A stretch of 50,216 bases of DNA. Origin: Spartobacteria bacterium. Its GTDB lineage: Bacteria; Verrucomicrobiota; Verrucomicrobiia; Chthoniobacterales; UBA10450. Shown piece after piece: positions 1-50,216 of the stretch (its first letter is position 1; each line of letters opens with the position of its first letter). The DNA is taken from positions 1-50,216 of the forward strand of contig PNAA01000013.1 of assembly GCA_003169975.1 (NCBI GenBank), in the 5' to 3' direction. A program made the translations under genes and the position numbers. The notes below the pieces were generated by a model. It did no database searches, was not told the origin of the DNA, and saw nothing but the letters and a program-made list of their open reading frames with translations.

Positions 1-1
1 C

Positions 2-22
2 TACTTTTCGGATAGCTTCTAG
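2..22. repeat. 21-bp terminal inverted repeat, left copy
   Basis: Bases 2-22 are the exact reverse complement of the last 21 bases of the window (50196-50216). Such identity cannot be chance. It may be an assembly overlap or hairpin artefact at a contig end, or the tip of a repeated element. At the right end it puts an in-frame stop directly upstream of a TPR reading frame, which favours a junction artefact or a recombination breakpoint. Confidence 0.8.
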
Positions 23-50
23 CTAAATCGCTCGATCAGCTCGCGCATAG

Positions 51-157
51 ACCTAACGACCCCAAGCTCAGCGACCGCGGAGTGCGGCGCGGCACCTGCA
101 TGGTGGGTGGAAAGGCGGTGGCGGAAGCAGGTGCCGTGACGCACGGAGCGGTTGGCT
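51..157 (-). other. attC-like integron recombination site (degenerate)
   Basis: Read on the minus strand the site starts with an imperfect R''-type core (GCCAAC, bases near 151-157) and ends with GTTAGGT (51-57), the R' core form GTTRRRY. Between them a perfect 10-bp stem (CGGCACCTGC with GCAGGTGCCG) makes it foldable, as attC sites must be. It shares the TCGTTAG end of the other sites here. The R'' core deviates from consensus, so the site may be inactive. Confidence 0.45.
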
Positions 158-475
158 GAGGGAATGTGCTTAAATGACAAGGATTGGGCTGGACGGGAGG
201 CGCGGTCGGAGCGTTCGATGGCCTTGCGATGATGGGACTGGGAACCAATCGCAGAACCAAGACGGAAGGGCCACGCCGGCAGGGACTCGAGCGCTGCAGT
301 GGGGTCACTCCCCGATTGAAGGCTGAGTGAGTCCTGACGGATGAACCCTCGTGGGGTGCTTGGAAGCAAGCTTCGGGCAGCCCCGGATGTCTGCGTGTGA
401 GAGGCATTCGTCGACGCCCGGCCGCGCCTTCCGTCCAGCAAACAAAACATGACAAGAAGAAAGGAACCAAAGAAG
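158..475. other. No gene seen; leader of an IS110-family relic
   Basis: No convincing protein is encoded on either strand. The stretch lies directly upstream of an IS110-family transposase relic starting at 476. In one group of IS110 elements the long non-coding end 5' of the transposase encodes the bridge RNA, so this could be a relic of such an end. No structure was verified. Confidence 0.3.
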
Positions 476-750
476 ATGAAGCAAAGCAATCCAAGAATCG
501 TGGGCCTCGATGTCCATCCTGACAGCTTCGCCGGGGCGATCCTGGCGGGGCGGGACCGGCGAGCGCGCGGGTTTTAAGCACCTCCACGCGAGTGGATCTC
601 AAAGAGCTGGAGGGTTGGGCCGCGCGCCACACCAGCAAAGACGACACTCTGGTCCTGGAAGCCAGCGGCAACGCCCTTTGCCGTGGCTGGACGGTTGCGC
701 GCACTGGGGCGCCAGGGCCGATATTGTGCCTCAAAAGGCATTCTTAGCAT
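476..750 (+). pseudogene. IS110-family transposase, N-terminal fragment
   Basis: The frame from 476 encodes an N-terminus with IVGLDVHPDSFAGAIL, the first strand of the DEDD RuvC-like domain of IS110-family transposases, then stops at 575-577. A shifted frame continues with the family sequence around ARHTSKDDTLVLEASGNA (about 588-680), which supplies the catalytic glutamate. Similarity fades by about 750 and the C-terminal serine domain is absent. The gene is therefore truncated and frameshifted, and dead. It is not a copy of the intact IS110 element at 4750, whose protein differs clearly. It sits beside an attC-like site (51-157), which suggests another insertion into the cassette array. Confidence 0.7.
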
Positions 751-828
751 TACAGCCGCGCGCGCGGCTGTGGTCAATACTCAAAGTGTCGGAGGCAAGA
801 AAGCGAAGCCCAAAGCCACAAGCTCGGC

Positions 829-933
829 CTAGCTCTTGTCGATGTTCTCCTTGTAGCTCTTGTTAGCCCACCACTGGTTCTGGCGGCCTACTTTCCTGAA
901 CTTGACCTTATCCTGCTTCTGCAACCGAAATAG
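829..933 (-). other. Short coding relic, unidentified
   Basis: A minus-strand frame of about 35 codons ends at 829 and reads like a real protein C-terminus (RKVGRQNQWWANKSYKENID), with a lysine- and tryptophan-rich composition unlike a random GC-rich frame. No start codon or longer domain was found and I do not recognise it. Apart from this, 751-986 holds nothing I can name. Confidence 0.25.
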
Positions 934-986
934 GTATCAGCAACTATGGAAGTGAGTGTGTTTAGAAACGACATTGCCGATTATCT

Positions 987-1556
987 TTAAGCTCTAGCTG
1001 CTTGGGTCAGTAACTCATCGACTGACCACTGATCATCGGCGTTCTTACCATACTTAACTGCAATAACACGACCATTGCCAGCTATAAGGAAATCTGCTGG
1101 AAAGCCGAGCATCCCACCAGTTGGATTCATCTGACCTAAGCGGCGGTGCCGGAAGACCCAGTGCATTGCGTTCAGCGAGAATGCCGGTAGCTTTGCCAAG
1201 ATATGGAGGTTGAGTACAGACCAAACTGAGGATTCAACCCCAAACTCGCGATAGAGGTGCTTGGTAGGGTCTGCAACCATGTTGAGTGGAAAGTCTGACT
1301 CATACTTACGAATTTCTTCAACAGTCGAATGGAAGACAACGACTTCAAGAATTCCTGCTCTGGCGATCTCATCTTTTCGTGTAACGAATGATCTGATATG
1401 CAGATTGCATATGTTACATCCTGCAAAGCGTCGTAATTGGAGATGTACGAGACGTTTTGGGTCTGGGATTAAGATAGGATCGGAAATACCCGCGAGTTTA
1501 TGTTTCGAGATGATGTCTCCTACAGTAATCAAGTGTTTTGCTTTTGACTCTGTCAT
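987..1556 (-). CDS. Peroxiredoxin-like AhpC/TSA family protein (integron cassette ORF)
   Basis: The 189-residue protein has a thioredoxin-fold peroxiredoxin-like layout. A Cys-x2-Cys (FAGCNICNLHIR, C47 and C50) is followed by an EVVVFHSTVEEIRKYE segment and a VADPTKHLYREFGVE segment, as in AhpC/TSA-type proteins of the peroxiredoxin-like family. The expected activity is thiol-dependent peroxide or disulfide reduction in the cytoplasm; no signal peptide is seen. The gene lies on the minus strand like the other cassette ORFs, 187 bp after the R' core of the attC site at 1743-1865, so it reads as the third surviving cassette. No clear attC was found after its stop codon. Base composition is lower in GC than the chromosomal genes, consistent with transfer. 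Confidence 0.75.
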   Translation of the reverse strand: MTESKAKHLITVGDIISKHKLAGISDPILIPDPKRLVHLQLRRFAGCNICNLHIRSFVTRKDEIARAGILEVVVFHSTVEEIRKYESDFPLNMVADPTKHLYREFGVESSVWSVLNLHILAKLPAFSLNAMHWVFRHRRLGQMNPTGGMLGFPADFLIAGNGRVIAVKYGKNADDQWSVDELLTQAARA

Positions 1557-1742
1557 AACATCAATAAAGTATTAGCGACCACGATGACAGTGGGTAGCCG
1601 CAGTTCGGAGGTCAGATCGGCGGTCACAAACACGGGCAAATCAAAGATAGCGATACCGGGGAAGACAAAAGCTGCGCCAACAAGATGCGCGAAAAATGGC
1701 CATCGACTGCGCGGAGATATGTCGGCAGACATGATGAGCGTG

Positions 1743-1865
1743 GCCTAACGAGAACAAGATGAGCGACGGCCGCCGAGAGCGCGCGTCGATCGAAGTGAAG
1801 GCGTACGAATCACGTAAGGCGTGAACGCGCAGCGGGTGGCCGTTCGCTCCATCGCAGGGTTGAGG
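1743..1865 (-). other. attC site of cassette 2, split by IS1182
   Basis: On the minus strand the site ends with CTTGTTCTCGTTAGGC (R' core at 1743-1749). It contains GCGATGGAGCGAACGGC, shared almost exactly with the site at 4258-4379. Its 5' R'' core, GCCTAAC, is found not here but 1.8 kb away at 3668-3674, on the far side of the IS1182 element. The IS has therefore landed just inside the R'' core. The intact site would have been about 125-130 bp long. Confidence 0.7.
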
Positions 1866-3663
1866 CTGTCGAAAAAGTGGGAGTGCATCGGTTTTTTGGC
1901 TGGCCGGGTGCGTTTGATTTTTGTTAAGCGAATTCATGCCGCGATTCAAGCCTTATGATTATCGGCAGGATTTGATGGTGCCGCTCAAGCTCGAAGCCCA
2001 GTTGCCCGAAGGGAGCCTCGAGTACGCCCTCCATCACCTGATCGAGGAACGGGTGCCCGACGCCTGGTTCGAGGAACTCTACGCGAACGACGAGATCGGC
2101 CGTCCCGCCTACTCGCCCAGGCTGCTCTTGAAAGTGATCCTGCTCGGTTACGCCCGCGGGATCATCGGCTCGCGCCGGCTGGAGCGGGCCTGCCAGGAGA
2201 ACATCACCTTCCTCGCCCTGGCCTGCGGGAGCCGGCCCGATCACAGCACCCTAGCCGCCTTCGTCGGGAAGCTCCAGGGCCGGATCGAATTGATCTTTTC
2301 CGAAGTGCTGCTGGTCTGCCACGAAGAACCCCGAAAGCTTTCGGGGTTAAGTGGGACTCATCTGAGTCTCGATGGCCTCAAGCTGCCGGGCAACGCCTCG
2401 CGCGAGTCGAGCGGCACCTTTGCGCAGTTACGCTTCAAAGCCGACAAGCTGCGGCGCAAGGTGAAGGAACAACTGGCCGAGGACCGACGCCAGGACCGCT
2501 TGGATCGCAAACGCGGCGATCGCACGGCGCAAGAGCGGGCGCAGGAAAAAACCCGCCGCGCCACGACGCGGCAGAAGCTGCTAGCGCAGGCGCAACGGCT
2601 GGAAGGCTTCGTGGCCGAGGAAGAGCCCAGGGCAGGGAGCCGCGGGCAGGAAGTGCAAAGCAATGTGACCGACAACGACTCAGCCAAGATGACGACCAGT
2701 CACGGAGTCATCCAGGGTTACAACGCGCAGGCCCTGGTCGATGGCAAGGAGCAAATCATCGTGCACGGGCGGCCCAGCGGAGTGGGCCAGGACCACGCGC
2801 AGATCGGGCCGGTCCTGGCGGGAGCGAGCGAAGTGCTGGAGTTAGCCGGGTTAAAAGACGAAGTGCTCGTCCCGGGCGCGAGCCAATTGAGCGCGGACTG
2901 CAACTACCATAGCGAGGAGAACCTGCAAGCCTGTGGGCAATATCAAGTCGATGCCTACATTCCCGACAACCACTTCCGGCAGCGTGATGCCCGCTTTGCC
3001 ACCCAGGAACGGCCTAAAAACCGGGTGAAAAAGGAGCGCTTTACCCTGGAAGAGTTCCAGTATGACGAGAAGCGCGATTGCTTTCGCTGTCCCCAAGGGA
3101 AAGTGTGAGCGCTCCACGCCCGGCGGCACCGGACCAACCGGGGAGAGACCTAGCGCCGCTACCGCGCGCGCCGGGCCGACTGCGCCGCCTGTCCCCTGCG
3201 CGCGCAATGCCTGAATCGCGGAGCGGAGCGCAAATCGCTCGCCCTCCCGGTCGCGGCCCGACCCGCCACCTTGAGCGCGCGGATGCGGCAGAAGATCGAT
3301 CAGCCCGAGTCGCGCCGTATCTATGGGCGGCGATTGGCCATCGTCGAACCCGTCTTTGCCAACTTGCGGAGCAACAAACGGCTCGACCGCTTCACCTATC
3401 GGGGAAGAACCAAAGTCAACATCCAATGGTTGCTCTACTGCCTCGTGCATAACCTGGAGAAACTGGCCCATCGCAGCAAGAGGTATGGGCCAAAAAAGCC
3501 TCTTTGTCGTCTTTTGCGGGCTGCTCACCGGCTCCGATACTTCCTCCAAAGCCTGTCCCAGACCCTTAGATCCAGGATCAGTCACTTTTGGTCGCCAAGC
3601 CTTCTTTTTGGGACTTCGGAACCAGGCGACCTCTCCAACCTTCCAGACCTATTTATTCGACAG
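1866..3663 (+). mobile_element. IS1182-family insertion sequence (defective)
   Basis: Imperfect terminal inverted repeats bound the element: CTGTCGAAAAAGTGGG at 1866 and, inverted, CTGTCGAATAAATAGG ending at 3663. The length is about 1.8 kb with one transposase reading frame, typical for IS1182. The flanks both resemble CCT(C)AAC, but a clean target duplication cannot be assigned. The element sits inside an attC site of the left cassette array. Confidence 0.75.
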
Positions 3664-3672
3664 TCCCGTTAG
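1936..3672 (+). pseudogene. IS1182-family transposase with two nonsense codons
   Basis: The frame from ATG 1936 encodes a DUF772-type N-terminus (RPAYSPRLLLKVILLGYARG; SRRLERACQENITFLAL), a lysine/arginine-rich middle helix region and a C-terminal DDE part (DSAKMTTSHGVIQGYNAQ; LSADCNYHS). It stops at TGA 3106-3108 and again at TAG 3151-3153. The same frame then continues with a cysteine cluster (CAACPLRAQC) and the family C-terminus (RRIYGRRLAIVEPVFANLR; VNIQWLLYCLVHNLEKL). Both stops are in-frame substitutions, so the transposase is inactivated without frameshift. The open frame runs past the right inverted repeat to a stop in the attC core at 3670-3672. Confidence 0.8.
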
Positions 3673-4249
3673 GCTCCGTTGGGATGCTCCAGGTAAAGTC
3701 TTCATGTCGTCGATCTAACTCGATAACCTCGGCCGGAGAAAGATAGGTTCCGCCAATCTCGGTGCAGACCGCTCGCAAATCGATGCTGAGCCGGCTGGCT
3801 AGAGCGTCGATGAGCGGGCTAAGCCAAAGAATAAATTCGCGGCGCAGGAAATGAAGTTTCGCAACAGCGTAACCGTAACTGCTAACAATCTGCCCGGTAG
3901 AAGGATCAGTTGCGCCCGGTGACAGGAGAAACGCGCGAGTGCCGTGAACGCTGCTGTGGCCAAGAAACTTGTTTCGCATGTCAACCATTCGCTGATGTCG
4001 AACATTCATTTCGGAATCTGCGTAGTCCGGGTAATTCGGATACTCACATCGAATAGAGCCAATCCCTTCGCTCTCCGTAAAGGGACGATTATAGGCCATG
4101 ACCATAGACACGAAGAGGTGATACCGAATCGGTTTGTGTTCGACGAGAAGTAGAAGTCGACACGCCTCCGTAGCGTAATCCAGGTCCGCACGAGCGCTGA
4201 TCAAGCGGACTAAGCGTGTCCTTGACGGTTTTGGAATATCGGTGGCCAT
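3653..4249 (-). CDS. Hypothetical cassette protein, C-terminus altered by IS1182
   Basis: This 198-residue protein is not recognised. It is soluble, with no signal peptide or membrane segment, mostly helical in character, and rich in Arg and His (RHQRMVDMRNKFLGHSSVHG). It starts six bases from the R' end of the attC site at 4258, the normal position of a cassette ORF. Its last codons, from about PNGTVE, run through the attC R'' core (3668-3674) into the IS1182 inverted repeat, which provides the stop. The native C-terminus is therefore unknown. GC content is clearly lower than that of the IS genes around it. Confidence 0.6.
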   Translation of the reverse strand: MATDIPKPSRTRLVRLISARADLDYATEACRLLLLVEHKPIRYHLFVSMVMAYNRPFTESEGIGSIRCEYPNYPDYADSEMNVRHQRMVDMRNKFLGHSSVHGTRAFLLSPGATDPSTGQIVSSYGYAVAKLHFLRREFILWLSPLIDALASRLSIDLRAVCTEIGGTYLSPAEVIELDRRHEDFTWSIPTEPNGTVE

Positions 4250-4257
4250 GCGCAGGA

Positions 4258-4379
4258 GTCTAAAGAGAACAAGATCAGCGACGGCTACCGGGAGCGAGCG
4301 TTAATCGAAGTGGAAGTGTCTTAATCATGGGAAAACGTGAGCGTACAGCGGTCCGCCGTTCGCTCCATCGCCTTATTGG
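4258..4379 (-). other. attC site of cassette 1, split by IS110-family element
   Basis: On the minus strand this part runs from CCAATAAGGCGATGGAGCG to CTTGTTCTCTTTAGAC (R' core at 4258-4264, mutated from GTTAGAC). It is clearly homologous to the site at 1743-1865, sharing GCGATGGAGCGAACGGC and the CTTGTTCTC end. Its R'' core GCCTAACC lies at 6118-6127, beyond the IS110-family element, directly after the stop of the first cassette ORF. The IS is thus inserted just inside the R'' end. Confidence 0.7.
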
Positions 4380-4380
4380 T

Positions 4381-4749
4381 CATCCAGTAGTTATTCATGG
4401 GCGAGCGGAACGGCCCTCCAAGGCTGGCGGAGCGAGGCTGTGAATAACTCTGCCGCACTCCACAAAATCATGCTTGCTCAGCTTTCCTGTTCTCTTTTCA
4501 TTGCCTCGTTGCGGAAAGATCGCACGCACCGGCCTACTACGAATCTGCATCGCCGATCGCTCGACGATTTTAACCCTAGCTTCGAGTGGAGTCCGGGCGT
4601 GCTTTCATTGCGACCGAATCCTCAGATGACGACCCGTTGCAAGTCCAAACAATAATGCCTTCGCCCAATGAAAGCCAGCCCCGAATGCTTTCGGGGCCAG
4701 CGTGTGGTTGCTCTCCCGCCCAAGAAACCAAACTAGAAAAACCAAGCCA
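4381..4749 (+). ncRNA. Possible IS110 bridge RNA region
   Basis: No protein is supported in this 370-bp stretch. It is the 5' non-coding end of an IS110-type element, the place where that group encodes the bridge RNA that pairs with target and donor DNA. Stem-forming segments are visible: GTTATTCA at 4391 with TGAATAAC at 4439, CGCTC-type inversions between, and CCCCGAATGCTTTCGGGG at 4679-4696. Loop matches to target and donor were not verified. Confidence 0.35.
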
Positions 4750-6066
4750 ATGAAATCAACCGATCATAACGACAGCATCGAGAGAGCGGAAACCGAGGAG
4801 GGCGGCTTTGCCGCGCTCATCGGGCTGGACTGGGGCAGCGAAGAGCACGCCCTCTGTCTGCACGATTGCACGACTGGCGCGCGCGAAAGCTCCACCCTCG
4901 AGCACATCCCCGAAGCCATCGCGCGCTGGGCGGCCGCGCTGGAGAGGCGCTTCCCCGAGCGCCCGATCGCCCTCTGCCTGGAGCAAGCCAAAGGCGCCCT
5001 CATCTCCGCGCTCATGGCTTATCCCTTCCTCGTGCTCTACCCGGTCAACCCGGCCACCGCCGCACGCTACCGCCAGGCCTTTAAGACCAGTCGGGCCAAG
5101 AGCGATCCCTCCGACGCGCAGGTCTGCCTCGAGTTGCTCCTCCAGCACCGCGAAAAACTGAGTCCCTGGCGGCCCAACGATCCCCAGACGCGCGCCCTCA
5201 CCCGTCTGCTGGAACATCGCCGCGGCACGGTCGATTTGCGCACCCTGCTTACCAACATGCTGCGCGACGCGCTCAAGAGCTACTATCCCCAGGCGCTGGC
5301 GCTGGCCGGCCAGGATCTCTTTGCCCCGTTGGCTTGTCAGTTCCTCCTCAAGTGGCCTTCGCTACAACAACTGCAAAAGGCGAGAAAAGAGACCGTGCGT
5401 AAGTTCTACTACGCGCATAACTGCCGCCGTTTGGATGTGATCAATAAACGTCTCGACGCGCTCGCTGCGATGATCCCCCTCACAAGCGACCAGGCGGTGC
5501 TTGCGCCCGCCAAAGTCCACGTCACCATGCTGACGCGCCAGTTACTCCAGCTCGCGGTGGCGCTCAAAGAGTACGACGCGCGCATCGCGCAGCTCTTCGC
5601 TCGGCAGGCCGACGCTTTCATCTGGAAAAGCTTCCCCGGCGCCGGCCCCACTCTCGCGCCACGGCTCGCCTGCGCCTTCGGCAGTGAACACTCCCGCTAC
5701 CAGAGCGCCGCCGCCCTCCAACAATACAGCGGCATTGCTCCGGTCACCGAACGCAGCGGCAAAAACCAGCACTGGGTCCATCGCCGCTGGGCGCAGCCCC
5801 ACTTCGTCCATCAGACCTTCTTCGAGTACGCCCATCAATCCGTCCTGCACTGCGCCTGGGCCAAACTCTATGTACAGGAGCAGATGGCCAAAGGCAAAAA
5901 GCATCCCACCGCCGTGCGCGCCCTGGCCTTTAAGTGGCAGCGCATCATGTTCGTCTGCTGGCGCGACCGCGTTGCCTATGATGAAGCCACTTACCTCCAC
6001 AGTCTCAAACGCCGCGGCTCACCCCTCGCCGCCAAACTCGCACTCACCCTCCAAAAAGCGGCATGA
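4750..6066 (+). CDS. IS110-family transposase (intact)
   Basis: The 438-residue recombinase has the IS110 family layout. The N-terminal RuvC-like DEDD domain has D27 (LIGLDWGSEEHAL), E78 (LCLEQAKGAL) and the D119/D122 pair (SRAKSDPSDAQ). A coiled middle follows, then a C-terminal Transposase_20 domain (SFPGAGPTLAPRLACAFG; QQYSGIAPVTERSGKN) carrying the serine region. Start ATG 4750 was chosen over the upstream in-frame TTG 4702 because the family N-terminus begins shortly before the first aspartate. The reading frame is uninterrupted, so the element may still be active, unlike the neighbouring IS1182. It is transcribed opposite to the integron cassettes that it splits. Confidence 0.85.
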   Translation: MKSTDHNDSIERAETEEGGFAALIGLDWGSEEHALCLHDCTTGARESSTLEHIPEAIARWAAALERRFPERPIALCLEQAKGALISALMAYPFLVLYPVNPATAARYRQAFKTSRAKSDPSDAQVCLELLLQHREKLSPWRPNDPQTRALTRLLEHRRGTVDLRTLLTNMLRDALKSYYPQALALAGQDLFAPLACQFLLKWPSLQQLQKARKETVRKFYYAHNCRRLDVINKRLDALAAMIPLTSDQAVLAPAKVHVTMLTRQLLQLAVALKEYDARIAQLFARQADAFIWKSFPGAGPTLAPRLACAFGSEHSRYQSAAALQQYSGIAPVTERSGKNQHWVHRRWAQPHFVHQTFFEYAHQSVLHCAWAKLYVQEQMAKGKKHPTAVRALAFKWQRIMFVCWRDRVAYDEATYLHSLKRRGSPLAAKLALTLQKAA

Positions 6067-6117
6067 GTTGCCAGTCAATAACTTCATTCAAAATCCTTGA
6101 CGGACGACCTCAGATGT

Positions 6118-6127
6118 ATGGTTAGGC
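6118..6127 (-). other. R'' core of the IS110-split attC site
   Basis: GCCTAACCAT on the minus strand follows the TGA stop of the ORF at 6128 directly. It is the missing 5' core of the attC remainder at 4258-4379. Confidence 0.6.
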
Positions 6128-6586
6128 TCATTTTACCAGCGACAGATAATCTCGCAGTTGCAGCTCATATTGGCCCGCGCCTACCTCCAAGCCCCACTCG
6201 GCCTTTGTGGTATACTCTATGTGTAGTTCCATTTTCTCGGCGAACTTGGGGATCGCGATGATATCAAAGGTGTCTTCCACATGAGCTTTGTCCGTCTGAT
6301 AAAGGAACTCAAAGAAGGTCGCAAGGTCCTGGCCACGCCAATCCACAATGTGCACGACACAATTGTGTGCTGTGCTGCCACCGAGCCGGTGCGGTATTGT
6401 GAACTTAAACCAGATCGTGTCTGGAGGCCACTCCTTGGGACGACTTGGCAGCGAAGATTCTGACCGAGCTGTGATGTGAATATAGAAACCGCCGGGCGCC
6501 TCGGTAGCACCCTTTTGGAGCCGGAATGTATTTGACGGCTGCGCGCCAACACTGGAAGCCACTAGCCAAGTGGGTAATGGCAACAT
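6128..6586 (-). CDS. Hypothetical cassette protein (first cassette)
   Basis: This 152-residue protein has no family that I recognise. The composition suggests a beta-rich soluble domain (GGFYIHITARSES; DTIWFKFTIPHRLGG; HIEYTTKAEWGLEVGAGQYE). The N-terminus is not a clear signal peptide. ATG 6586 lies about 20 bp after the GTTAGGT core of the site at 6603, and the stop abuts an attC R'' core, the tight packing expected of a cassette. It is the cassette nearest to the integrase gene and is on the same strand. GC content is lower than in the chromosomal genes. Confidence 0.55.
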   Translation of the reverse strand: MLPLPTWLVASSVGAQPSNTFRLQKGATEAPGGFYIHITARSESSLPSRPKEWPPDTIWFKFTIPHRLGGSTAHNCVVHIVDWRGQDLATFFEFLYQTDKAHVEDTFDIIAIPKFAEKMELHIEYTTKAEWGLEVGAGQYELQLRDYLSLVK

Positions 6587-6602
6587 AGAGCGCGCGCATA
6601 AG

Positions 6603-6659
6603 ACCTAACGAGAATTGTGCGAAGGTTCGCAATTAATTGCGAAAAATTGTTCGTATAAC
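6603..6659 (-). other. attI/attC-like site next to intI
   Basis: This 57-bp site lies between the integrase 3' end and the first cassette. On the minus strand it ends in TTCTCGTTAGGT (R' core at 6603-6609) and begins with a degenerate GTTATACGAAC. The arms ACGAACAATT and AATTCTCGT pair, and the centre is an 18-bp perfect palindrome, TTCGCAATTAATTGCGAA. The position 3' of intI, with cassettes in the same orientation as intI, matches the reverse integron layout known from Treponema and some Planctomycetes. Whether it is the attI site or a cassette-derived attC is open. Confidence 0.5.
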
Positions 6660-6667
6660 ATGGCGGA

Positions 6668-7720
6668 TTATTCGGGTTGGGGCATGTCGAGTGGACTGCG
6701 AATGTTCAGCCCGGGTTTGTTGAGCACGTGGGTGTAAATCATTGTCGTCGAAACAGCGCGGTGCCCGAGCAACTCTTGAACGGTGCGAATATCATAACCC
6801 GCTTCCAGGAGGTGGGTAGCAAAACTATGGCGGAATGTATGGCCGCGTAAAAGCTTGCTGCTTTTGCAGTTTTGCTCACGCGGTTTTGCGGAAGGGATGC
6901 TTTTGCGCATGGAATAACAGCTGTTTCAATTGAAATTTTCGGCCCGCTCCACTTTTGAGGAACTTCTCTCGCCCGGTCGCGTCCGCCTCCTCTGTCTAGG
7001 CTTCATAATAAATTAACCTCCATGGACCTCGATAGGAAGTCGCAAATGCAACCCCACTATTGTGCTCGCGTAGCCTCTTCCGCAGGTTGGCTGAGTAGCC
7101 AATGTATAGACCGCCATCGGTGTTAGATTGCAGGACATACACGTAAAACATCGCGAAAGCATACCTCGTCAAGGCACGTGAGCGAAGCTTTTACGAGCCC
7201 ATAAAGAAGTTCAGCCATGAGCCGGTAATCAGCCGAGAGATGGGCGAGGACGGCGTGGGCCTCCTTCTTTGTCAGGACAACAGGCAGTTTCGGCGGACGT
7301 TTGACGCGCTCAACCCCAGCGAGGTAATCGAGTTTTCGGTCGAGGACCTGTTGGTAGAGAAAGAGGAGGGCGCTGAAGGCCTGGTTTTGAGTGGATGCCG
7401 CGACCCGGCCGTGGATGGCAAGATGGCTGAGGAAGGCGGCGATTTCCTCCTCGCCCATCTCGTCGGGATGGCGTTTGCGGTGAAAGAGGATGTAGCGCCG
7501 GATCCCAGTCGGTGTAGGCTTGCTCGGTGCGGATGCTGTAATGCTTGACGCGCAGATGCCAGCGGACGCGGTCGAGGAGTTTAGGCTTGGAAGGGGGAAG
7601 GCGATCGGCCGCCCGCGGGGGCGGTGCGACGTGGACGTGGGCGGCACGGACGGGGCTGGGAGTTGGGCGGGTCGAATCGATCACGGCTGCTTTTCTGGCA
7701 GGTTCGCGGAGCGGAGGCAA
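6668..7720 (-). pseudogene. intI: Integron integrase IntI, frameshifted and internally replaced
   Basis: The N-terminal part is recognisable as IntI (PKLLDRVRWHLRVKHYSIRT; EEEIAAFLSHLAIHGRVAAS; ALLFLYQQVL) up to AELLYG. The C-terminal part resumes with [20 protein letters not shown] and [15 protein letters not shown], giving the H-x2-R, the late H and the Tyr nucleophile. One extra base in a GGG run near 7505 shifts frame after EQAYTDW. Between LLYG and HTFRH the central catalytic Arg and the IntI-specific helix are missing and a GIY-YIG ORF occupies the space. The enzyme cannot be functional. It lies just upstream, in the same orientation, of three cassettes, so it is the likely former recombinase of this array. 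Confidence 0.85.
6876..7151 (-). pseudogene. GIY-YIG (YhbQ/UPF0213-like) nuclease ORF with in-frame stop
   Basis: The frame from ATG 7151 begins MFYVYVLQSNTDGGLYIGYS, holding the GIY-YIG pair (YVY at 3-5, YIG at 16-18), then R24 and LRKRLREHNSG and RGPWRLIYYEA. At codon 52 (6996-6998) a TAG interrupts. The same frame continues with TEEADATGREKFLKSGAGRK, the usual family C-terminus, up to TGA 6876. A normal protein would be about 85-90 residues. The ORF sits exactly in the gap of the integrase gene and overlaps the start of the remaining 3' integrase part. It was evidently inserted or recombined into intI and then decayed. Confidence 0.75.
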
Positions 7721-7854
7721 GGGAAAAGCGCGGACGCGCTTTGGCTCATGGTTGCTTGTTCGTGGTTAACGAGAAGAGGGCGCTTTTCTTCCGGCGCGGT
7801 CGACCGAACGGCGGGAGGCAGGGTGGAAATCCAGGTCGTCTTGCGCGCCGAGAA

Positions 7855-8385
7855 GGGGCCGCAGCAAAAAGAGGGGTCATCTTCTGCGTCAGGAAGGCAG
7901 CGCAGCAAAAACCGAAGCAATGTTGACGCAAACAAGGGCCCCGCAGCAAAAACCGGGGTCAGGAATCCGCGGTAGAAGGCAGCGCAGCGAAAACGGAGAC
8001 CGTCTTTACGCAAACAGAGGTCGCGCAGCAACAACGGGCGTCAGGAATGGGCGATCGAGGCGAGCGCAGCAAGAACCGAGGCACTGGTTGCGCAGACAAG
8101 GGTCGCGTCGCCGCCCCGGGGCCACTGTTCGGCTGTGCGAAGGTCGCGTCACCGCCCCGGAACCACTGTTCGGCTGGGGGAAGGTCGCGTCGCCGCTGCG
8201 GAGCCATTCTTCTGCCGAGGAAGGGAGCGCAGCAAAACGGAGGCCATCTTTGCGCAAAGAAAGGCTGCGTCGCCGCCCCGGAGCCACTCCTTCGGGTCAG
8301 GAAAGCCGCGTCGCAGCGATTGAGCCTGTCTTTCGCGTTTGGAAAGCCCCGTCGTCGCCGCGAAGTGAGGCGTTGCCTGCTGAAA
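7855..8385. repeat. Tandem array, about 13 units of 40-42 bp
   Basis: Thirteen consecutive degenerate units of 40, 41 or 42 bp begin at 7855, 7896, 7936, 7978, 8019, 8059, 8100, 8142, 8183, 8223, 8263, 8305 and 8346. Each starts with G-rich GGTCGCG or GGCAGCG and ends in GAA or ACAA. Two flavours alternate in blocks: A-rich (GCGCAGCAAAAACGGAG) and C-rich (GCGTCGCCGCCCCGGAGCC). A possible partial unit precedes it (7817-7854). The period is not a multiple of three, so a coding role is unlikely. The array fills the region between intI and the methyltransferase gene. 7721-7854 and 8386-8539 show no gene. Confidence 0.75.
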
Positions 8386-8539
8386 GTCGGAACATGCGCG
8401 CAGTCGGCCCGATGTCCGTCCCGGTAAAGGCTTGCCCTTTTGCCTATTGCCTAGTTAGTTTCTCCGTTGCGCCCGCCAAACCATTTGCCCTGCAACACTT
8501 TTGATAGCGTCAAATATCCTCCCATGTTAAAGAAGCACC

Positions 8540-9658
8540 ATGCCCAGACGAGCGGCCGCCAAGGATAATTCACCACCTCGCGTTCGCGAGGCGGAACAGC
8601 TCTACCTTGTTCGCAAGCCGGCGAATGGCTCTTCTATCGGCAATGGGTTTCGCCATCATCGACCGAAGGAAAAACGCGATGATGACTCGAATTTTCAAGT
8701 TCAGGAGTCGGGAGTTGCGCTGGATGATTTCGCGGACAACAAGCGCGGCGCGATCGCCAAGCTGCTTGCGCTTAACGCCCACTTTCGCACGCATCCCTGG
8801 CCGGCCCCATTCGACAAGACCAAACACACTCTGCGCCTCGGCGACGCGCGCGACCTGTCGTGGATCGTCGATGGCAGCGTCCATCTCATCGTCACTTCGC
8901 CTCCATATTGGACACTAAAGAAGTACGAAGACAACGAACGCCAATTGGGTGAGATCGCCGACTACGACCGCTTCCTCGACGAGCTCGACAAAGTCTGGCG
9001 AGAATGCGCCCGCGTCCTAGCGCCGGGAGGGAGAATCTGCTGCGTCGTCGGCGATGTCTGCATCCCGCGCAAGCAAGGCCGGCATCGCGTTATGCCCTTG
9101 CACGCGGACATCATGGTGCGCGCCCGCTCCCTCGGGCTTGATGCCCTCACCCCGATCCTCTGGTTCAAGATCGCCAACGGCGTGACCGAAGCGAAAGGCA
9201 ACGGCGCGGGATTCTACGGCAAGCCCTACCAGCCCGGGGCCATCGTCAAGAACGATGCCGAATACATACTCTTCCTCCGCAAAGGCGGCGAATACCGCTC
9301 GCCCTCCACGACACAGAAAGCGCTTTCCATGCTAAGCAAGGACGAGATGAAATCATGGCTCCGCTCCGCCTGGTTCGACATCAAGGGGGAGTCCACCCGT
9401 CGCGGGCATCCCGCGCCCTACCCGCAAAACCTTGCCGAACGCTTGATCAAACTCTTCTCCTTCGCGGGCGACGTCATCCTTGATCCTTTTGTCGGCACTG
9501 GCACGACCAGCCTCGCGGCCATCGCCACCGGCCGAAACAGCATCGGGAATGAGGTCGAGCCAACCTATTTCAGTATGGCGCGGCAGCGGTTGCAACTCGC
9601 CACTGGAATGCCACGGGTCGTCGGCGCGACCCATGCGACACTGCAAGCGAAGCGATGA
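8540..9658 (+). CDS. Beta-class DNA methyltransferase (probably N4-cytosine)
   Basis: The 372-residue enzyme has motif IV TSPPYW at 119-124, which favours N4-cytosine over N6-adenine, and the AdoMet-binding motif I DPFVGTGTT at 315-323. The order IV before I is that of beta-class enzymes, with the central segment (about 130-300) carrying the target recognition region. It transfers methyl from AdoMet to DNA. Residues 1-85 are low in conservation and might not all be native. The stop overlaps the next ATG (ATGA at 9655-9658), so a restriction endonuclease-like gene is translationally coupled. The pair reads as a type II restriction-modification unit next to the integron, in a region free of the chromosome-wide heptamer. 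Confidence 0.85.
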   Translation: MPRRAAAKDNSPPRVREAEQLYLVRKPANGSSIGNGFRHHRPKEKRDDDSNFQVQESGVALDDFADNKRGAIAKLLALNAHFRTHPWPAPFDKTKHTLRLGDARDLSWIVDGSVHLIVTSPPYWTLKKYEDNERQLGEIADYDRFLDELDKVWRECARVLAPGGRICCVVGDVCIPRKQGRHRVMPLHADIMVRARSLGLDALTPILWFKIANGVTEAKGNGAGFYGKPYQPGAIVKNDAEYILFLRKGGEYRSPSTTQKALSMLSKDEMKSWLRSAWFDIKGESTRRGHPAPYPQNLAERLIKLFSFAGDVILDPFVGTGTTSLAAIATGRNSIGNEVEPTYFSMARQRLQLATGMPRVVGATHATLQAKR

Positions 9659-10370
9659 TGGAGGAGAAATACGCTCTCCTCAGGACATTCCGCGGGCTCT
9701 TTGAAGGCAAGCGTTATCTGCATCGCATATCAAATCTAGGTGATTTGGTTGCCTCGCAACTCTATGAGGACCTCGTCGTACTCGGCAAATCGGTCAAGTT
9801 GACAGAACGCGTTCGGGATCACGAGCGCGTCATGAACCGGAAGAACCTGATGACCGGCAAGCCATCCCGGCGCGGCGACGGCACTTTCGGCGAACTCGTT
9901 CCCGCCGCCGTTGCCTTAACCGAGAAAGGACTTCTTGTGGCGCGCGGCCCTGTCGCCACAATCGAGATAGGCGCCGAACCAAGATCCTCGCAAAAGCGAT
10001 GATCAAGCAGATCGACCGCGTCATTAATGACCTAATCAATCAGGCCACCCAGTTTAAGCGGGGCGGCGGAAATCCTATCTGCGTCGCCTTCGTCGGCATC
10101 AACTTCTCCGACCAGTATATTTCCTTCGAAAAACGGAAGCGCTGGCCGACCGACGGCAAAAAATACAAGCACCCGATCCAAGAAGCGGCCCAGGCGGAGC
10201 AGCGGCTTATCGACAAAGCCCGCCACGCCTTTGATGAATTTCAAATCCTCCGCTTCCGTGCCACCAATTCGAAACCGTTTCCATTCGATTGGGTCGATCT
10301 CAACAAAACCGAGATGGAGTATTCGTCGGTGCTAACGCGCGTCTCGCGCGAATATGATCGGCGATTTTGA
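9655..10370 (+). pseudogene. Restriction endonuclease-like protein, single-base frameshift
   Basis: The first frame (9655-10002) encodes EEKYALLRTFRGLFEGKRYL and RGPVATIEIGAE. The protein then clearly continues in another frame with TKILAKAMIKQIDRVINDL, FKRGGGNPICVAFVGINF and a C-terminus ending in SREYDRRF (stop 10370). Loss of one A in the GAAACC-like run at 9977-9978 explains the shift. Joined, it is about 238 residues, a family often found beside DNA methyltransferases and presumed to be the cognate nuclease. Either the enzyme is dead, leaving an orphan methylase, or the base is a sequencing error. A short GAGGCAG/CTGCCTC hairpin (10369-10397) follows the stop. Confidence 0.6.
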
Positions 10371-10416
10371 GGCAGGCGCTTTAATGAAGACTGCCTCGCC
10401 CTTCTGCGTAATTGCG

Positions 10417-10619
10417 CTAGAGCGTGTCATGAACTTGCGGAGCCTGCATGGCCAGCAAAATCCGCGTCCTGTAGCGTCCTGTAGCCGTCGCCCTGTGGGC
10501 GACGCGGAGAGCGCGCTCCAAAAAGCTCGAGAGTGTTGCACGCCCGCGAACGCTTCGCACAGCGAAGCGGCTACAGCCTCGCCCGTGGCCCGGCTCGTGA
10601 AGTGCAGGACACGCTCTAG
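10417..10619. mobile_element. MITE-like element with long imperfect terminal inverted repeats
   Basis: The ends are CTAGAGCGTGTC (10417-10428) and its exact inverse (10608-10619). Inward similarity extends the repeat to about 27 bp with a few mismatches (CATGAACTTGCGGAGC against CCTGCACTTCACGAGC). The 203-bp interior has no gene but carries nested hairpins: GTAGCCGTCGCCCTGTGGGCGACG near 10484 and CGCTTCGCACAGCGAAGCG near 10550. CTAG at both tips may be a target duplication. It lies just upstream of an orphan ORF end and terminator, suggesting insertion into a gene. Confidence 0.55.
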
Positions 10620-10629
10620 GGATTCTATT

Positions 10630-10785
10630 GTGACATCCGGGCAAGCCATTCTCAAGCGATGGCTGAACATCCCCGCAGTCAATCCAACGCCGGCGGCTCC
10701 GACGGGTCCCCAGGCGACGATCGCGCCTAACGGCAATGGGAATGGCAACGGCAGTCGTGCCGTGAATCGGCTCAGCCAAGTGTAA
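10630..10785 (+). pseudogene. ORF 3' fragment, unidentified
   Basis: This frame, open from the MITE end, encodes about 51 residues (ILKRWLNIPAVNPTPAAPTG, then a GNGNGNG run) and stops 18 bp before a strong terminator. It may be the tail of a gene cut by the MITE. No family is recognised and a start codon is uncertain. Confidence 0.25.
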
Positions 10786-10803
10786 GGCTAACCTGAACCA
10801 TCA

Positions 10804-10836
10804 GCCCGCGTCGCCGCAAGGTGGCGCGGGCTTTTT
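10804..10836 (+). terminator. Rho-independent terminator
   Basis: GCCCGCG pairs with CGCGGGC, extended by a CGCC/GGTG inner stem around a GCAA tetraloop and followed by TTTTT. It terminates plus-strand transcription from the 10630-10785 fragment and separates the accessory region from the core genes. Confidence 0.8.
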
Positions 10837-10880
10837 GCCGGTGGGGAACGGTTGGTTTGGGGAAGTTTGGGGGTATTGTG

Positions 10881-11369
10881 TTAGCGCACAACTAACGAGT
10901 AAAGGGGGCCGTTGGGATTGAGCAGCTCGGTCTTGTGCTGGGAGACCGCGAGGTAGACCTGCAGGCACCAAAGGAGGCCGAGGCCAAGGGCAAGGCCGCC
11001 AACCGAGGCGCGCGTCAGGCGGATGCGCGGCGCGCGGGCGAGAAGGTTCCGATCCAACCAGAGCTCGAGCGCGTTGACGGCGAAAAGGACCAACGCTCCC
11101 CCGACCAAGGGGAAGGCGAGCCAGTTATAGTAGAGCGCTTTTCCAATATCACCGTGCAGAAGGTGATGGATCGCCCGCGTCGCGCCGCAAAAGATGCACG
11201 GCAGCCCGGTGATCGCGCCGCACGAAGTGGGAAGGGGAAGCCAGGACGGCAGCGAGCCCGGCTGGTAGAGCGCGAGCGCGAACAAAACCGCGGGCAGGAG
11301 CGCGAGATACACCTGGCGCCACTTCTTTTCCTGCGGCGCGAGCCGCGGTGAGGTGAGTGAGTTTGTCAT
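10881..11369 (-). CDS. DUF2752 membrane protein
   Basis: This 162-residue inner-membrane protein has about four hydrophobic segments and the DUF2752 signature: PTSCGAITGLPCIFCGATRA followed by HHLLHGDIGKALYYNWLAFP. Function is unknown. The paired cysteines in the signature are conserved in the family. The start overlaps the stop of the upstream gene (11366-12313) by four bases, so the two are probably one operon. The host heptamer lies in its last codons (10892-10898). Confidence 0.75.
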   Translation of the reverse strand: MTNSLTSPRLAPQEKKWRQVYLALLPAVLFALALYQPGSLPSWLPLPTSCGAITGLPCIFCGATRAIHHLLHGDIGKALYYNWLAFPLVGGALVLFAVNALELWLDRNLLARAPRIRLTRASVGGLALGLGLLWCLQVYLAVSQHKTELLNPNGPLYSLVVR

Positions 11370-12313
11370 GCGGGCGGCGAAGCATCCTGCACCGGCGGGA
11401 CGGCGGGCGGCGGCGGCGGTTCCGTTGGCCTAACGACGGCCCAGACATCGTAGGGGTCGCCGAATTGCCGCAGGAAACAAAGCGGGAAAGCAAAGAGCAC
11501 CATCACCACCGGGAGGAGGATGACGGTCCCAATGTAAGGCAGCGCCGCGATGCAGCAGGTCAAGCAGGTGGCGACACAGCCGATCATTGCTCCCGCGATA
11601 CAGAGCAGGATGTAGAAGAGAGCGAAGAGGACGAACACTCCCGGGTGCGCGGTGCAGAGCGACCAGACGGCACGAAACGCTTCCAGCGGCCCGCAACGTT
11701 GCCGATACATCACCGGGACCATGAAATGTATGACCAGGCCGACGATCAATGCGGCGAGGATGACGGCGACTCCGATCAGGATGAGGAGCGCCACCGGCAC
11801 CACGGGGTTTCCCCAGTACCAGCCGATGAAAATGATGAAGCCAAGGCTGCCAAAGACGACCAGGCTGCCGAGGGTGATGACGATCGAGAAAACAAAGTAG
11901 CGGTTGCCATCCGTCCGGAACTCGCGCCAGGGCTCGGCGATCGCGCCGCGGTTGCGGACGATGCAGTCGGTGAACATGAAACGACCGCGCGAATTGAGCC
12001 AGATCAGGACAGTGATGAGCGCGAGCACGAGGATGGCGCCGATCACGACCACCGGGATGGCCCACGGCGGCATATCATGCAGGGAAAAAGGAGCGCCGTG
12101 ATGATGCGCTTGCGATCTCCAATTCCAATCGCTGTTCCGATTCCAAGTCCGATAGTTGAAGCCGGCACCGTTGAAGAAAGTCGCGAGCCAGGCCGCGAAG
12201 CCGATGACGAACCACTTCCCGATGTCGAAGGGTTGGAAGAGAATCTTCTTCGTCAATTCAAACGCTTCACCAAATGGGGCGAAGATTTCGATCCGCGGTT
12301 CGCTTGGGTCCAT
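11366..12313 (-). CDS. Multi-pass membrane protein, unknown function
   Basis: This 315-residue protein begins with an amphipathic helix (APFGEAFELTKKILFQPFDIGK) and then has about six membrane segments (WFVIGFAAWLATFF; AIPVVVIGAILVLALITVLI; YFVFSIVITLGSLVVFG; ALLILIGVAVILAALIV; VFVLFALFYILLCIAG; VILLPVVMVLFAFPL) and a proline-rich tail. The layout resembles the DUF7544/glycerophosphodiesterase-like membrane domain families. The assignment is tentative. It is coupled to the DUF2752 gene downstream. Confidence 0.65.
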   Translation of the reverse strand: MDPSEPRIEIFAPFGEAFELTKKILFQPFDIGKWFVIGFAAWLATFFNGAGFNYRTWNRNSDWNWRSQAHHHGAPFSLHDMPPWAIPVVVIGAILVLALITVLIWLNSRGRFMFTDCIVRNRGAIAEPWREFRTDGNRYFVFSIVITLGSLVVFGSLGFIIFIGWYWGNPVVPVALLILIGVAVILAALIVGLVIHFMVPVMYRQRCGPLEAFRAVWSLCTAHPGVFVLFALFYILLCIAGAMIGCVATCLTCCIAALPYIGTVILLPVVMVLFAFPLCFLRQFGDPYDVWAVVRPTEPPPPPAVPPVQDASPPA

Positions 12314-12381
12314 GGGTTAATTCCAACCAGTTCTGGGAAGGGAAAGCAAGGCCTTGATGGCACGCATGAGCACGAGAAAAA

Positions 12382-13013
12382 TTACAGCGTGCCGAAGTAG
12401 CGGTCACCGGCGTCGCCCAATCCCGGAACGATGTAGCCGGCGTCATTCAACTCCGGATCGACCGCGGCCGCGATAATAGGGACCCCCGGATGCGCGCGCT
12501 GCAACTCCGCCACGCCTGGCGGACAAGCCAGGACGCAAACGAATTGCAGCCGCGTCGCCCCGGCGGCCTTCACCAGCGTGACGGCTTCGGCCGCGCTTTG
12601 ACCGGTGGCCAGCATCGGATCGAGCACCAGCACTTCCGCCTCCGCGAGATGGGCAGGCAACCGGCAATAGTATTGCACTGGGCGCAGCGTTTTCGGATCG
12701 CGATAAAGTCCGACGTGGCCGGTGCTCGCCGCGGGAACCAATGGCATCATGCCTTCCTGCATCCCGAGGCCGGCCCGCAGGATCGGCACGAGTGCGACCG
12801 GTCGCGCGGGAAGGGAGCCGGAAATGCCTTGAGCGGGCTTTCCTGGGCGAAAGTTCGCGTCTCCCAATTCCGCGCCGCTTCGACGAGCAGGAGTAACGAG
12901 AGCTGCTGGAGCGCGGTCCGGAATTCGTTAGGCGGCGTCGCCCGGGCGCGCAGGACCGAGAGCTGCGCGGCGGCGAAGGGATGATCGAGAGTTCTTACTT
13001 CATCCGAGCGCAT
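12382..13013 (-). pseudogene. upp: Uracil phosphoribosyltransferase, frameshifted
   Basis: Upp makes UMP from uracil and PRPP in pyrimidine salvage. The N-terminal third lies in one frame from ATG 13013 (LDHPFAAAQLSVLRARATPP; EFRTALQQLSLLLLVEAARN). The rest is in another frame (RPVALVPILRAGLGMQEGMM; the PRPP-binding LDPMLATGQSAAEAV; C-terminus GYIVPGLGDAGDRYFGTL). The shift falls at about 12815-12830, between ESPLKA and GSLPARPV. All key motifs survive, so it is either a recent mutation or a sequence error. Upp is dispensable when de novo synthesis works. Confidence 0.75.
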
Positions 13014-13089
13014 GCTCCGGATGATGGCGCGGACGAATCCTTTGGTCACCTGAAAACGTGCGCCCCGCGGATGGCGTGGCCGGCGTGTT

Positions 13090-13195
13090 GTAGACGCTTC
13101 GCTCTGCGAAGCGCGAGGGAAGGGGTGGCTTGGTCCGATGCGAGGCGACTGATGCGCTGCGGAGACTCGCGCCTCCCACAGGGAGGCGTCTACAG
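13090..13195. repeat. Dispersed palindromic repeat (GTAGACGCTTCGC family)
   Basis: It opens with GTAGACGCTTCGCTCTGCGA, in which CGCTTCGC pairs with GCGAAGCG, and closes with GCCTCCCACAGGGAGGCGTC followed by TACA. The two outer ends (GTAGACGC and GCGTCTAC) are inverted. The same modules recur at 31946-32080 and 32462-32515. It is intergenic, upstream of the upp start. Confidence 0.7.
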
Positions 13196-13220
13196 CGCGC
13201 GCATTTTCAACATCCTCGTA

Positions 13221-13304
13221 ATCCTGCTCCTGCTCCTAATCCTTCTTCTCGAAGCCGTCGGTGCTGATGCGGAGAGCAGGAGGGAGCAAGAGCAGGAGCA
13301 GGAT
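13221..13304. repeat. Inverted repeat ATCCTGCTCCTGCTCCT
   Basis: ATCCTGCTCCTGCTCCT at 13221 faces its near-exact inverse at 13285-13304 (AGCAAGAGCAGGAGCAGGAT), an 84-bp stem-loop capable element just upstream of psd. It is probably another repeat family; no gene lies in it. Confidence 0.55.
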
Positions 13305-13362
13305 GGGGGATGGACCGATCCACTTGACCCGCCTACCGACGAACTCGAAACTCTCCCCGCTG

Positions 13363-13992
13363 ATGCGCTTGCAAACGCTTTTTGAAGCACGCTGGATCTT
13401 TGCCGTGCTCTTAGTTCTCACGGTGCTGAGCCTCTGGCTCATGCCCTGGCTGGCGTTGCTCTTCCTCCTGCTCATCGGCTACACCTTCGTTTTTTTTCGC
13501 GACCCGGAACGGACCACGCCGGCGGATCCAGACGTCGTGGTGGCCGCAGCCGATGGCGTGGTGGTGGAAATTGCCGAGCTTGCAGAAAACGAAGTCGTCA
13601 AAGAAACGATGCGGCGGGTGGCGATTTTTCTTTCCGTCTTCGACGTCCACACCAATCGCGCGCCGATCGATGGCCGGATCATTTACCGCGAACACCATGC
13701 CGGCCTTTGCCTCGACGCGCGCAACCCGGAGTGCTCGCAGAAAAACGAAGCCATGACCTGGGCGTTTGAGAATCCGCGCGCCACTTTGGTCGTCAGGCAA
13801 ATCACCGGCGCGATCGCGCGCCGGATCGTCGGCTGGTCGCATGTCGGCGATCGCCTGAAAAAGGGCGAACGTTTCGGGATGATTCGATTTGGTTCGCGGA
13901 CCGAGGTCTACCTGCCGCTGAGCGCGACGGTGCTCGTCAAGGTGGGCGATCGCGTCGCCGGCGGTTCGAGTCCGATTGCACGGCTTGCCTGA
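13363..13992 (+). CDS. psd: Phosphatidylserine decarboxylase proenzyme
   Basis: It decarboxylates phosphatidylserine to phosphatidylethanolamine at the inner membrane. The 209-residue protein, of the short Psd type, has two N-terminal membrane segments (WIFAVLLVLTVLSLWLMPW and ALLFLLLIGYTFVFF), the FFRDPERTTP and FDVHTNRAPIDG motifs, and the C-terminal GGSSPIARL, where self-cleavage between G201 and S202 would form the pyruvoyl group. Start ATG 13363 is preferred; in-frame sequence upstream overlaps a repeat. The stop is two bases before pssA, so the two successive enzymes of PE synthesis form one operon in reverse pathway order. Confidence 0.9.
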   Translation: MRLQTLFEARWIFAVLLVLTVLSLWLMPWLALLFLLLIGYTFVFFRDPERTTPADPDVVVAAADGVVVEIAELAENEVVKETMRRVAIFLSVFDVHTNRAPIDGRIIYREHHAGLCLDARNPECSQKNEAMTWAFENPRATLVVRQITGAIARRIVGWSHVGDRLKKGERFGMIRFGSRTEVYLPLSATVLVKVGDRVAGGSSPIARLA

Positions 13993-13994
13993 TT

Positions 13995-14822
13995 ATGCGC
14001 GACCCGCAAAATCCGAAGATTTATCTCCTGCCGAATTTGATGACGGCGGGCAACCTCTTCTGCGGTTTCGCGGCCGTTCTGCGGATTTATGATGGCGCCC
14101 AGAGGATCGATCTTCTCGAAGCGGCCTCCGATTTTCACGATGCGATCTGGTTCATCCTCGCGGCCTGTATTTTCGATCTCCTCGATGGCCGGCTTGCGCG
14201 GCTTGGCGGTCATGAGAGTTCCTTTGGCCGGGAGTTCGATTCGCTGGCCGATATCGTCTCCTTCGGGATGGCGCCGGCGCTGCTTGTTTACCAGATCGTG
14301 CTCGGCGAGTTCCAGAATCTCGGCTGGATCATCGCATTCGTTTACCTGGCGTGCGGCGCGCTGCGCCTGGCGCGGTTTAACTGCGTCGCGGCGGCCGGCT
14401 CAGCCACTAGCCCGGATAAGAATTTTACCGGGTTTCCCATCCCGGCGGCGGCGGGAGTGATCGCGTCGCTTACGTTGTTCATGCTCTGGCTCGACGCAGG
14501 CCAGCGCACGATCGGGCGCTGGAAGTACGCCCTCCCGGCGCTGATGCTTTTTCTCTCCTTCATGATGTTCAGCAAATTCCGCTACCCGAGCTTCAAGGCG
14601 GTCAACTGGCGCACCACGCAGTCGATTCCGCGCTTCCTGTTCCTGATCGCCATCCTCGCGTTGACCGTGAAGTTCTATAACTGGATGGCGGCGGTGATTT
14701 TTCTCACCTACCTCCTTTACGGATTTCTACGGCCGTTCCTCTCGCCCAAACGGCGCCGCGTAATCGAGGAGGAAATCGGCGAGGAGCCGCCCGAGACCGA
14801 GTCGGTCGAGGAAATCCCCTAA
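13995..14822 (+). CDS. pssA: CDP-diacylglycerol-serine O-phosphatidyltransferase
   Basis: It makes phosphatidylserine from CDP-diacylglycerol and serine, the substrate of the preceding Psd. The 275-residue membrane protein carries the complete CDP-alcohol phosphatidyltransferase motif, DLLDGRLAR followed after eight residues by GREFDSLAD (about 54-80), and several membrane helices. It ends with an acidic tail (EEEIGEEPPETESVEEIP). The stop TAA lies inside a copy of the CCTAACGA heptamer (14819-14825) and overlaps by four bases the end of the convergent nucleotidyltransferase gene. Confidence 0.9.
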   Translation: MRDPQNPKIYLLPNLMTAGNLFCGFAAVLRIYDGAQRIDLLEAASDFHDAIWFILAACIFDLLDGRLARLGGHESSFGREFDSLADIVSFGMAPALLVYQIVLGEFQNLGWIIAFVYLACGALRLARFNCVAAAGSATSPDKNFTGFPIPAAAGVIASLTLFMLWLDAGQRTIGRWKYALPALMLFLSFMMFSKFRYPSFKAVNWRTTQSIPRFLFLIAILALTVKFYNWMAAVIFLTYLLYGFLRPFLSPKRRRVIEEEIGEEPPETESVEEIP

Positions 14823-15535
14823 CGATTCAGGCGGGCGAGAATCTCCGGATCGCGCACGTCCGCCCAGTCGCCGTGCAGCTCGATCGTCTGCACTTTCCTG
14901 CCGGAATGCGCGAGGTCGCGGATCGCGTCGGTCAGTTCGAATTCGCCGCGGGACGAAGGCTGCAGCCGGGCGGTGAAATCGAAAATGCTCGGGCGAAAAG
15001 TGTAGACCCCGGCGTTGTACCAAGGGCTGGTCGGCTCGCCCGGTTGCGGCTTTTCCCGCAAGTCGATTAGCTCGAAGCGTTCGTTCACAAAAACGGCGCC
15101 GCCCTGGCTCACGTCCTCGTTAGGCCGGATGCTGACGAGCGCTTCGGTCCCGGCTGCAAGTGCGACAAGGCGCGGATAATTGGACGGGTCGACGATGATA
15201 TCGCCATAGCTAAGAACGAAGGGATCTTCGCCCGCAAAATCGCGCGCCAACTCCACCACCTTCCCGGTGCCGTTCTGCACCACCTGCGTCGCATAGCTGA
15301 TCGCGACGCCGAGGCGCGCCCCGTCGCCGAATGCTTGCCTAACGACCTCAGCACGATAGCCGACAATGATCAGAAACTGCTTCACGCCGGCGGCGCTCAG
15401 GCCCTCAATGATGTGCTGGAGGATCGGTTTGCCCCGCACTTCGATCATTGGTTTGGGCAACTCGTTAGTCAGCTCACGCATTCGCGTCCCGCGACCGGCA
15501 GCGAGGAGAACGGCTTTGTTAATCGCACGACTCAT
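14819..15535 (-). CDS. NDP-sugar/phosphocholine-type nucleotidyltransferase
   Basis: The 238-residue single-domain enzyme has the Rossmann-like NTP transferase start AVLLAAGRGTRMRELTNELPKP (Gly-rich loop plus Lys), then NGTGKVVELARDF and SYGDIIVD (metal-binding Asp). It lacks the left-handed beta-helix domain of GlmU. Such proteins activate sugar-1-phosphates or phosphocholine as NDP or CDP derivatives for surface polymers; the substrate cannot be told here. Its start overlaps the 3' end of the CDF transporter gene by 17 bp. The gene carries three heptamer copies (15117, 15339, 15462), the densest cluster in the window. Confidence 0.8.
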   Translation of the reverse strand: MSRAINKAVLLAAGRGTRMRELTNELPKPMIEVRGKPILQHIIEGLSAAGVKQFLIIVGYRAEVVRQAFGDGARLGVAISYATQVVQNGTGKVVELARDFAGEDPFVLSYGDIIVDPSNYPRLVALAAGTEALVSIRPNEDVSQGGAVFVNERFELIDLREKPQPGEPTSPWYNAGVYTFRPSIFDFTARLQPSSRGEFELTDAIRDLAHSGRKVQTIELHGDWADVRDPEILARLNR

Positions 15536-16436
15536 GGGCGCTGGCGTGGGTCTCGTGTTCGGTCGGGCAATCAGGTCCGTCGCAGCGCTCGAACTGAATG
15601 GTGGTGTGCTCGATCCCGAAACGGTCGTGCAATTCGTGCGCGATTTGTTTGAGCAACTGATCGTCGAGCTGTGGCTCGCGCTTCACCACGTGGGCGGTGC
15701 AGGCGGTCTCGGTCGTACTCAATCCCCAGACGTGGAGGTGATGGATTTCGGCGACGCCGGGAAGTTGCTCGAGGAAAACCTTCACCGCGCCGGGATCGAT
15801 CCCGCGCGGCACGGCATCGAGCACCAGATTGATCGCATCGCGCAGCAGGCCCCAGGTGCCGACGAGAATGATCACGACGATGATGAGGCTGCTGATCGGA
15901 TCGAGCAGATCCCAGCCGGTGCGCAGGATGACAAATCCCGCCACCACCACGCCCGCCGAAACGGCCGCGTCAGCCGCCATGTGGAGGAAGGCGCCGCGAA
16001 TATTGAGATCGTTTTTCCGGCCGTCGACGAACATCCAGGCGGTGAGACCATTGACTACGACGCCCGACGCCGCGACCCAGATCATCGTTAGGCCGGCGAC
16101 CGGCGCGGGCTCGCGAATGCGGCGGACCGCTTCGAGGGCAATCGCGCCGACACTAACCAAGAGGAGGATCGCGTTGAAAAGCGCCGCGAGCACGGAGGTG
16201 CGGCGGAGACCGTAGGTGAAGCGCCGGGTCGGGCTGCGGCGCTCGAGGCCGAGCGCCGCCCAGGCCATCAGGAGCCCGAGCACATCGCCGAGATTGTGGC
16301 CGGCATCGGCCAGGAGCGAGAGCGAATGGCTGAACAAACCGAAGATCACCTCCGCGACGATGAAGCCGGTATTGAGGAGCACGCCGAGGGCGAAGGCGCG
16401 CCCGAAATCGATTTGCTGGTGATGCGAATGGCTCAT
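15519..16436 (-). CDS. Cation diffusion facilitator (Zn2+/Cd2+ type) transporter
   Basis: This 305-residue inner-membrane antiporter exports divalent metals. It has six predicted helices with the metal-site motifs LLADAGHNLGDV in helix 2 and HMAADAAVSAGV in helix 5. The cytoplasmic C-terminal domain contains EIHHLHVWGLS, and a His/Cys tail (CDGPDCPTEHETHASAHESCD-like) and an N-terminal HSHH could bind metal. This is the CzcD/ZitB branch. A heptamer copy (16440-16446) sits immediately upstream of the ATG. Confidence 0.9.
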   Translation of the reverse strand: MSHSHHQQIDFGRAFALGVLLNTGFIVAEVIFGLFSHSLSLLADAGHNLGDVLGLLMAWAALGLERRSPTRRFTYGLRRTSVLAALFNAILLLVSVGAIALEAVRRIREPAPVAGLTMIWVAASGVVVNGLTAWMFVDGRKNDLNIRGAFLHMAADAAVSAGVVVAGFVILRTGWDLLDPISSLIIVVIILVGTWGLLRDAINLVLDAVPRGIDPGAVKVFLEQLPGVAEIHHLHVWGLSTTETACTAHVVKREPQLDDQLLKQIAHELHDRFGIEHTTIQFERCDGPDCPTEHETHASAHESCD

Positions 16437-16474
16437 CGCCTAACGAAACAATTCGAAATCCGAAACGGGCGTTT

Positions 16475-16500
16475 CCTCCGGAGGGACGTGCTTCCGCACG
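16475..16500. repeat. Dispersed GGAGGGACGTGCTTC palindromic repeat, partial
   Basis: CCTCCGGAGGGACGTGCTTC followed by CGCACG lies between two genes. It is the left arm of the same repeat that is inserted in dnaE at 38547-38625 and that appears in part at 44301-44330. Confidence 0.55.
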
Positions 16501-16507
16501 GCCTCGT

Positions 16508-19500
16508 TCATGGCTCGGCCGAGGGTGTCGGCGATGCCGTGGGCGTAGCCGATGCGGCTGGCGTCGGTGACTCCGCGGGCGCGGTTGGAGTTGACGTTGG
16601 GGTCGGTGATTCCTTGGGCTCGGCCGCGGATGCGACCATGAGCGCCGGCAGATCGGCTTCCTTGATCAGGGCGTTGATTTTCGGCACATCATCGGACTTG
16701 ACCTGCGCCCACGCTTTCAACTGCTCTTCGAGTTGCCCGTCGAGCAACTTGAAGACTTCCTCCTGCGGTTGCGTGGGCGCCGCGTCGGCTTCGATGGAGG
16801 AAGCAAAGGAATAGAATTCTTCGTTCAGCTCGTTGGGATAGACGAGATTCCCTTCCGAACTTTTCATCTTCACCTGGATGAGCTTCACCTCGATCGCGGA
16901 CATTTTCGTTTCCATGTCGTCGGCGGCGGCGAGCGCGGGTTTGAGGCGCTCGTTATCCGCGAAGCGTTTGTGGAGCGCTTCGATCTGCGATTTCGTTTCG
17001 CGGATTTCGTTGACCGCCTGATGCAGTTGCGAGAAACGCTCGTTCACGTGCATCGAGAGGTCGAAGGCTTTTCTCATGCCGACCTCGGAGCCTTTGATGC
17101 GCGGATCAATCGCGAGGTGCAAGGGCACAGTCTGACTCTTGCCGCTGGCCGTTAGTTTAACCTGATAATCGCCCGGCAGCGCGAGTGTTCCGCGCGGTCC
17201 GCTGCCCGAATAGAAGGCACCGGGTGTGAGCACCGGATGATCGTAACGCAGGTCCCAGGCGAAACGGTTCATCCCTTCTTTCGCCGGGATGGTTTTCGGC
17301 GCGACCACCTGATCGGGCCATTCCGGCGGTTGTTCGCCTTCCTTATTCTCCTTGCTCGAGAGATGGCGGAGCGGTTTGCCGTGCGCATCGAGGATCTCCA
17401 GGGTCACTTCGCCTTTCGGAGCTTCCTTAAAGTAGTAGCCGATGATCGCGCCCGGGGGAGGATTGGTCCCGGCCGGCTGGCGCGAATCGATCTCGTCGGG
17501 ATAATGGAGACGCACCGCGGTCTGCGGTTGATACAAAATCATGTCGGCTTGCGCGATCTGCGCGCTGACCTGGCGCAGCGGTGTCAAATCATCGAGCACC
17601 CAGAAGGATCGGCCGTGCGTCGCCACCACCAGGTCGTCGTCTTTCACCACCAGATCGTGAATCGGCGAAGTCGGCAGATTCATTTGCAACGGTTGCCAAT
17701 GCGCGCCGTCGTCGAAGGAAACATAGACGCCGAGTTCCGTGCCGGCGTAGAGCAACCCGCGCCGCTTGGGATCTTCGCGCACCGCGTGCACGTAGGCGCC
17801 GTCGGGAATGCCGTTGGCGATCGCCGTCCAATTCCGGCCGGTATCGGTCGTCTTGAAAATGTAGGGTTTGAAATCATCGAGCCGATGACGATCGACCGCG
17901 ACGTAGGCGCCGGCAGCATCGAAGGGCGACGGATCGATCAGACTAACGAGACTCCACTCCGGCATATTCGGGGTGACCCGGGCCCAGGTCGCACCGTCAT
18001 CCGTCGTCACGTGGATTAGCCCGTCGTCCGTCCCGGCCCAGAGCGTTCCTTTTTTAACGGGCGACTCCGCGAGCGCGAAAATCGTGTCGTAATATTCGAC
18101 GCTCGTGATGTCGTTCTGGATCGGGCCGCCGCTTGGCTGTTGTTTGTTCTTGTCGTTGCGGGTGAGGTCTTCGCTGATCGCGGTCCAGCTTTCGCCGTGA
18201 TCGGTGGATTTGAAAACGGCTTCACCAGCCGTGTAAATCGTCTCCGGATCGTGCGGCGAGAGGAGGAGCGGCGACACCCACTGGAAACGATGTTTCAAAT
18301 CGCTCGCGCCATGCCCGGAGTGATCGAGCGGCCAGACACTGATGTCCTGGGATTGCTCCTTCGATTTGTCGTAGCGCGTGATGTAGCCCTCGCTGTTGGA
18401 GTAAATGATGTGCCAGTCGCGCGGATCGGGCACGACGAACCCGCACTCGCCGCCACCGGCCTGGAACCAATCTTCGCGCTCGATCACGCCGCTCTCGCCG
18501 CGGCTCACGATTCCGACGTTCGAGTTATCCTGCTGCGCGCCGTAGATGTGATACGGAAACGCGTTATCCACCGCGACGTGATAGAGCTGCGCGGTCGGCT
18601 GATTGTTCTCCGTCGTCCAGGTCTGGCCGCCGTCGATTGAGATGCTGGCGCCGCCGTCGCTGGCGTTCGCGATTCGTTCCGGATTTTTCGGATCAATCCA
18701 GAGCCCGTGATGATCGCCGTGACGCGCGGGGAGGAGGTTGAAGGTCTTGCCGCCATCGACCGAACGGAAGAGTCCGGTATTCAAGACGTAGACCGTATCG
18801 GGCGCGCGCGGGTCCGCGTAGATTTCGCTGAAATACCAGGCGCGCTGCCGGAAGCGCAGGTCGTCGTTGATCCTGGTCCAGTTGTCGCCGCCATCTTCTG
18901 AGCGGAAAATCCCGCCTTCCTTCGCTTCGATGATGGCATAAATCCGATCGGAATCTCCGCCCGAAACGCTCACGCCGATGCGACCAAGGATGCCTTCGGG
19001 CAAACCATGTCCCTTGAGTTGTTGCCAGGTAGTTCCACCGTCGATCGAACGATAAAGCCCGCTACCTTCGCCGCCGCTCGAGAAAAACCAGGGCTGCCGG
19101 CGGACCTGCCAGAGCGCCGCGAAGAGCGTGTTCGGATTATGCGGGTCGAAGACGACGTCGATCGCGCCGGTGTTTTCGTCTTTGCTCAGGACTTTCGTCC
19201 ACGTCTTTCCGCCGTCGGTCGTGCGAAAAATTCCGCGCTCCGCGTTGGGCCCGAAGGCGTGCCCGACCGCCGCGACGAAAACGATGTCCGGATTATCCGG
19301 ATTGACGATGAGCGCACCGATATGGCGGCTGTCTTTCAAGCCGACGTTGCGCCAATTCTTTCCGCCATCGACCGACTTATAAACCCCGTCGCCGTAAGTA
19401 ATATTACCGCGCAGCGCCGCTTCGCCTGCACCGGCATAGATCGTGTTGTGGTCGCTTGGCGCGACGGCGAGCGCGCCGATCGAGGAAGTCGAATGCTGCT

Positions 19501-19894
19501 TGTCGAACATCGGCGCCCAATTGCCCCCGCCGTCGGTCGTTTTCCAGACTCCCCCCGCGACGCCGCCGAAATAGTAAGTATTCGGCTCTCCCGGGACACC
19601 TTCGATCGCAATCGCCCGACCCCCGCGGAAGGGTCCGATCTCGCGCCACTTCATTCCGTTCCAGAGTTTGCCGTCAAACTGCTCTTTGTTTTCGGCTTTC
19701 GGCTCGGCCGCTTTGGCCGAGACGGGGGCGGGCGTGCGCGCAGGAGTTGAGGTGGGGCTTGGCGAGGCTGACTTGTTTTTGGTGGTCTTCGCTCGGGCTG
19801 GCTTCGCGCCGTCGACGCTGATGAGACCAAGGGAACAACCGAGCGCCAAAACAAACACCAGCGCACGCTTTGCGCCCCTCAAGTGATTAAACAT
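16508..19894 (-). CDS. Secreted VPS10/Asp-box beta-propeller protein
   Basis: The 1128-residue protein has an N-terminal signal peptide (RALVFVLALGCSLGLIS) and a Ser/Thr/Pro/Ala-rich linker. About 700 residues of bladed repeats follow, carrying ten or more Asp-box motifs (SVDGGKNW, TTDGGKTW, SIDGGTTW, SEDGGDNW, SVDGGKTF, SIDGGQTW, STDHGESW, TTDDGATW, TTDTGRNW, SFDDGAHW). A beta-sandwich region, a helical segment and a low-complexity PTPTSTPTAP tail come after. Such sortilin-like propellers are annotated as glycosyl hydrolases or VPS10 proteins, but no catalytic residues are evident. It is probably periplasmic or cell surface, and could be a substrate of the type II secretion cluster nearby (inference). 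Confidence 0.85.
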   Translation of the reverse strand: MFNHLRGAKRALVFVLALGCSLGLISVDGAKPARAKTTKNKSASPSPTSTPARTPAPVSAKAAEPKAENKEQFDGKLWNGMKWREIGPFRGGRAIAIEGVPGEPNTYYFGGVAGGVWKTTDGGGNWAPMFDKQHSTSSIGALAVAPSDHNTIYAGAGEAALRGNITYGDGVYKSVDGGKNWRNVGLKDSRHIGALIVNPDNPDIVFVAAVGHAFGPNAERGIFRTTDGGKTWTKVLSKDENTGAIDVVFDPHNPNTLFAALWQVRRQPWFFSSGGEGSGLYRSIDGGTTWQQLKGHGLPEGILGRIGVSVSGGDSDRIYAIIEAKEGGIFRSEDGGDNWTRINDDLRFRQRAWYFSEIYADPRAPDTVYVLNTGLFRSVDGGKTFNLLPARHGDHHGLWIDPKNPERIANASDGGASISIDGGQTWTTENNQPTAQLYHVAVDNAFPYHIYGAQQDNSNVGIVSRGESGVIEREDWFQAGGGECGFVVPDPRDWHIIYSNSEGYITRYDKSKEQSQDISVWPLDHSGHGASDLKHRFQWVSPLLLSPHDPETIYTAGEAVFKSTDHGESWTAISEDLTRNDKNKQQPSGGPIQNDITSVEYYDTIFALAESPVKKGTLWAGTDDGLIHVTTDDGATWARVTPNMPEWSLVSLIDPSPFDAAGAYVAVDRHRLDDFKPYIFKTTDTGRNWTAIANGIPDGAYVHAVREDPKRRGLLYAGTELGVYVSFDDGAHWQPLQMNLPTSPIHDLVVKDDDLVVATHGRSFWVLDDLTPLRQVSAQIAQADMILYQPQTAVRLHYPDEIDSRQPAGTNPPPGAIIGYYFKEAPKGEVTLEILDAHGKPLRHLSSKENKEGEQPPEWPDQVVAPKTIPAKEGMNRFAWDLRYDHPVLTPGAFYSGSGPRGTLALPGDYQVKLTASGKSQTVPLHLAIDPRIKGSEVGMRKAFDLSMHVNERFSQLHQAVNEIRETKSQIEALHKRFADNERLKPALAAADDMETKMSAIEVKLIQVKMKSSEGNLVYPNELNEEFYSFASSIEADAAPTQPQEEVFKLLDGQLEEQLKAWAQVKSDDVPKINALIKEADLPALMVASAAEPKESPTPTSTPTAPAESPTPAASATPTASPTPSAEP

Positions 19895-19936
19895 CGCTCA
19901 TTGTGGAACTGTTCCGCCTGCCTTCAACTGGAATGT

Positions 19937-20015
19937 CTGTAGCCAGGGGACGCTGTCCCCGGCCTGGCGAAAACGTCGCCTCTGCACCGGCCGGGGTCAG
20001 CGACCCCGGCTACAG
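19937..20015. repeat. Palindromic repeat CTGTAGCC...GGCTACAG
   Basis: The 79-bp element's arms CTGTAGCCAGGGGACGCTGT and the inverse of GGGGTCAGCGACCCCGGCTA pair across the element. Each arm is itself hairpin-forming around CGCTG. It is intergenic, between the propeller protein and the YdeI-like gene. Confidence 0.65.
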
Positions 20016-20017
20016 CT

Positions 20018-20572
20018 TCAGAGCCGTCTTCGGCGCGCCGATTGAGCGATCAATTTCCGGAGTCGCCGCTGACGCGTTTCCTTCTGTTTCGCGCTCACCA
20101 CCCACCAGCCGATGGTCTTGCGGTAGGATGGCGGTTGCGTCTGGAAAAATTCCCAGGCCGCCTTGTTCTTCCGCAGCGTGCTCGCGTAGGGCTCGGGCAG
20201 TCGCTCGCTCCTCTGCTCGTAGGAATAAATGCCCGACTTGTTCTCGAAGCGCGCGGCGAAGGCCGCCAACCCCGCCGCCTGCATCCGCTTCAAGTTAGTC
20301 AGGATCTCCACCCGCTTGATATTGACCGTGCTCCAGATGCTGCCCCGCCGACGCGGAGTGAATCGAATCACGTAGCTCGCTGCGTCGATGCGTTTGCGAA
20401 TCCCGTCGATCCAGCCGACGCAGAGCGCTTCGTCCACCGATTCCGGCCAGGTGATGCTGGGCTTCCCGGTATCCTTCCGGTAAAGGCCGACCCAAAGTTC
20501 CTTCGCCGTCGCGTGATTCTTCCGAAACCATTTCCGCAGATCGGCCGACTCAGGGAAGAAGACAACCTCCAC
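20018..20572 (-). CDS. YdeI/OmpD-associated family protein
   Basis: The 184-residue cytoplasmic protein has the YdeI-like layout: SADLRKWFRKNHATAKELWV, WPESVDEALCVGWIDGIRKR, FTPRRRGSIWSTVNIKRVE, and a basic C-terminus (TRQRRLRKLIAQSARRRRL). Family members have been linked to antimicrobial-peptide resistance, but the biochemical role is not known. It appears monocistronic. A repeat precedes the next gene: 20589-20618 holds a CATCCCGAGCGTAGTCGAGG motif, of a kind commonly dispersed in genomes. Confidence 0.8.
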   Translation of the reverse strand: MEVVFFPESADLRKWFRKNHATAKELWVGLYRKDTGKPSITWPESVDEALCVGWIDGIRKRIDAASYVIRFTPRRRGSIWSTVNIKRVEILTNLKRMQAAGLAAFAARFENKSGIYSYEQRSERLPEPYASTLRKNKAAWEFFQTQPPSYRKTIGWWVVSAKQKETRQRRLRKLIAQSARRRRL

Positions 20573-20745
20573 TCGCTAACTCTATCTGGTCATCCCGAGC
20601 GTAGTCGAGGGATCCCGTTGCATCACCAAAAAATTTCCAAGCGAGCTGCAAAATGTCGGCATGTTCCGGGCATCAGCGGCCATCGGATTAACGTCAAACT
20701 CCGCGTAGCGCGCCTCACTTTCTGGATTAACCTTGATCCACTCGT

Positions 20746-21018
20746 ATGAAGCTCATCCTCACTCTCCTCATCCTGCTCTTGATCGCTTTCGGCGGGATGC
20801 TTGTCCTGGCGCATCACGATACGACGACCCGCGCCGACGCCGCCTACAGGAAACTCGCGCCGGTCACGGCCTCATTCAGCCGTCTCCGGGGCGATAAGGA
20901 ACACTTGGTTTCGGTTTACTGGCGCCTGCATTTCACTGGCAAGACGCAACGAATGCCGGAAAACGTCGCCTACTGGTCGCTGCGACCCTTTCGCCACGTG
21001 ACCCTGGTGACGAAATAG
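20746..21018 (+). CDS. Small membrane-anchored protein, unknown
   Basis: This 90-residue protein begins with a clear N-terminal hydrophobic anchor (LILTLLILLLIAFGGMLVLA), followed by a short basic periplasmic or cytoplasmic domain. I recognise no family. The ATG is preceded by a CTCGT stretch rather than a Shine-Dalgarno sequence. It is convergent with the FTR1-like gene. Confidence 0.45.
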   Translation: MKLILTLLILLLIAFGGMLVLAHHDTTTRADAAYRKLAPVTASFSRLRGDKEHLVSVYWRLHFTGKTQRMPENVAYWSLRPFRHVTLVTK

Positions 21019-21055
21019 GTTTCGGAATCTAGCGTCATGCGCGCCTCGTCTGAAA

Positions 21056-22072
21056 TCAGACGGGTTCGGCGGTACAGCGCACCCGCCGCGCGGCGTAGTA
21101 GGAACCAATCACCAAGATCGCGGCGATCGATTGCGCGATGAGTGTTTCGTAAGTGGGGAAGAGGGCGAACCAGAGACCGGCCCAGTCAGGCACGCGACTA
21201 ACGAGCGAAGGCACCGGCGTGGTTGCGATCCAATGCGCGATTTGCATTTCCTGCGCTTGTTCGCCGACCATCACGAGAAGGACGCCGCCGAGCAGGACGC
21301 CGGTGGTGACGAGCATGTTGCGGTAGGGGAGCCGCTGCTGCATAACGAAGGTAAGAATCGCGACGACACCGGAAAGGGCGAGCCCGAGGAGTGCGCCTTT
21401 CAGCACCACGCCGCCGCCGAGCCGCAAGTGATAAGTCTGGAGGAAGAGGACGACCTCGAAGCCTTCGCGATAAAGCGAGGTGAACCCGAGCAGGAGCAGG
21501 CCCCAGATGACGCGAGTCTGCGACGCGTTGGCCGCGGCACCGCTGGTGAGAAGAGTTTTGCGCCGCCGATTGTGCGCGCGGATCCAGCCGCCCCAATAAA
21601 TTTTGTGGAAAAACCAGTTCATGATGACGAGCAAAACGACGACGGCAAGAAGACCGGTGGCGGCTTGCAGGTTGAGGGCCGAGACGTTATCGGCCAGTGC
21701 GCTCATGATGCGAACGGCGATCATCCAGGTGACAAGAGTAGCGAGGAAAGCGAGGGCGGCGCCCCAGGCGACCGGCCGGCGGTAATCCCGCCGGGGTCCA
21801 GTCATGCTGGCGGTGATGGCGGCGAGGACGAGGATGCACTCGAGCCCTTCGCGGAAGACGAGCACACCAATATCGAGCACGGCGACGGCGGGGCTGGTGT
21901 TGGCGCGGGTGGGATCGGGCGAACCGCCGGTGGCGAGACCCTGCCAGGTCATCGCCGCGAGCACGCCGAGCGTGGCAAGAACGAGGAGGATTTTGTGTAT
22001 CGGCCGGAGCCGCAAGGCGGGAGCAGCAGCGGTGATGAGAGGAGCGACCGGCTGGGCAGCGGACGAAATCAC
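21056..22072 (-). CDS. FTR1-family iron permease
   Basis: The 338-residue protein has about seven membrane segments and the two REGxE iron-binding signatures of FTR1/EfeU permeases: VFREGLECILVLAA in the first half and LYREGFEVVLFLQTY in the second. It would import Fe2+/Fe3+ across the inner membrane. No EfeO or EfeB partner is present nearby, and the C-terminal half is compact. One heptamer copy (21198-21204) lies within it. Confidence 0.85.
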   Translation of the reverse strand: MISSAAQPVAPLITAAAPALRLRPIHKILLVLATLGVLAAMTWQGLATGGSPDPTRANTSPAVAVLDIGVLVFREGLECILVLAAITASMTGPRRDYRRPVAWGAALAFLATLVTWMIAVRIMSALADNVSALNLQAATGLLAVVVLLVIMNWFFHKIYWGGWIRAHNRRRKTLLTSGAAANASQTRVIWGLLLLGFTSLYREGFEVVLFLQTYHLRLGGGVVLKGALLGLALSGVVAILTFVMQQRLPYRNMLVTTGVLLGGVLLVMVGEQAQEMQIAHWIATTPVPSLVSRVPDWAGLWFALFPTYETLIAQSIAAILVIGSYYAARRVRCTAEPV

Positions 22073-22237
22073 GCAGCGATGTTATCACACGAACGCGGAA
22101 ACGCTGCCGGGCGCTTGCTATTCTCTAGCGGTAAATTGCGCTTTCAGCCCCAAGAGGGAACCCCGGCCGCTTCGACGCCGGCGCGCAGGCCACAGGGGTC
22201 GGTTGTGATTTTCCGATCGTCGTCGTAAAATTCACTC

Positions 22238-22711
22238 ATGCAGCGCCGCGCGGGTTTTACGCTGATCGAGATCACGATTTCGGTTTTCATTTTGCTGCTC
22301 CTGCTTCTGCTCGCCATCCCGAGCTTGAGCGGAGTGCTGGCTGACCGTCGCCTGAAAGTGTCACTCGATGCGATGAATCAAATCGTGCGCGAAGCGCAGA
22401 AGCGCAGTGTCGAGGAACACCGGCCATACCTGATCGAGTGGCAAAAGAAGGCAGTCGTCCTGCGGCCGGAATCGATTGCCCAAGGTGACTCCGCCGCGCC
22501 CGCCGCGACGCTGGTGCTCGACAAGGGCCACCGTTTCCTGCTCCGGTTACCGGCCGCGCTGGAAAAGGATACGCTCGCCCAATGGATCTTCTGGCCGTCG
22601 GGCACGTGCGAGCCGGCGAACGTCAGCTTCCAGGGGCCGAACGGCTCGTGGGAAGTCAATTACTCGCCCCTGACGGCGCGCCCGGAGATTGTTCGTTATG
22701 CGACGAAATAG
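22238..22711 (+). CDS. gspH: Type II secretion pseudopilin GspH-like
   Basis: The 157-residue pseudopilin begins with a prepilin leader and N-methylation site (RRAGFTLIEITISVFILLLL; cleavage between G and F) followed by the long hydrophobic helix. The globular part is small and beta-rich. It opens a compact run of T2SS genes whose ends overlap: the gspI start lies within this gene's end (22698). It would form part of the periplasmic pseudopilus. Confidence 0.8.
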   Translation: MQRRAGFTLIEITISVFILLLLLLLAIPSLSGVLADRRLKVSLDAMNQIVREAQKRSVEEHRPYLIEWQKKAVVLRPESIAQGDSAAPAATLVLDKGHRFLLRLPAALEKDTLAQWIFWPSGTCEPANVSFQGPNGSWEVNYSPLTARPEIVRYATK

Positions 22712-23096
22712 GGGTTTGCCCGGCTTTGCGCTCTACGAAGTGCTGCTCGGCCTGACGATCTTCGTAGTCGGCGTGCTCGCGCTCGGCCGCTCGGTGGAAA
22801 ATTGCATGCGGGCGAGTGCGCTGAGCGAGGAAGAAAATCGGGTGCGGCAGCTGCTCGCGAATCGGATGGCGGAGGTGCAGGCGAGCCCCGTCCACCCGGA
22901 TGCCGAGAAAGAGACGAAAGTGGACACCGGCTACGGTGTCGTTAGGCTGATCCAGAAAACCGTGCCCGAGCAATTGGAAGATGCGGATAATACGATCATC
23001 GACGGCATCAGCCGGGTCACCCTGAGCGCGGAGTGGTCGCGCGGCGGCGTGAAGCAAAGCAAGCGGCTGGTCTTTTATGTCTACCGTGCGGGTTGA
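22698..23096 (+). CDS. gspI: Type II secretion pseudopilin GspI-like
   Basis: The 132-residue protein has an atypical prepilin leader (RNRGLPGFALYEVLLGLTIF), with Glu at the expected +5-type position, and a hydrophobic helix. ATG 22698 overlaps gspH by 14 bp; a TTG at 22689 is the alternative. The order H-I-J-K fits the minor pseudopilin tip complex. A heptamer copy at 22939-22945 is read as V-R with an AGG codon. Confidence 0.75.
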   Translation: MRRNRGLPGFALYEVLLGLTIFVVGVLALGRSVENCMRASALSEEENRVRQLLANRMAEVQASPVHPDAEKETKVDTGYGVVRLIQKTVPEQLEDADNTIIDGISRVTLSAEWSRGGVKQSKRLVFYVYRAG

Positions 23097-23703
23097 CCGG
23101 AACAGCCGTCGCGCCTTCACCCTCCTCGAGGTCACGCTCGCGGTCGTGATTCTTGGGATGATGGCGCTGGCGATTTATCGTTTCGTGAGCGCGAATCTGG
23201 TCGCGATGCAGGCCTCGGCGGCGCTCAATGAGAACAACGCCCAGTATGCCGGGCTGGCCAATCTGCTGGCCGAAGAGTTGCAGGATCTGCCGCCGGGCCA
23301 GGGGACCCTGGCGGGCGAGCCCTTCAAATTTGAGGGCCGCTCGCGCGACGAAATGACCTGGATTTGTACGGCGGGCCCGGGATTGCTCACTCGTTATGCG
23401 GTCGGCGAATATTCCGTCACGCTCCGGCTCCGCCCGATGGAAAAAGGCAACCGCATGCAGTTGGGGATCGTGCGCGAATCGCAGGACGACGGCAGTTCGG
23501 CGGGCGAAAACCAATCGTGGATTCCGTTGATCGCCGATCTCAACAGCATCGAGATCCGTTATTTCGATTCGCGTTTGAATGCCTGGGTCGATCGTTGGAC
23601 GGATAACACCACGCTGCCGCGTTTGGTCCGCCTAACGATCGACCGCGCGGGCAGCGCGGTGCCGTGGGAAGCCGTCCTGGCGTTGCGGCGGACGCCGTAC
23701 TAG
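23077..23703 (+). CDS. gspJ: Type II secretion pseudopilin GspJ-like
   Basis: The 208-residue protein has the leader and helix RRAFTLLEVTLAVVILGMMA and a larger beta domain, as in GspJ. It overlaps gspI by 20 bp, implying translational coupling. With GspI and GspK it would form the pseudopilus tip. A heptamer copy (23632-23638) is read as R-L-T-I using CTA. Confidence 0.8.
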   Translation: MSTVRVDRNSRRAFTLLEVTLAVVILGMMALAIYRFVSANLVAMQASAALNENNAQYAGLANLLAEELQDLPPGQGTLAGEPFKFEGRSRDEMTWICTAGPGLLTRYAVGEYSVTLRLRPMEKGNRMQLGIVRESQDDGSSAGENQSWIPLIADLNSIEIRYFDSRLNAWVDRWTDNTTLPRLVRLTIDRAGSAVPWEAVLALRRTPY

Positions 23704-23706
23704 GAA

Positions 23707-24612
23707 ATGAAACGCGCTTCCCTCGCCAGCCGTTCCGGCGCCGCCCTGCTCCTGGCGCTCTGGGCTCTTTTCCTGCTCAGCGCGGTGCTGATCGCGTGGG
23801 CGCTCGACATCGATTCCCGCATCACTCTTTCCGGCAATTCGAGCCGGATCCTGGAAGCCGAAGCGATGGCTGCTTCCGGCGCTGAGGTGGCGCTTGATCC
23901 CTCGGTCGATGCCGGCTCGACCGTCCTGCACGGGTCGCTGGCCCGCAATCAGACCTATCAGACGCGGATCACGGGCGAAGGAGGGCGCCTGAATCTGAAC
24001 TGGATCGTGACGGGCGAGAACCCACAGCGGCTCGCGATCCTGCGAAAATATCTGGAAGTCAAAGGCATCGATATCAACGAACGCGAACGGATGATCGATT
24101 GCCTGCTTGACTGGGTTGACCCGGACGATATCCCCAGGTTGAATGGCGCGGAGGCGGACCAGGATTACCATCCGAGGAACGCGCTCCTCCAAAGCGTCGA
24201 GGAGCTGAAACAAGTGAAAGGCTGGGTGGAATTTACCGCGCGGCCTGACTGGGAGGCGGACTTTACGATCTACAGTACCGGCCCGATCGATCTCACCTGG
24301 GCTTCGCGCGATGTTCTGCTTTCCCTCCCGGGATTCAACGACCAGATCGCCGATCGATTCCTTGAATATCGCCGCGGGCCGGATGGGATCGACGGCACGG
24401 ATGATGATCCGGTCTTCGAATCGCTCGATCAGGTTAGGCTTGCGCTCGGATTCTCTCCGGAGCAATTTGCGCAGCTTTCCGGCCTGATCGGATTCAAAGA
24501 CCCGGTGGTGCGCGTGGTGAGCGTCGGAAAATCCGGCGACGCAACGCGCACGATCCAGATGATTATTCGAAAAAGCGGAAGTCCCCAGGTGATTCGTTGG
24601 AAGGAATTGTAA
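23707..24612 (+). CDS. gspK: Type II secretion minor pseudopilin GspK-like
   Basis: The 301-residue protein starts with a basic leader and the hydrophobic helix SGAALLLALWALFLLSAVLI. It contains the helical SAM-like GspK domain (INERERMIDCLLDWVDPDD; LTWASRDVLLSLPGFNDQIA). Like other GspK proteins it lacks Glu5. It follows gspJ by three bases and is the largest pseudopilin in the cluster. Confidence 0.85.
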   Translation: MKRASLASRSGAALLLALWALFLLSAVLIAWALDIDSRITLSGNSSRILEAEAMAASGAEVALDPSVDAGSTVLHGSLARNQTYQTRITGEGGRLNLNWIVTGENPQRLAILRKYLEVKGIDINERERMIDCLLDWVDPDDIPRLNGAEADQDYHPRNALLQSVEELKQVKGWVEFTARPDWEADFTIYSTGPIDLTWASRDVLLSLPGFNDQIADRFLEYRRGPDGIDGTDDDPVFESLDQVRLALGFSPEQFAQLSGLIGFKDPVVRVVSVGKSGDATRTIQMIIRKSGSPQVIRWKEL

Positions 24613-24703
24613 TATCGAACCCGCATCTGAATCCGTTTTTATAGCTCCCTCCGGAAGCGGCTGGAATCTGGTCCGGGCACGCGAAGGCAATGGCACCTGG
24701 GAT

Positions 24704-25849
24704 GTGCGCCATGTCGCCGACTTGAACGAAGCCGCCGGTCTGCTCAACGGCGGCGACGACATCGTTTTTGCGCTCCCGGTGAACGCGGTCCTCGCCCAGC
24801 GTCTGCGTTTGCCGACCGTCGATCCGGCGGAGTTTGACGCCATGGTGCGCCTCCAGGTGGAGAAAGCGTTTCCTTATCCGCCGGAGGAAGTGACGAGCGA
24901 TTTCGAGATTATCGAACAAAACGAAAACGACAGCGTCATCTCTTCCGTCGCGGTCCACAATCCGAGGCTCACGGAATTGGCCGGCCCACTCCTGAGCCGC
25001 GGGTACATTCCGCGCCAGGTGACGGTCTATGCCGCGCAGCGCGCCGCATCGCATGCCGCCCGGGGGCGCGCGCTGATCATTTATCGGGAAGGCGAGAAAC
25101 TCGTTTCCGCGATCAGCGAGAACGGCAAACTTAGTCTCATCCGTACGGTCGACGCGGCCGAGCCGAAACAGTTGGAGCGCGATCTGCCGCAGTTGGCGCT
25201 GAGCGCGGAGTTGCAGGGGATCGACACTGACTTCCCGACCGTCCTGCTCGATGAAAGCTGCCTGCCGTTGCGCGATACGATCGAGCGGATCTTCGCTCAG
25301 CGTCCCGGTCTGATGCGGATGGAAGCTCCCCCGGCCACGGTGAAGTTGAACCTCGCGCCCGAGAGCTGGCGAAAGCAGCGCGCCGCGGCCGTTCGGCAAA
25401 GGGAGTGGCGCCAGCGTCTGCTCTGGGCCGGCGGGGCCTACGTGGCGGCGTTTTTGTTCTTTGCCCTCTACGTCGTGATCATTCGGCTGCAGGTGGGCCA
25501 CCTCGACAAGGTGATCCGGCGCGACGCGCCGAGAGTCGAGTTCGTCAAGAACACGGAGGCGGCCTGGAAAGCCCTTTCGCCGGCGATTGATCCGCATTAT
25601 TACCCGATCGAGGTGTTATTGCACTTGTTCGAGAGCCTGCCCAATCCCGAGGTGCGGATCACGGTTTACGATCAATCCGCGCGCAACATTTCGGTGCAAG
25701 GGGAAGCGCCCTCGGCCGCGCTCGCCTATCAGTTTGCCGAGAAAGTGAAGAAGCATCCCGACCTGCAGGACTTTACTTTCAGCCTCCAGACCCCGCGGAT
25801 TTTGCCTAACGACCACGCCCAATTTCGACTGGAGGGAAAGACCAAATGA
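24704..25849 (+). CDS. gspL: GspL/PilM-like secretion platform protein
   Basis: At least 381 residues are encoded. The N-terminal part is actin-like (ALPVNAVLAQRLRLPTV; VRLQVEKAFPYPPEEVTSDF), followed by one membrane helix (LLWAGGAYVAAFLFFALYVV) and a periplasmic domain. It would recruit the GspE ATPase to the inner-membrane platform. GTG 24704 is the first usable start. The in-frame sequence upstream (VFIAPSGSGWNLVRAREGNG, from about 24635) looks coding but has no ATG, GTG or TTG before an upstream stop. The true start may therefore be non-canonical or a base may be missing. It overlaps gspM (ATGA at 25846-25849). Confidence 0.7.
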   Translation: MRHVADLNEAAGLLNGGDDIVFALPVNAVLAQRLRLPTVDPAEFDAMVRLQVEKAFPYPPEEVTSDFEIIEQNENDSVISSVAVHNPRLTELAGPLLSRGYIPRQVTVYAAQRAASHAARGRALIIYREGEKLVSAISENGKLSLIRTVDAAEPKQLERDLPQLALSAELQGIDTDFPTVLLDESCLPLRDTIERIFAQRPGLMRMEAPPATVKLNLAPESWRKQRAAAVRQREWRQRLLWAGGAYVAAFLFFALYVVIIRLQVGHLDKVIRRDAPRVEFVKNTEAAWKALSPAIDPHYYPIEVLLHLFESLPNPEVRITVYDQSARNISVQGEAPSAALAYQFAEKVKKHPDLQDFTFSLQTPRILPNDHAQFRLEGKTK

Positions 25850-26394
25850 TCGCCCGCTGGCTGGCCCAAATGAACCAACGGGAGCGGATGCTCGCGCTCA
25901 CCGTGGGCGCGATTCTTTTCCTGCTCGTCAATTTGGCGATCTGGAGCGCGCTCCTCGGGATGAGTGCGGGCGCACGTTCCGACTACGCCGCCCAGCGGGC
26001 GGCGCGGGCCGAACAGAAAATCTACCTCGGGGCAGAGAAGACCTGGAAAAGACGATCCGAGTGGTTGAAGAAAAGCCAGCCCACCTTGAGTAACCCCGCG
26101 GAAGCTTCCTCGCTCCTCACCCAGGTGAAACAGATCGCCGGCAAATACAACATCCAGATTGATGATCCGCAGATCGGCGCGGTCGAGGCGACGCCCTCGC
26201 ATCAATCCGTCTCGGCCACCTTCGAAACCAAGAGCGGATGGGAGCCCCTCGTGCGCTTTTTTTATGATGCACAGCGACCGGAGGCTTTTATAGTTTTTGA
26301 AACGGTCAACTTGATGGTCGACTCGGGTGATCCGACTGTCATGCGGGGCCGCTTCAAGATCGCCAAATGGTTCGCGCCCGCCGGCCAGAAATGA
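25846..26394 (+). CDS. gspM: GspM-like secretion platform protein
   Basis: The 182-residue bitopic protein has a short cytoplasmic N-terminus, one membrane helix (MLALTVGAILFLLVNLAIW) and a periplasmic domain of GspM/PilO type (SSLLTQVKQIAGKYNIQIDD). A good Shine-Dalgarno, GGAGGG, lies nine bases before the ATG, within gspL; the two genes overlap by four bases. It would partner GspL. Confidence 0.75.
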   Translation: MIARWLAQMNQRERMLALTVGAILFLLVNLAIWSALLGMSAGARSDYAAQRAARAEQKIYLGAEKTWKRRSEWLKKSQPTLSNPAEASSLLTQVKQIAGKYNIQIDDPQIGAVEATPSHQSVSATFETKSGWEPLVRFFYDAQRPEAFIVFETVNLMVDSGDPTVMRGRFKIAKWFAPAGQK

Positions 26395-27035
26395 TGAAGA
26401 CGAAAAATCTTGCGCTACTTTTGACCTGGCCGCTCCTCTGCCTAACGAACACCGCGCGGGCCAACAGTGATCTGCCGACGACGGAAAAATTCGCCCGTTA
26501 CGAACCGATGTTGAAGCGTTCCCCCTTTGCGGTCGCGACCGCCGGTGCGCCGCTGGCGAGCGCGCCGGATTTCGCGAAAGACCTTTACGTCGCCAACGCC
26601 GCCCATTCGACCGACGGCGATTTTGTCACCCTCGCTTCGACGACCGACAAGAACCTCAAGGAGTACCTGAGCACCCGTGAAACGGTCGACGGTTTTTCCA
26701 TCTCCAATATCCAGTGGTCCAATCAGGTGGGCGAGACGAAGGTCACGATCTCGAAAGACGGGCAGTTCGCGACGCTTACTTTCAATGAAGCGCTCTTAAG
26801 CCAGTCGATTCAAAATCCGGTAGCGCAGATTCCGCCACCGCAACCGCAAGGGATGCCCGCCCGGCCGGCGCCCAATGTCCCGATGCCGGTCCAGCGTCCG
26901 ATGCCGGTGCCGCAAATTCCCACCCCGCCGCCGCACGTGCGCCCCGTGATCCGCCGCAAAACCGCCTCTCAGCAGCCGGTGCGTCAGCCATTGCGCCAGC
27001 CGGTAGACGTCGATTCGGATTTCGAAAATCCCTGA
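26391..27035 (+). CDS. Secreted proline-rich protein, GspC-like position
   Basis: This protein of about 214 residues has a signal peptide (LALLLTWPLLCLTNTARA), then a segment resembling the start of GspC homology regions (EKFARYEPMLKRSPFAVATA), a small domain with SISNIQWSNQVGETKVTISK, and a long Pro/Arg linker (PVQRPMPVPQIPTPPPHVRP). It overlaps the end of gspM. It may link platform and secretin as GspC does, but it lacks a clear PDZ domain, so the role is an inference. A heptamer copy (26442-26448) lies in the signal peptide region. Confidence 0.5.
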   Translation: MMKTKNLALLLTWPLLCLTNTARANSDLPTTEKFARYEPMLKRSPFAVATAGAPLASAPDFAKDLYVANAAHSTDGDFVTLASTTDKNLKEYLSTRETVDGFSISNIQWSNQVGETKVTISKDGQFATLTFNEALLSQSIQNPVAQIPPPQPQGMPARPAPNVPMPVQRPMPVPQIPTPPPHVRPVIRRKTASQQPVRQPLRQPVDVDSDFENP

Positions 27036-27104
27036 TCCTCGGAGTTGCCCCAGCGCCGTCACGTCCCAGGCCGGACGTCGTGCTTTCTAAGCCGTGGGGT
27101 CCGC

Positions 27105-27515
27105 TCAACGGCCCCAGTCATCATCCCCCGTGTCGGGCTTGCGGTCCGGCCCCGCCGAGAAGAGATCGTAGCCGCTGGGATTTTTCTGCCCGGGACACCG
27201 ATAAACGTAGTCCGATCCCCACGGATCTTTCGGCATATCATCCATCAGAGGTCTCCAGGAGGCCGGTGCGGGATCACTCTCCGGTCTGACCACCAGGGCG
27301 CGCAGTCCCTGTTCGGTCGTTGGATAAAAACCGTTCATGCTGGAGTAGGTGAGGAGGCTGGTTCGAATGCTTTGGACATCAGCGCGCACCCGGGTTCCCT
27401 TGGCGACATCCAGAGCGGGAGCCATCTTGTAGATAGCGGCGCTGAGCAGGAGTCCGATGATCGCGACCACGATCATGATCTCAAGAAGCGTGAAAGCACT
27501 TTGATTTTTGCGCAT
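27105..27515 (-). CDS. gspG: Major pseudopilin GspG
   Basis: The 136-residue protein has the classic leader and helix KNQSAFTLLEIMIVVAIIGL. Its GspG C-terminal part contains MNGFYPTTEQGLRALV and a calcium-loop end, DPWGSDYVYRCPGQ ... FSAGPDRKPDTGDD. It would polymerise into the T2SS pseudopilus. It is on the minus strand with the two genes that follow, convergent with the gspH-M run, so the T2SS locus is split into two facing operons. Confidence 0.9.
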   Translation of the reverse strand: MRKNQSAFTLLEIMIVVAIIGLLLSAAIYKMAPALDVAKGTRVRADVQSIRTSLLTYSSMNGFYPTTEQGLRALVVRPESDPAPASWRPLMDDMPKDPWGSDYVYRCPGQKNPSGYDLFSAGPDRKPDTGDDDWGR

Positions 27516-27533
27516 AAATAATTGGCGACGGGG

Positions 27534-28604
27534 CTACTTCAGCGGTTCGAGCAGGTAATCCGATTTATCCCAGAGGTACTTCAACTGGATCTGTATTTCC
27601 CTGATCGCCGAGGCGGAGGTTCCGGCGCCTGCGATAATGATCACATCATTTGTGCCGGCCTTCAAGATCGAGGCGGGCACGACCTTCTGTGCTCGGACCC
27701 AGCCGGTATATTGGAATTGCATCGTTTGCAGGAGCGAAAGTGAAAGGCCGCGATAAGCCGGATCAGCCAGATCGGGGAGGACGAGCGAGGCGGGGCCGAC
27801 ATCCTCGCCATTCACGTAGATTTCCGGGGGCAGTTCGATCTGCGGGCTCGCGACTTCGAAAGTAAGCAGCGCGACGAGCGGCTGCGCTTCGAGGCCGAAC
27901 TGAAAAGCCGCGCCGTTTTGCATGCTCGATCCCATCGGGATCGTCTCGGCGGCCAGCGGCGCGGTCACGGCTCCAAAAACCTCCGCGTCTTCTTCGCCCG
28001 TCTTGAGGGGCGCCGGCCCGCCAAAGGGATCAGCCATCAACTTCTGCTGCTCGGCATGCAGTGGGCGCATCACCTGGCTGGTTTTCATCCAATCGAGATA
28101 GGCGCCGCGGACCGAGCGTCCGTTGCCCGGTACTTCGACGTCGATCGCCGTCACGCCGATCATCGGGACGATGGTGGTGGAGGAAGTGGCGAGGCCGGTT
28201 TTTTGGCCTAACGAGCCGGAGTGGAGCAGCTGGGTGCCTGATTCATCCCAGGCAATGATCTCGGGTTGCGCCGCGGGCTGGTCATCGAAATAGAGACGGA
28301 AGAGAAGCAGCTGACAGTCTTCGTCCGGCCTCGTTAGGCGAATGCGGAACACGCTTTTGGTTGGCGCATCGGCCGACGCCTTGCCCGGCGTAAACGAAAC
28401 CGATTCCACCCAGGGCGGCGCCACCTGCACCTTCGAGTGCGCCGCATTATTCTGGCGCAGATCGAGCCATGCGCTGTCGGGCGCGGCCTGCGCGGATTGG
28501 CTCGAGCGGAGCACTTGCGCGCCTTCCGGCGGTAAGGCCTGTTGGGCGCGAGCCGCGGAAACCAGGCCGAGCAGGAGAGCGAGCGCGACGGGGCGAAAGA
28601 ACAT
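27534..28604 (-). CDS. Secreted protein of the T2SS locus, unknown
   Basis: The 356-residue protein has a signal peptide (FFRPVALALLLGLVSAARA). The rest is beta-rich with two similar-looking halves (FRIRLTRPDEDCQLLLFRLY; VALLTFEVASPQIELPPEIY ... NDVIIIAGAGTSASAIREIQ), reminiscent of galactose-binding-like sandwiches. It sits between gspF (upstream) and gspG (downstream) on the same strand, 18 bp from each, so it is co-transcribed and probably works with the secretion system. I recognise no named family. Two heptamer copies lie in it (28208, 28331). Confidence 0.6.
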   Translation of the reverse strand: MFFRPVALALLLGLVSAARAQQALPPEGAQVLRSSQSAQAAPDSAWLDLRQNNAAHSKVQVAPPWVESVSFTPGKASADAPTKSVFRIRLTRPDEDCQLLLFRLYFDDQPAAQPEIIAWDESGTQLLHSGSLGQKTGLATSSTTIVPMIGVTAIDVEVPGNGRSVRGAYLDWMKTSQVMRPLHAEQQKLMADPFGGPAPLKTGEEDAEVFGAVTAPLAAETIPMGSSMQNGAAFQFGLEAQPLVALLTFEVASPQIELPPEIYVNGEDVGPASLVLPDLADPAYRGLSLSLLQTMQFQYTGWVRAQKVVPASILKAGTNDVIIIAGAGTSASAIREIQIQLKYLWDKSDYLLEPLK

Positions 28605-28622
28605 CTTGGCGGCGAGGTTAGG

Positions 28623-29870
28623 CTACTGCGGCCGGGCCTGTAAACTGTGCGTCATCTCAAAGACGGCGGAGAGGATGCTATAAACCACGAAGCCGACCAC
28701 GACCGCGATGAGGACGATAATCACGGGCGGGATCAGCGCCGAGATCACGTTCACGGTGCGGTCCAGCTCGCGCTCGTAGACGTCGGCGATCGTTTGCATG
28801 GTGCGCGCGAAATGACCGGTTTGTTCGCCGACCGCCATCATATCGGTGAACAGTTCCGGAAAAAGTTTCTCCTTCGCCAATGCGCTGGAAAGATTCGCGC
28901 CATCGATGACTGCGCGCCGCACGTCGCGCAGTTTCGCCTCCACATATTTGTTTCCCGCGATCTCCGTCACCAGGTCCAGCGCCCGAAGCAACGGGATTCC
29001 GTTCTCCATCAACGTGCCCAGAGTGCGGGAAAACTGCGCGTAATATTGATGCTGGCGGATGCGGCCGTAACCCGGAATGGCCAATCGAAATCGATCCCAG
29101 GTCAGGCGTCCCTCTTCGCTCCGGACAAAGGCACGGAACCCGACGATGCCCCCGAGCACGACGAGCACAAAGACCCACCAATAACCGGTGATCACATGGT
29201 TGGCGCCGACCAAGACGCGGGTCGGTAAGGGCAACGTGCCGCCGGTTTGTGCCATGAAATTCGTCAACTGCGGCACCATGAAGGTGATGAAAATGATGAT
29301 CAACGCGGAACCGGCGAGGGCCAGAAATGCCGGGTAAATCAGCGCCTGCTGGACGCGGTCGCGCAGATTCTTGGTCTGCATCAAATGCTCGACGACGCGC
29401 GTCAGAATCTCGGGCAGCGCGCCGCTCGCTTCGCCCGCGCCCACCATGTTCACGTAAAGCGCCGGGAAGATGCGCGGGAAATCGCGCAGCGCCTGCGAGA
29501 AGCTGCGACCATCGACCAGCGCCTGGTGCAGCGCGTGCGTCATCTGTTGGACGCGCGGATGTTTCAGGCGTTTCTCCAGCACGCCGAGGCTTTCGTCGAG
29601 CGTCATCCCGGCCTGCAGGAGGTGGCCGAGCTGCTCGGTGAAAATCAGCAGTTGGCCATGCGGAATCTTGAGATTTTGCGTGGGCGCCGCGGCCGCCGCG
29701 ACGGCTTTGCCATCGAGGACCTGCGGCCCGGTGGCGATCGCCTCGATGCGAATGGGAACGCAATCCTGTTGCTCGATCTGCTGGATCGCGACCGCGCGGT
29801 CCGCGACGTTGAGCACGCCTTCGACGAGACCACCTTGGGCATTGCGGGCGCGGTAGGAAAATTGCGGCAT
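28623..29870 (-). CDS. gspF: Type II secretion/type IV pilus platform protein GspF
   Basis: The 415-residue inner-membrane protein begins MPQFSYRARNAQGGLVEGVL and has two T2SSF domains, each with a helical cytoplasmic part and membrane helices (LAGSALIIIFITFMVPQLTN; WVFVLVVLGGIVGFRAFV; VIIVLIAVVVGFVVYSILSA). The family signatures SQALRDFPRIFPALYVNMVG and SSALAKEKLFPELFTDMMAV are present. It would couple the ATPase to pseudopilus assembly. The ATPase GspE and secretin GspD are not in the window. Confidence 0.9.
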   Translation of the reverse strand: MPQFSYRARNAQGGLVEGVLNVADRAVAIQQIEQQDCVPIRIEAIATGPQVLDGKAVAAAAAPTQNLKIPHGQLLIFTEQLGHLLQAGMTLDESLGVLEKRLKHPRVQQMTHALHQALVDGRSFSQALRDFPRIFPALYVNMVGAGEASGALPEILTRVVEHLMQTKNLRDRVQQALIYPAFLALAGSALIIIFITFMVPQLTNFMAQTGGTLPLPTRVLVGANHVITGYWWVFVLVVLGGIVGFRAFVRSEEGRLTWDRFRLAIPGYGRIRQHQYYAQFSRTLGTLMENGIPLLRALDLVTEIAGNKYVEAKLRDVRRAVIDGANLSSALAKEKLFPELFTDMMAVGEQTGHFARTMQTIADVYERELDRTVNVISALIPPVIIVLIAVVVGFVVYSILSAVFEMTHSLQARPQ

Positions 29871-29943
29871 TGGTGGAAGGTGGGCGCTGAAATTAACCTG
29901 CTGCTTCGCTGCCGTCCAATCGTTGCGCTACGTTCGCGGACCA

Positions 29944-30819
29944 ATGCGAACCACGTTCGAAAAAATCGAGCTGCGCAGCGGTGCGACGGTGGCCGTGTCC
30001 GAATACGGTTTGCCCTCCGGCGTGCCGGTTTTCTTTTGTCACGGTTGGCCCAGTTCGCGCACCATGGCCGAGCTGACGGATGCGGCGGCGCGGGAACTCA
30101 AATTGCGGATCATTTCTCCCGACCGGCCCGGGATTAGAAATTCTTCGCTTCAGCCTGATCGCAAACTGCTCGACTGGCCGCCACTCCTGGCCGAGCTGGC
30201 CGACCGGATGGGGATCGCCACATTTCGCATTCTCGGAATTTCTGGTGGCGCTCCCTATGCGTTTGTCGCGGCGTGGGCGCTGCCGGAACGCGTGCACGCG
30301 ATTGCCGTTGTGAGCGGCGCGCCTCCGCTGGCGGAACTCGCGGATCGCACCGGGTTGCTCGCACTTTATCGCTGGCTCCTCTTTTTCTATCCGCTTCATC
30401 GCGGGCTGCTCCGCTTTTCCTTTCACGCCGCGCGGCCGTTCCTTTCCCTGAAACTTCCGATTCGTTTGCGCCCGCTGCTCCTCCAGCTCCTGCAACCGTG
30501 CGATGCCAACGTGATGCGCGACGTGGCCGCCTTCGAGGCCTGCTTTGAAAGTCAGCGCCAGGCGTGGCGCGCCTCGGCCGATGGTCTGATGGTCGACGCG
30601 GAAATCTACGCGCAACCGTGGGGATTTCCGCTCGAGGAAATCCGGGTACCAGTGCGGCTCTGGCATGGCCGGAAAGATCGCAGCTTTCATTGGCAACTGG
30701 CCCAATCGTTAGGCGCACGCCTGCCGCGTTGCAGCGCGCACCTGGTCGACCACGAGGGGCATTATTCGCTGCCGATTCGCCACATGCGCGAGATTCTCGA
30801 CGATCTGCGCTCCGCCTAA
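29944..30819 (+). CDS. Alpha/beta hydrolase
   Basis: The 291-residue hydrolase has the oxyanion HGWP (VFFCHGWPSSRTM), the nucleophile elbow GISGGAPYAF, a helical cap and a late VDHEGHYSLPIRH with the catalytic His. ATG 29944 is chosen; upstream in-frame sequence lies in the divergent intergenic space shared with gspF. The substrate is unknown. The stop is within a CCTAACG motif variant (30814-30821). Confidence 0.8.
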   Translation: MRTTFEKIELRSGATVAVSEYGLPSGVPVFFCHGWPSSRTMAELTDAAARELKLRIISPDRPGIRNSSLQPDRKLLDWPPLLAELADRMGIATFRILGISGGAPYAFVAAWALPERVHAIAVVSGAPPLAELADRTGLLALYRWLLFFYPLHRGLLRFSFHAARPFLSLKLPIRLRPLLLQLLQPCDANVMRDVAAFEACFESQRQAWRASADGLMVDAEIYAQPWGFPLEEIRVPVRLWHGRKDRSFHWQLAQSLGARLPRCSAHLVDHEGHYSLPIRHMREILDDLRSA

Positions 30820-30869
30820 CGTCGGCAGTTTTCCCTGTTCGTCGGCGCGAAAATCGCTCAATTGACAGC

Positions 30870-31943
30870 GTGGAAGATTTTACTGGAAGCGCCACGCAGG
30901 ATTTGCCTGTCCGCCGCAATTCGAATCTCGGGCCGGAGTTTGAAGCCCGCGTCCATCAGTTGGTGGCCGACTGGGGCGCGGAGAAATCTCCGGAGTTAAT
31001 CGAGGAATTGATCGCCACCGCTCTCAAGATGGCGCGTGACAAAATGGGCACCGGCGACCTGAAGCTAATGAACCGCTCGCTCAAGGAGCTGCGCTACGCC
31101 GCCAAGATCTTTGCCCCGTATCGCGACGTGCGGAAAGTGGTCGTCTTCGGCTCGGCCCGGACGGCGGCGACCGAACCCGATGCGCAACTCGCGGAGGAAT
31201 TCGGGCGCCAAATGGTGGCGAACAAATACATGGTGATCACCGGCGGCGGCGACGGCATCATGGGCGCGGCGCAGCGCGGCGCCGGGCGGGAGAATAGTTT
31301 CGGCTTGAATATCCGCCTGCCTTTCGAGCAGCGCGCCAATCAGATCATCGAAGGCGATCAGAAGCTGATTAATTTTAATTACTTCTTCACCCGCAAATTA
31401 AACTTCGTGAAGGAAACGCACGCTTTCGTGCTTTTCCCCGGCGGCTTCGGGACGATGGATGAAGGCTTCGAGGCGCTGACCCTCATGCAGACGGGGAAAG
31501 CGCTCATTATTCCCATCGTGCTGATCGATCGGCCGGGCGGCAGCTATTGGGAGACCTGGATGCGCTTCCTGACCGATCACCTGCTCAAACAGGGCTTGAT
31601 CTCGAAGGAGGACTTTAACTTCATCAAGATCGCGCACAACGTCCCAGACGCCGTCGAGGAGATTCTGCTCTTCTACAAGAACTACGTTTCCTCCCGCTGG
31701 GTCGGATCTCAGCTGTGTATTCGGATCTATAAACCGGTAACCAAGAAAGCCGTAGCCGCGCTAAACAAACAATTCGCGGACGTGCTGCGCAAAGGTGAAA
31801 TCACGCAGGGCGGGCCGTTGCCGCAAGAGCAAAACCAACCCGAGATCGCGCATTTGCCGCGTTTGGTCCTGACGCCGCATCGGGACGGGTTCGGTCGTTA
31901 CCGGCAATTGATCGACGCGATCAACCTGTCGGAAACGGCCTGA
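30870..31943 (+). CDS. LOG-family (lysine decarboxylase-like) nucleotide hydrolase
   Basis: The protein of about 357 residues has a Rossmann fold with VVVFGSARTAATEP, ITGGGDGIMGAAQRGAG and the LOG signature FPGGFGTMDEGFEAL. Family members release free bases from nucleoside monophosphates (cytokinin-activating type) or hydrolyse AMP-like nucleotides. The N- and C-terminal extensions are longer than in plant LOG and match the long bacterial form. GTG 30870 is the best start. The next feature is a palindromic repeat immediately after the stop. Confidence 0.85.
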   Translation: MEDFTGSATQDLPVRRNSNLGPEFEARVHQLVADWGAEKSPELIEELIATALKMARDKMGTGDLKLMNRSLKELRYAAKIFAPYRDVRKVVVFGSARTAATEPDAQLAEEFGRQMVANKYMVITGGGDGIMGAAQRGAGRENSFGLNIRLPFEQRANQIIEGDQKLINFNYFFTRKLNFVKETHAFVLFPGGFGTMDEGFEALTLMQTGKALIIPIVLIDRPGGSYWETWMRFLTDHLLKQGLISKEDFNFIKIAHNVPDAVEEILLFYKNYVSSRWVGSQLCIRIYKPVTKKAVAALNKQFADVLRKGEITQGGPLPQEQNQPEIAHLPRLVLTPHRDGFGRYRQLIDAINLSETA

Positions 31944-31945
31944 TT

Positions 31946-32080
31946 TAGACGCTTCGCTCTGCGAAGCGCGGGCGTGCACACTGCCGCCAGTGTCGACGCG
32001 GCCGAAGCGGGATATTTGGCTCAGCGGTTTAGGATGCGAGCGGAGCTCTGGGCCGCGCTTCGCAGAGCCAAGCGTCTACA
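31946..32080. repeat. Palindromic repeat, GTAGACGCTTCGC family, inverted pair
   Basis: The left arm TAGACGCTTCGCTCTGCGAA (31946) faces the inverted arm TTCGCAGAGCCAAGCGTCTA ending at 32079. The 135-bp element lies between the LOG gene and the acp stop, reaching right up to the latter. Confidence 0.7.
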
Positions 32081-32353
32081 TCAGGCTGCCGGGCGCTCGG
32101 TCTTCTCGATGATGTAATCGTGAATCGAGTTGACCGTCTGGAGGGCTTTGCCCGCGACTTCGGAATTCGGCACCCCAACGCCGAAGGTTTTTTCCATGCT
32201 GACCACAAGCTCGAGCGCATCGATGGAATCGAGGCCGAGACCGCCGGGCCCGAAGAGCGGCAGGTCGTCGGCGATCTGGTCGGCTGGCGTCTGTAGCATC
32301 AGGTTTTTGACCAGCATCTCTTTAATTTGACTGCGAAGATCAGATTCGGGCAT
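32081..32353 (-). CDS. Acyl carrier protein
   Basis: The 90-residue acidic helical protein carries the phosphopantetheine site GLDSIDALELV (Ser43). It would carry acyl or other thioesters. The start, LRSQIKEMLVKNLMLQTPAD, differs from housekeeping AcpP, and no fab genes are adjacent, so it may serve a special lipid or secondary pathway. The stop abuts a repeat element. Confidence 0.85.
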   Translation of the reverse strand: MPESDLRSQIKEMLVKNLMLQTPADQIADDLPLFGPGGLGLDSIDALELVVSMEKTFGVGVPNSEVAGKALQTVNSIHDYIIEKTERPAA

Positions 32354-32461
32354 GGCAATTTTTTGGGGACGCTATGCTTAGACGAAAAGCCCGGCGAAGT
32401 CATCGCCTAAAATTCGCGCCGCAAGAGTTGCGCATGGGCCGATCAAGCGCAGCTGCGTGTC

Positions 32462-32515
32462 GCGCCTCCCACGGGGAGGCGTCTACATGTAGACGCTTCG
32501 CTCTGCGAAGCGCGG
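32462..32515. repeat. Palindromic repeat, two modules head to head
   Basis: GCCTCCCACGGGGAGGCGTC then TACA is joined directly to TGTAGACGCTTCGCTCTGCG and AAGCGCGG. The modules are those of 13090-13195 but in back-to-back order, forming the palindrome GTCTACATGTAGAC at the joint. The element is intergenic, between acp and tatA. Confidence 0.7.
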
Positions 32516-32550
32516 ATCAACGCGTCGGCGCGAGCCCAAACTCGCCGCGT

Positions 32551-32868
32551 TCAGACCTCCCGCGAAGTCCGCTCTTCCGGCGCCGCTCCTTCACGCTGCG
32601 GCGGCACTTCGCGCGCCGTCGGAGCGTTATCGATCCGCGGCACGGTCGCATCCGCCTGACGAACGTCCGGCTTCGCCGGCGTGGTGGTCCCGGCGTTGTG
32701 TAGTTCGTCGCTGAACTCGTCCTTCGCCTTCTGGAATTCCCTGACCGCCTGGCCCATCCCTTTCGCGAGTTCCGGCAGCTTCTTCGCGCCGAAGAGCACG
32801 AGGACGATGAGCAGAATGATGATCAGGTCCGGGCCGCCAAAATTAGAGAGCAAGGCGAGGAAGTGCAT
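32551..32868 (-). CDS. tatA: Twin-arginine translocase subunit TatA/TatE
   Basis: The protein of about 105 residues has the TatA layout: a short N-terminal membrane helix (GGPDLIIILLIVLVLFGAKK), the FGxxKLPEL hinge, an amphipathic helix (AKGMGQAVREFQKAKDEF) and a disordered tail. It forms the translocation pore for folded Tat substrates. The start MHFLALL (32868) fits the family better than the upstream ATG at 32883. TatB and TatC are not in the window. Confidence 0.85.
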   Translation of the reverse strand: MHFLALLSNFGGPDLIIILLIVLVLFGAKKLPELAKGMGQAVREFQKAKDEFSDELHNAGTTTPAKPDVRQADATVPRIDNAPTAREVPPQREGAAPEERTSREV

Positions 32869-32925
32869 GATGAAAGCTAACATCCGCCCATCGCCCCGGG
32901 TTGCAAGGCGATTTACCCCGGGTCG

Positions 32926-34350
32926 TTAGACGTCGTAATACATCTGGAACTCGAACGGATGCGGGCGGAGCCGCAGCGCGTCGTATTCCTTCTGCTTCAT
33001 CTCGATCCAATTGGTGATGAAGTCGGCGTTAAAAACATCGCCGCGGAGGAGAAAGGCATGGTCGGCCGCCAGCGCCGCGATCGCTCCGCCTAACGAATCC
33101 GGCACGCTCGGCACGCCGGCTAATTCTTCCGGCGGAAGTTCGTAGAGGTTCTTGTCGAGCGGATCGCCGGGATCGATCCGGTTTTGGATTCCATCGAGGC
33201 CTGCGAGGAGCAGGGCGGAAAAGGCGACATACGGATTAGCCGCCGCATCCGGAGTGCGGAATTCGATGCGTTTCGATTTCGGATTCGCCGAGTAGGTCGG
33301 AATGCGGATCGCGGCGGAGCGATTCCGCGCGGAGTAGGCGAGATTGACCGGCGCTTCGAAGCCGGGGACGAGCCGCTTGTAGCTGTTTGTCGTCGGGTTG
33401 GTGATCGCGGTCAGGGCCGGCGCGTGTTTCAAAATTCCGCCGATAAAGAACAGTGCCATGTCGCTCAATCCCGCGTAGCCATTGCCCGCGAAGAGCGGCT
33501 TCCCGTCTTTCCAAAGCGAGATGTGGGTGTGCATGCCCGAGCCGTTGTCGCCGAAGAGCGGCTTCGGCATGAAGGTCACCGTCTTGTTGTGCTTCCGCGC
33601 CACGTTGCGCACGATGTACTTATAGTACTGCATGTAATCGCCCATCGTCTTGAGCGGCGCGAAGCGGATATCGATCTCGGCCTGGCCCGCGGTCGCGACT
33701 TCGTGATGCTGGCGTTCGATCGGGATGCCGGCTTTCTCGAGCTCGAGACACATCTCGTTGCGGATGTCCTGCAGCGTGTCCGCCGGCGCGACCGGGAAAT
33801 AACCTTCCTTCGCGCGGATCTTGTAACCGAGGTTGGGAAACTCTTCGCGCCCGCTGTTCCAATGCCCCTCGTTGCTGTCAACCGAGTAGGAGGAACTGTT
33901 CCCGGTGTTGCTGAAACGCACGTCGTCGAAGATGAAAAACTCCGCTTCCGGCCCGAAGAACGCGGTGTCGGCGATGCCGGTGCTTTGCAAATACGCTTCC
34001 GCTTTTTCCGCCACCCCGCGCGGATCGCGGCTGTAGGGCTCGCGCGTGATCGGTTCGACGATCGTGCAAATGAGGCTGAGCGTCGGCTCGGCGTTGAAGA
34101 TATCGATCCACGCGCTCGCCGGGTCCGGGATGACGAGCATGTCGGAGGCGTTGATCGCCTTCCAGCCGCGAATGCTCGAGCCGTCGAAGCCGAGGCCTTC
34201 GGTGAAAATGTCTTCGTTGTACTCGGTCAGAGTCGTGGTGAAATGCTGCCAGGCGCCGAGCAGGTCGGTAAACTTGAAGTCCACGAGTTTGACCTCGTGG
34301 TCCTTGATCATCTTGCTGACGTCGGAGGCTGATATCTTTTCGCTAGGCAT
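32926..34350 (-). CDS. glnA: Glutamine synthetase type I
   Basis: It makes glutamine from glutamate, ammonia and ATP. The 474-residue protein has the GlnA landmarks: [39 protein letters not shown], the ATP-binding [39 protein letters not shown], and the adenylylation loop [10 protein letters not shown]. That loop's Tyr suggests GlnE-type control. The upstream PII gene on the same strand (glnB) suggests joint nitrogen regulation. The gene contains the heptamer at 33090, read as S-L-G with TTA, and another copy touches its stop (32923-32929). Confidence 0.95.
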
Positions 34351-34392
34351 GGGTGAATGAGGAATGAGGAATTTCGAAGGACTGACTAATGA

Positions 34393-34430
34393 CGAAGCCC
34401 GAACAACCCGTTGCGAGGTTATTCGGGCTT
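34393..34430. repeat. Hairpin/REP between glnB and glnA
   Basis: GAAGCCCGAACAACC and GGTTATTCGGGCTTC form a near-perfect 15-bp stem with a short loop. No T-run follows on the minus strand, so it looks more like a REP-type or attenuating stem than a terminator. Degenerate copies of TTCGTCATTGGTCCTTCGTC surround it (34436-34500). Confidence 0.55.
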
Positions 34431-34508
34431 CAACACCAGCGACGATTTCTTCATTCGACCTTCGTCACTAATTCGGATTTCGTCATTGGTCCTTCGTCAT
34501 TTTCCCCC

Positions 34509-34877
<369 letters not shown>

Positions 34878-35065
34878 TCAATCGGACTGGTGGTAGAAAA
34901 TCAGAGATTAAGGGTGCAGCGCAAGCGCCGATTTCTTGCCGGCATTTTCTTCGCTCAAATCATTATCGTTGCGGAGTGTGGCTTTACGGCACGGGAGCCC
35001 AGCCCAGGAGATTCACTCAGTGTTTTCTTTTGCATCCTGCATCGCGCCGAAATAAGAACTGCCAG

Positions 35066-35995
35066 ATGACCAAAACGACTTTGGGAGATTGGACAAAGCC
35101 GGAGATTGACGCTCAATGTAGCGCTGCGCACGGCCAATATTCGAGAAAGCTGGCACTGCACTACACTGACTATTTTAATGCGCACGCCGAATTGCGCGGG
35201 AAGCATCTGTATTCGGCTTCAAGCATGGAGACCTCGCTCCCTTCGGGATGGGCTGGCTTGGCTTCCGGAATCCCGGCAAAACGCCGACATCAACATCATC
35301 GTTCGGGCAAATCGAGCCAAGCCTTAGCGCTTGGTCTTCTCGGCGTCGCCGGAGCGTTGGACACTGAATTCGCGTGGCTTTGGAGACTGCTCGATCGCAA
35401 TCCTGAATCATCTGCAGTGGGGGAATTCGAACATTCAATACCTCCGACGTGCCTCGGAGAAACCCCACGGGTCACATCGATTGATTACTTGATCACGACA
35501 CCCAACACTGTTGTCTGCGTAGAAGCGAAATGGACGGAGAGAGGTCTGGGTTCATGCTCATGTGACAAGCGTGAGGAGCGTTATGGTGACGATGTCGATG
35601 CTGAAGGTGATCCGACCATAGGCGAATGTTCCGAGCGGGTTTTAAAGCGGGCAGCATATTGGGAGACTGCGCACGATCTCTTCCGCCTACCAGATCGCTC
35701 TCCGCCGCAAGTTTGTCCCATTTGGACACCTTATCAGGCGATCCGCAACGTGGCCGCGGCCCGTGCTTTAGCTCAAGGTCGAGATTTCGTCTTCTGTTTG
35801 TTTTATGACGAGAATAATCCGTATTTTCGGCCGAGTAATATTTGGCCAGGATGGCCCCTTCTTCTTAAGACGACTCTTTGCGATTCTGGACCTTTCGCGT
35901 TTCGGACGATGAGCTGGCAAACGCTGGTGAAAATGCTCCCTCTCGATGAGCAAGCGAAGGTCTGGGCTCGGGAAAAACATTGCTTGCCAGTGTAG
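35066..35995 (+). CDS. PD-(D/E)XK nuclease-like protein (PGN_0703-type)
   Basis: The protein of about 309 residues has a nuclease core, SIDYLITTPNTVVCVEAKW, giving D140 and E153-x-K155, preceded by a helix KSSQALALGLLGVAG. This pattern matches the PGN_0703 family of putative restriction endonucleases. A cysteine cluster (GSCSC) follows the core. No methyltransferase is adjacent, so it may act as a solitary nuclease or defence gene. It is flanked by core genes glnB and dnaE but lies in a 3.3-kb stretch (33097-36415) with no heptamer copy, consistent with acquisition. Start ATG 35066 follows AACTGCCAG. Confidence 0.55.
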   Translation: MTKTTLGDWTKPEIDAQCSAAHGQYSRKLALHYTDYFNAHAELRGKHLYSASSMETSLPSGWAGLASGIPAKRRHQHHRSGKSSQALALGLLGVAGALDTEFAWLWRLLDRNPESSAVGEFEHSIPPTCLGETPRVTSIDYLITTPNTVVCVEAKWTERGLGSCSCDKREERYGDDVDAEGDPTIGECSERVLKRAAYWETAHDLFRLPDRSPPQVCPIWTPYQAIRNVAAARALAQGRDFVFCLFYDENNPYFRPSNIWPGWPLLLKTTLCDSGPFAFRTMSWQTLVKMLPLDEQAKVWAREKHCLPV

Positions 35996-36069
35996 CCCGG
36001 GCCGGGGCGGTTCTGCTTATTTCTCCTACTCGATCCATGCCATCGCGTCTTACTGCGCATAGGCTAAGA

Positions 36070-36097
36070 TTGCCGCCTCGACGCTCGAGTTTATAAT
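36070..36097 (+). promoter_or_regulatory. dnaE promoter, possibly leaderless
   Basis: TTGCCG (36070-36075), a 16-bp spacer and a perfect TATAAT (36092-36097) precede the dnaE ATG at 36106 by only eight bases. Transcription would begin at about the start codon, giving a leaderless mRNA. No Shine-Dalgarno is present. Confidence 0.45.
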
Positions 36098-36105
36098 AAC
36101 CCAGC

Positions 36106-39100
36106 ATGTCCGCCCACTCCTTCGTTCATCTCCATCTGCACACCGAGTATTCGCTCCTCGATGGCGCGGTGCGTATGAAGGGGCTGATGGAGAAAGCAGC
36201 GGCGATGAAAATGCCCGCGGTCGCGATCACCGATCACGGCAACCTCTACGGAGCGATTGAATTTTATCAGGCGGCGGCGGAGGTCGGGATCAAACCGATC
36301 ATTGGCGTTGAGGCTTATATGGCTCCCGGTACGATCAGAGACCGACCAAATTCGCAGCGCGACGCGGCGAATCATTTCACCCTCCTCGCGCGCAACGAAG
36401 CCGGCTATCGCAATCTCGTTAGGCTGATGTCGACCGCGCATCTCGAAGGCATGCATTACAAGCCGCGGATCGATAAGGAACTGCTCGCCGCGCATTCCGA
36501 GGGTTTGATCGGAATGAGCGCGTGCCTCAAGGGCGAAATCAACATGGCGATCCAAGCCGATCAGCTTGATAAGGCGCGCGCGAGCGCGGCGACCTTTCGC
36601 GACATCCTTGGGGCGGAGAATTTCTTCCTTGAGTTGCACGATCACGGTCTCGAGGCGCAACGAAAATGCAACCGCGTCCTCCCGGCGATCGCGCGGGAAT
36701 TTGGGCTCGGTTTGGTGGCGGCGAATGACGTGCATTTTCTCGAAAGAAGTCACCACGAAGCGCACGACGTGATGATCTGCATCGGCACCCAAAAAATGGT
36801 GCACGACGAGAAGCGGATGCGCTACACCCCGGAGCTTTACTTCAAGAGCGCCGACGAAATGCGCGCTCTCTTTCCGGACCATCCGGAAGCGATCTCAAAT
36901 ACCGTTGCGATTGCCGAGGGCTGCGACTTGAAACTGGAATTTGGAACCTCGAAATTCCCGGAGTACGCGGCGCCGGTAGGCACGACGCGCGAACAATACC
37001 TCCGCGAATTGTGCGCGACTGGTTTGCGTAAGCGCTTCGGCGACCGCGCGGCGTCGGATGCGGACCTCCTCGCGCGCTTGAACAAGGAGCTCGCCGTCCT
37101 CGAGAAGACCGGCTTCGTCAGCTACTTCCTGATTGTTTGGGATTTCATTCATTTCGCCAAGCAGCGCGGCATCCCGGTCGGCCCGGGCCGCGGCTCAGCG
37201 GCCGGCTCGCTCATCGCCTACGTGCTCGAAATCACCGACATCGATCCGCTCCAATTTGGTTTGCAGTTCGAACGTTTTCTCAATCCGGAGCGCGTTTCGC
37301 CGCCGGATATCGACGTTGATTTTTGCGAAGCGCGCCGCGGGGAAGTGCTCGAATACGTGCGGCAAAAATACGGCGAGCGCCGCGTTTCTCAGATCATCAC
37401 TTTCGGGAAACTGAAAGCGAAAAGCGTGGTGCGCGACGTCGGCCGGGTGATGGGCCTGAGCTACGGCGACTGCGACCGGATCGCGAAGATGATCCCTAAC
37501 GAGTTGAACATCACGCTCGCGGCCGCCGCCGAGAAAACGCCGGAATTAAAGAAAGCAATCGAGACCGAACCGGCGACGCGCCAACTTTGGGAATACGCCG
37601 GTCTGCTCGAAGGCCTTTCGCGCAACGCCGGGGTGCACCCCGCCGGAGTCGTGATTGGCGATCGCGATCTGTCGGAATACGTCCCGCTCTGCCGCGACTC
37701 GAAGGGCAACGATATCGTCAGTCAGTACGCGATGGGACCGCTGAACGATCTCGGACTGCTGAAGATGGATTTCCTCGGCCTGAAAACGCTCACCGTGATC
37801 GAGGACACGCTCACGTTGATCCACCAGCGCGCGCCAAACTTCTCGCTCAAAAGCATTCCGCTCGATGACGCCCCCGCCTTCGGACTTTTCAATCGCGGTG
37901 AAACGGTCGGCCTTTTCCAGATGGAATCGACCGGCATGACCAGTGTCTCGAAACAGATGGACGTGCAGAAGCTTGACGACATCATGGCCCTGATCGCGCT
38001 CTATCGCCCCGGCCCGATGGATACGATCGGCGACTACATCGAGCGCAAGCGCGGCCTGAAGCAAATCCGTTATGTCCACCCGCTCCTGGAGGAAGTCTGC
38101 GCCGACACCTACGGAGTGATGATCTACCAGGAGCAGGTGACGGCGGCGGCCAACCGCCTCGCCGGCTTTTCGTTAGGCCAGTCGGACCTTCTCCGGCGCG
38201 CGATGGGGAAAAAGGACAAGGGCAAGATGGCGAAAGAGCGCGCGAGTTTCGTCGAGGGTTGCGCGCGCACGAACAAGATTCCCGAGAAAAAGGCGAACGC
38301 GATTTTCGATTTGCTCGAGAAATTCGCCGGCTACGGATTCAACAAAAGCCACAGTGCCGCCTACGGCGTGATCAGCTACCAGACGGCCTACCTCAAGGCG
38401 CACTATCCGGTTGAATTCATGGCCGGTTTGCTGAGCAACGAGATCAACAACACCGACAAGATTTCGATCTTCGTCGGCGAGTGCAAGCGAATGGGGATTC
38501 CGATTCTGCCGCCGGACATGAACCGGAGCAGCCTGAAATTTGTCCCGGAGGGACGTGCTTCTGCACGTCCTCGTTCTTCCCCAGGCGACGCTTTCGAGAC
38601 TGGACGTGCGGAAGCACGTCCCTCCGACGCCATTCGTTACGGACTCGCCGCGATCAAGAACGTCGGTGAAGGGGCAATCGCGGCCGCGATCGGGGAACGC
38701 GAGCGGGGAGGGGACTTCACCTCGCTCGAAGATTTTTGCAGCCGGCTCGATTCGCGCCTCGCCAATCGCAAGATCATTGAGAGCCTCGTCAAAGCCGGCG
38801 CCTTCGATTTTCTCGGCCGCGATCGCGCCGAGCTTTTCGCCTGTATCGAGGAAACACTCGCCGCCTCGGCCTCTTCTCATCGCGATCGCGCCGCCGGCCA
38901 GGTTTCGCTTTTCGGAGATCTCCCTCATCCGACCATCACCCGCGGAAATCGCGAGTATGCGCAATGGACGGAGCGCGAGAAATTGTCCTTCGAGAAAGAA
39001 CTGCTCGGCTTCTACGTCACCGGCCATCCGCTCGATGCCTACGCGCCGCTCTTCGCCAGCGGAAAATATCAGACCATCGCATCGTTAGGCGAGCTGGCCG

Positions 39101-39642
39101 ATCGTGCGAGCTTCACCATCGCCGGCGCGATCGCGCAGGTGGACCGGAAGTTTACCAAGAAAGAGGGAAAACCATTTGCCGTCGTCATCCTCGAGGACCT
39201 GACCGGAACTCTCGAGGTCGTCCTTTGGAACGAAACTTACGTCAAGGTTTCGCACGCGCTCGAGTCCGGGACCGTGATCGCGATCCGCGGCACGGTCGAC
39301 AAGCGCGACGACAACATTCGCGCGACCGCGCAAAAGGTAAAAGTGCTGACACCGGAGAGCGTGGCCGCCGCTCCCAATGGCGTCGAGAACGGCTCCGAGA
39401 CGAACGGGGCTGCGCACATCCGCGAAGACGCGCCCATCATGTTGCGCTTTGCCGCGGGAATCGGCGCGGACGAATTGCGAACGGTGCGCGAAATTCTAGC
39501 CTCTTCGCCCGGCTCACAGCCCGTCACCCTGGAGATGACGAGCTTCGACGGCGAAACGGTGCGGATCGAGGCGGGCGAAGGCTGCCGGATCGAGTTCACG
39601 CAGGCGATCGAGCAGCAGCTCACGCCCTGGTTGTGGCGTTAG
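36106..39642 (+). CDS. dnaE: DNA polymerase III alpha subunit
   Basis: The replicative polymerase, 1178 residues, has an N-terminal PHP domain (FVHLHLHTEYSLLDG; AITDHGNLYGAIEF), a Pol III palm with PPDIDVDF carrying catalytic D401 and D403, fingers (SAAYGVISYQTAYLKAHYP), helix-hairpin-helix, and an OB-fold near the C-terminus (FTIAGAIAQVDRKFTKKEGK). The length is close to the DnaE1 norm, apart from about 25 extra residues at about 815-840 (RASARPRSSPGDAFETGRAE), which are the translation of an inserted palindromic repeat. Four heptamer copies lie in it. The 3' end is duplicated at 40468-40522. Confidence 0.97.
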   Translation: MSAHSFVHLHLHTEYSLLDGAVRMKGLMEKAAAMKMPAVAITDHGNLYGAIEFYQAAAEVGIKPIIGVEAYMAPGTIRDRPNSQRDAANHFTLLARNEAGYRNLVRLMSTAHLEGMHYKPRIDKELLAAHSEGLIGMSACLKGEINMAIQADQLDKARASAATFRDILGAENFFLELHDHGLEAQRKCNRVLPAIAREFGLGLVAANDVHFLERSHHEAHDVMICIGTQKMVHDEKRMRYTPELYFKSADEMRALFPDHPEAISNTVAIAEGCDLKLEFGTSKFPEYAAPVGTTREQYLRELCATGLRKRFGDRAASDADLLARLNKELAVLEKTGFVSYFLIVWDFIHFAKQRGIPVGPGRGSAAGSLIAYVLEITDIDPLQFGLQFERFLNPERVSPPDIDVDFCEARRGEVLEYVRQKYGERRVSQIITFGKLKAKSVVRDVGRVMGLSYGDCDRIAKMIPNELNITLAAAAEKTPELKKAIETEPATRQLWEYAGLLEGLSRNAGVHPAGVVIGDRDLSEYVPLCRDSKGNDIVSQYAMGPLNDLGLLKMDFLGLKTLTVIEDTLTLIHQRAPNFSLKSIPLDDAPAFGLFNRGETVGLFQMESTGMTSVSKQMDVQKLDDIMALIALYRPGPMDTIGDYIERKRGLKQIRYVHPLLEEVCADTYGVMIYQEQVTAAANRLAGFSLGQSDLLRRAMGKKDKGKMAKERASFVEGCARTNKIPEKKANAIFDLLEKFAGYGFNKSHSAAYGVISYQTAYLKAHYPVEFMAGLLSNEINNTDKISIFVGECKRMGIPILPPDMNRSSLKFVPEGRASARPRSSPGDAFETGRAEARPSDAIRYGLAAIKNVGEGAIAAAIGERERGGDFTSLEDFCSRLDSRLANRKIIESLVKAGAFDFLGRDRAELFACIEETLAASASSHRDRAAGQVSLFGDLPHPTITRGNREYAQWTEREKLSFEKELLGFYVTGHPLDAYAPLFASGKYQTIASLGELADRASFTIAGAIAQVDRKFTKKEGKPFAVVILEDLTGTLEVVLWNETYVKVSHALESGTVIAIRGTVDKRDDNIRATAQKVKVLTPESVAAAPNGVENGSETNGAAHIREDAPIMLRFAAGIGADELRTVREILASSPGSQPVTLEMTSFDGETVRIEAGEGCRIEFTQAIEQQLTPWLWR
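38547..38625. repeat. Palindromic repeat inserted in frame in dnaE
   Basis: GGAGGGACGTGCTTCTGCAC (from 38547) faces the inverted arm GTGCGGAAGCACGTCCCTCC ending at 38625. The 79-bp element translates as GRASARP...GRAEARPS and sits between LKFVPE and AIRYGLAAIKN, sequences normally joined in DnaE. Related arms lie at 16475-16500 and 44301-44330. It resembles the Rickettsia palindromic elements that insert in genes without breaking the frame. Confidence 0.8.
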
Positions 39643-39643
39643 G
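39589..39643 (+). repeat. dnaE 3'-end repeat, left copy
   Basis: These 55 bases at the end of dnaE (ATCGAGTTCAC to GCGTTAGG) recur at 40468-40522 with three mismatches, flanking the two-gene nucleotidyltransferase module. Confidence 0.85.
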
Positions 39644-40213
39644 CTAGGTTTGCTTTGGCCGGATCCGCCCGGAAAGGAGCTCTTCCAAAATATCTTCGAC
39701 GCCGAGGGTTTCGCCCCAGGAACGGAGGTAGGTCGCATCCAGCGCCGGTCCTTGCACCGCCACGATGCCCGCCGCATCTCCCACTTGGCGATCCGACGGG
39801 GTAAGGCGATTCCAAAGAAGCTTGTGTAAGAGAACATCTTCGGCGGTCGCAATCCACGCCATCTCGCCGAGAAGTCGCACGTGCAATCGCCGCGCCAACA
39901 TGGCGTTCTCGAAGCGATCATCCCAAAGCAGCCAAAAATCGACCTTTAGAGCAGAGCGCGTGTCGATTGCATTGCAGAGGTGCGGTGGATCGAAGGCCTG
40001 GCGGACTGCCACCTCGTCGAGGTGAAAATCGCCTGCGAATTCAGCGACCAGCGGCGAAATGGAATCGGGCGCGAGGTGGACAGCAAAATCGAGGTCGTGG
40101 GTGGAGCGAGGAATGCCCCAATAATTGCTGGCCATTGAACCGGTGAGAAAATAATCGACGCGGGCGCGGTCCAGTCGCCGAATGCAATCCACTACCAGTT
40201 CCTGTTCGGTCAC
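39644..40213 (-). CDS. MNT-type nucleotidyltransferase (AbiEii/toxin-like)
   Basis: The 189-residue protein has the minimal nucleotidyltransferase signature YFLTGSMASNYWGIPRSTHD followed by LDF: G25-S26 and D40-x-D42, plus a later acidic strand (LKVDFWLLWDD). Such proteins transfer NMP to RNA or protein and often act as the toxin or antitoxin half of two-gene systems. It overlaps the small upstream gene (40210-40413) by four bases. The pair is convergent with dnaE and flanked by the duplicated dnaE 3' end, so it is a likely insertion. No heptamer lies in the module. Confidence 0.7.
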   Translation of the reverse strand: MTEQELVVDCIRRLDRARVDYFLTGSMASNYWGIPRSTHDLDFAVHLAPDSISPLVAEFAGDFHLDEVAVRQAFDPPHLCNAIDTRSALKVDFWLLWDDRFENAMLARRLHVRLLGEMAWIATAEDVLLHKLLWNRLTPSDRQVGDAAGIVAVQGPALDATYLRSWGETLGVEDILEELLSGRIRPKQT

Positions 40214-40413
40214 GGCCGGTGTCCAACCAGGAGACGCGCCCGCAGGAAATGTTCCACCTCTTCTTCCGTTGCCTCGGGATGCTGACCCCGAATTCCGGCG
40301 CGCGCGATTTCGCAGGCGAGTTCATGCAGAGCCAACGCAATCCGGAGGCGCTCCTCGCCGGTCATTTCCCGGTAGCGCGCGATTTGCGCATCAAGCGCGG
40401 CGACGGGGTCCAT
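40210..40413 (-). CDS. Small partner protein of the nucleotidyltransferase
   Basis: The 67-residue, helical, charged protein (LDAQIARYREMTGEERLRIA; ARAGIRGQHPEATEEEVEHF) ends with an ATGA overlap into the nucleotidyltransferase gene, so the two are translated together. The size and order (small gene first) fit an antitoxin-toxin or substrate-enzyme pair. I know similar small ORFs paired with such enzymes but no assigned function. Confidence 0.55.
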   Translation of the reverse strand: MDPVAALDAQIARYREMTGEERLRIALALHELACEIARAGIRGQHPEATEEEVEHFLRARLLVGHRP

Positions 40414-40467
40414 GCGGCCAGACTACGTCGCGACGAAATTCAATGCATCCCATTTTGCATTCCCCGC

Positions 40468-40522
40468 ATCGAGTTCACACAGGCGATCGCGCAGCAGCTC
40501 ACGCCCTGGCTGTGGCGTTAGG
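40468..40522 (+). repeat. dnaE 3'-end repeat, right copy
   Basis: This copy would encode IEFTQAIAQQLTPWLWR plus stop. It differs from the true dnaE end in three bases, two of them synonymous, so it looks like the tail of a related dnaE rather than a fresh duplication. It marks the outer border of the inserted module; the preceding 40414-40467 holds nothing recognised. Confidence 0.8.
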
Positions 40523-40536
40523 AGCGAAGCGCGTCG

Positions 40537-40851
40537 CTAGCTCTTTTTCTCCGCGGGCTGCATCCGCGCGCACTCGGATTTGAGCTCCGCATATTGTTTG
40601 GCGGACAGGATGCGCTTCGCGGAATGCATGAACTTGTCCAGGCTTTCCTTGGTGCAACCTGCCTTTTGGCAATCCGCCTGGGCCGCATCGAGCTTCGTCT
40701 TCTGGTCGGCGGTCAGGTTCATGTGGGCGTAGGCTTTCGAGCAATCCATTTTGCCGTCGGCTGACATACCGGCGCAGCAGGCGCCTCCCGCGAAAGCAGA
40801 GCTGGTGGCGAGAACGACGGTGGCGAGCAAGGCGAAGGTTGTTTTCATCAT
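40537..40851 (-). CDS. Small secreted cysteine-containing helical protein
   Basis: This protein of about 104 residues has a signal peptide (KTTFALLATVVLATSSAFAG), a GACCAGMSADGKMDC cysteine cluster and two helices with NLTADQKTKLDAAQADCQKA, resembling Spy/CpxP-like periplasmic proteins with LTxxQ repeats. It may bind metals or chaperone periplasmic proteins (inference). ATG 40851 or 40848 starts at the signal peptide; the longer form adds residues that do not fit one. Confidence 0.55.
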   Translation of the reverse strand: MMKTTFALLATVVLATSSAFAGGACCAGMSADGKMDCSKAYAHMNLTADQKTKLDAAQADCQKAGCTKESLDKFMHSAKRILSAKQYAELKSECARMQPAEKKS

Positions 40852-40948
40852 GCGCACCAAATCGCACCCCCGGGCCAAAATTCAATCGTCGAGTCCGAGG
40901 CCGCGATCGCGCGGGGCCTGTCAGAAGAGATCGGCGGAGCAAGGACTA

Positions 40949-41624
40949 TCACATGTGCCAAAGGGGATACATTTCCACCGGCAATGTGATCGTCTTGATC
41001 GTGTTTGGCGTGAAGCGCCATTGCAGAAATGCTTTTCTGACCGTCTGGTCGAGCAGGTCGGAATGGGATGGAATGACGACCTTCACATCCGTCACAAGGC
41101 CGGTCCTTTTGTCGATCAAGAGCTGATACCAGCCGCGGGTTGCGGAACGAATATCTGAGCGGGCCTGAAATGGAGCTCTGGGAAACGGCGCATGGACGGC
41201 GTATTTCAGGGCCTCTGCAAAGGGTTTCTCGAGCGCGTCATCGAAGAAGAACATCACCGGAACGTAGAATGCCTTCAATGTGTGCGGCTTCAGTCGCCAG
41301 CGGCTCAGTGCCTGAATCACCGCGCTATCCAACACTTTGGAGATGGTTGTCCCCAACGACCTCGACCGTGCTCACGCTCCCTGTCTCGGTATCGACGTGG
41401 ACTTTGAATTTTCCAGCTCCCAAGGCCCTGGAATGTCGCCTCGTGAGGAAACCGCGGCTTTGGCGCGTAAAGAAAATAGCCTGCCGCTTCGCTGGAGCTT
41501 GGGATAGCGCTCTCAGCCTGGGCACTGGGAAAAGTGTTACCAGAGAGGAAAAGGAATGCTGCGAAAAACCAGGCCGGAAGGAACTTTCTTATCTGCGCGT
41601 TCTGCCTCCTGCAACATCTCTGCG

Positions 41625-41628
<4 letters not shown>
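40949..41628 (-). pseudogene. TonB C-terminal-domain protein, two frameshifts
   Basis: Three consecutive frames make one protein: a signal peptide and YAPKPRFPHEATFQGLG (from 41628), then GKFKVHVDTETGSVSTVEVV, then DSAVIQALSRWRLKPHTLKA and a second TonB-like repeat (TGLVTDVKVVIPSHSDLLDQ; RKAFLQWRFTP). The breaks lie near 41425 and 41350. Tandem TonB-type domains in a secreted protein suggest a small periplasmic adaptor rather than a true TonB. As written it cannot be translated as a whole. Confidence 0.6.
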
Positions 41629-44207
<2,579 letters not shown>

Positions 44208-44300
44208 GCTGCAACCTATGGAACGCGGCCAGCCTCGCAATCAGCCGCGTCTAGTTTAGTGAGTCATTGAGTTCCGTGCGCCCTGGACTCGCCGCGGCGA

Positions 44301-44330
44301 GTCCCTCCGGAGGGACGAGCTTCCGCTGGT
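44301..44330. repeat. Dispersed palindromic repeat, partial
   Basis: The perfect palindrome GTCCCTCCGGAGGGAC (44301-44316) is followed by GAGCTTCCGCTGGTCC, a variant of the arm in dnaE. The rest of 44208-44392 shows no gene. Confidence 0.55.
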
Positions 44331-44392
44331 CCAGGAACGCTCTCTTCGGTTGGCTCGCTTCAAGGCCGTTCATTTTCTTCTGACTCACTGCA

Positions 44393-44620
44393 TTAGCTAC
44401 TCTCGATCTGGACCCATTTTATACGTCCAGATGCACCGCTCTTGATCGTGACTGCTGACTTCGCACACCCCATATGGCGTGCAATCAAGGCCACCAATTC
44501 CTGGTTCGCTTTGCCATCGACGGGCGGCGATTTCAGTCGCGCGAGCCACGGGCCATCGGCCACTTCGTCCAGAGTGCTCACTCGGGCGTTGGGTTTGACC
44601 TTTATCTGGATCGTTTTCAT
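44393..44620 (-). CDS. DUF167/YggU family protein
   Basis: The 75-residue protein fits the DUF167 fold: IQIKVKPNARVSTLDEVADG, LKSPPVDGKANQELVALIAR, and VTIKSGASGRIKWVQI. The function is unknown. It may be the last member of the right-hand cassette-like block or an ordinary small gene; no attC follows it. Confidence 0.75.
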   Translation of the reverse strand: MKTIQIKVKPNARVSTLDEVADGPWLARLKSPPVDGKANQELVALIARHMGCAKSAVTIKSGASGRIKWVQIESS

Positions 44621-44671
44621 GCGATCAAGATCGCCCGCAACGGTTCGTGGCGCCTGGCAAAGAAGATGCCC

Positions 44672-45058
44672 TTAATCCCCAATCTTCACTGCCGAAATGA
44701 AGCCAGGGTTCTGCCTGCGTTCCGCGTAGGCATTCTTCATCCAACACTGCTTCGAAGACTTATTGAAGGAAATCGCCTTGCACCGGGTATCAGCTGCGCA
44801 CTCGTTCAAGCACTGTCCTATGTCGGTTGCGAAGAAGTCTTTGTAGTCAGAGCCGTGCCGGTCGTATCCATCTTCGATGGCTGACATGCGCGCCGGGGGA
44901 GGCGGTCGCGTTCCGAACTTGATGGAAAAAACACTGGGAATTCCAATTTCTTGAATAGTGAAGCCAAGATAGAGTTGCCATCCAACGATTCCCAGAAGGA
45001 CGAGCCCTGCAATCCAAGCGCGGCTGGGTTCCTTCCGATCGGTATCATTCGTTGCCAT
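44672..45058 (-). CDS. Membrane-anchored PAN/Apple-domain protein (cassette ORF)
   Basis: The 128-residue protein has an N-terminal cytoplasmic stretch, one membrane helix (AWIAGLVLLGIVGWQLYLGF) and an extracytoplasmic PAN/Apple-like domain with four cysteines (DIGQCLNECAADTRCKAISF ... SSKQCWMKNA). Such domains bind protein or carbohydrate. It lies directly after an attC-like site (45174-45241) on the same strand. Confidence 0.65.
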   Translation of the reverse strand: MATNDTDRKEPSRAWIAGLVLLGIVGWQLYLGFTIQEIGIPSVFSIKFGTRPPPPARMSAIEDGYDRHGSDYKDFFATDIGQCLNECAADTRCKAISFNKSSKQCWMKNAYAERRQNPGFISAVKIGD

Positions 45059-45173
45059 TTGGTTGTTCCTTTGAGATTTAAGCGCCTGATGAAGTTACAC
45101 GGGATTAGTGGCCATCTAAAAGGCAGAATTTCAAATTCTAATCGGGAGAATTCGTCACGGTCGGTTTTTCGGA

Positions 45174-45241
45174 GCCTGACTATCCGCGTTCCCAAGGAGC
45201 GCTTTTTCCAGAAAAGCTGACGGCGCTCCAGCGCGTTGGGC
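45174..45241 (-). other. attC-like site
   Basis: On the minus strand the R'' core GCCCAAC (45235-45241) and a GTCAGGC end (45174-45180, one change from GTTAGGC) enclose 54 bp with pairing arms GGAGCGC/GCGCTCC. At 68 bp it is shorter than the other sites. It follows the stop of the ORF at 45256 by 14 bases. Confidence 0.5.
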
Positions 45242-45255
45242 GGTTGGGCCACTGG

Positions 45256-45642
45256 TCAAAAAAATCTCCGTCGAAGCGCATAAATCAAAAGTCCAAAGAT
45301 GACTCCCCAGACGCTGCTGTTGAGCAACGCGGCCAAACCAAACTGGAACCAGTCAAATGGAAGCCAGCGTGTGTATGGCAGTAGAATCAGCGGAAACGAC
45401 AGGCACAAAAACAGATGAACCAGGAAGATGGCACCAGTGACACGAATCAACCCGAGAACAGTTAGATACAAAACGAAATGTGCTACCGTAACTGCTCCAA
45501 TCAGCGTGCGCCTTTTTGTCATAGTGATGCGAGAGGCCTTAACGATCCAAAGCTGAGCCACGGCCACCGGCGGCCAACCCAGCAATGCAATAATGCCAAT
45601 CGCAGCGCGGGCGGCGCCCGAGACCTGGGGAAATCGAGTCAA
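45256..45642 (-). CDS. Small multi-pass membrane protein (cassette ORF)
   Basis: The 128-residue protein has about four hydrophobic segments (RAAIGIIALLGWPPVAVAQ; AVTVAHFVLYLTVLGLIRV; IFLVHLFLCLSFPLILLPY; SSVWGVIFGLLIYALRRRFF). I recognise no family. The start is uncertain: MTKRRTLIG, 40 residues in, is an alternative. It is followed closely by an attC-like site, as a cassette ORF should be. The region 45643-45880 upstream shows no gene. Confidence 0.5.
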   Translation of the reverse strand: MTRFPQVSGAARAAIGIIALLGWPPVAVAQLWIVKASRITMTKRRTLIGAVTVAHFVLYLTVLGLIRVTGAIFLVHLFLCLSFPLILLPYTRWLPFDWFQFGLAALLNSSVWGVIFGLLIYALRRRFF

Positions 45643-45880
45643 TCACGCCTTGCTTTCTTGGCAGGTCCCCGGATTGGAGACAAGCGGAAAAAGCGGCGAC
45701 GGGAACCGCGGAAGATCGATTCAGCCGGTGACTGGAAAATGGCAAAATGTAACGGGCACGGGCTCGGTTGTTCCCTTTTCTAGTGATGCAATGCGCACAG
45801 ATAAACCTCTTCTTGATCCTTTGCCGCCGCGGCAGGCGACAACGCTCGGTTTGAGTTGTAAACGTTTCCTCAAACAAAAC

Positions 45881-46912
45881 ATGAAAATCACAAACCTCCT
45901 TCTCATTCTCGTCACCCTGGCGAGCGTCGTCATTTTCCCGAATGGTGCTTGGGCAGAGCCGAAGGCGAGGATGATGAAAGCCGTCGTCGTGCACCAGTAC
46001 GGCGGATCCGAGGTGGCGAAATATGAAGACACGCCGCGGCCCGAACCGAAAGAAAACGAAGCACTCGTTAGGGTAATCGCCAGCGGAGTGAATCCCGCCG
46101 ATCCTCTCATCGTCAGCGGCAAGTATGCGCAGCAATTCGGCACCCACGTTCCGTTGATTCCCGGCTACGACATCGCGGGCGTGGTCGAGCAAACGGGCTC
46201 TCGCGTAACGAAACTAAAAGTGGGCGACGCCGTTTATGGCTATCCGCTGATGGGCGGTGGCTGGGCCGAGCATGCCGTCGTCACCGAAGGAGAAACAGCG
46301 CCGAAACCGAAATCGCTTAGCTTCGTCGACGCGGCCGCCGTCCCCCTCGCGGCCTTGACGGCGTGGGATGCCTTGATCGACACCGCGCAGCTAAAAGCCG
46401 GCCAGACCGTCCTGATCCATGGCGGGTCCGGCGGTGTGGGCAGCTTTGCGATTCAAATTGCCAAGGCCCGCGGCGCCCGCGTCATCGCCACCGCCTCGAC
46501 CGCGAATCAGGATTTGCTCAAACATCTCGGCGCCGATGTGGCGATCGATTACACGAAACAGAAGTTCGAAGACGTTGCCAAGGACGTCGACATCGTGCTC
46601 GACCCGGTCGGCCGGGACACCCTCGCGCGTTCCTATGCCGTGGTGAAGAAAGGCGGAATCATCTGCACGCTCGTCGCGCGTCCCGATCCCGCGCAGCTCG
46701 AGAAATTTGGCATCCGCGGCGCCAGCATCGCCGTCACACCCAACGCCGCTAACCTGGCCGAGATCACGAAGCTCATCGACGACAAGAAGATCAAACCAAT
46801 CGTCACGCAGGTGCTGCCGCTGAGCGAGGGAGTGAAAGCCCTGGAGCAAGCCGAGACTCATCACAGCCGCGGCAAGATCGTGCTCAAGATCGCGGACGAA
46901 CCGAAGGAGTGA
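45881..46912 (+). CDS. Exported zinc-free MDR quinone oxidoreductase
   Basis: The 343-residue protein is a medium-chain dehydrogenase/reductase of the quinone oxidoreductase type: AVVVHQYGGSEVAKYEDTPR, VIASGVNPADPLIVSGKY, PLIPGYDIAGVVEQTGS, and the NADPH-binding VLIHGGSGGVGSFAIQIAKA. No zinc ligands are seen. Unusually, it starts with a clear signal peptide (NLLLILVTLASVVIFPNGAWA), which puts an NADPH enzyme in the periplasm or a lipophilic envelope. It is on the plus strand among minus-strand cassette ORFs and carries the host heptamer (46065), so it is probably not a cassette. Confidence 0.8.
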   Translation: MKITNLLLILVTLASVVIFPNGAWAEPKARMMKAVVVHQYGGSEVAKYEDTPRPEPKENEALVRVIASGVNPADPLIVSGKYAQQFGTHVPLIPGYDIAGVVEQTGSRVTKLKVGDAVYGYPLMGGGWAEHAVVTEGETAPKPKSLSFVDAAAVPLAALTAWDALIDTAQLKAGQTVLIHGGSGGVGSFAIQIAKARGARVIATASTANQDLLKHLGADVAIDYTKQKFEDVAKDVDIVLDPVGRDTLARSYAVVKKGGIICTLVARPDPAQLEKFGIRGASIAVTPNAANLAEITKLIDDKKIKPIVTQVLPLSEGVKALEQAETHHSRGKIVLKIADEPKE

Positions 46913-46948
46913 TTCGATCGATACCTCGGACGATGGCCGCCGATCGAC

Positions 46949-47431
46949 TCACTTGGGTCCGTCAGGTGGTGCTTCGTTGGAAATGTCGACAACGCACCGC
47001 CACTGTCCATCAGATTCGAAACGCCAGATTGATATCCCGCGAGAGTGCAGTGTCATGGTGCCGCCGTTTGGCCCTGGCACGGTGGCTTCGTCGGTCCCGC
47101 GCATGTAGGCGAATTTGCCATCGGGCGAGAACACAGGTTCTTGTGAGACCCAGTGGATTTTGAATCCCGGCGTATTAAAGCTGGCGGTAACGTAGGCACA
47201 AATCGCCGCTTTGCCCTCCAATACGGGCTGTCCGGGAAAAATAAGAACGGCGTCATCACTCCAATAAGATACCACCTTCTCCACATTCTTTCCCGCCGTA
47301 GCGAGATCCGCCCACTCCGCATCCCGGCGCAACAATTTCTCCCCCTCCGTTTTGGAATCGAAATGTCGCTGAGAACAACTAACGAGAAGAAGTGCGAGAA
47401 GAATCAGGAATAGGTTACGAGATATGTGCAT
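46949..47431 (-). CDS. SnoaL-like (DUF4440) lipoprotein or secreted protein (cassette ORF)
   Basis: The 160-residue protein has a lipoprotein-type signal (LFLILLALLLVSCSQRHF, lipobox LVSC) and a SnoaL/NTF2-like domain (AEWADLATAGKNVEKVVSYW; AVLIFPGQPVLEGKAAICAY; SRGISIWRFESDGQWRCVVD). Such cone-shaped domains bind small ligands; no enzymatic residues can be assigned. ATG 47431 follows the attC R' core (47448) by 17 bp. A heptamer lies in the signal region (47379). Confidence 0.75.
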   Translation of the reverse strand: MHISRNLFLILLALLLVSCSQRHFDSKTEGEKLLRRDAEWADLATAGKNVEKVVSYWSDDAVLIFPGQPVLEGKAAICAYVTASFNTPGFKIHWVSQEPVFSPDGKFAYMRGTDEATVPGPNGGTMTLHSRGISIWRFESDGQWRCVVDISNEAPPDGPK

Positions 47432-47447
47432 AGGATGAGTGCTATAG

Positions 47448-47570
47448 GTCTAACGAGAACAACAATGAGCTGCGGCGAGCGCGAGCGCGCATGGCTCGCA
47501 GTAAAGAGTGTTTTGTCATCTAAATGTGAACCCCGAACGGGCAGCGGCTGGCGCTATCGTCCGGTTAGGC
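47448..47570 (-). other. attC site
   Basis: The 123-bp site has both cores at consensus: R'' GCCTAAC (47564-47570) and R' GTTAGAC (47448-47454). It ends in GTTGTTCTCGTTAGAC, as do the left-array sites, and lies between the stop of the DUF4386 gene and the start of the SnoaL gene, as required between two cassettes. Confidence 0.75.
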
Positions 47571-47595
47571 GGTCAATGGTGCGGACACGGTTGAT

Positions 47596-48309
47596 TTAAA
47601 CAATGGCGCGATCGGGACTCTGACTGTCTAATGGTTGATTCCTCGCACCCCAGATCAAAAGCCAAAAAATGATCGGTAATTCCGCGGCCTCAAGAATCCC
47701 CGCGAACTGGTCAACGAGTTGCCGATATGATGGCAGAACCAGGCCTGTGAGCGAACTGGCCAGATAGCCGAAAGCGGCAATGAGCAGTAAGAAACCGAGG
47801 ACGCGGGGGATGAAACCCGATCGAATGACCAGAAGCGCAAACGGAATCAGCCAAAGCCCCCAGAAGATTTCGGCAACCAAAACTTCTCGGCTGTGCAAGC
47901 GCATAAAAAGGTAGGCAAGGGCGTCCAGCTGACCCTTGTTAAAGACGGACAGAAAATCGGCACCGCTGACCAGGAGTAAGGCCGCAAGTTCGTTCACCAC
48001 ACTCAGAAGCGAGATGGGAATGGAGACGAGAATCAAGATCATCATCGCCAAAGCGTGTGTCTCGTTGACCGCCTTGAATAAGCGGTAGAGGGCCACAACA
48101 ACGAGAATGAACAGGATCGAGCCCAGCAGTTCGCTCGCGATGCCAAGGCGGAGGAGCGACTCGGAAGTCCGAATGTGGTCGGCTGTCGCGGTGGCGTCGT
48201 TTGGCACGATCAGCTTATTGGGGACATAGATGAGTCCAAATGGAGCGGGGATGCTGGCCAACAAATAGAAGAGTCCCGCCAGCCTTGCCTGCCTCTTGGT
48301 TCGGTTCAT
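47596..48309 (-). CDS. DUF4386 membrane protein (cassette ORF)
   Basis: The protein of about 237 residues has six membrane helices and the DUF4386 pattern: RQARLAGLFYLLASIPAPFG, LLRLGIASELLGSILFILVV, SREVLVAEIFWGLWLIPFAL, and SGFIPRVLGFLLLIAAFGYL. The function is unknown. Start MNRTKRQARL (48309) is preferred to an upstream ATG (48348) that lies against the attC core. The gene is neatly bracketed by two attC sites. Confidence 0.8.
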   Translation of the reverse strand: MNRTKRQARLAGLFYLLASIPAPFGLIYVPNKLIVPNDATATADHIRTSESLLRLGIASELLGSILFILVVVALYRLFKAVNETHALAMMILILVSIPISLLSVVNELAALLLVSGADFLSVFNKGQLDALAYLFMRLHSREVLVAEIFWGLWLIPFALLVIRSGFIPRVLGFLLLIAAFGYLASSLTGLVLPSYRQLVDQFAGILEAAELPIIFWLLIWGARNQPLDSQSPDRAIV

Positions 48310-48346
48310 GTGGTTGTTTAGCATTTGGCAATGATCTGGGTAAATC

Positions 48347-48468
48347 ACCTTACGAGAACAAGATCAGCCACCGCTGGCGGAGGCAAGCATCAATCGCAAT
48401 CGGCGAGTCTTAATAAACGGAAGCAAGGCCGTACGGTTGCCGGCGGCCGGTTGCACGGCTGGTTAGAC
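48347..48468 (-). other. attC site
   Basis: The 122-bp site has R'' GTCTAAC (48462-48468) and a mutated R' GTAAGGT (48347-48353). It ends with GGCTGATCTTGTTCTCG, identical over most of its length to the end of the left-array site at 4258-4290. It lies 18 bp after the CPBP gene stop. Confidence 0.65.
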
Positions 48469-48486
48469 CTCTTTGATGTCACAGCG

Positions 48487-49227
48487 CTATTTGAACACGA
48501 GGTGAGCGACAGCGGCTTCAAGATTCCAATAAATAATCGCAACCGACGCAAGATCGAACGCCGCATGGGCACACATGACCATCCAGATCCGGCCCGTGAT
48601 GGCGAAGATGGTCCCGAAGACGAGGCCCGTGATCATCGCCTGCTCGACCCCAGGAAGCCCCAGGTTTACGTAATGGCCAAGGGCAAACAACGCGGAGGTG
48701 AGCAGGACGATGGATACTTTTGCGCCGGGCCCAGTCCCGAAAAGCTTGCCGAGGCGTTCGAATAAGTAACCTCGGAACAACGTTTCTTCTGCGAAGCCCG
48801 CGCCGACAATCATCGTGAACACCATTCCGGGAAGTGCAGCCCGGTTTCCTCCGAGGTAATGGTAGGCGGGATTGATGGCAGGGGCGTCGAGCAGCGGCAT
48901 CACGATGACCTTCATCAGGAGTTTAAGGGCGCAGCCGAAAACGATGCCAACCGCCAGAGTGCCAAGCCAGCTCTTGGGTCGCACGTAGCCGATCTCACGC
49001 CATGGCGTATGTGACCGCCAGGCCCACACCAGCACCAGAATGGCGCTCACAGGCTTGAAGACAGAAGTCAGGACGATGAGGAGAATCGCGAGAAGCCCGA
49101 GCGGCCCGAACCCGCGCAGGCTGGCCGCGACGGGATCGCCAGACGGCGGCGCTGGTGGCGCTTCGCACGGGAGCGCAGAAGCGTGTTCCGGCAGATTCGA
49201 GGCGTCGCTGGTCATGCCTTGTTTCAA
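48487..49227 (-). CDS. CPBP intramembrane metalloprotease (cassette ORF)
   Basis: The 246-residue membrane protein has the CPBP/Abi signature: motif 1 GAGFAEETLFRGYLFERLG, motif 2 ALFALGHY and motif 3 MCAHAAFDLA, which supply the zinc-binding or catalytic Glu and His residues. The proline-rich N-terminus precedes about seven helices. Family members cleave prenylated or membrane proteins and often give bacteriocin immunity. It is placed between attC-like sites. Confidence 0.85.
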   Translation of the reverse strand: MKQGMTSDASNLPEHASALPCEAPPAPPSGDPVAASLRGFGPLGLLAILLIVLTSVFKPVSAILVLVWAWRSHTPWREIGYVRPKSWLGTLAVGIVFGCALKLLMKVIVMPLLDAPAINPAYHYLGGNRAALPGMVFTMIVGAGFAEETLFRGYLFERLGKLFGTGPGAKVSIVLLTSALFALGHYVNLGLPGVEQAMITGLVFGTIFAITGRIWMVMCAHAAFDLASVAIIYWNLEAAVAHLVFK

Positions 49228-49238
49228 GAATACGCGGG

Positions 49239-49279
49239 GTCTAACGAGAACGGAGCAGTGTGGGAATGGAGTCGTTGGG
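49239..49279 (-). other. attC remnant
   Basis: GTTCTCGTTAGAC (R' core at 49239-49245) lies 11 bp upstream of the CPBP start, where the preceding cassette's attC should end. The other half is not recognisable; GTTGGGA at 49273 is the nearest core-like sequence. The rest of 49280-49497 holds two similar copies of ATAGACG...AGCCCGAAGGG but no gene. Confidence 0.4.
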
Positions 49280-49497
49280 AAACGAGCGACATAGACGAAT
49301 AGCCCGAAGGGTGAGATTGCGGCGCAAGCGAATCAAACTCCGAAATAGACGTCAAGCCCGAAGGGAAAGAACATGGGAAGACGCGAGTCAAAGCGCAGGT
49401 GGCTGCAGGTTGATTGGGGACGTCATCGAAAGCTGGAACGCGGAGCGGCCAGCATGCATGCTCGCAAAAGGTCTCGGAGTTCGCTGCATCCGCTTCC

Positions 49498-50202
49498 CTA
49501 TGGCGCAGGCGTGGGCGAGGGTGCTTTACCCGCCGGCATTTCGCGATAGGGCTTGTGCTCGCGATACAAGGCGGGATGCGCTTCGTCCTCTTTCCGCAAC
49601 TCGCCGGAAAGTCCTCGGATCGCCTTCTCTTCATAGCTGATTGCCTGATCGAAGTCTCCCACCTCCGCATAGGCGGCGGCGAGGGTGTCGATGAAGTATT
49701 TGTTCTTCCATTCCGTCAGTTCGCACGCACGGCGTGCTTCACTCACGGCCGTATTCCCATCGCGTAGCGAATCCTCAGGGGAGGTCGCTCTCAGCCAGGC
49801 CAGGCTGTTCAACGCGCGGGAATCTTGAGGTGCCAGTCCTTCAGCCTCGCGCAAGTCTGCTTGCGCACGTTGATAATCACGCTGCGCAATAAATGCTTTT
49901 GCGCGGGCGGCGTAGCCCGCTCCGTCGCGCGGAGTTAGTTGAATGTATTCGCTCAGATCTGCGATTGCTCTCGAGTAATCTCCTGCCTTCGAATAAATGA
50001 GAGCACGATTGTAATAAGCGTCGGCATCGTACGGAGCTAACATGATTGTTTGATGGTAGTCGGCGAGCGCTTGATCGTTCTTGCCCATCTCCTGGTAGGC
50101 GGTGGCACGATTATGATACGCGAAGTAACTTTTCGGATTGAGCTTTAAAGCGTTGTTGTAATCAGCAATGGCCCGCCCTGGCTCTCCTCTTTCCCCTAGA
50201 AG
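49498..50202 (-). CDS. TPR-repeat protein, N-terminus cut at the contig end
   Basis: At least 195-235 residues of tetratricopeptide repeats are encoded: GRAIADYNNALKLNP, DQALADYHQTIMLAPYDADA, YNRALIYSKAGDYSRAIADL, AKAFIAQRDYQRAQADLREA and later, looser repeats. A proline-rich C-terminus follows. The frame is open upstream of ATG 50088 to a TAG at 50203-50205, which lies inside the 21-bp terminal inverted repeat, so the N-terminus is truncated by the contig end or a breakpoint. TPR proteins act as scaffolds; the partner is unknown. Confidence 0.75.
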   Translation of the reverse strand, partial: LLGERGEPGRAIADYNNALKLNPKSYFAYHNRATAYQEMGKNDQALADYHQTIMLAPYDADAYYNRALIYSKAGDYSRAIADLSEYIQLTPRDGAGYAARAKAFIAQRDYQRAQADLREAEGLAPQDSRALNSLAWLRATSPEDSLRDGNTAVSEARRACELTEWKNKYFIDTLAAAYAEVGDFDQAISYEEKAIRGLSGELRKEDEAHPALYREHKPYREMPAGKAPSPTPAP

Positions 50203-50216
50203 CTATCCGAAAAGTA
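50196..50216. repeat. 21-bp terminal inverted repeat, right copy
   Basis: Exact inverse of bases 2-22; see the left copy. It introduces a stop codon upstream of the TPR frame. Confidence 0.8.

What the first reader, a model, noticed from the sequence alone, without database searches (positions are those of the whole stretch)
4258..6127. Intact IS110-family element inside an attC, with a candidate bridge RNA
The two halves of one attC (6118-6127 and 4258-4379) flank the element, so insertion falls just inside the R'' core. The IS1111-attC group is known for this target, but here the long non-coding end is 5' of the transposase, as in IS110/IS621-type elements that encode the bridge RNA there. 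It may be an attC-targeting element of the other subgroup.
Basis: partly seen in the sequence, partly recalled or inferred. Interest (0 to 1): 0.66.

Follow-up and report, generated by a model that had tools for sequence, protein, structure and literature searches.

The report
RNA-guided jumping gene targeting integrons
A complete IS110-type mobile element sits inside a gene-cassette recombination site (attC) of a bacterial integron, and its own guide RNA spells out that site, showing that a second branch of this RNA-guided transposon family, not only the IS1111 branch already known for it, has learned to home on integrons.

Summary
An IS110-subgroup element (core 4372-4373 to 6117, 1,746 bp, 438-aa DEDD transposase) lies in one attC. 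The attC runs on the minus strand: R'' 6121-6127, remainder 4371-4258. The predicted empty site GCTCCATCGC-AT-GGTTAGG occurs unoccupied in an intact attC of the same genome (C49), and two right-end remnants elsewhere in the genome have the identical junction CCTAACCAT|ACATCTGAGG.

A covariance model built from 43 relatives without the window finds a bridge RNA at 4511-4681, 5' of tnp (64.7 bits, E 4e-16; next best 9.7 bits). At model-defined positions the left target guide matches the left attC flank (8/9), the right guide matches the R'' flank (7/9), and the donor guide repeats the right end (9/9). Across about 60 relatives, guides match their own flanks far better than in 2,000 permutations.

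It is not IS1111-attC: 5' NCR, no sTIR, 438 aa, left-guide-first order. About 21 of 94 relatives carry an R''-like flank; seven share a contig with further homologous attCs. The tree forces at least four changes of the attC label.

Verdict: new variant of a known kind. I found no report of IS110-subgroup attC targeting in the searchable literature. Transposition and RNA expression are inferred.

The parts
4258..4371 (-). Remainder of the interrupted attC (L'' .. L' and degenerate R' TTTAGAC at 4264-4258); the left target flank (LT) GCTCCATCGC ends at 4371
   Evidence: 78% identical to an uninterrupted attC at 1745-1855; joined site found intact at C49
4372..4373 (+). Core dinucleotide (left copy), CT
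   Evidence: Register calibrated on relatives with empty sites and on the attC spacing in own genome
4374..4379 (+). Left end of element, TATTGG (TATAG in relatives); would be the -10 of a circle-junction promoter 17 bp from TTGACG
4389..4449 (+). 5' stem-loop of the non-coding region (AGTTATTCA ... TGAATAACT)
   Evidence: sequence; same arms in relatives L012, L013, L019
4511..4681 (+). Bridge RNA: target-binding loop (about 4524-4600) and donor-binding loop (about 4601-4676)
   Evidence: CM R1 built without the window: 64.7 bits, E 4.3e-16, next best 9.7 bits; model structure 28/34 pairs with double changes, 0/500 shuffles
4545..4554 (+). Left target guide CUGCAUCGCC (matches left attC flank CTCCATCGCC)
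4568..4580 (+). Right target guide UUUUAACCCUAGC (UUUUAACC pairs with GGTTAGG of R'', two G-U)
4620..4628 (+). Left donor guide CCUCAGAUG, identical to the right end 6108-6116
4645..4655 (+). Right donor guide CCAAACAAUAA (discontiguous complement of the left end TTATTGG)
   Evidence: sequence; the discontiguous RDG pairing is described for IS621 (PMC11208160)
4750..6066 (+). DEDD IS110 transposase, 438 aa, intact
   Evidence: PF01548 E 3.8e-21, PF02371 E 2.8e-9, NF033542 143.5 bits over cut-off 140
6097..6117 (+). Right end TTGACGGACGACCTCAGATGT (conserved TTGACGGACNNCTCAG in relatives)
6118..6127 (-). Core AT (6118-6119), then C6120 and R'' GCCTAAC (6127-6121): the other half of the attC

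Best explanation
An intact IS110-subgroup insertion sequence whose 5' non-coding region encodes a bridge RNA programmed for integron attC sites. Inferred working: excision as a circle joins RE and LE, and the junction makes a promoter (TTGACG-N17-TATTGG) that drives the bridge RNA and tnp. The RNA's donor loop holds the RE/LE junction (LDG CCUCAGAUG, RDG). The target loop reads the double-stranded attC between L'' and R'' (LTG pairs with CTCCATCGC, RTG with GGTTAGG of R''). The DEDD/Ser recombinase exchanges strands at a two-base NT core, leaving the attC cut in two without a target duplication. Shown here: element ends, empty site, RNA model match, guide-target and guide-donor matches, repeated use of the same junction. 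Inferred: circle, promoter activity, RNA expression, transposition.
For: CM hit at 4511-4681 from a model lacking the window. Covariation of that structure with 0/500 shuffles and collapse when the partners are slid. Window LTG vs left flank 8/9: 0 of 67 other LTGs do as well, P 0.002 on random 14-mers. RTG vs right flank 7/9. LDG 9/9 identical to RE. Family-wide guide-target concordance: LTG sum 413 vs permutation maximum 322, RTG 401 vs 322, 2,000 permutations. Identical junction at three places in the genome, and the exact empty site at C49. Seven relatives sit in attCs with further homologous attC copies on the same contig.
Against: One mismatch in the LTG and two in the RTG (partly G-U). 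The two cores differ (CT left, AT right). The whole 311-nt NCR folds no better than shuffles (z -0.73); the target loop alone gives z -2.1 and the donor loop -1.6. Only one full copy exists in the genome, and the two other right ends share an inner truncation, so they may not be fully independent insertions. There are no RNA or circle data.
Confidence: 0.9

Rival explanations
1. It is a member of the known IS1111-attC group that merely looks different.
For: Same target class (one end of attC) as ISKpn4, ISPst6 and ISPa21 (PMC11187229, PMC11616780).
Against: The long NCR is 5' and carries the RNA. No 11-13 bp sub-terminal inverted repeat near the ends: the best is 9 bp with 1 mismatch at offsets 15 and 34. 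438 aa instead of 330-350. The left (bottom-strand) guide precedes the right (top-strand) guide, the IS110 order in PMC11187229. A profile of the family hits IS621 and ISCro4 structures.
Confidence: 0.03
2. The attC location is incidental: the element targets some other short motif or inserts loosely.
For: Only one complete copy in the genome.
Against: Three identical junctions, an exact empty attC, guides that match the attC flanks, and relatives repeatedly in attCs.
Confidence: 0.04
3. The 5' RNA-like match is a relic: the element is immobile and was moved by homologous recombination or by the integron integrase.
For: R' of this attC is mutated (TTTAGAC) and the adjacent intI is a pseudogene, so the locus is old. 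The DBL fold is weak.
Against: Intact ORF with conserved catalytic residues, intact ends, donor guide identical to RE. Integrase cuts in R', not between R'' and L'' (established knowledge of integrons).
Confidence: 0.1

Closest known systems
IS110 subgroup bridge-RNA elements (IS621, ISCro4, ISEc21)
   Same: DEDD plus C-terminal Ser transposase, 5' NCR, bridge RNA with target and donor loops, LTG-then-RTG order, two-base core, discontiguous RDG
   Different: Long 395-455 aa branch (438 aa) and target is attC; IS621 targets REP-like sites (own knowledge) and ISEc21 a linear site in IS3 elements (PMC11187229)
IS1111-attC group (ISKpn4, ISPst6, ISPa21)
   Same: Inserts at one end of attC sites
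   Different: IS1111 has a 3' NCR, sTIRs, a 330-350 aa transposase and reversed guide order
Sister elements on Enterobacteriaceae plasmids and prophages (L023, L104-L113)
   Same: Same RNA architecture and ends (42% identical transposase)
   Different: Guides read a palindromic GTCCGCTTTGTGCCA-GAAGCGGAC site, not attC

Membership tests
IS110 subgroup (5' bridge RNA) | DEDD_Tnp_IS110 and Transposase_20 domains, conserved SG motif | tested here: met
IS110 subgroup (5' bridge RNA) | Long NCR upstream of tnp carrying a two-loop structured RNA | tested here: met
   CM R1 hit 4511-4681, E 4e-16; covariation
IS110 subgroup (5' bridge RNA) | Left (bottom-strand) guide 5' of right (top-strand) guide, each matching the target | tested here: met
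   order as in PMC11187229
IS110 subgroup (5' bridge RNA) | Donor guides match the element ends | tested here: met
   LDG CCTCAGATG = RE 6108-6116; RDG by inspection only
IS110 subgroup (5' bridge RNA) | Transposase phylogeny inside IS110 | tested here: inconclusive
   Outgroup branches at length limit; profile hits IS621/ISCro4 at about 74 bits
IS110 subgroup (5' bridge RNA) | RNA expressed, bound by the transposase, circular intermediate | not testable with these tools
   needs experiment
IS1111-attC group | Targets attC | tested here: met
IS1111-attC group | Sub-terminal inverted repeats of 11-13 bp near both ends | tested here: not met
IS1111-attC group | NCR/RNA downstream of tnp | tested here: not met
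   about 50 bp between tnp stop and RE; RNA found 5'
IS1111-attC group | Transposase 330-350 aa, top-strand guide first | tested here: not met
   438 aa; LTG first

The most novel reading that the evidence does not exclude
attC sites are a recurrent, convergent target of the IS110 subgroup: bridge RNAs with a TAAC-type right guide that reads the invariant R'' core have arisen several times across phyla (Verrucomicrobiota, Colwelliaceae and other marine Gammaproteobacteria, a Patescibacteria-binned contig, and probably others), independently of IS1111-attC, so that integron arrays act as a shared harbour for RNA-guided transposons.
Probability: 0.6. Interest if true: 0.65.

Novelty: new variant of a known kind. 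Interest (0 to 1): 0.57.

Why it matters
It shows that two architecturally different branches of the RNA-guided IS110/IS1111 superfamily converged on the same integron recombination site, with the guide reading the part of attC that the integrase itself needs conserved. It provides natural series of guide and target pairs (attC versus palindromic repeats) in one transposase clade, useful for learning how bridge RNAs are reprogrammed in evolution. It also flags a class of elements that disrupt gene-cassette mobility outside the clinical integrons where IS1111-attC was described.

Tried and rejected
Rfam scan of the window: no family. A strict regex extraction of guides missed most loci; replaced by a looser one and then by CM alignment. 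Automatic attC scoring by arm complementarity and a stricter attC finder did not discriminate: only 2 of 12 loci at p<0.05, so attC status of relatives rests on homologous attC copies on the same contig, and 'probable' attC relatives rest on the R'' match alone. The joined window attC does not fold unusually well (z -1.2). An idea that U residues in the right guide tolerate the R/R positions of R'' fits the window (two G-U pairs) but not most attC-targeting relatives, so it is not claimed. Profile comparison with IS4321 and ISEc21 failed technically. Search for the window's right-end junction in viral contigs: none. No close relative (over 52%) was found in genome or viral contigs or plasmids.

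Full report
Observation. The window holds a degenerate integron integrase (6671-7647, minus strand) followed leftwards by cassette ORFs 6131-6586 and 3656-4249, neither with a family match. Between them lies a 438-aa IS110 transposase (4750-6066, plus strand), with a 5' non-coding region of about 370 bp and only about 50 bp after the stop. The sequence left of the element (4258-4371) is 78% identical to an uninterrupted attC at 1745-1855, and R'' GCCTAAC lies at 6127-6121.

Ends and empty site. The closest well-represented relatives end in TTGACGGACNNCTCAG... on the right and start with TATAG on the left. Empty sites of a sister element on enterobacterial plasmids (L115, L117, L118) fix the core as the two bases before TATAG. 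Applied to the window this gives GCTCCATCGC-[CT/AT]-GGTTAGGC as target and 4372-6117 (1,746 bp) as element. The joined site occurs exactly, and unoccupied, in an attC on contig C49 of the same genome (ACCTAACCATGCGATGG). Two right-end remnants on C1 and C14 have the same junction CCTAACCAT|ACATCTGAGG with different outer flanks.

Bridge RNA. NCRs of 43 relatives, window excluded, were aligned. RNAalifold gave two bulged stem-loops with 34 pairs, 28 with changes on both sides. The pair counts exceed 500 of 500 shuffles and collapse when the partners are slid by one column. The covariance model finds the window at 4511-4681 plus strand with 64.7 bits, E 4e-16, the next best being 9.7 bits. It is the only convincing copy in the genome. 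The model finds the same RNA 5' of tnp in most relatives.

Guides. At model-defined positions the window carries LTG CUGCAUCGCC (4545-4554; left flank CTCCATCGCC), RTG UUUUAACCCUAGC (4568-4580; right flank GGTTAGGC) and LDG CCUCAGAUG (4620-4628; identical to RE 6108-6116). For the family, guides match their own flanks far better than each other's: LTG 413 against a permutation mean of 296 and maximum of 322; RTG 401 against 299 and 322. The window's LTG/LT score of 8/9 is reached by none of 67 other LTGs.

Subgroup. IS1111 elements have sub-terminal inverted repeats of 11-13 bp, a 3' NCR, 330-350 aa transposases and the top-strand guide first. IS110 elements have a 5' NCR and the bottom-strand guide first, with 395-455 aa in the branch of IS110 itself (PMC11187229). 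The window meets every IS110 criterion that could be tested on sequence and none of the IS1111-specific ones. The tree with IS4321 and ISEc21 had outgroup branches at the limit and is not informative on this point.

Breadth. Of 94 related loci examined, about 21 have an R''-like GTTRRR/GTTA directly after the right end, and TAAC in the right guide is common among them. Seven (L041, L048, L056, L061, L077, L081, L093) have further homologous attCs on the same contig, with the unoccupied sequence visible. The others are probable only. On a quick tree the attC label needs 10 changes, at least 4 forced by well-supported branches, and the window lies apart from the marine gammaproteobacterial attC clade. 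Changes may be gains or losses, and the labels include the probable cases, so repeated origin is likely but not proven.

Mechanism. By analogy with IS621 (PMC11208160) and ISEc21/ISKpn4 (PMC11187229): circle formation, a junction promoter (RE TTGACG, 17 bp, LE TATTGG), bridge RNA pairing with both strands of attC around a two-base core, and strand exchange. Circle, promoter activity, RNA and transposition are inferred, not shown.

Literature. attC targeting is described only for the IS1111 group in the papers that could be searched. Durrant 2024 mentions attC only in its references, and a Shewanella integron survey found IS110-family elements in arrays but none in attC (PMC9229058). Post and Hall 2009 and Tetu and Holmes 2008 were not readable here, ISfinder was not available, and bioRxiv was not held, so novelty is provisional.

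Noticed in passing
window 6671-7647 (-): The integron integrase next to the array is a pseudogene (only model positions 26-127 and 252-313 remain); two full-length integrases exist elsewhere in the genome (C33, C43).
   Followed up: partly
window 1921-3672 (+): A frameshifted IS1182-like element lies between cassette ORF 3656-4249 and the attC at 1745-1855.
   Followed up: no
window 28206-28339, 39074-39090, 47448-47570, 48354-48422: Further attC-like sites scattered over the contig, far from the integrase remnant.
   Followed up: no
L029:185-354 and 493-662: A relative carries two tandem copies of the bridge RNA upstream of one transposase.
   Followed up: no
L023, L104-L113; empty sites L115, L117, L118: The sister clade on enterobacterial plasmids and prophages inserts in a palindromic GTCCGCTTTGTGCCA-GAAGCGGAC site, with guides to match.
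   Followed up: partly
L021, L034, L057, L070: Cyanobacterial relatives have TAACA right guides; the three with a detected right end (not L070) have GTTA-type right flanks. Whether these are attCs was not tested.
   Followed up: no
L053: Right guide reads TAACAT but the right flank (ATGCTGGCC) lacks GTTA: a guide-flank mismatch.
   Followed up: no
L002 about 1440-1660, L003 about 330-540: The two right-end remnants share an inner truncation next to a glycosyltransferase piece but have different outer flanks.
   Followed up: partly
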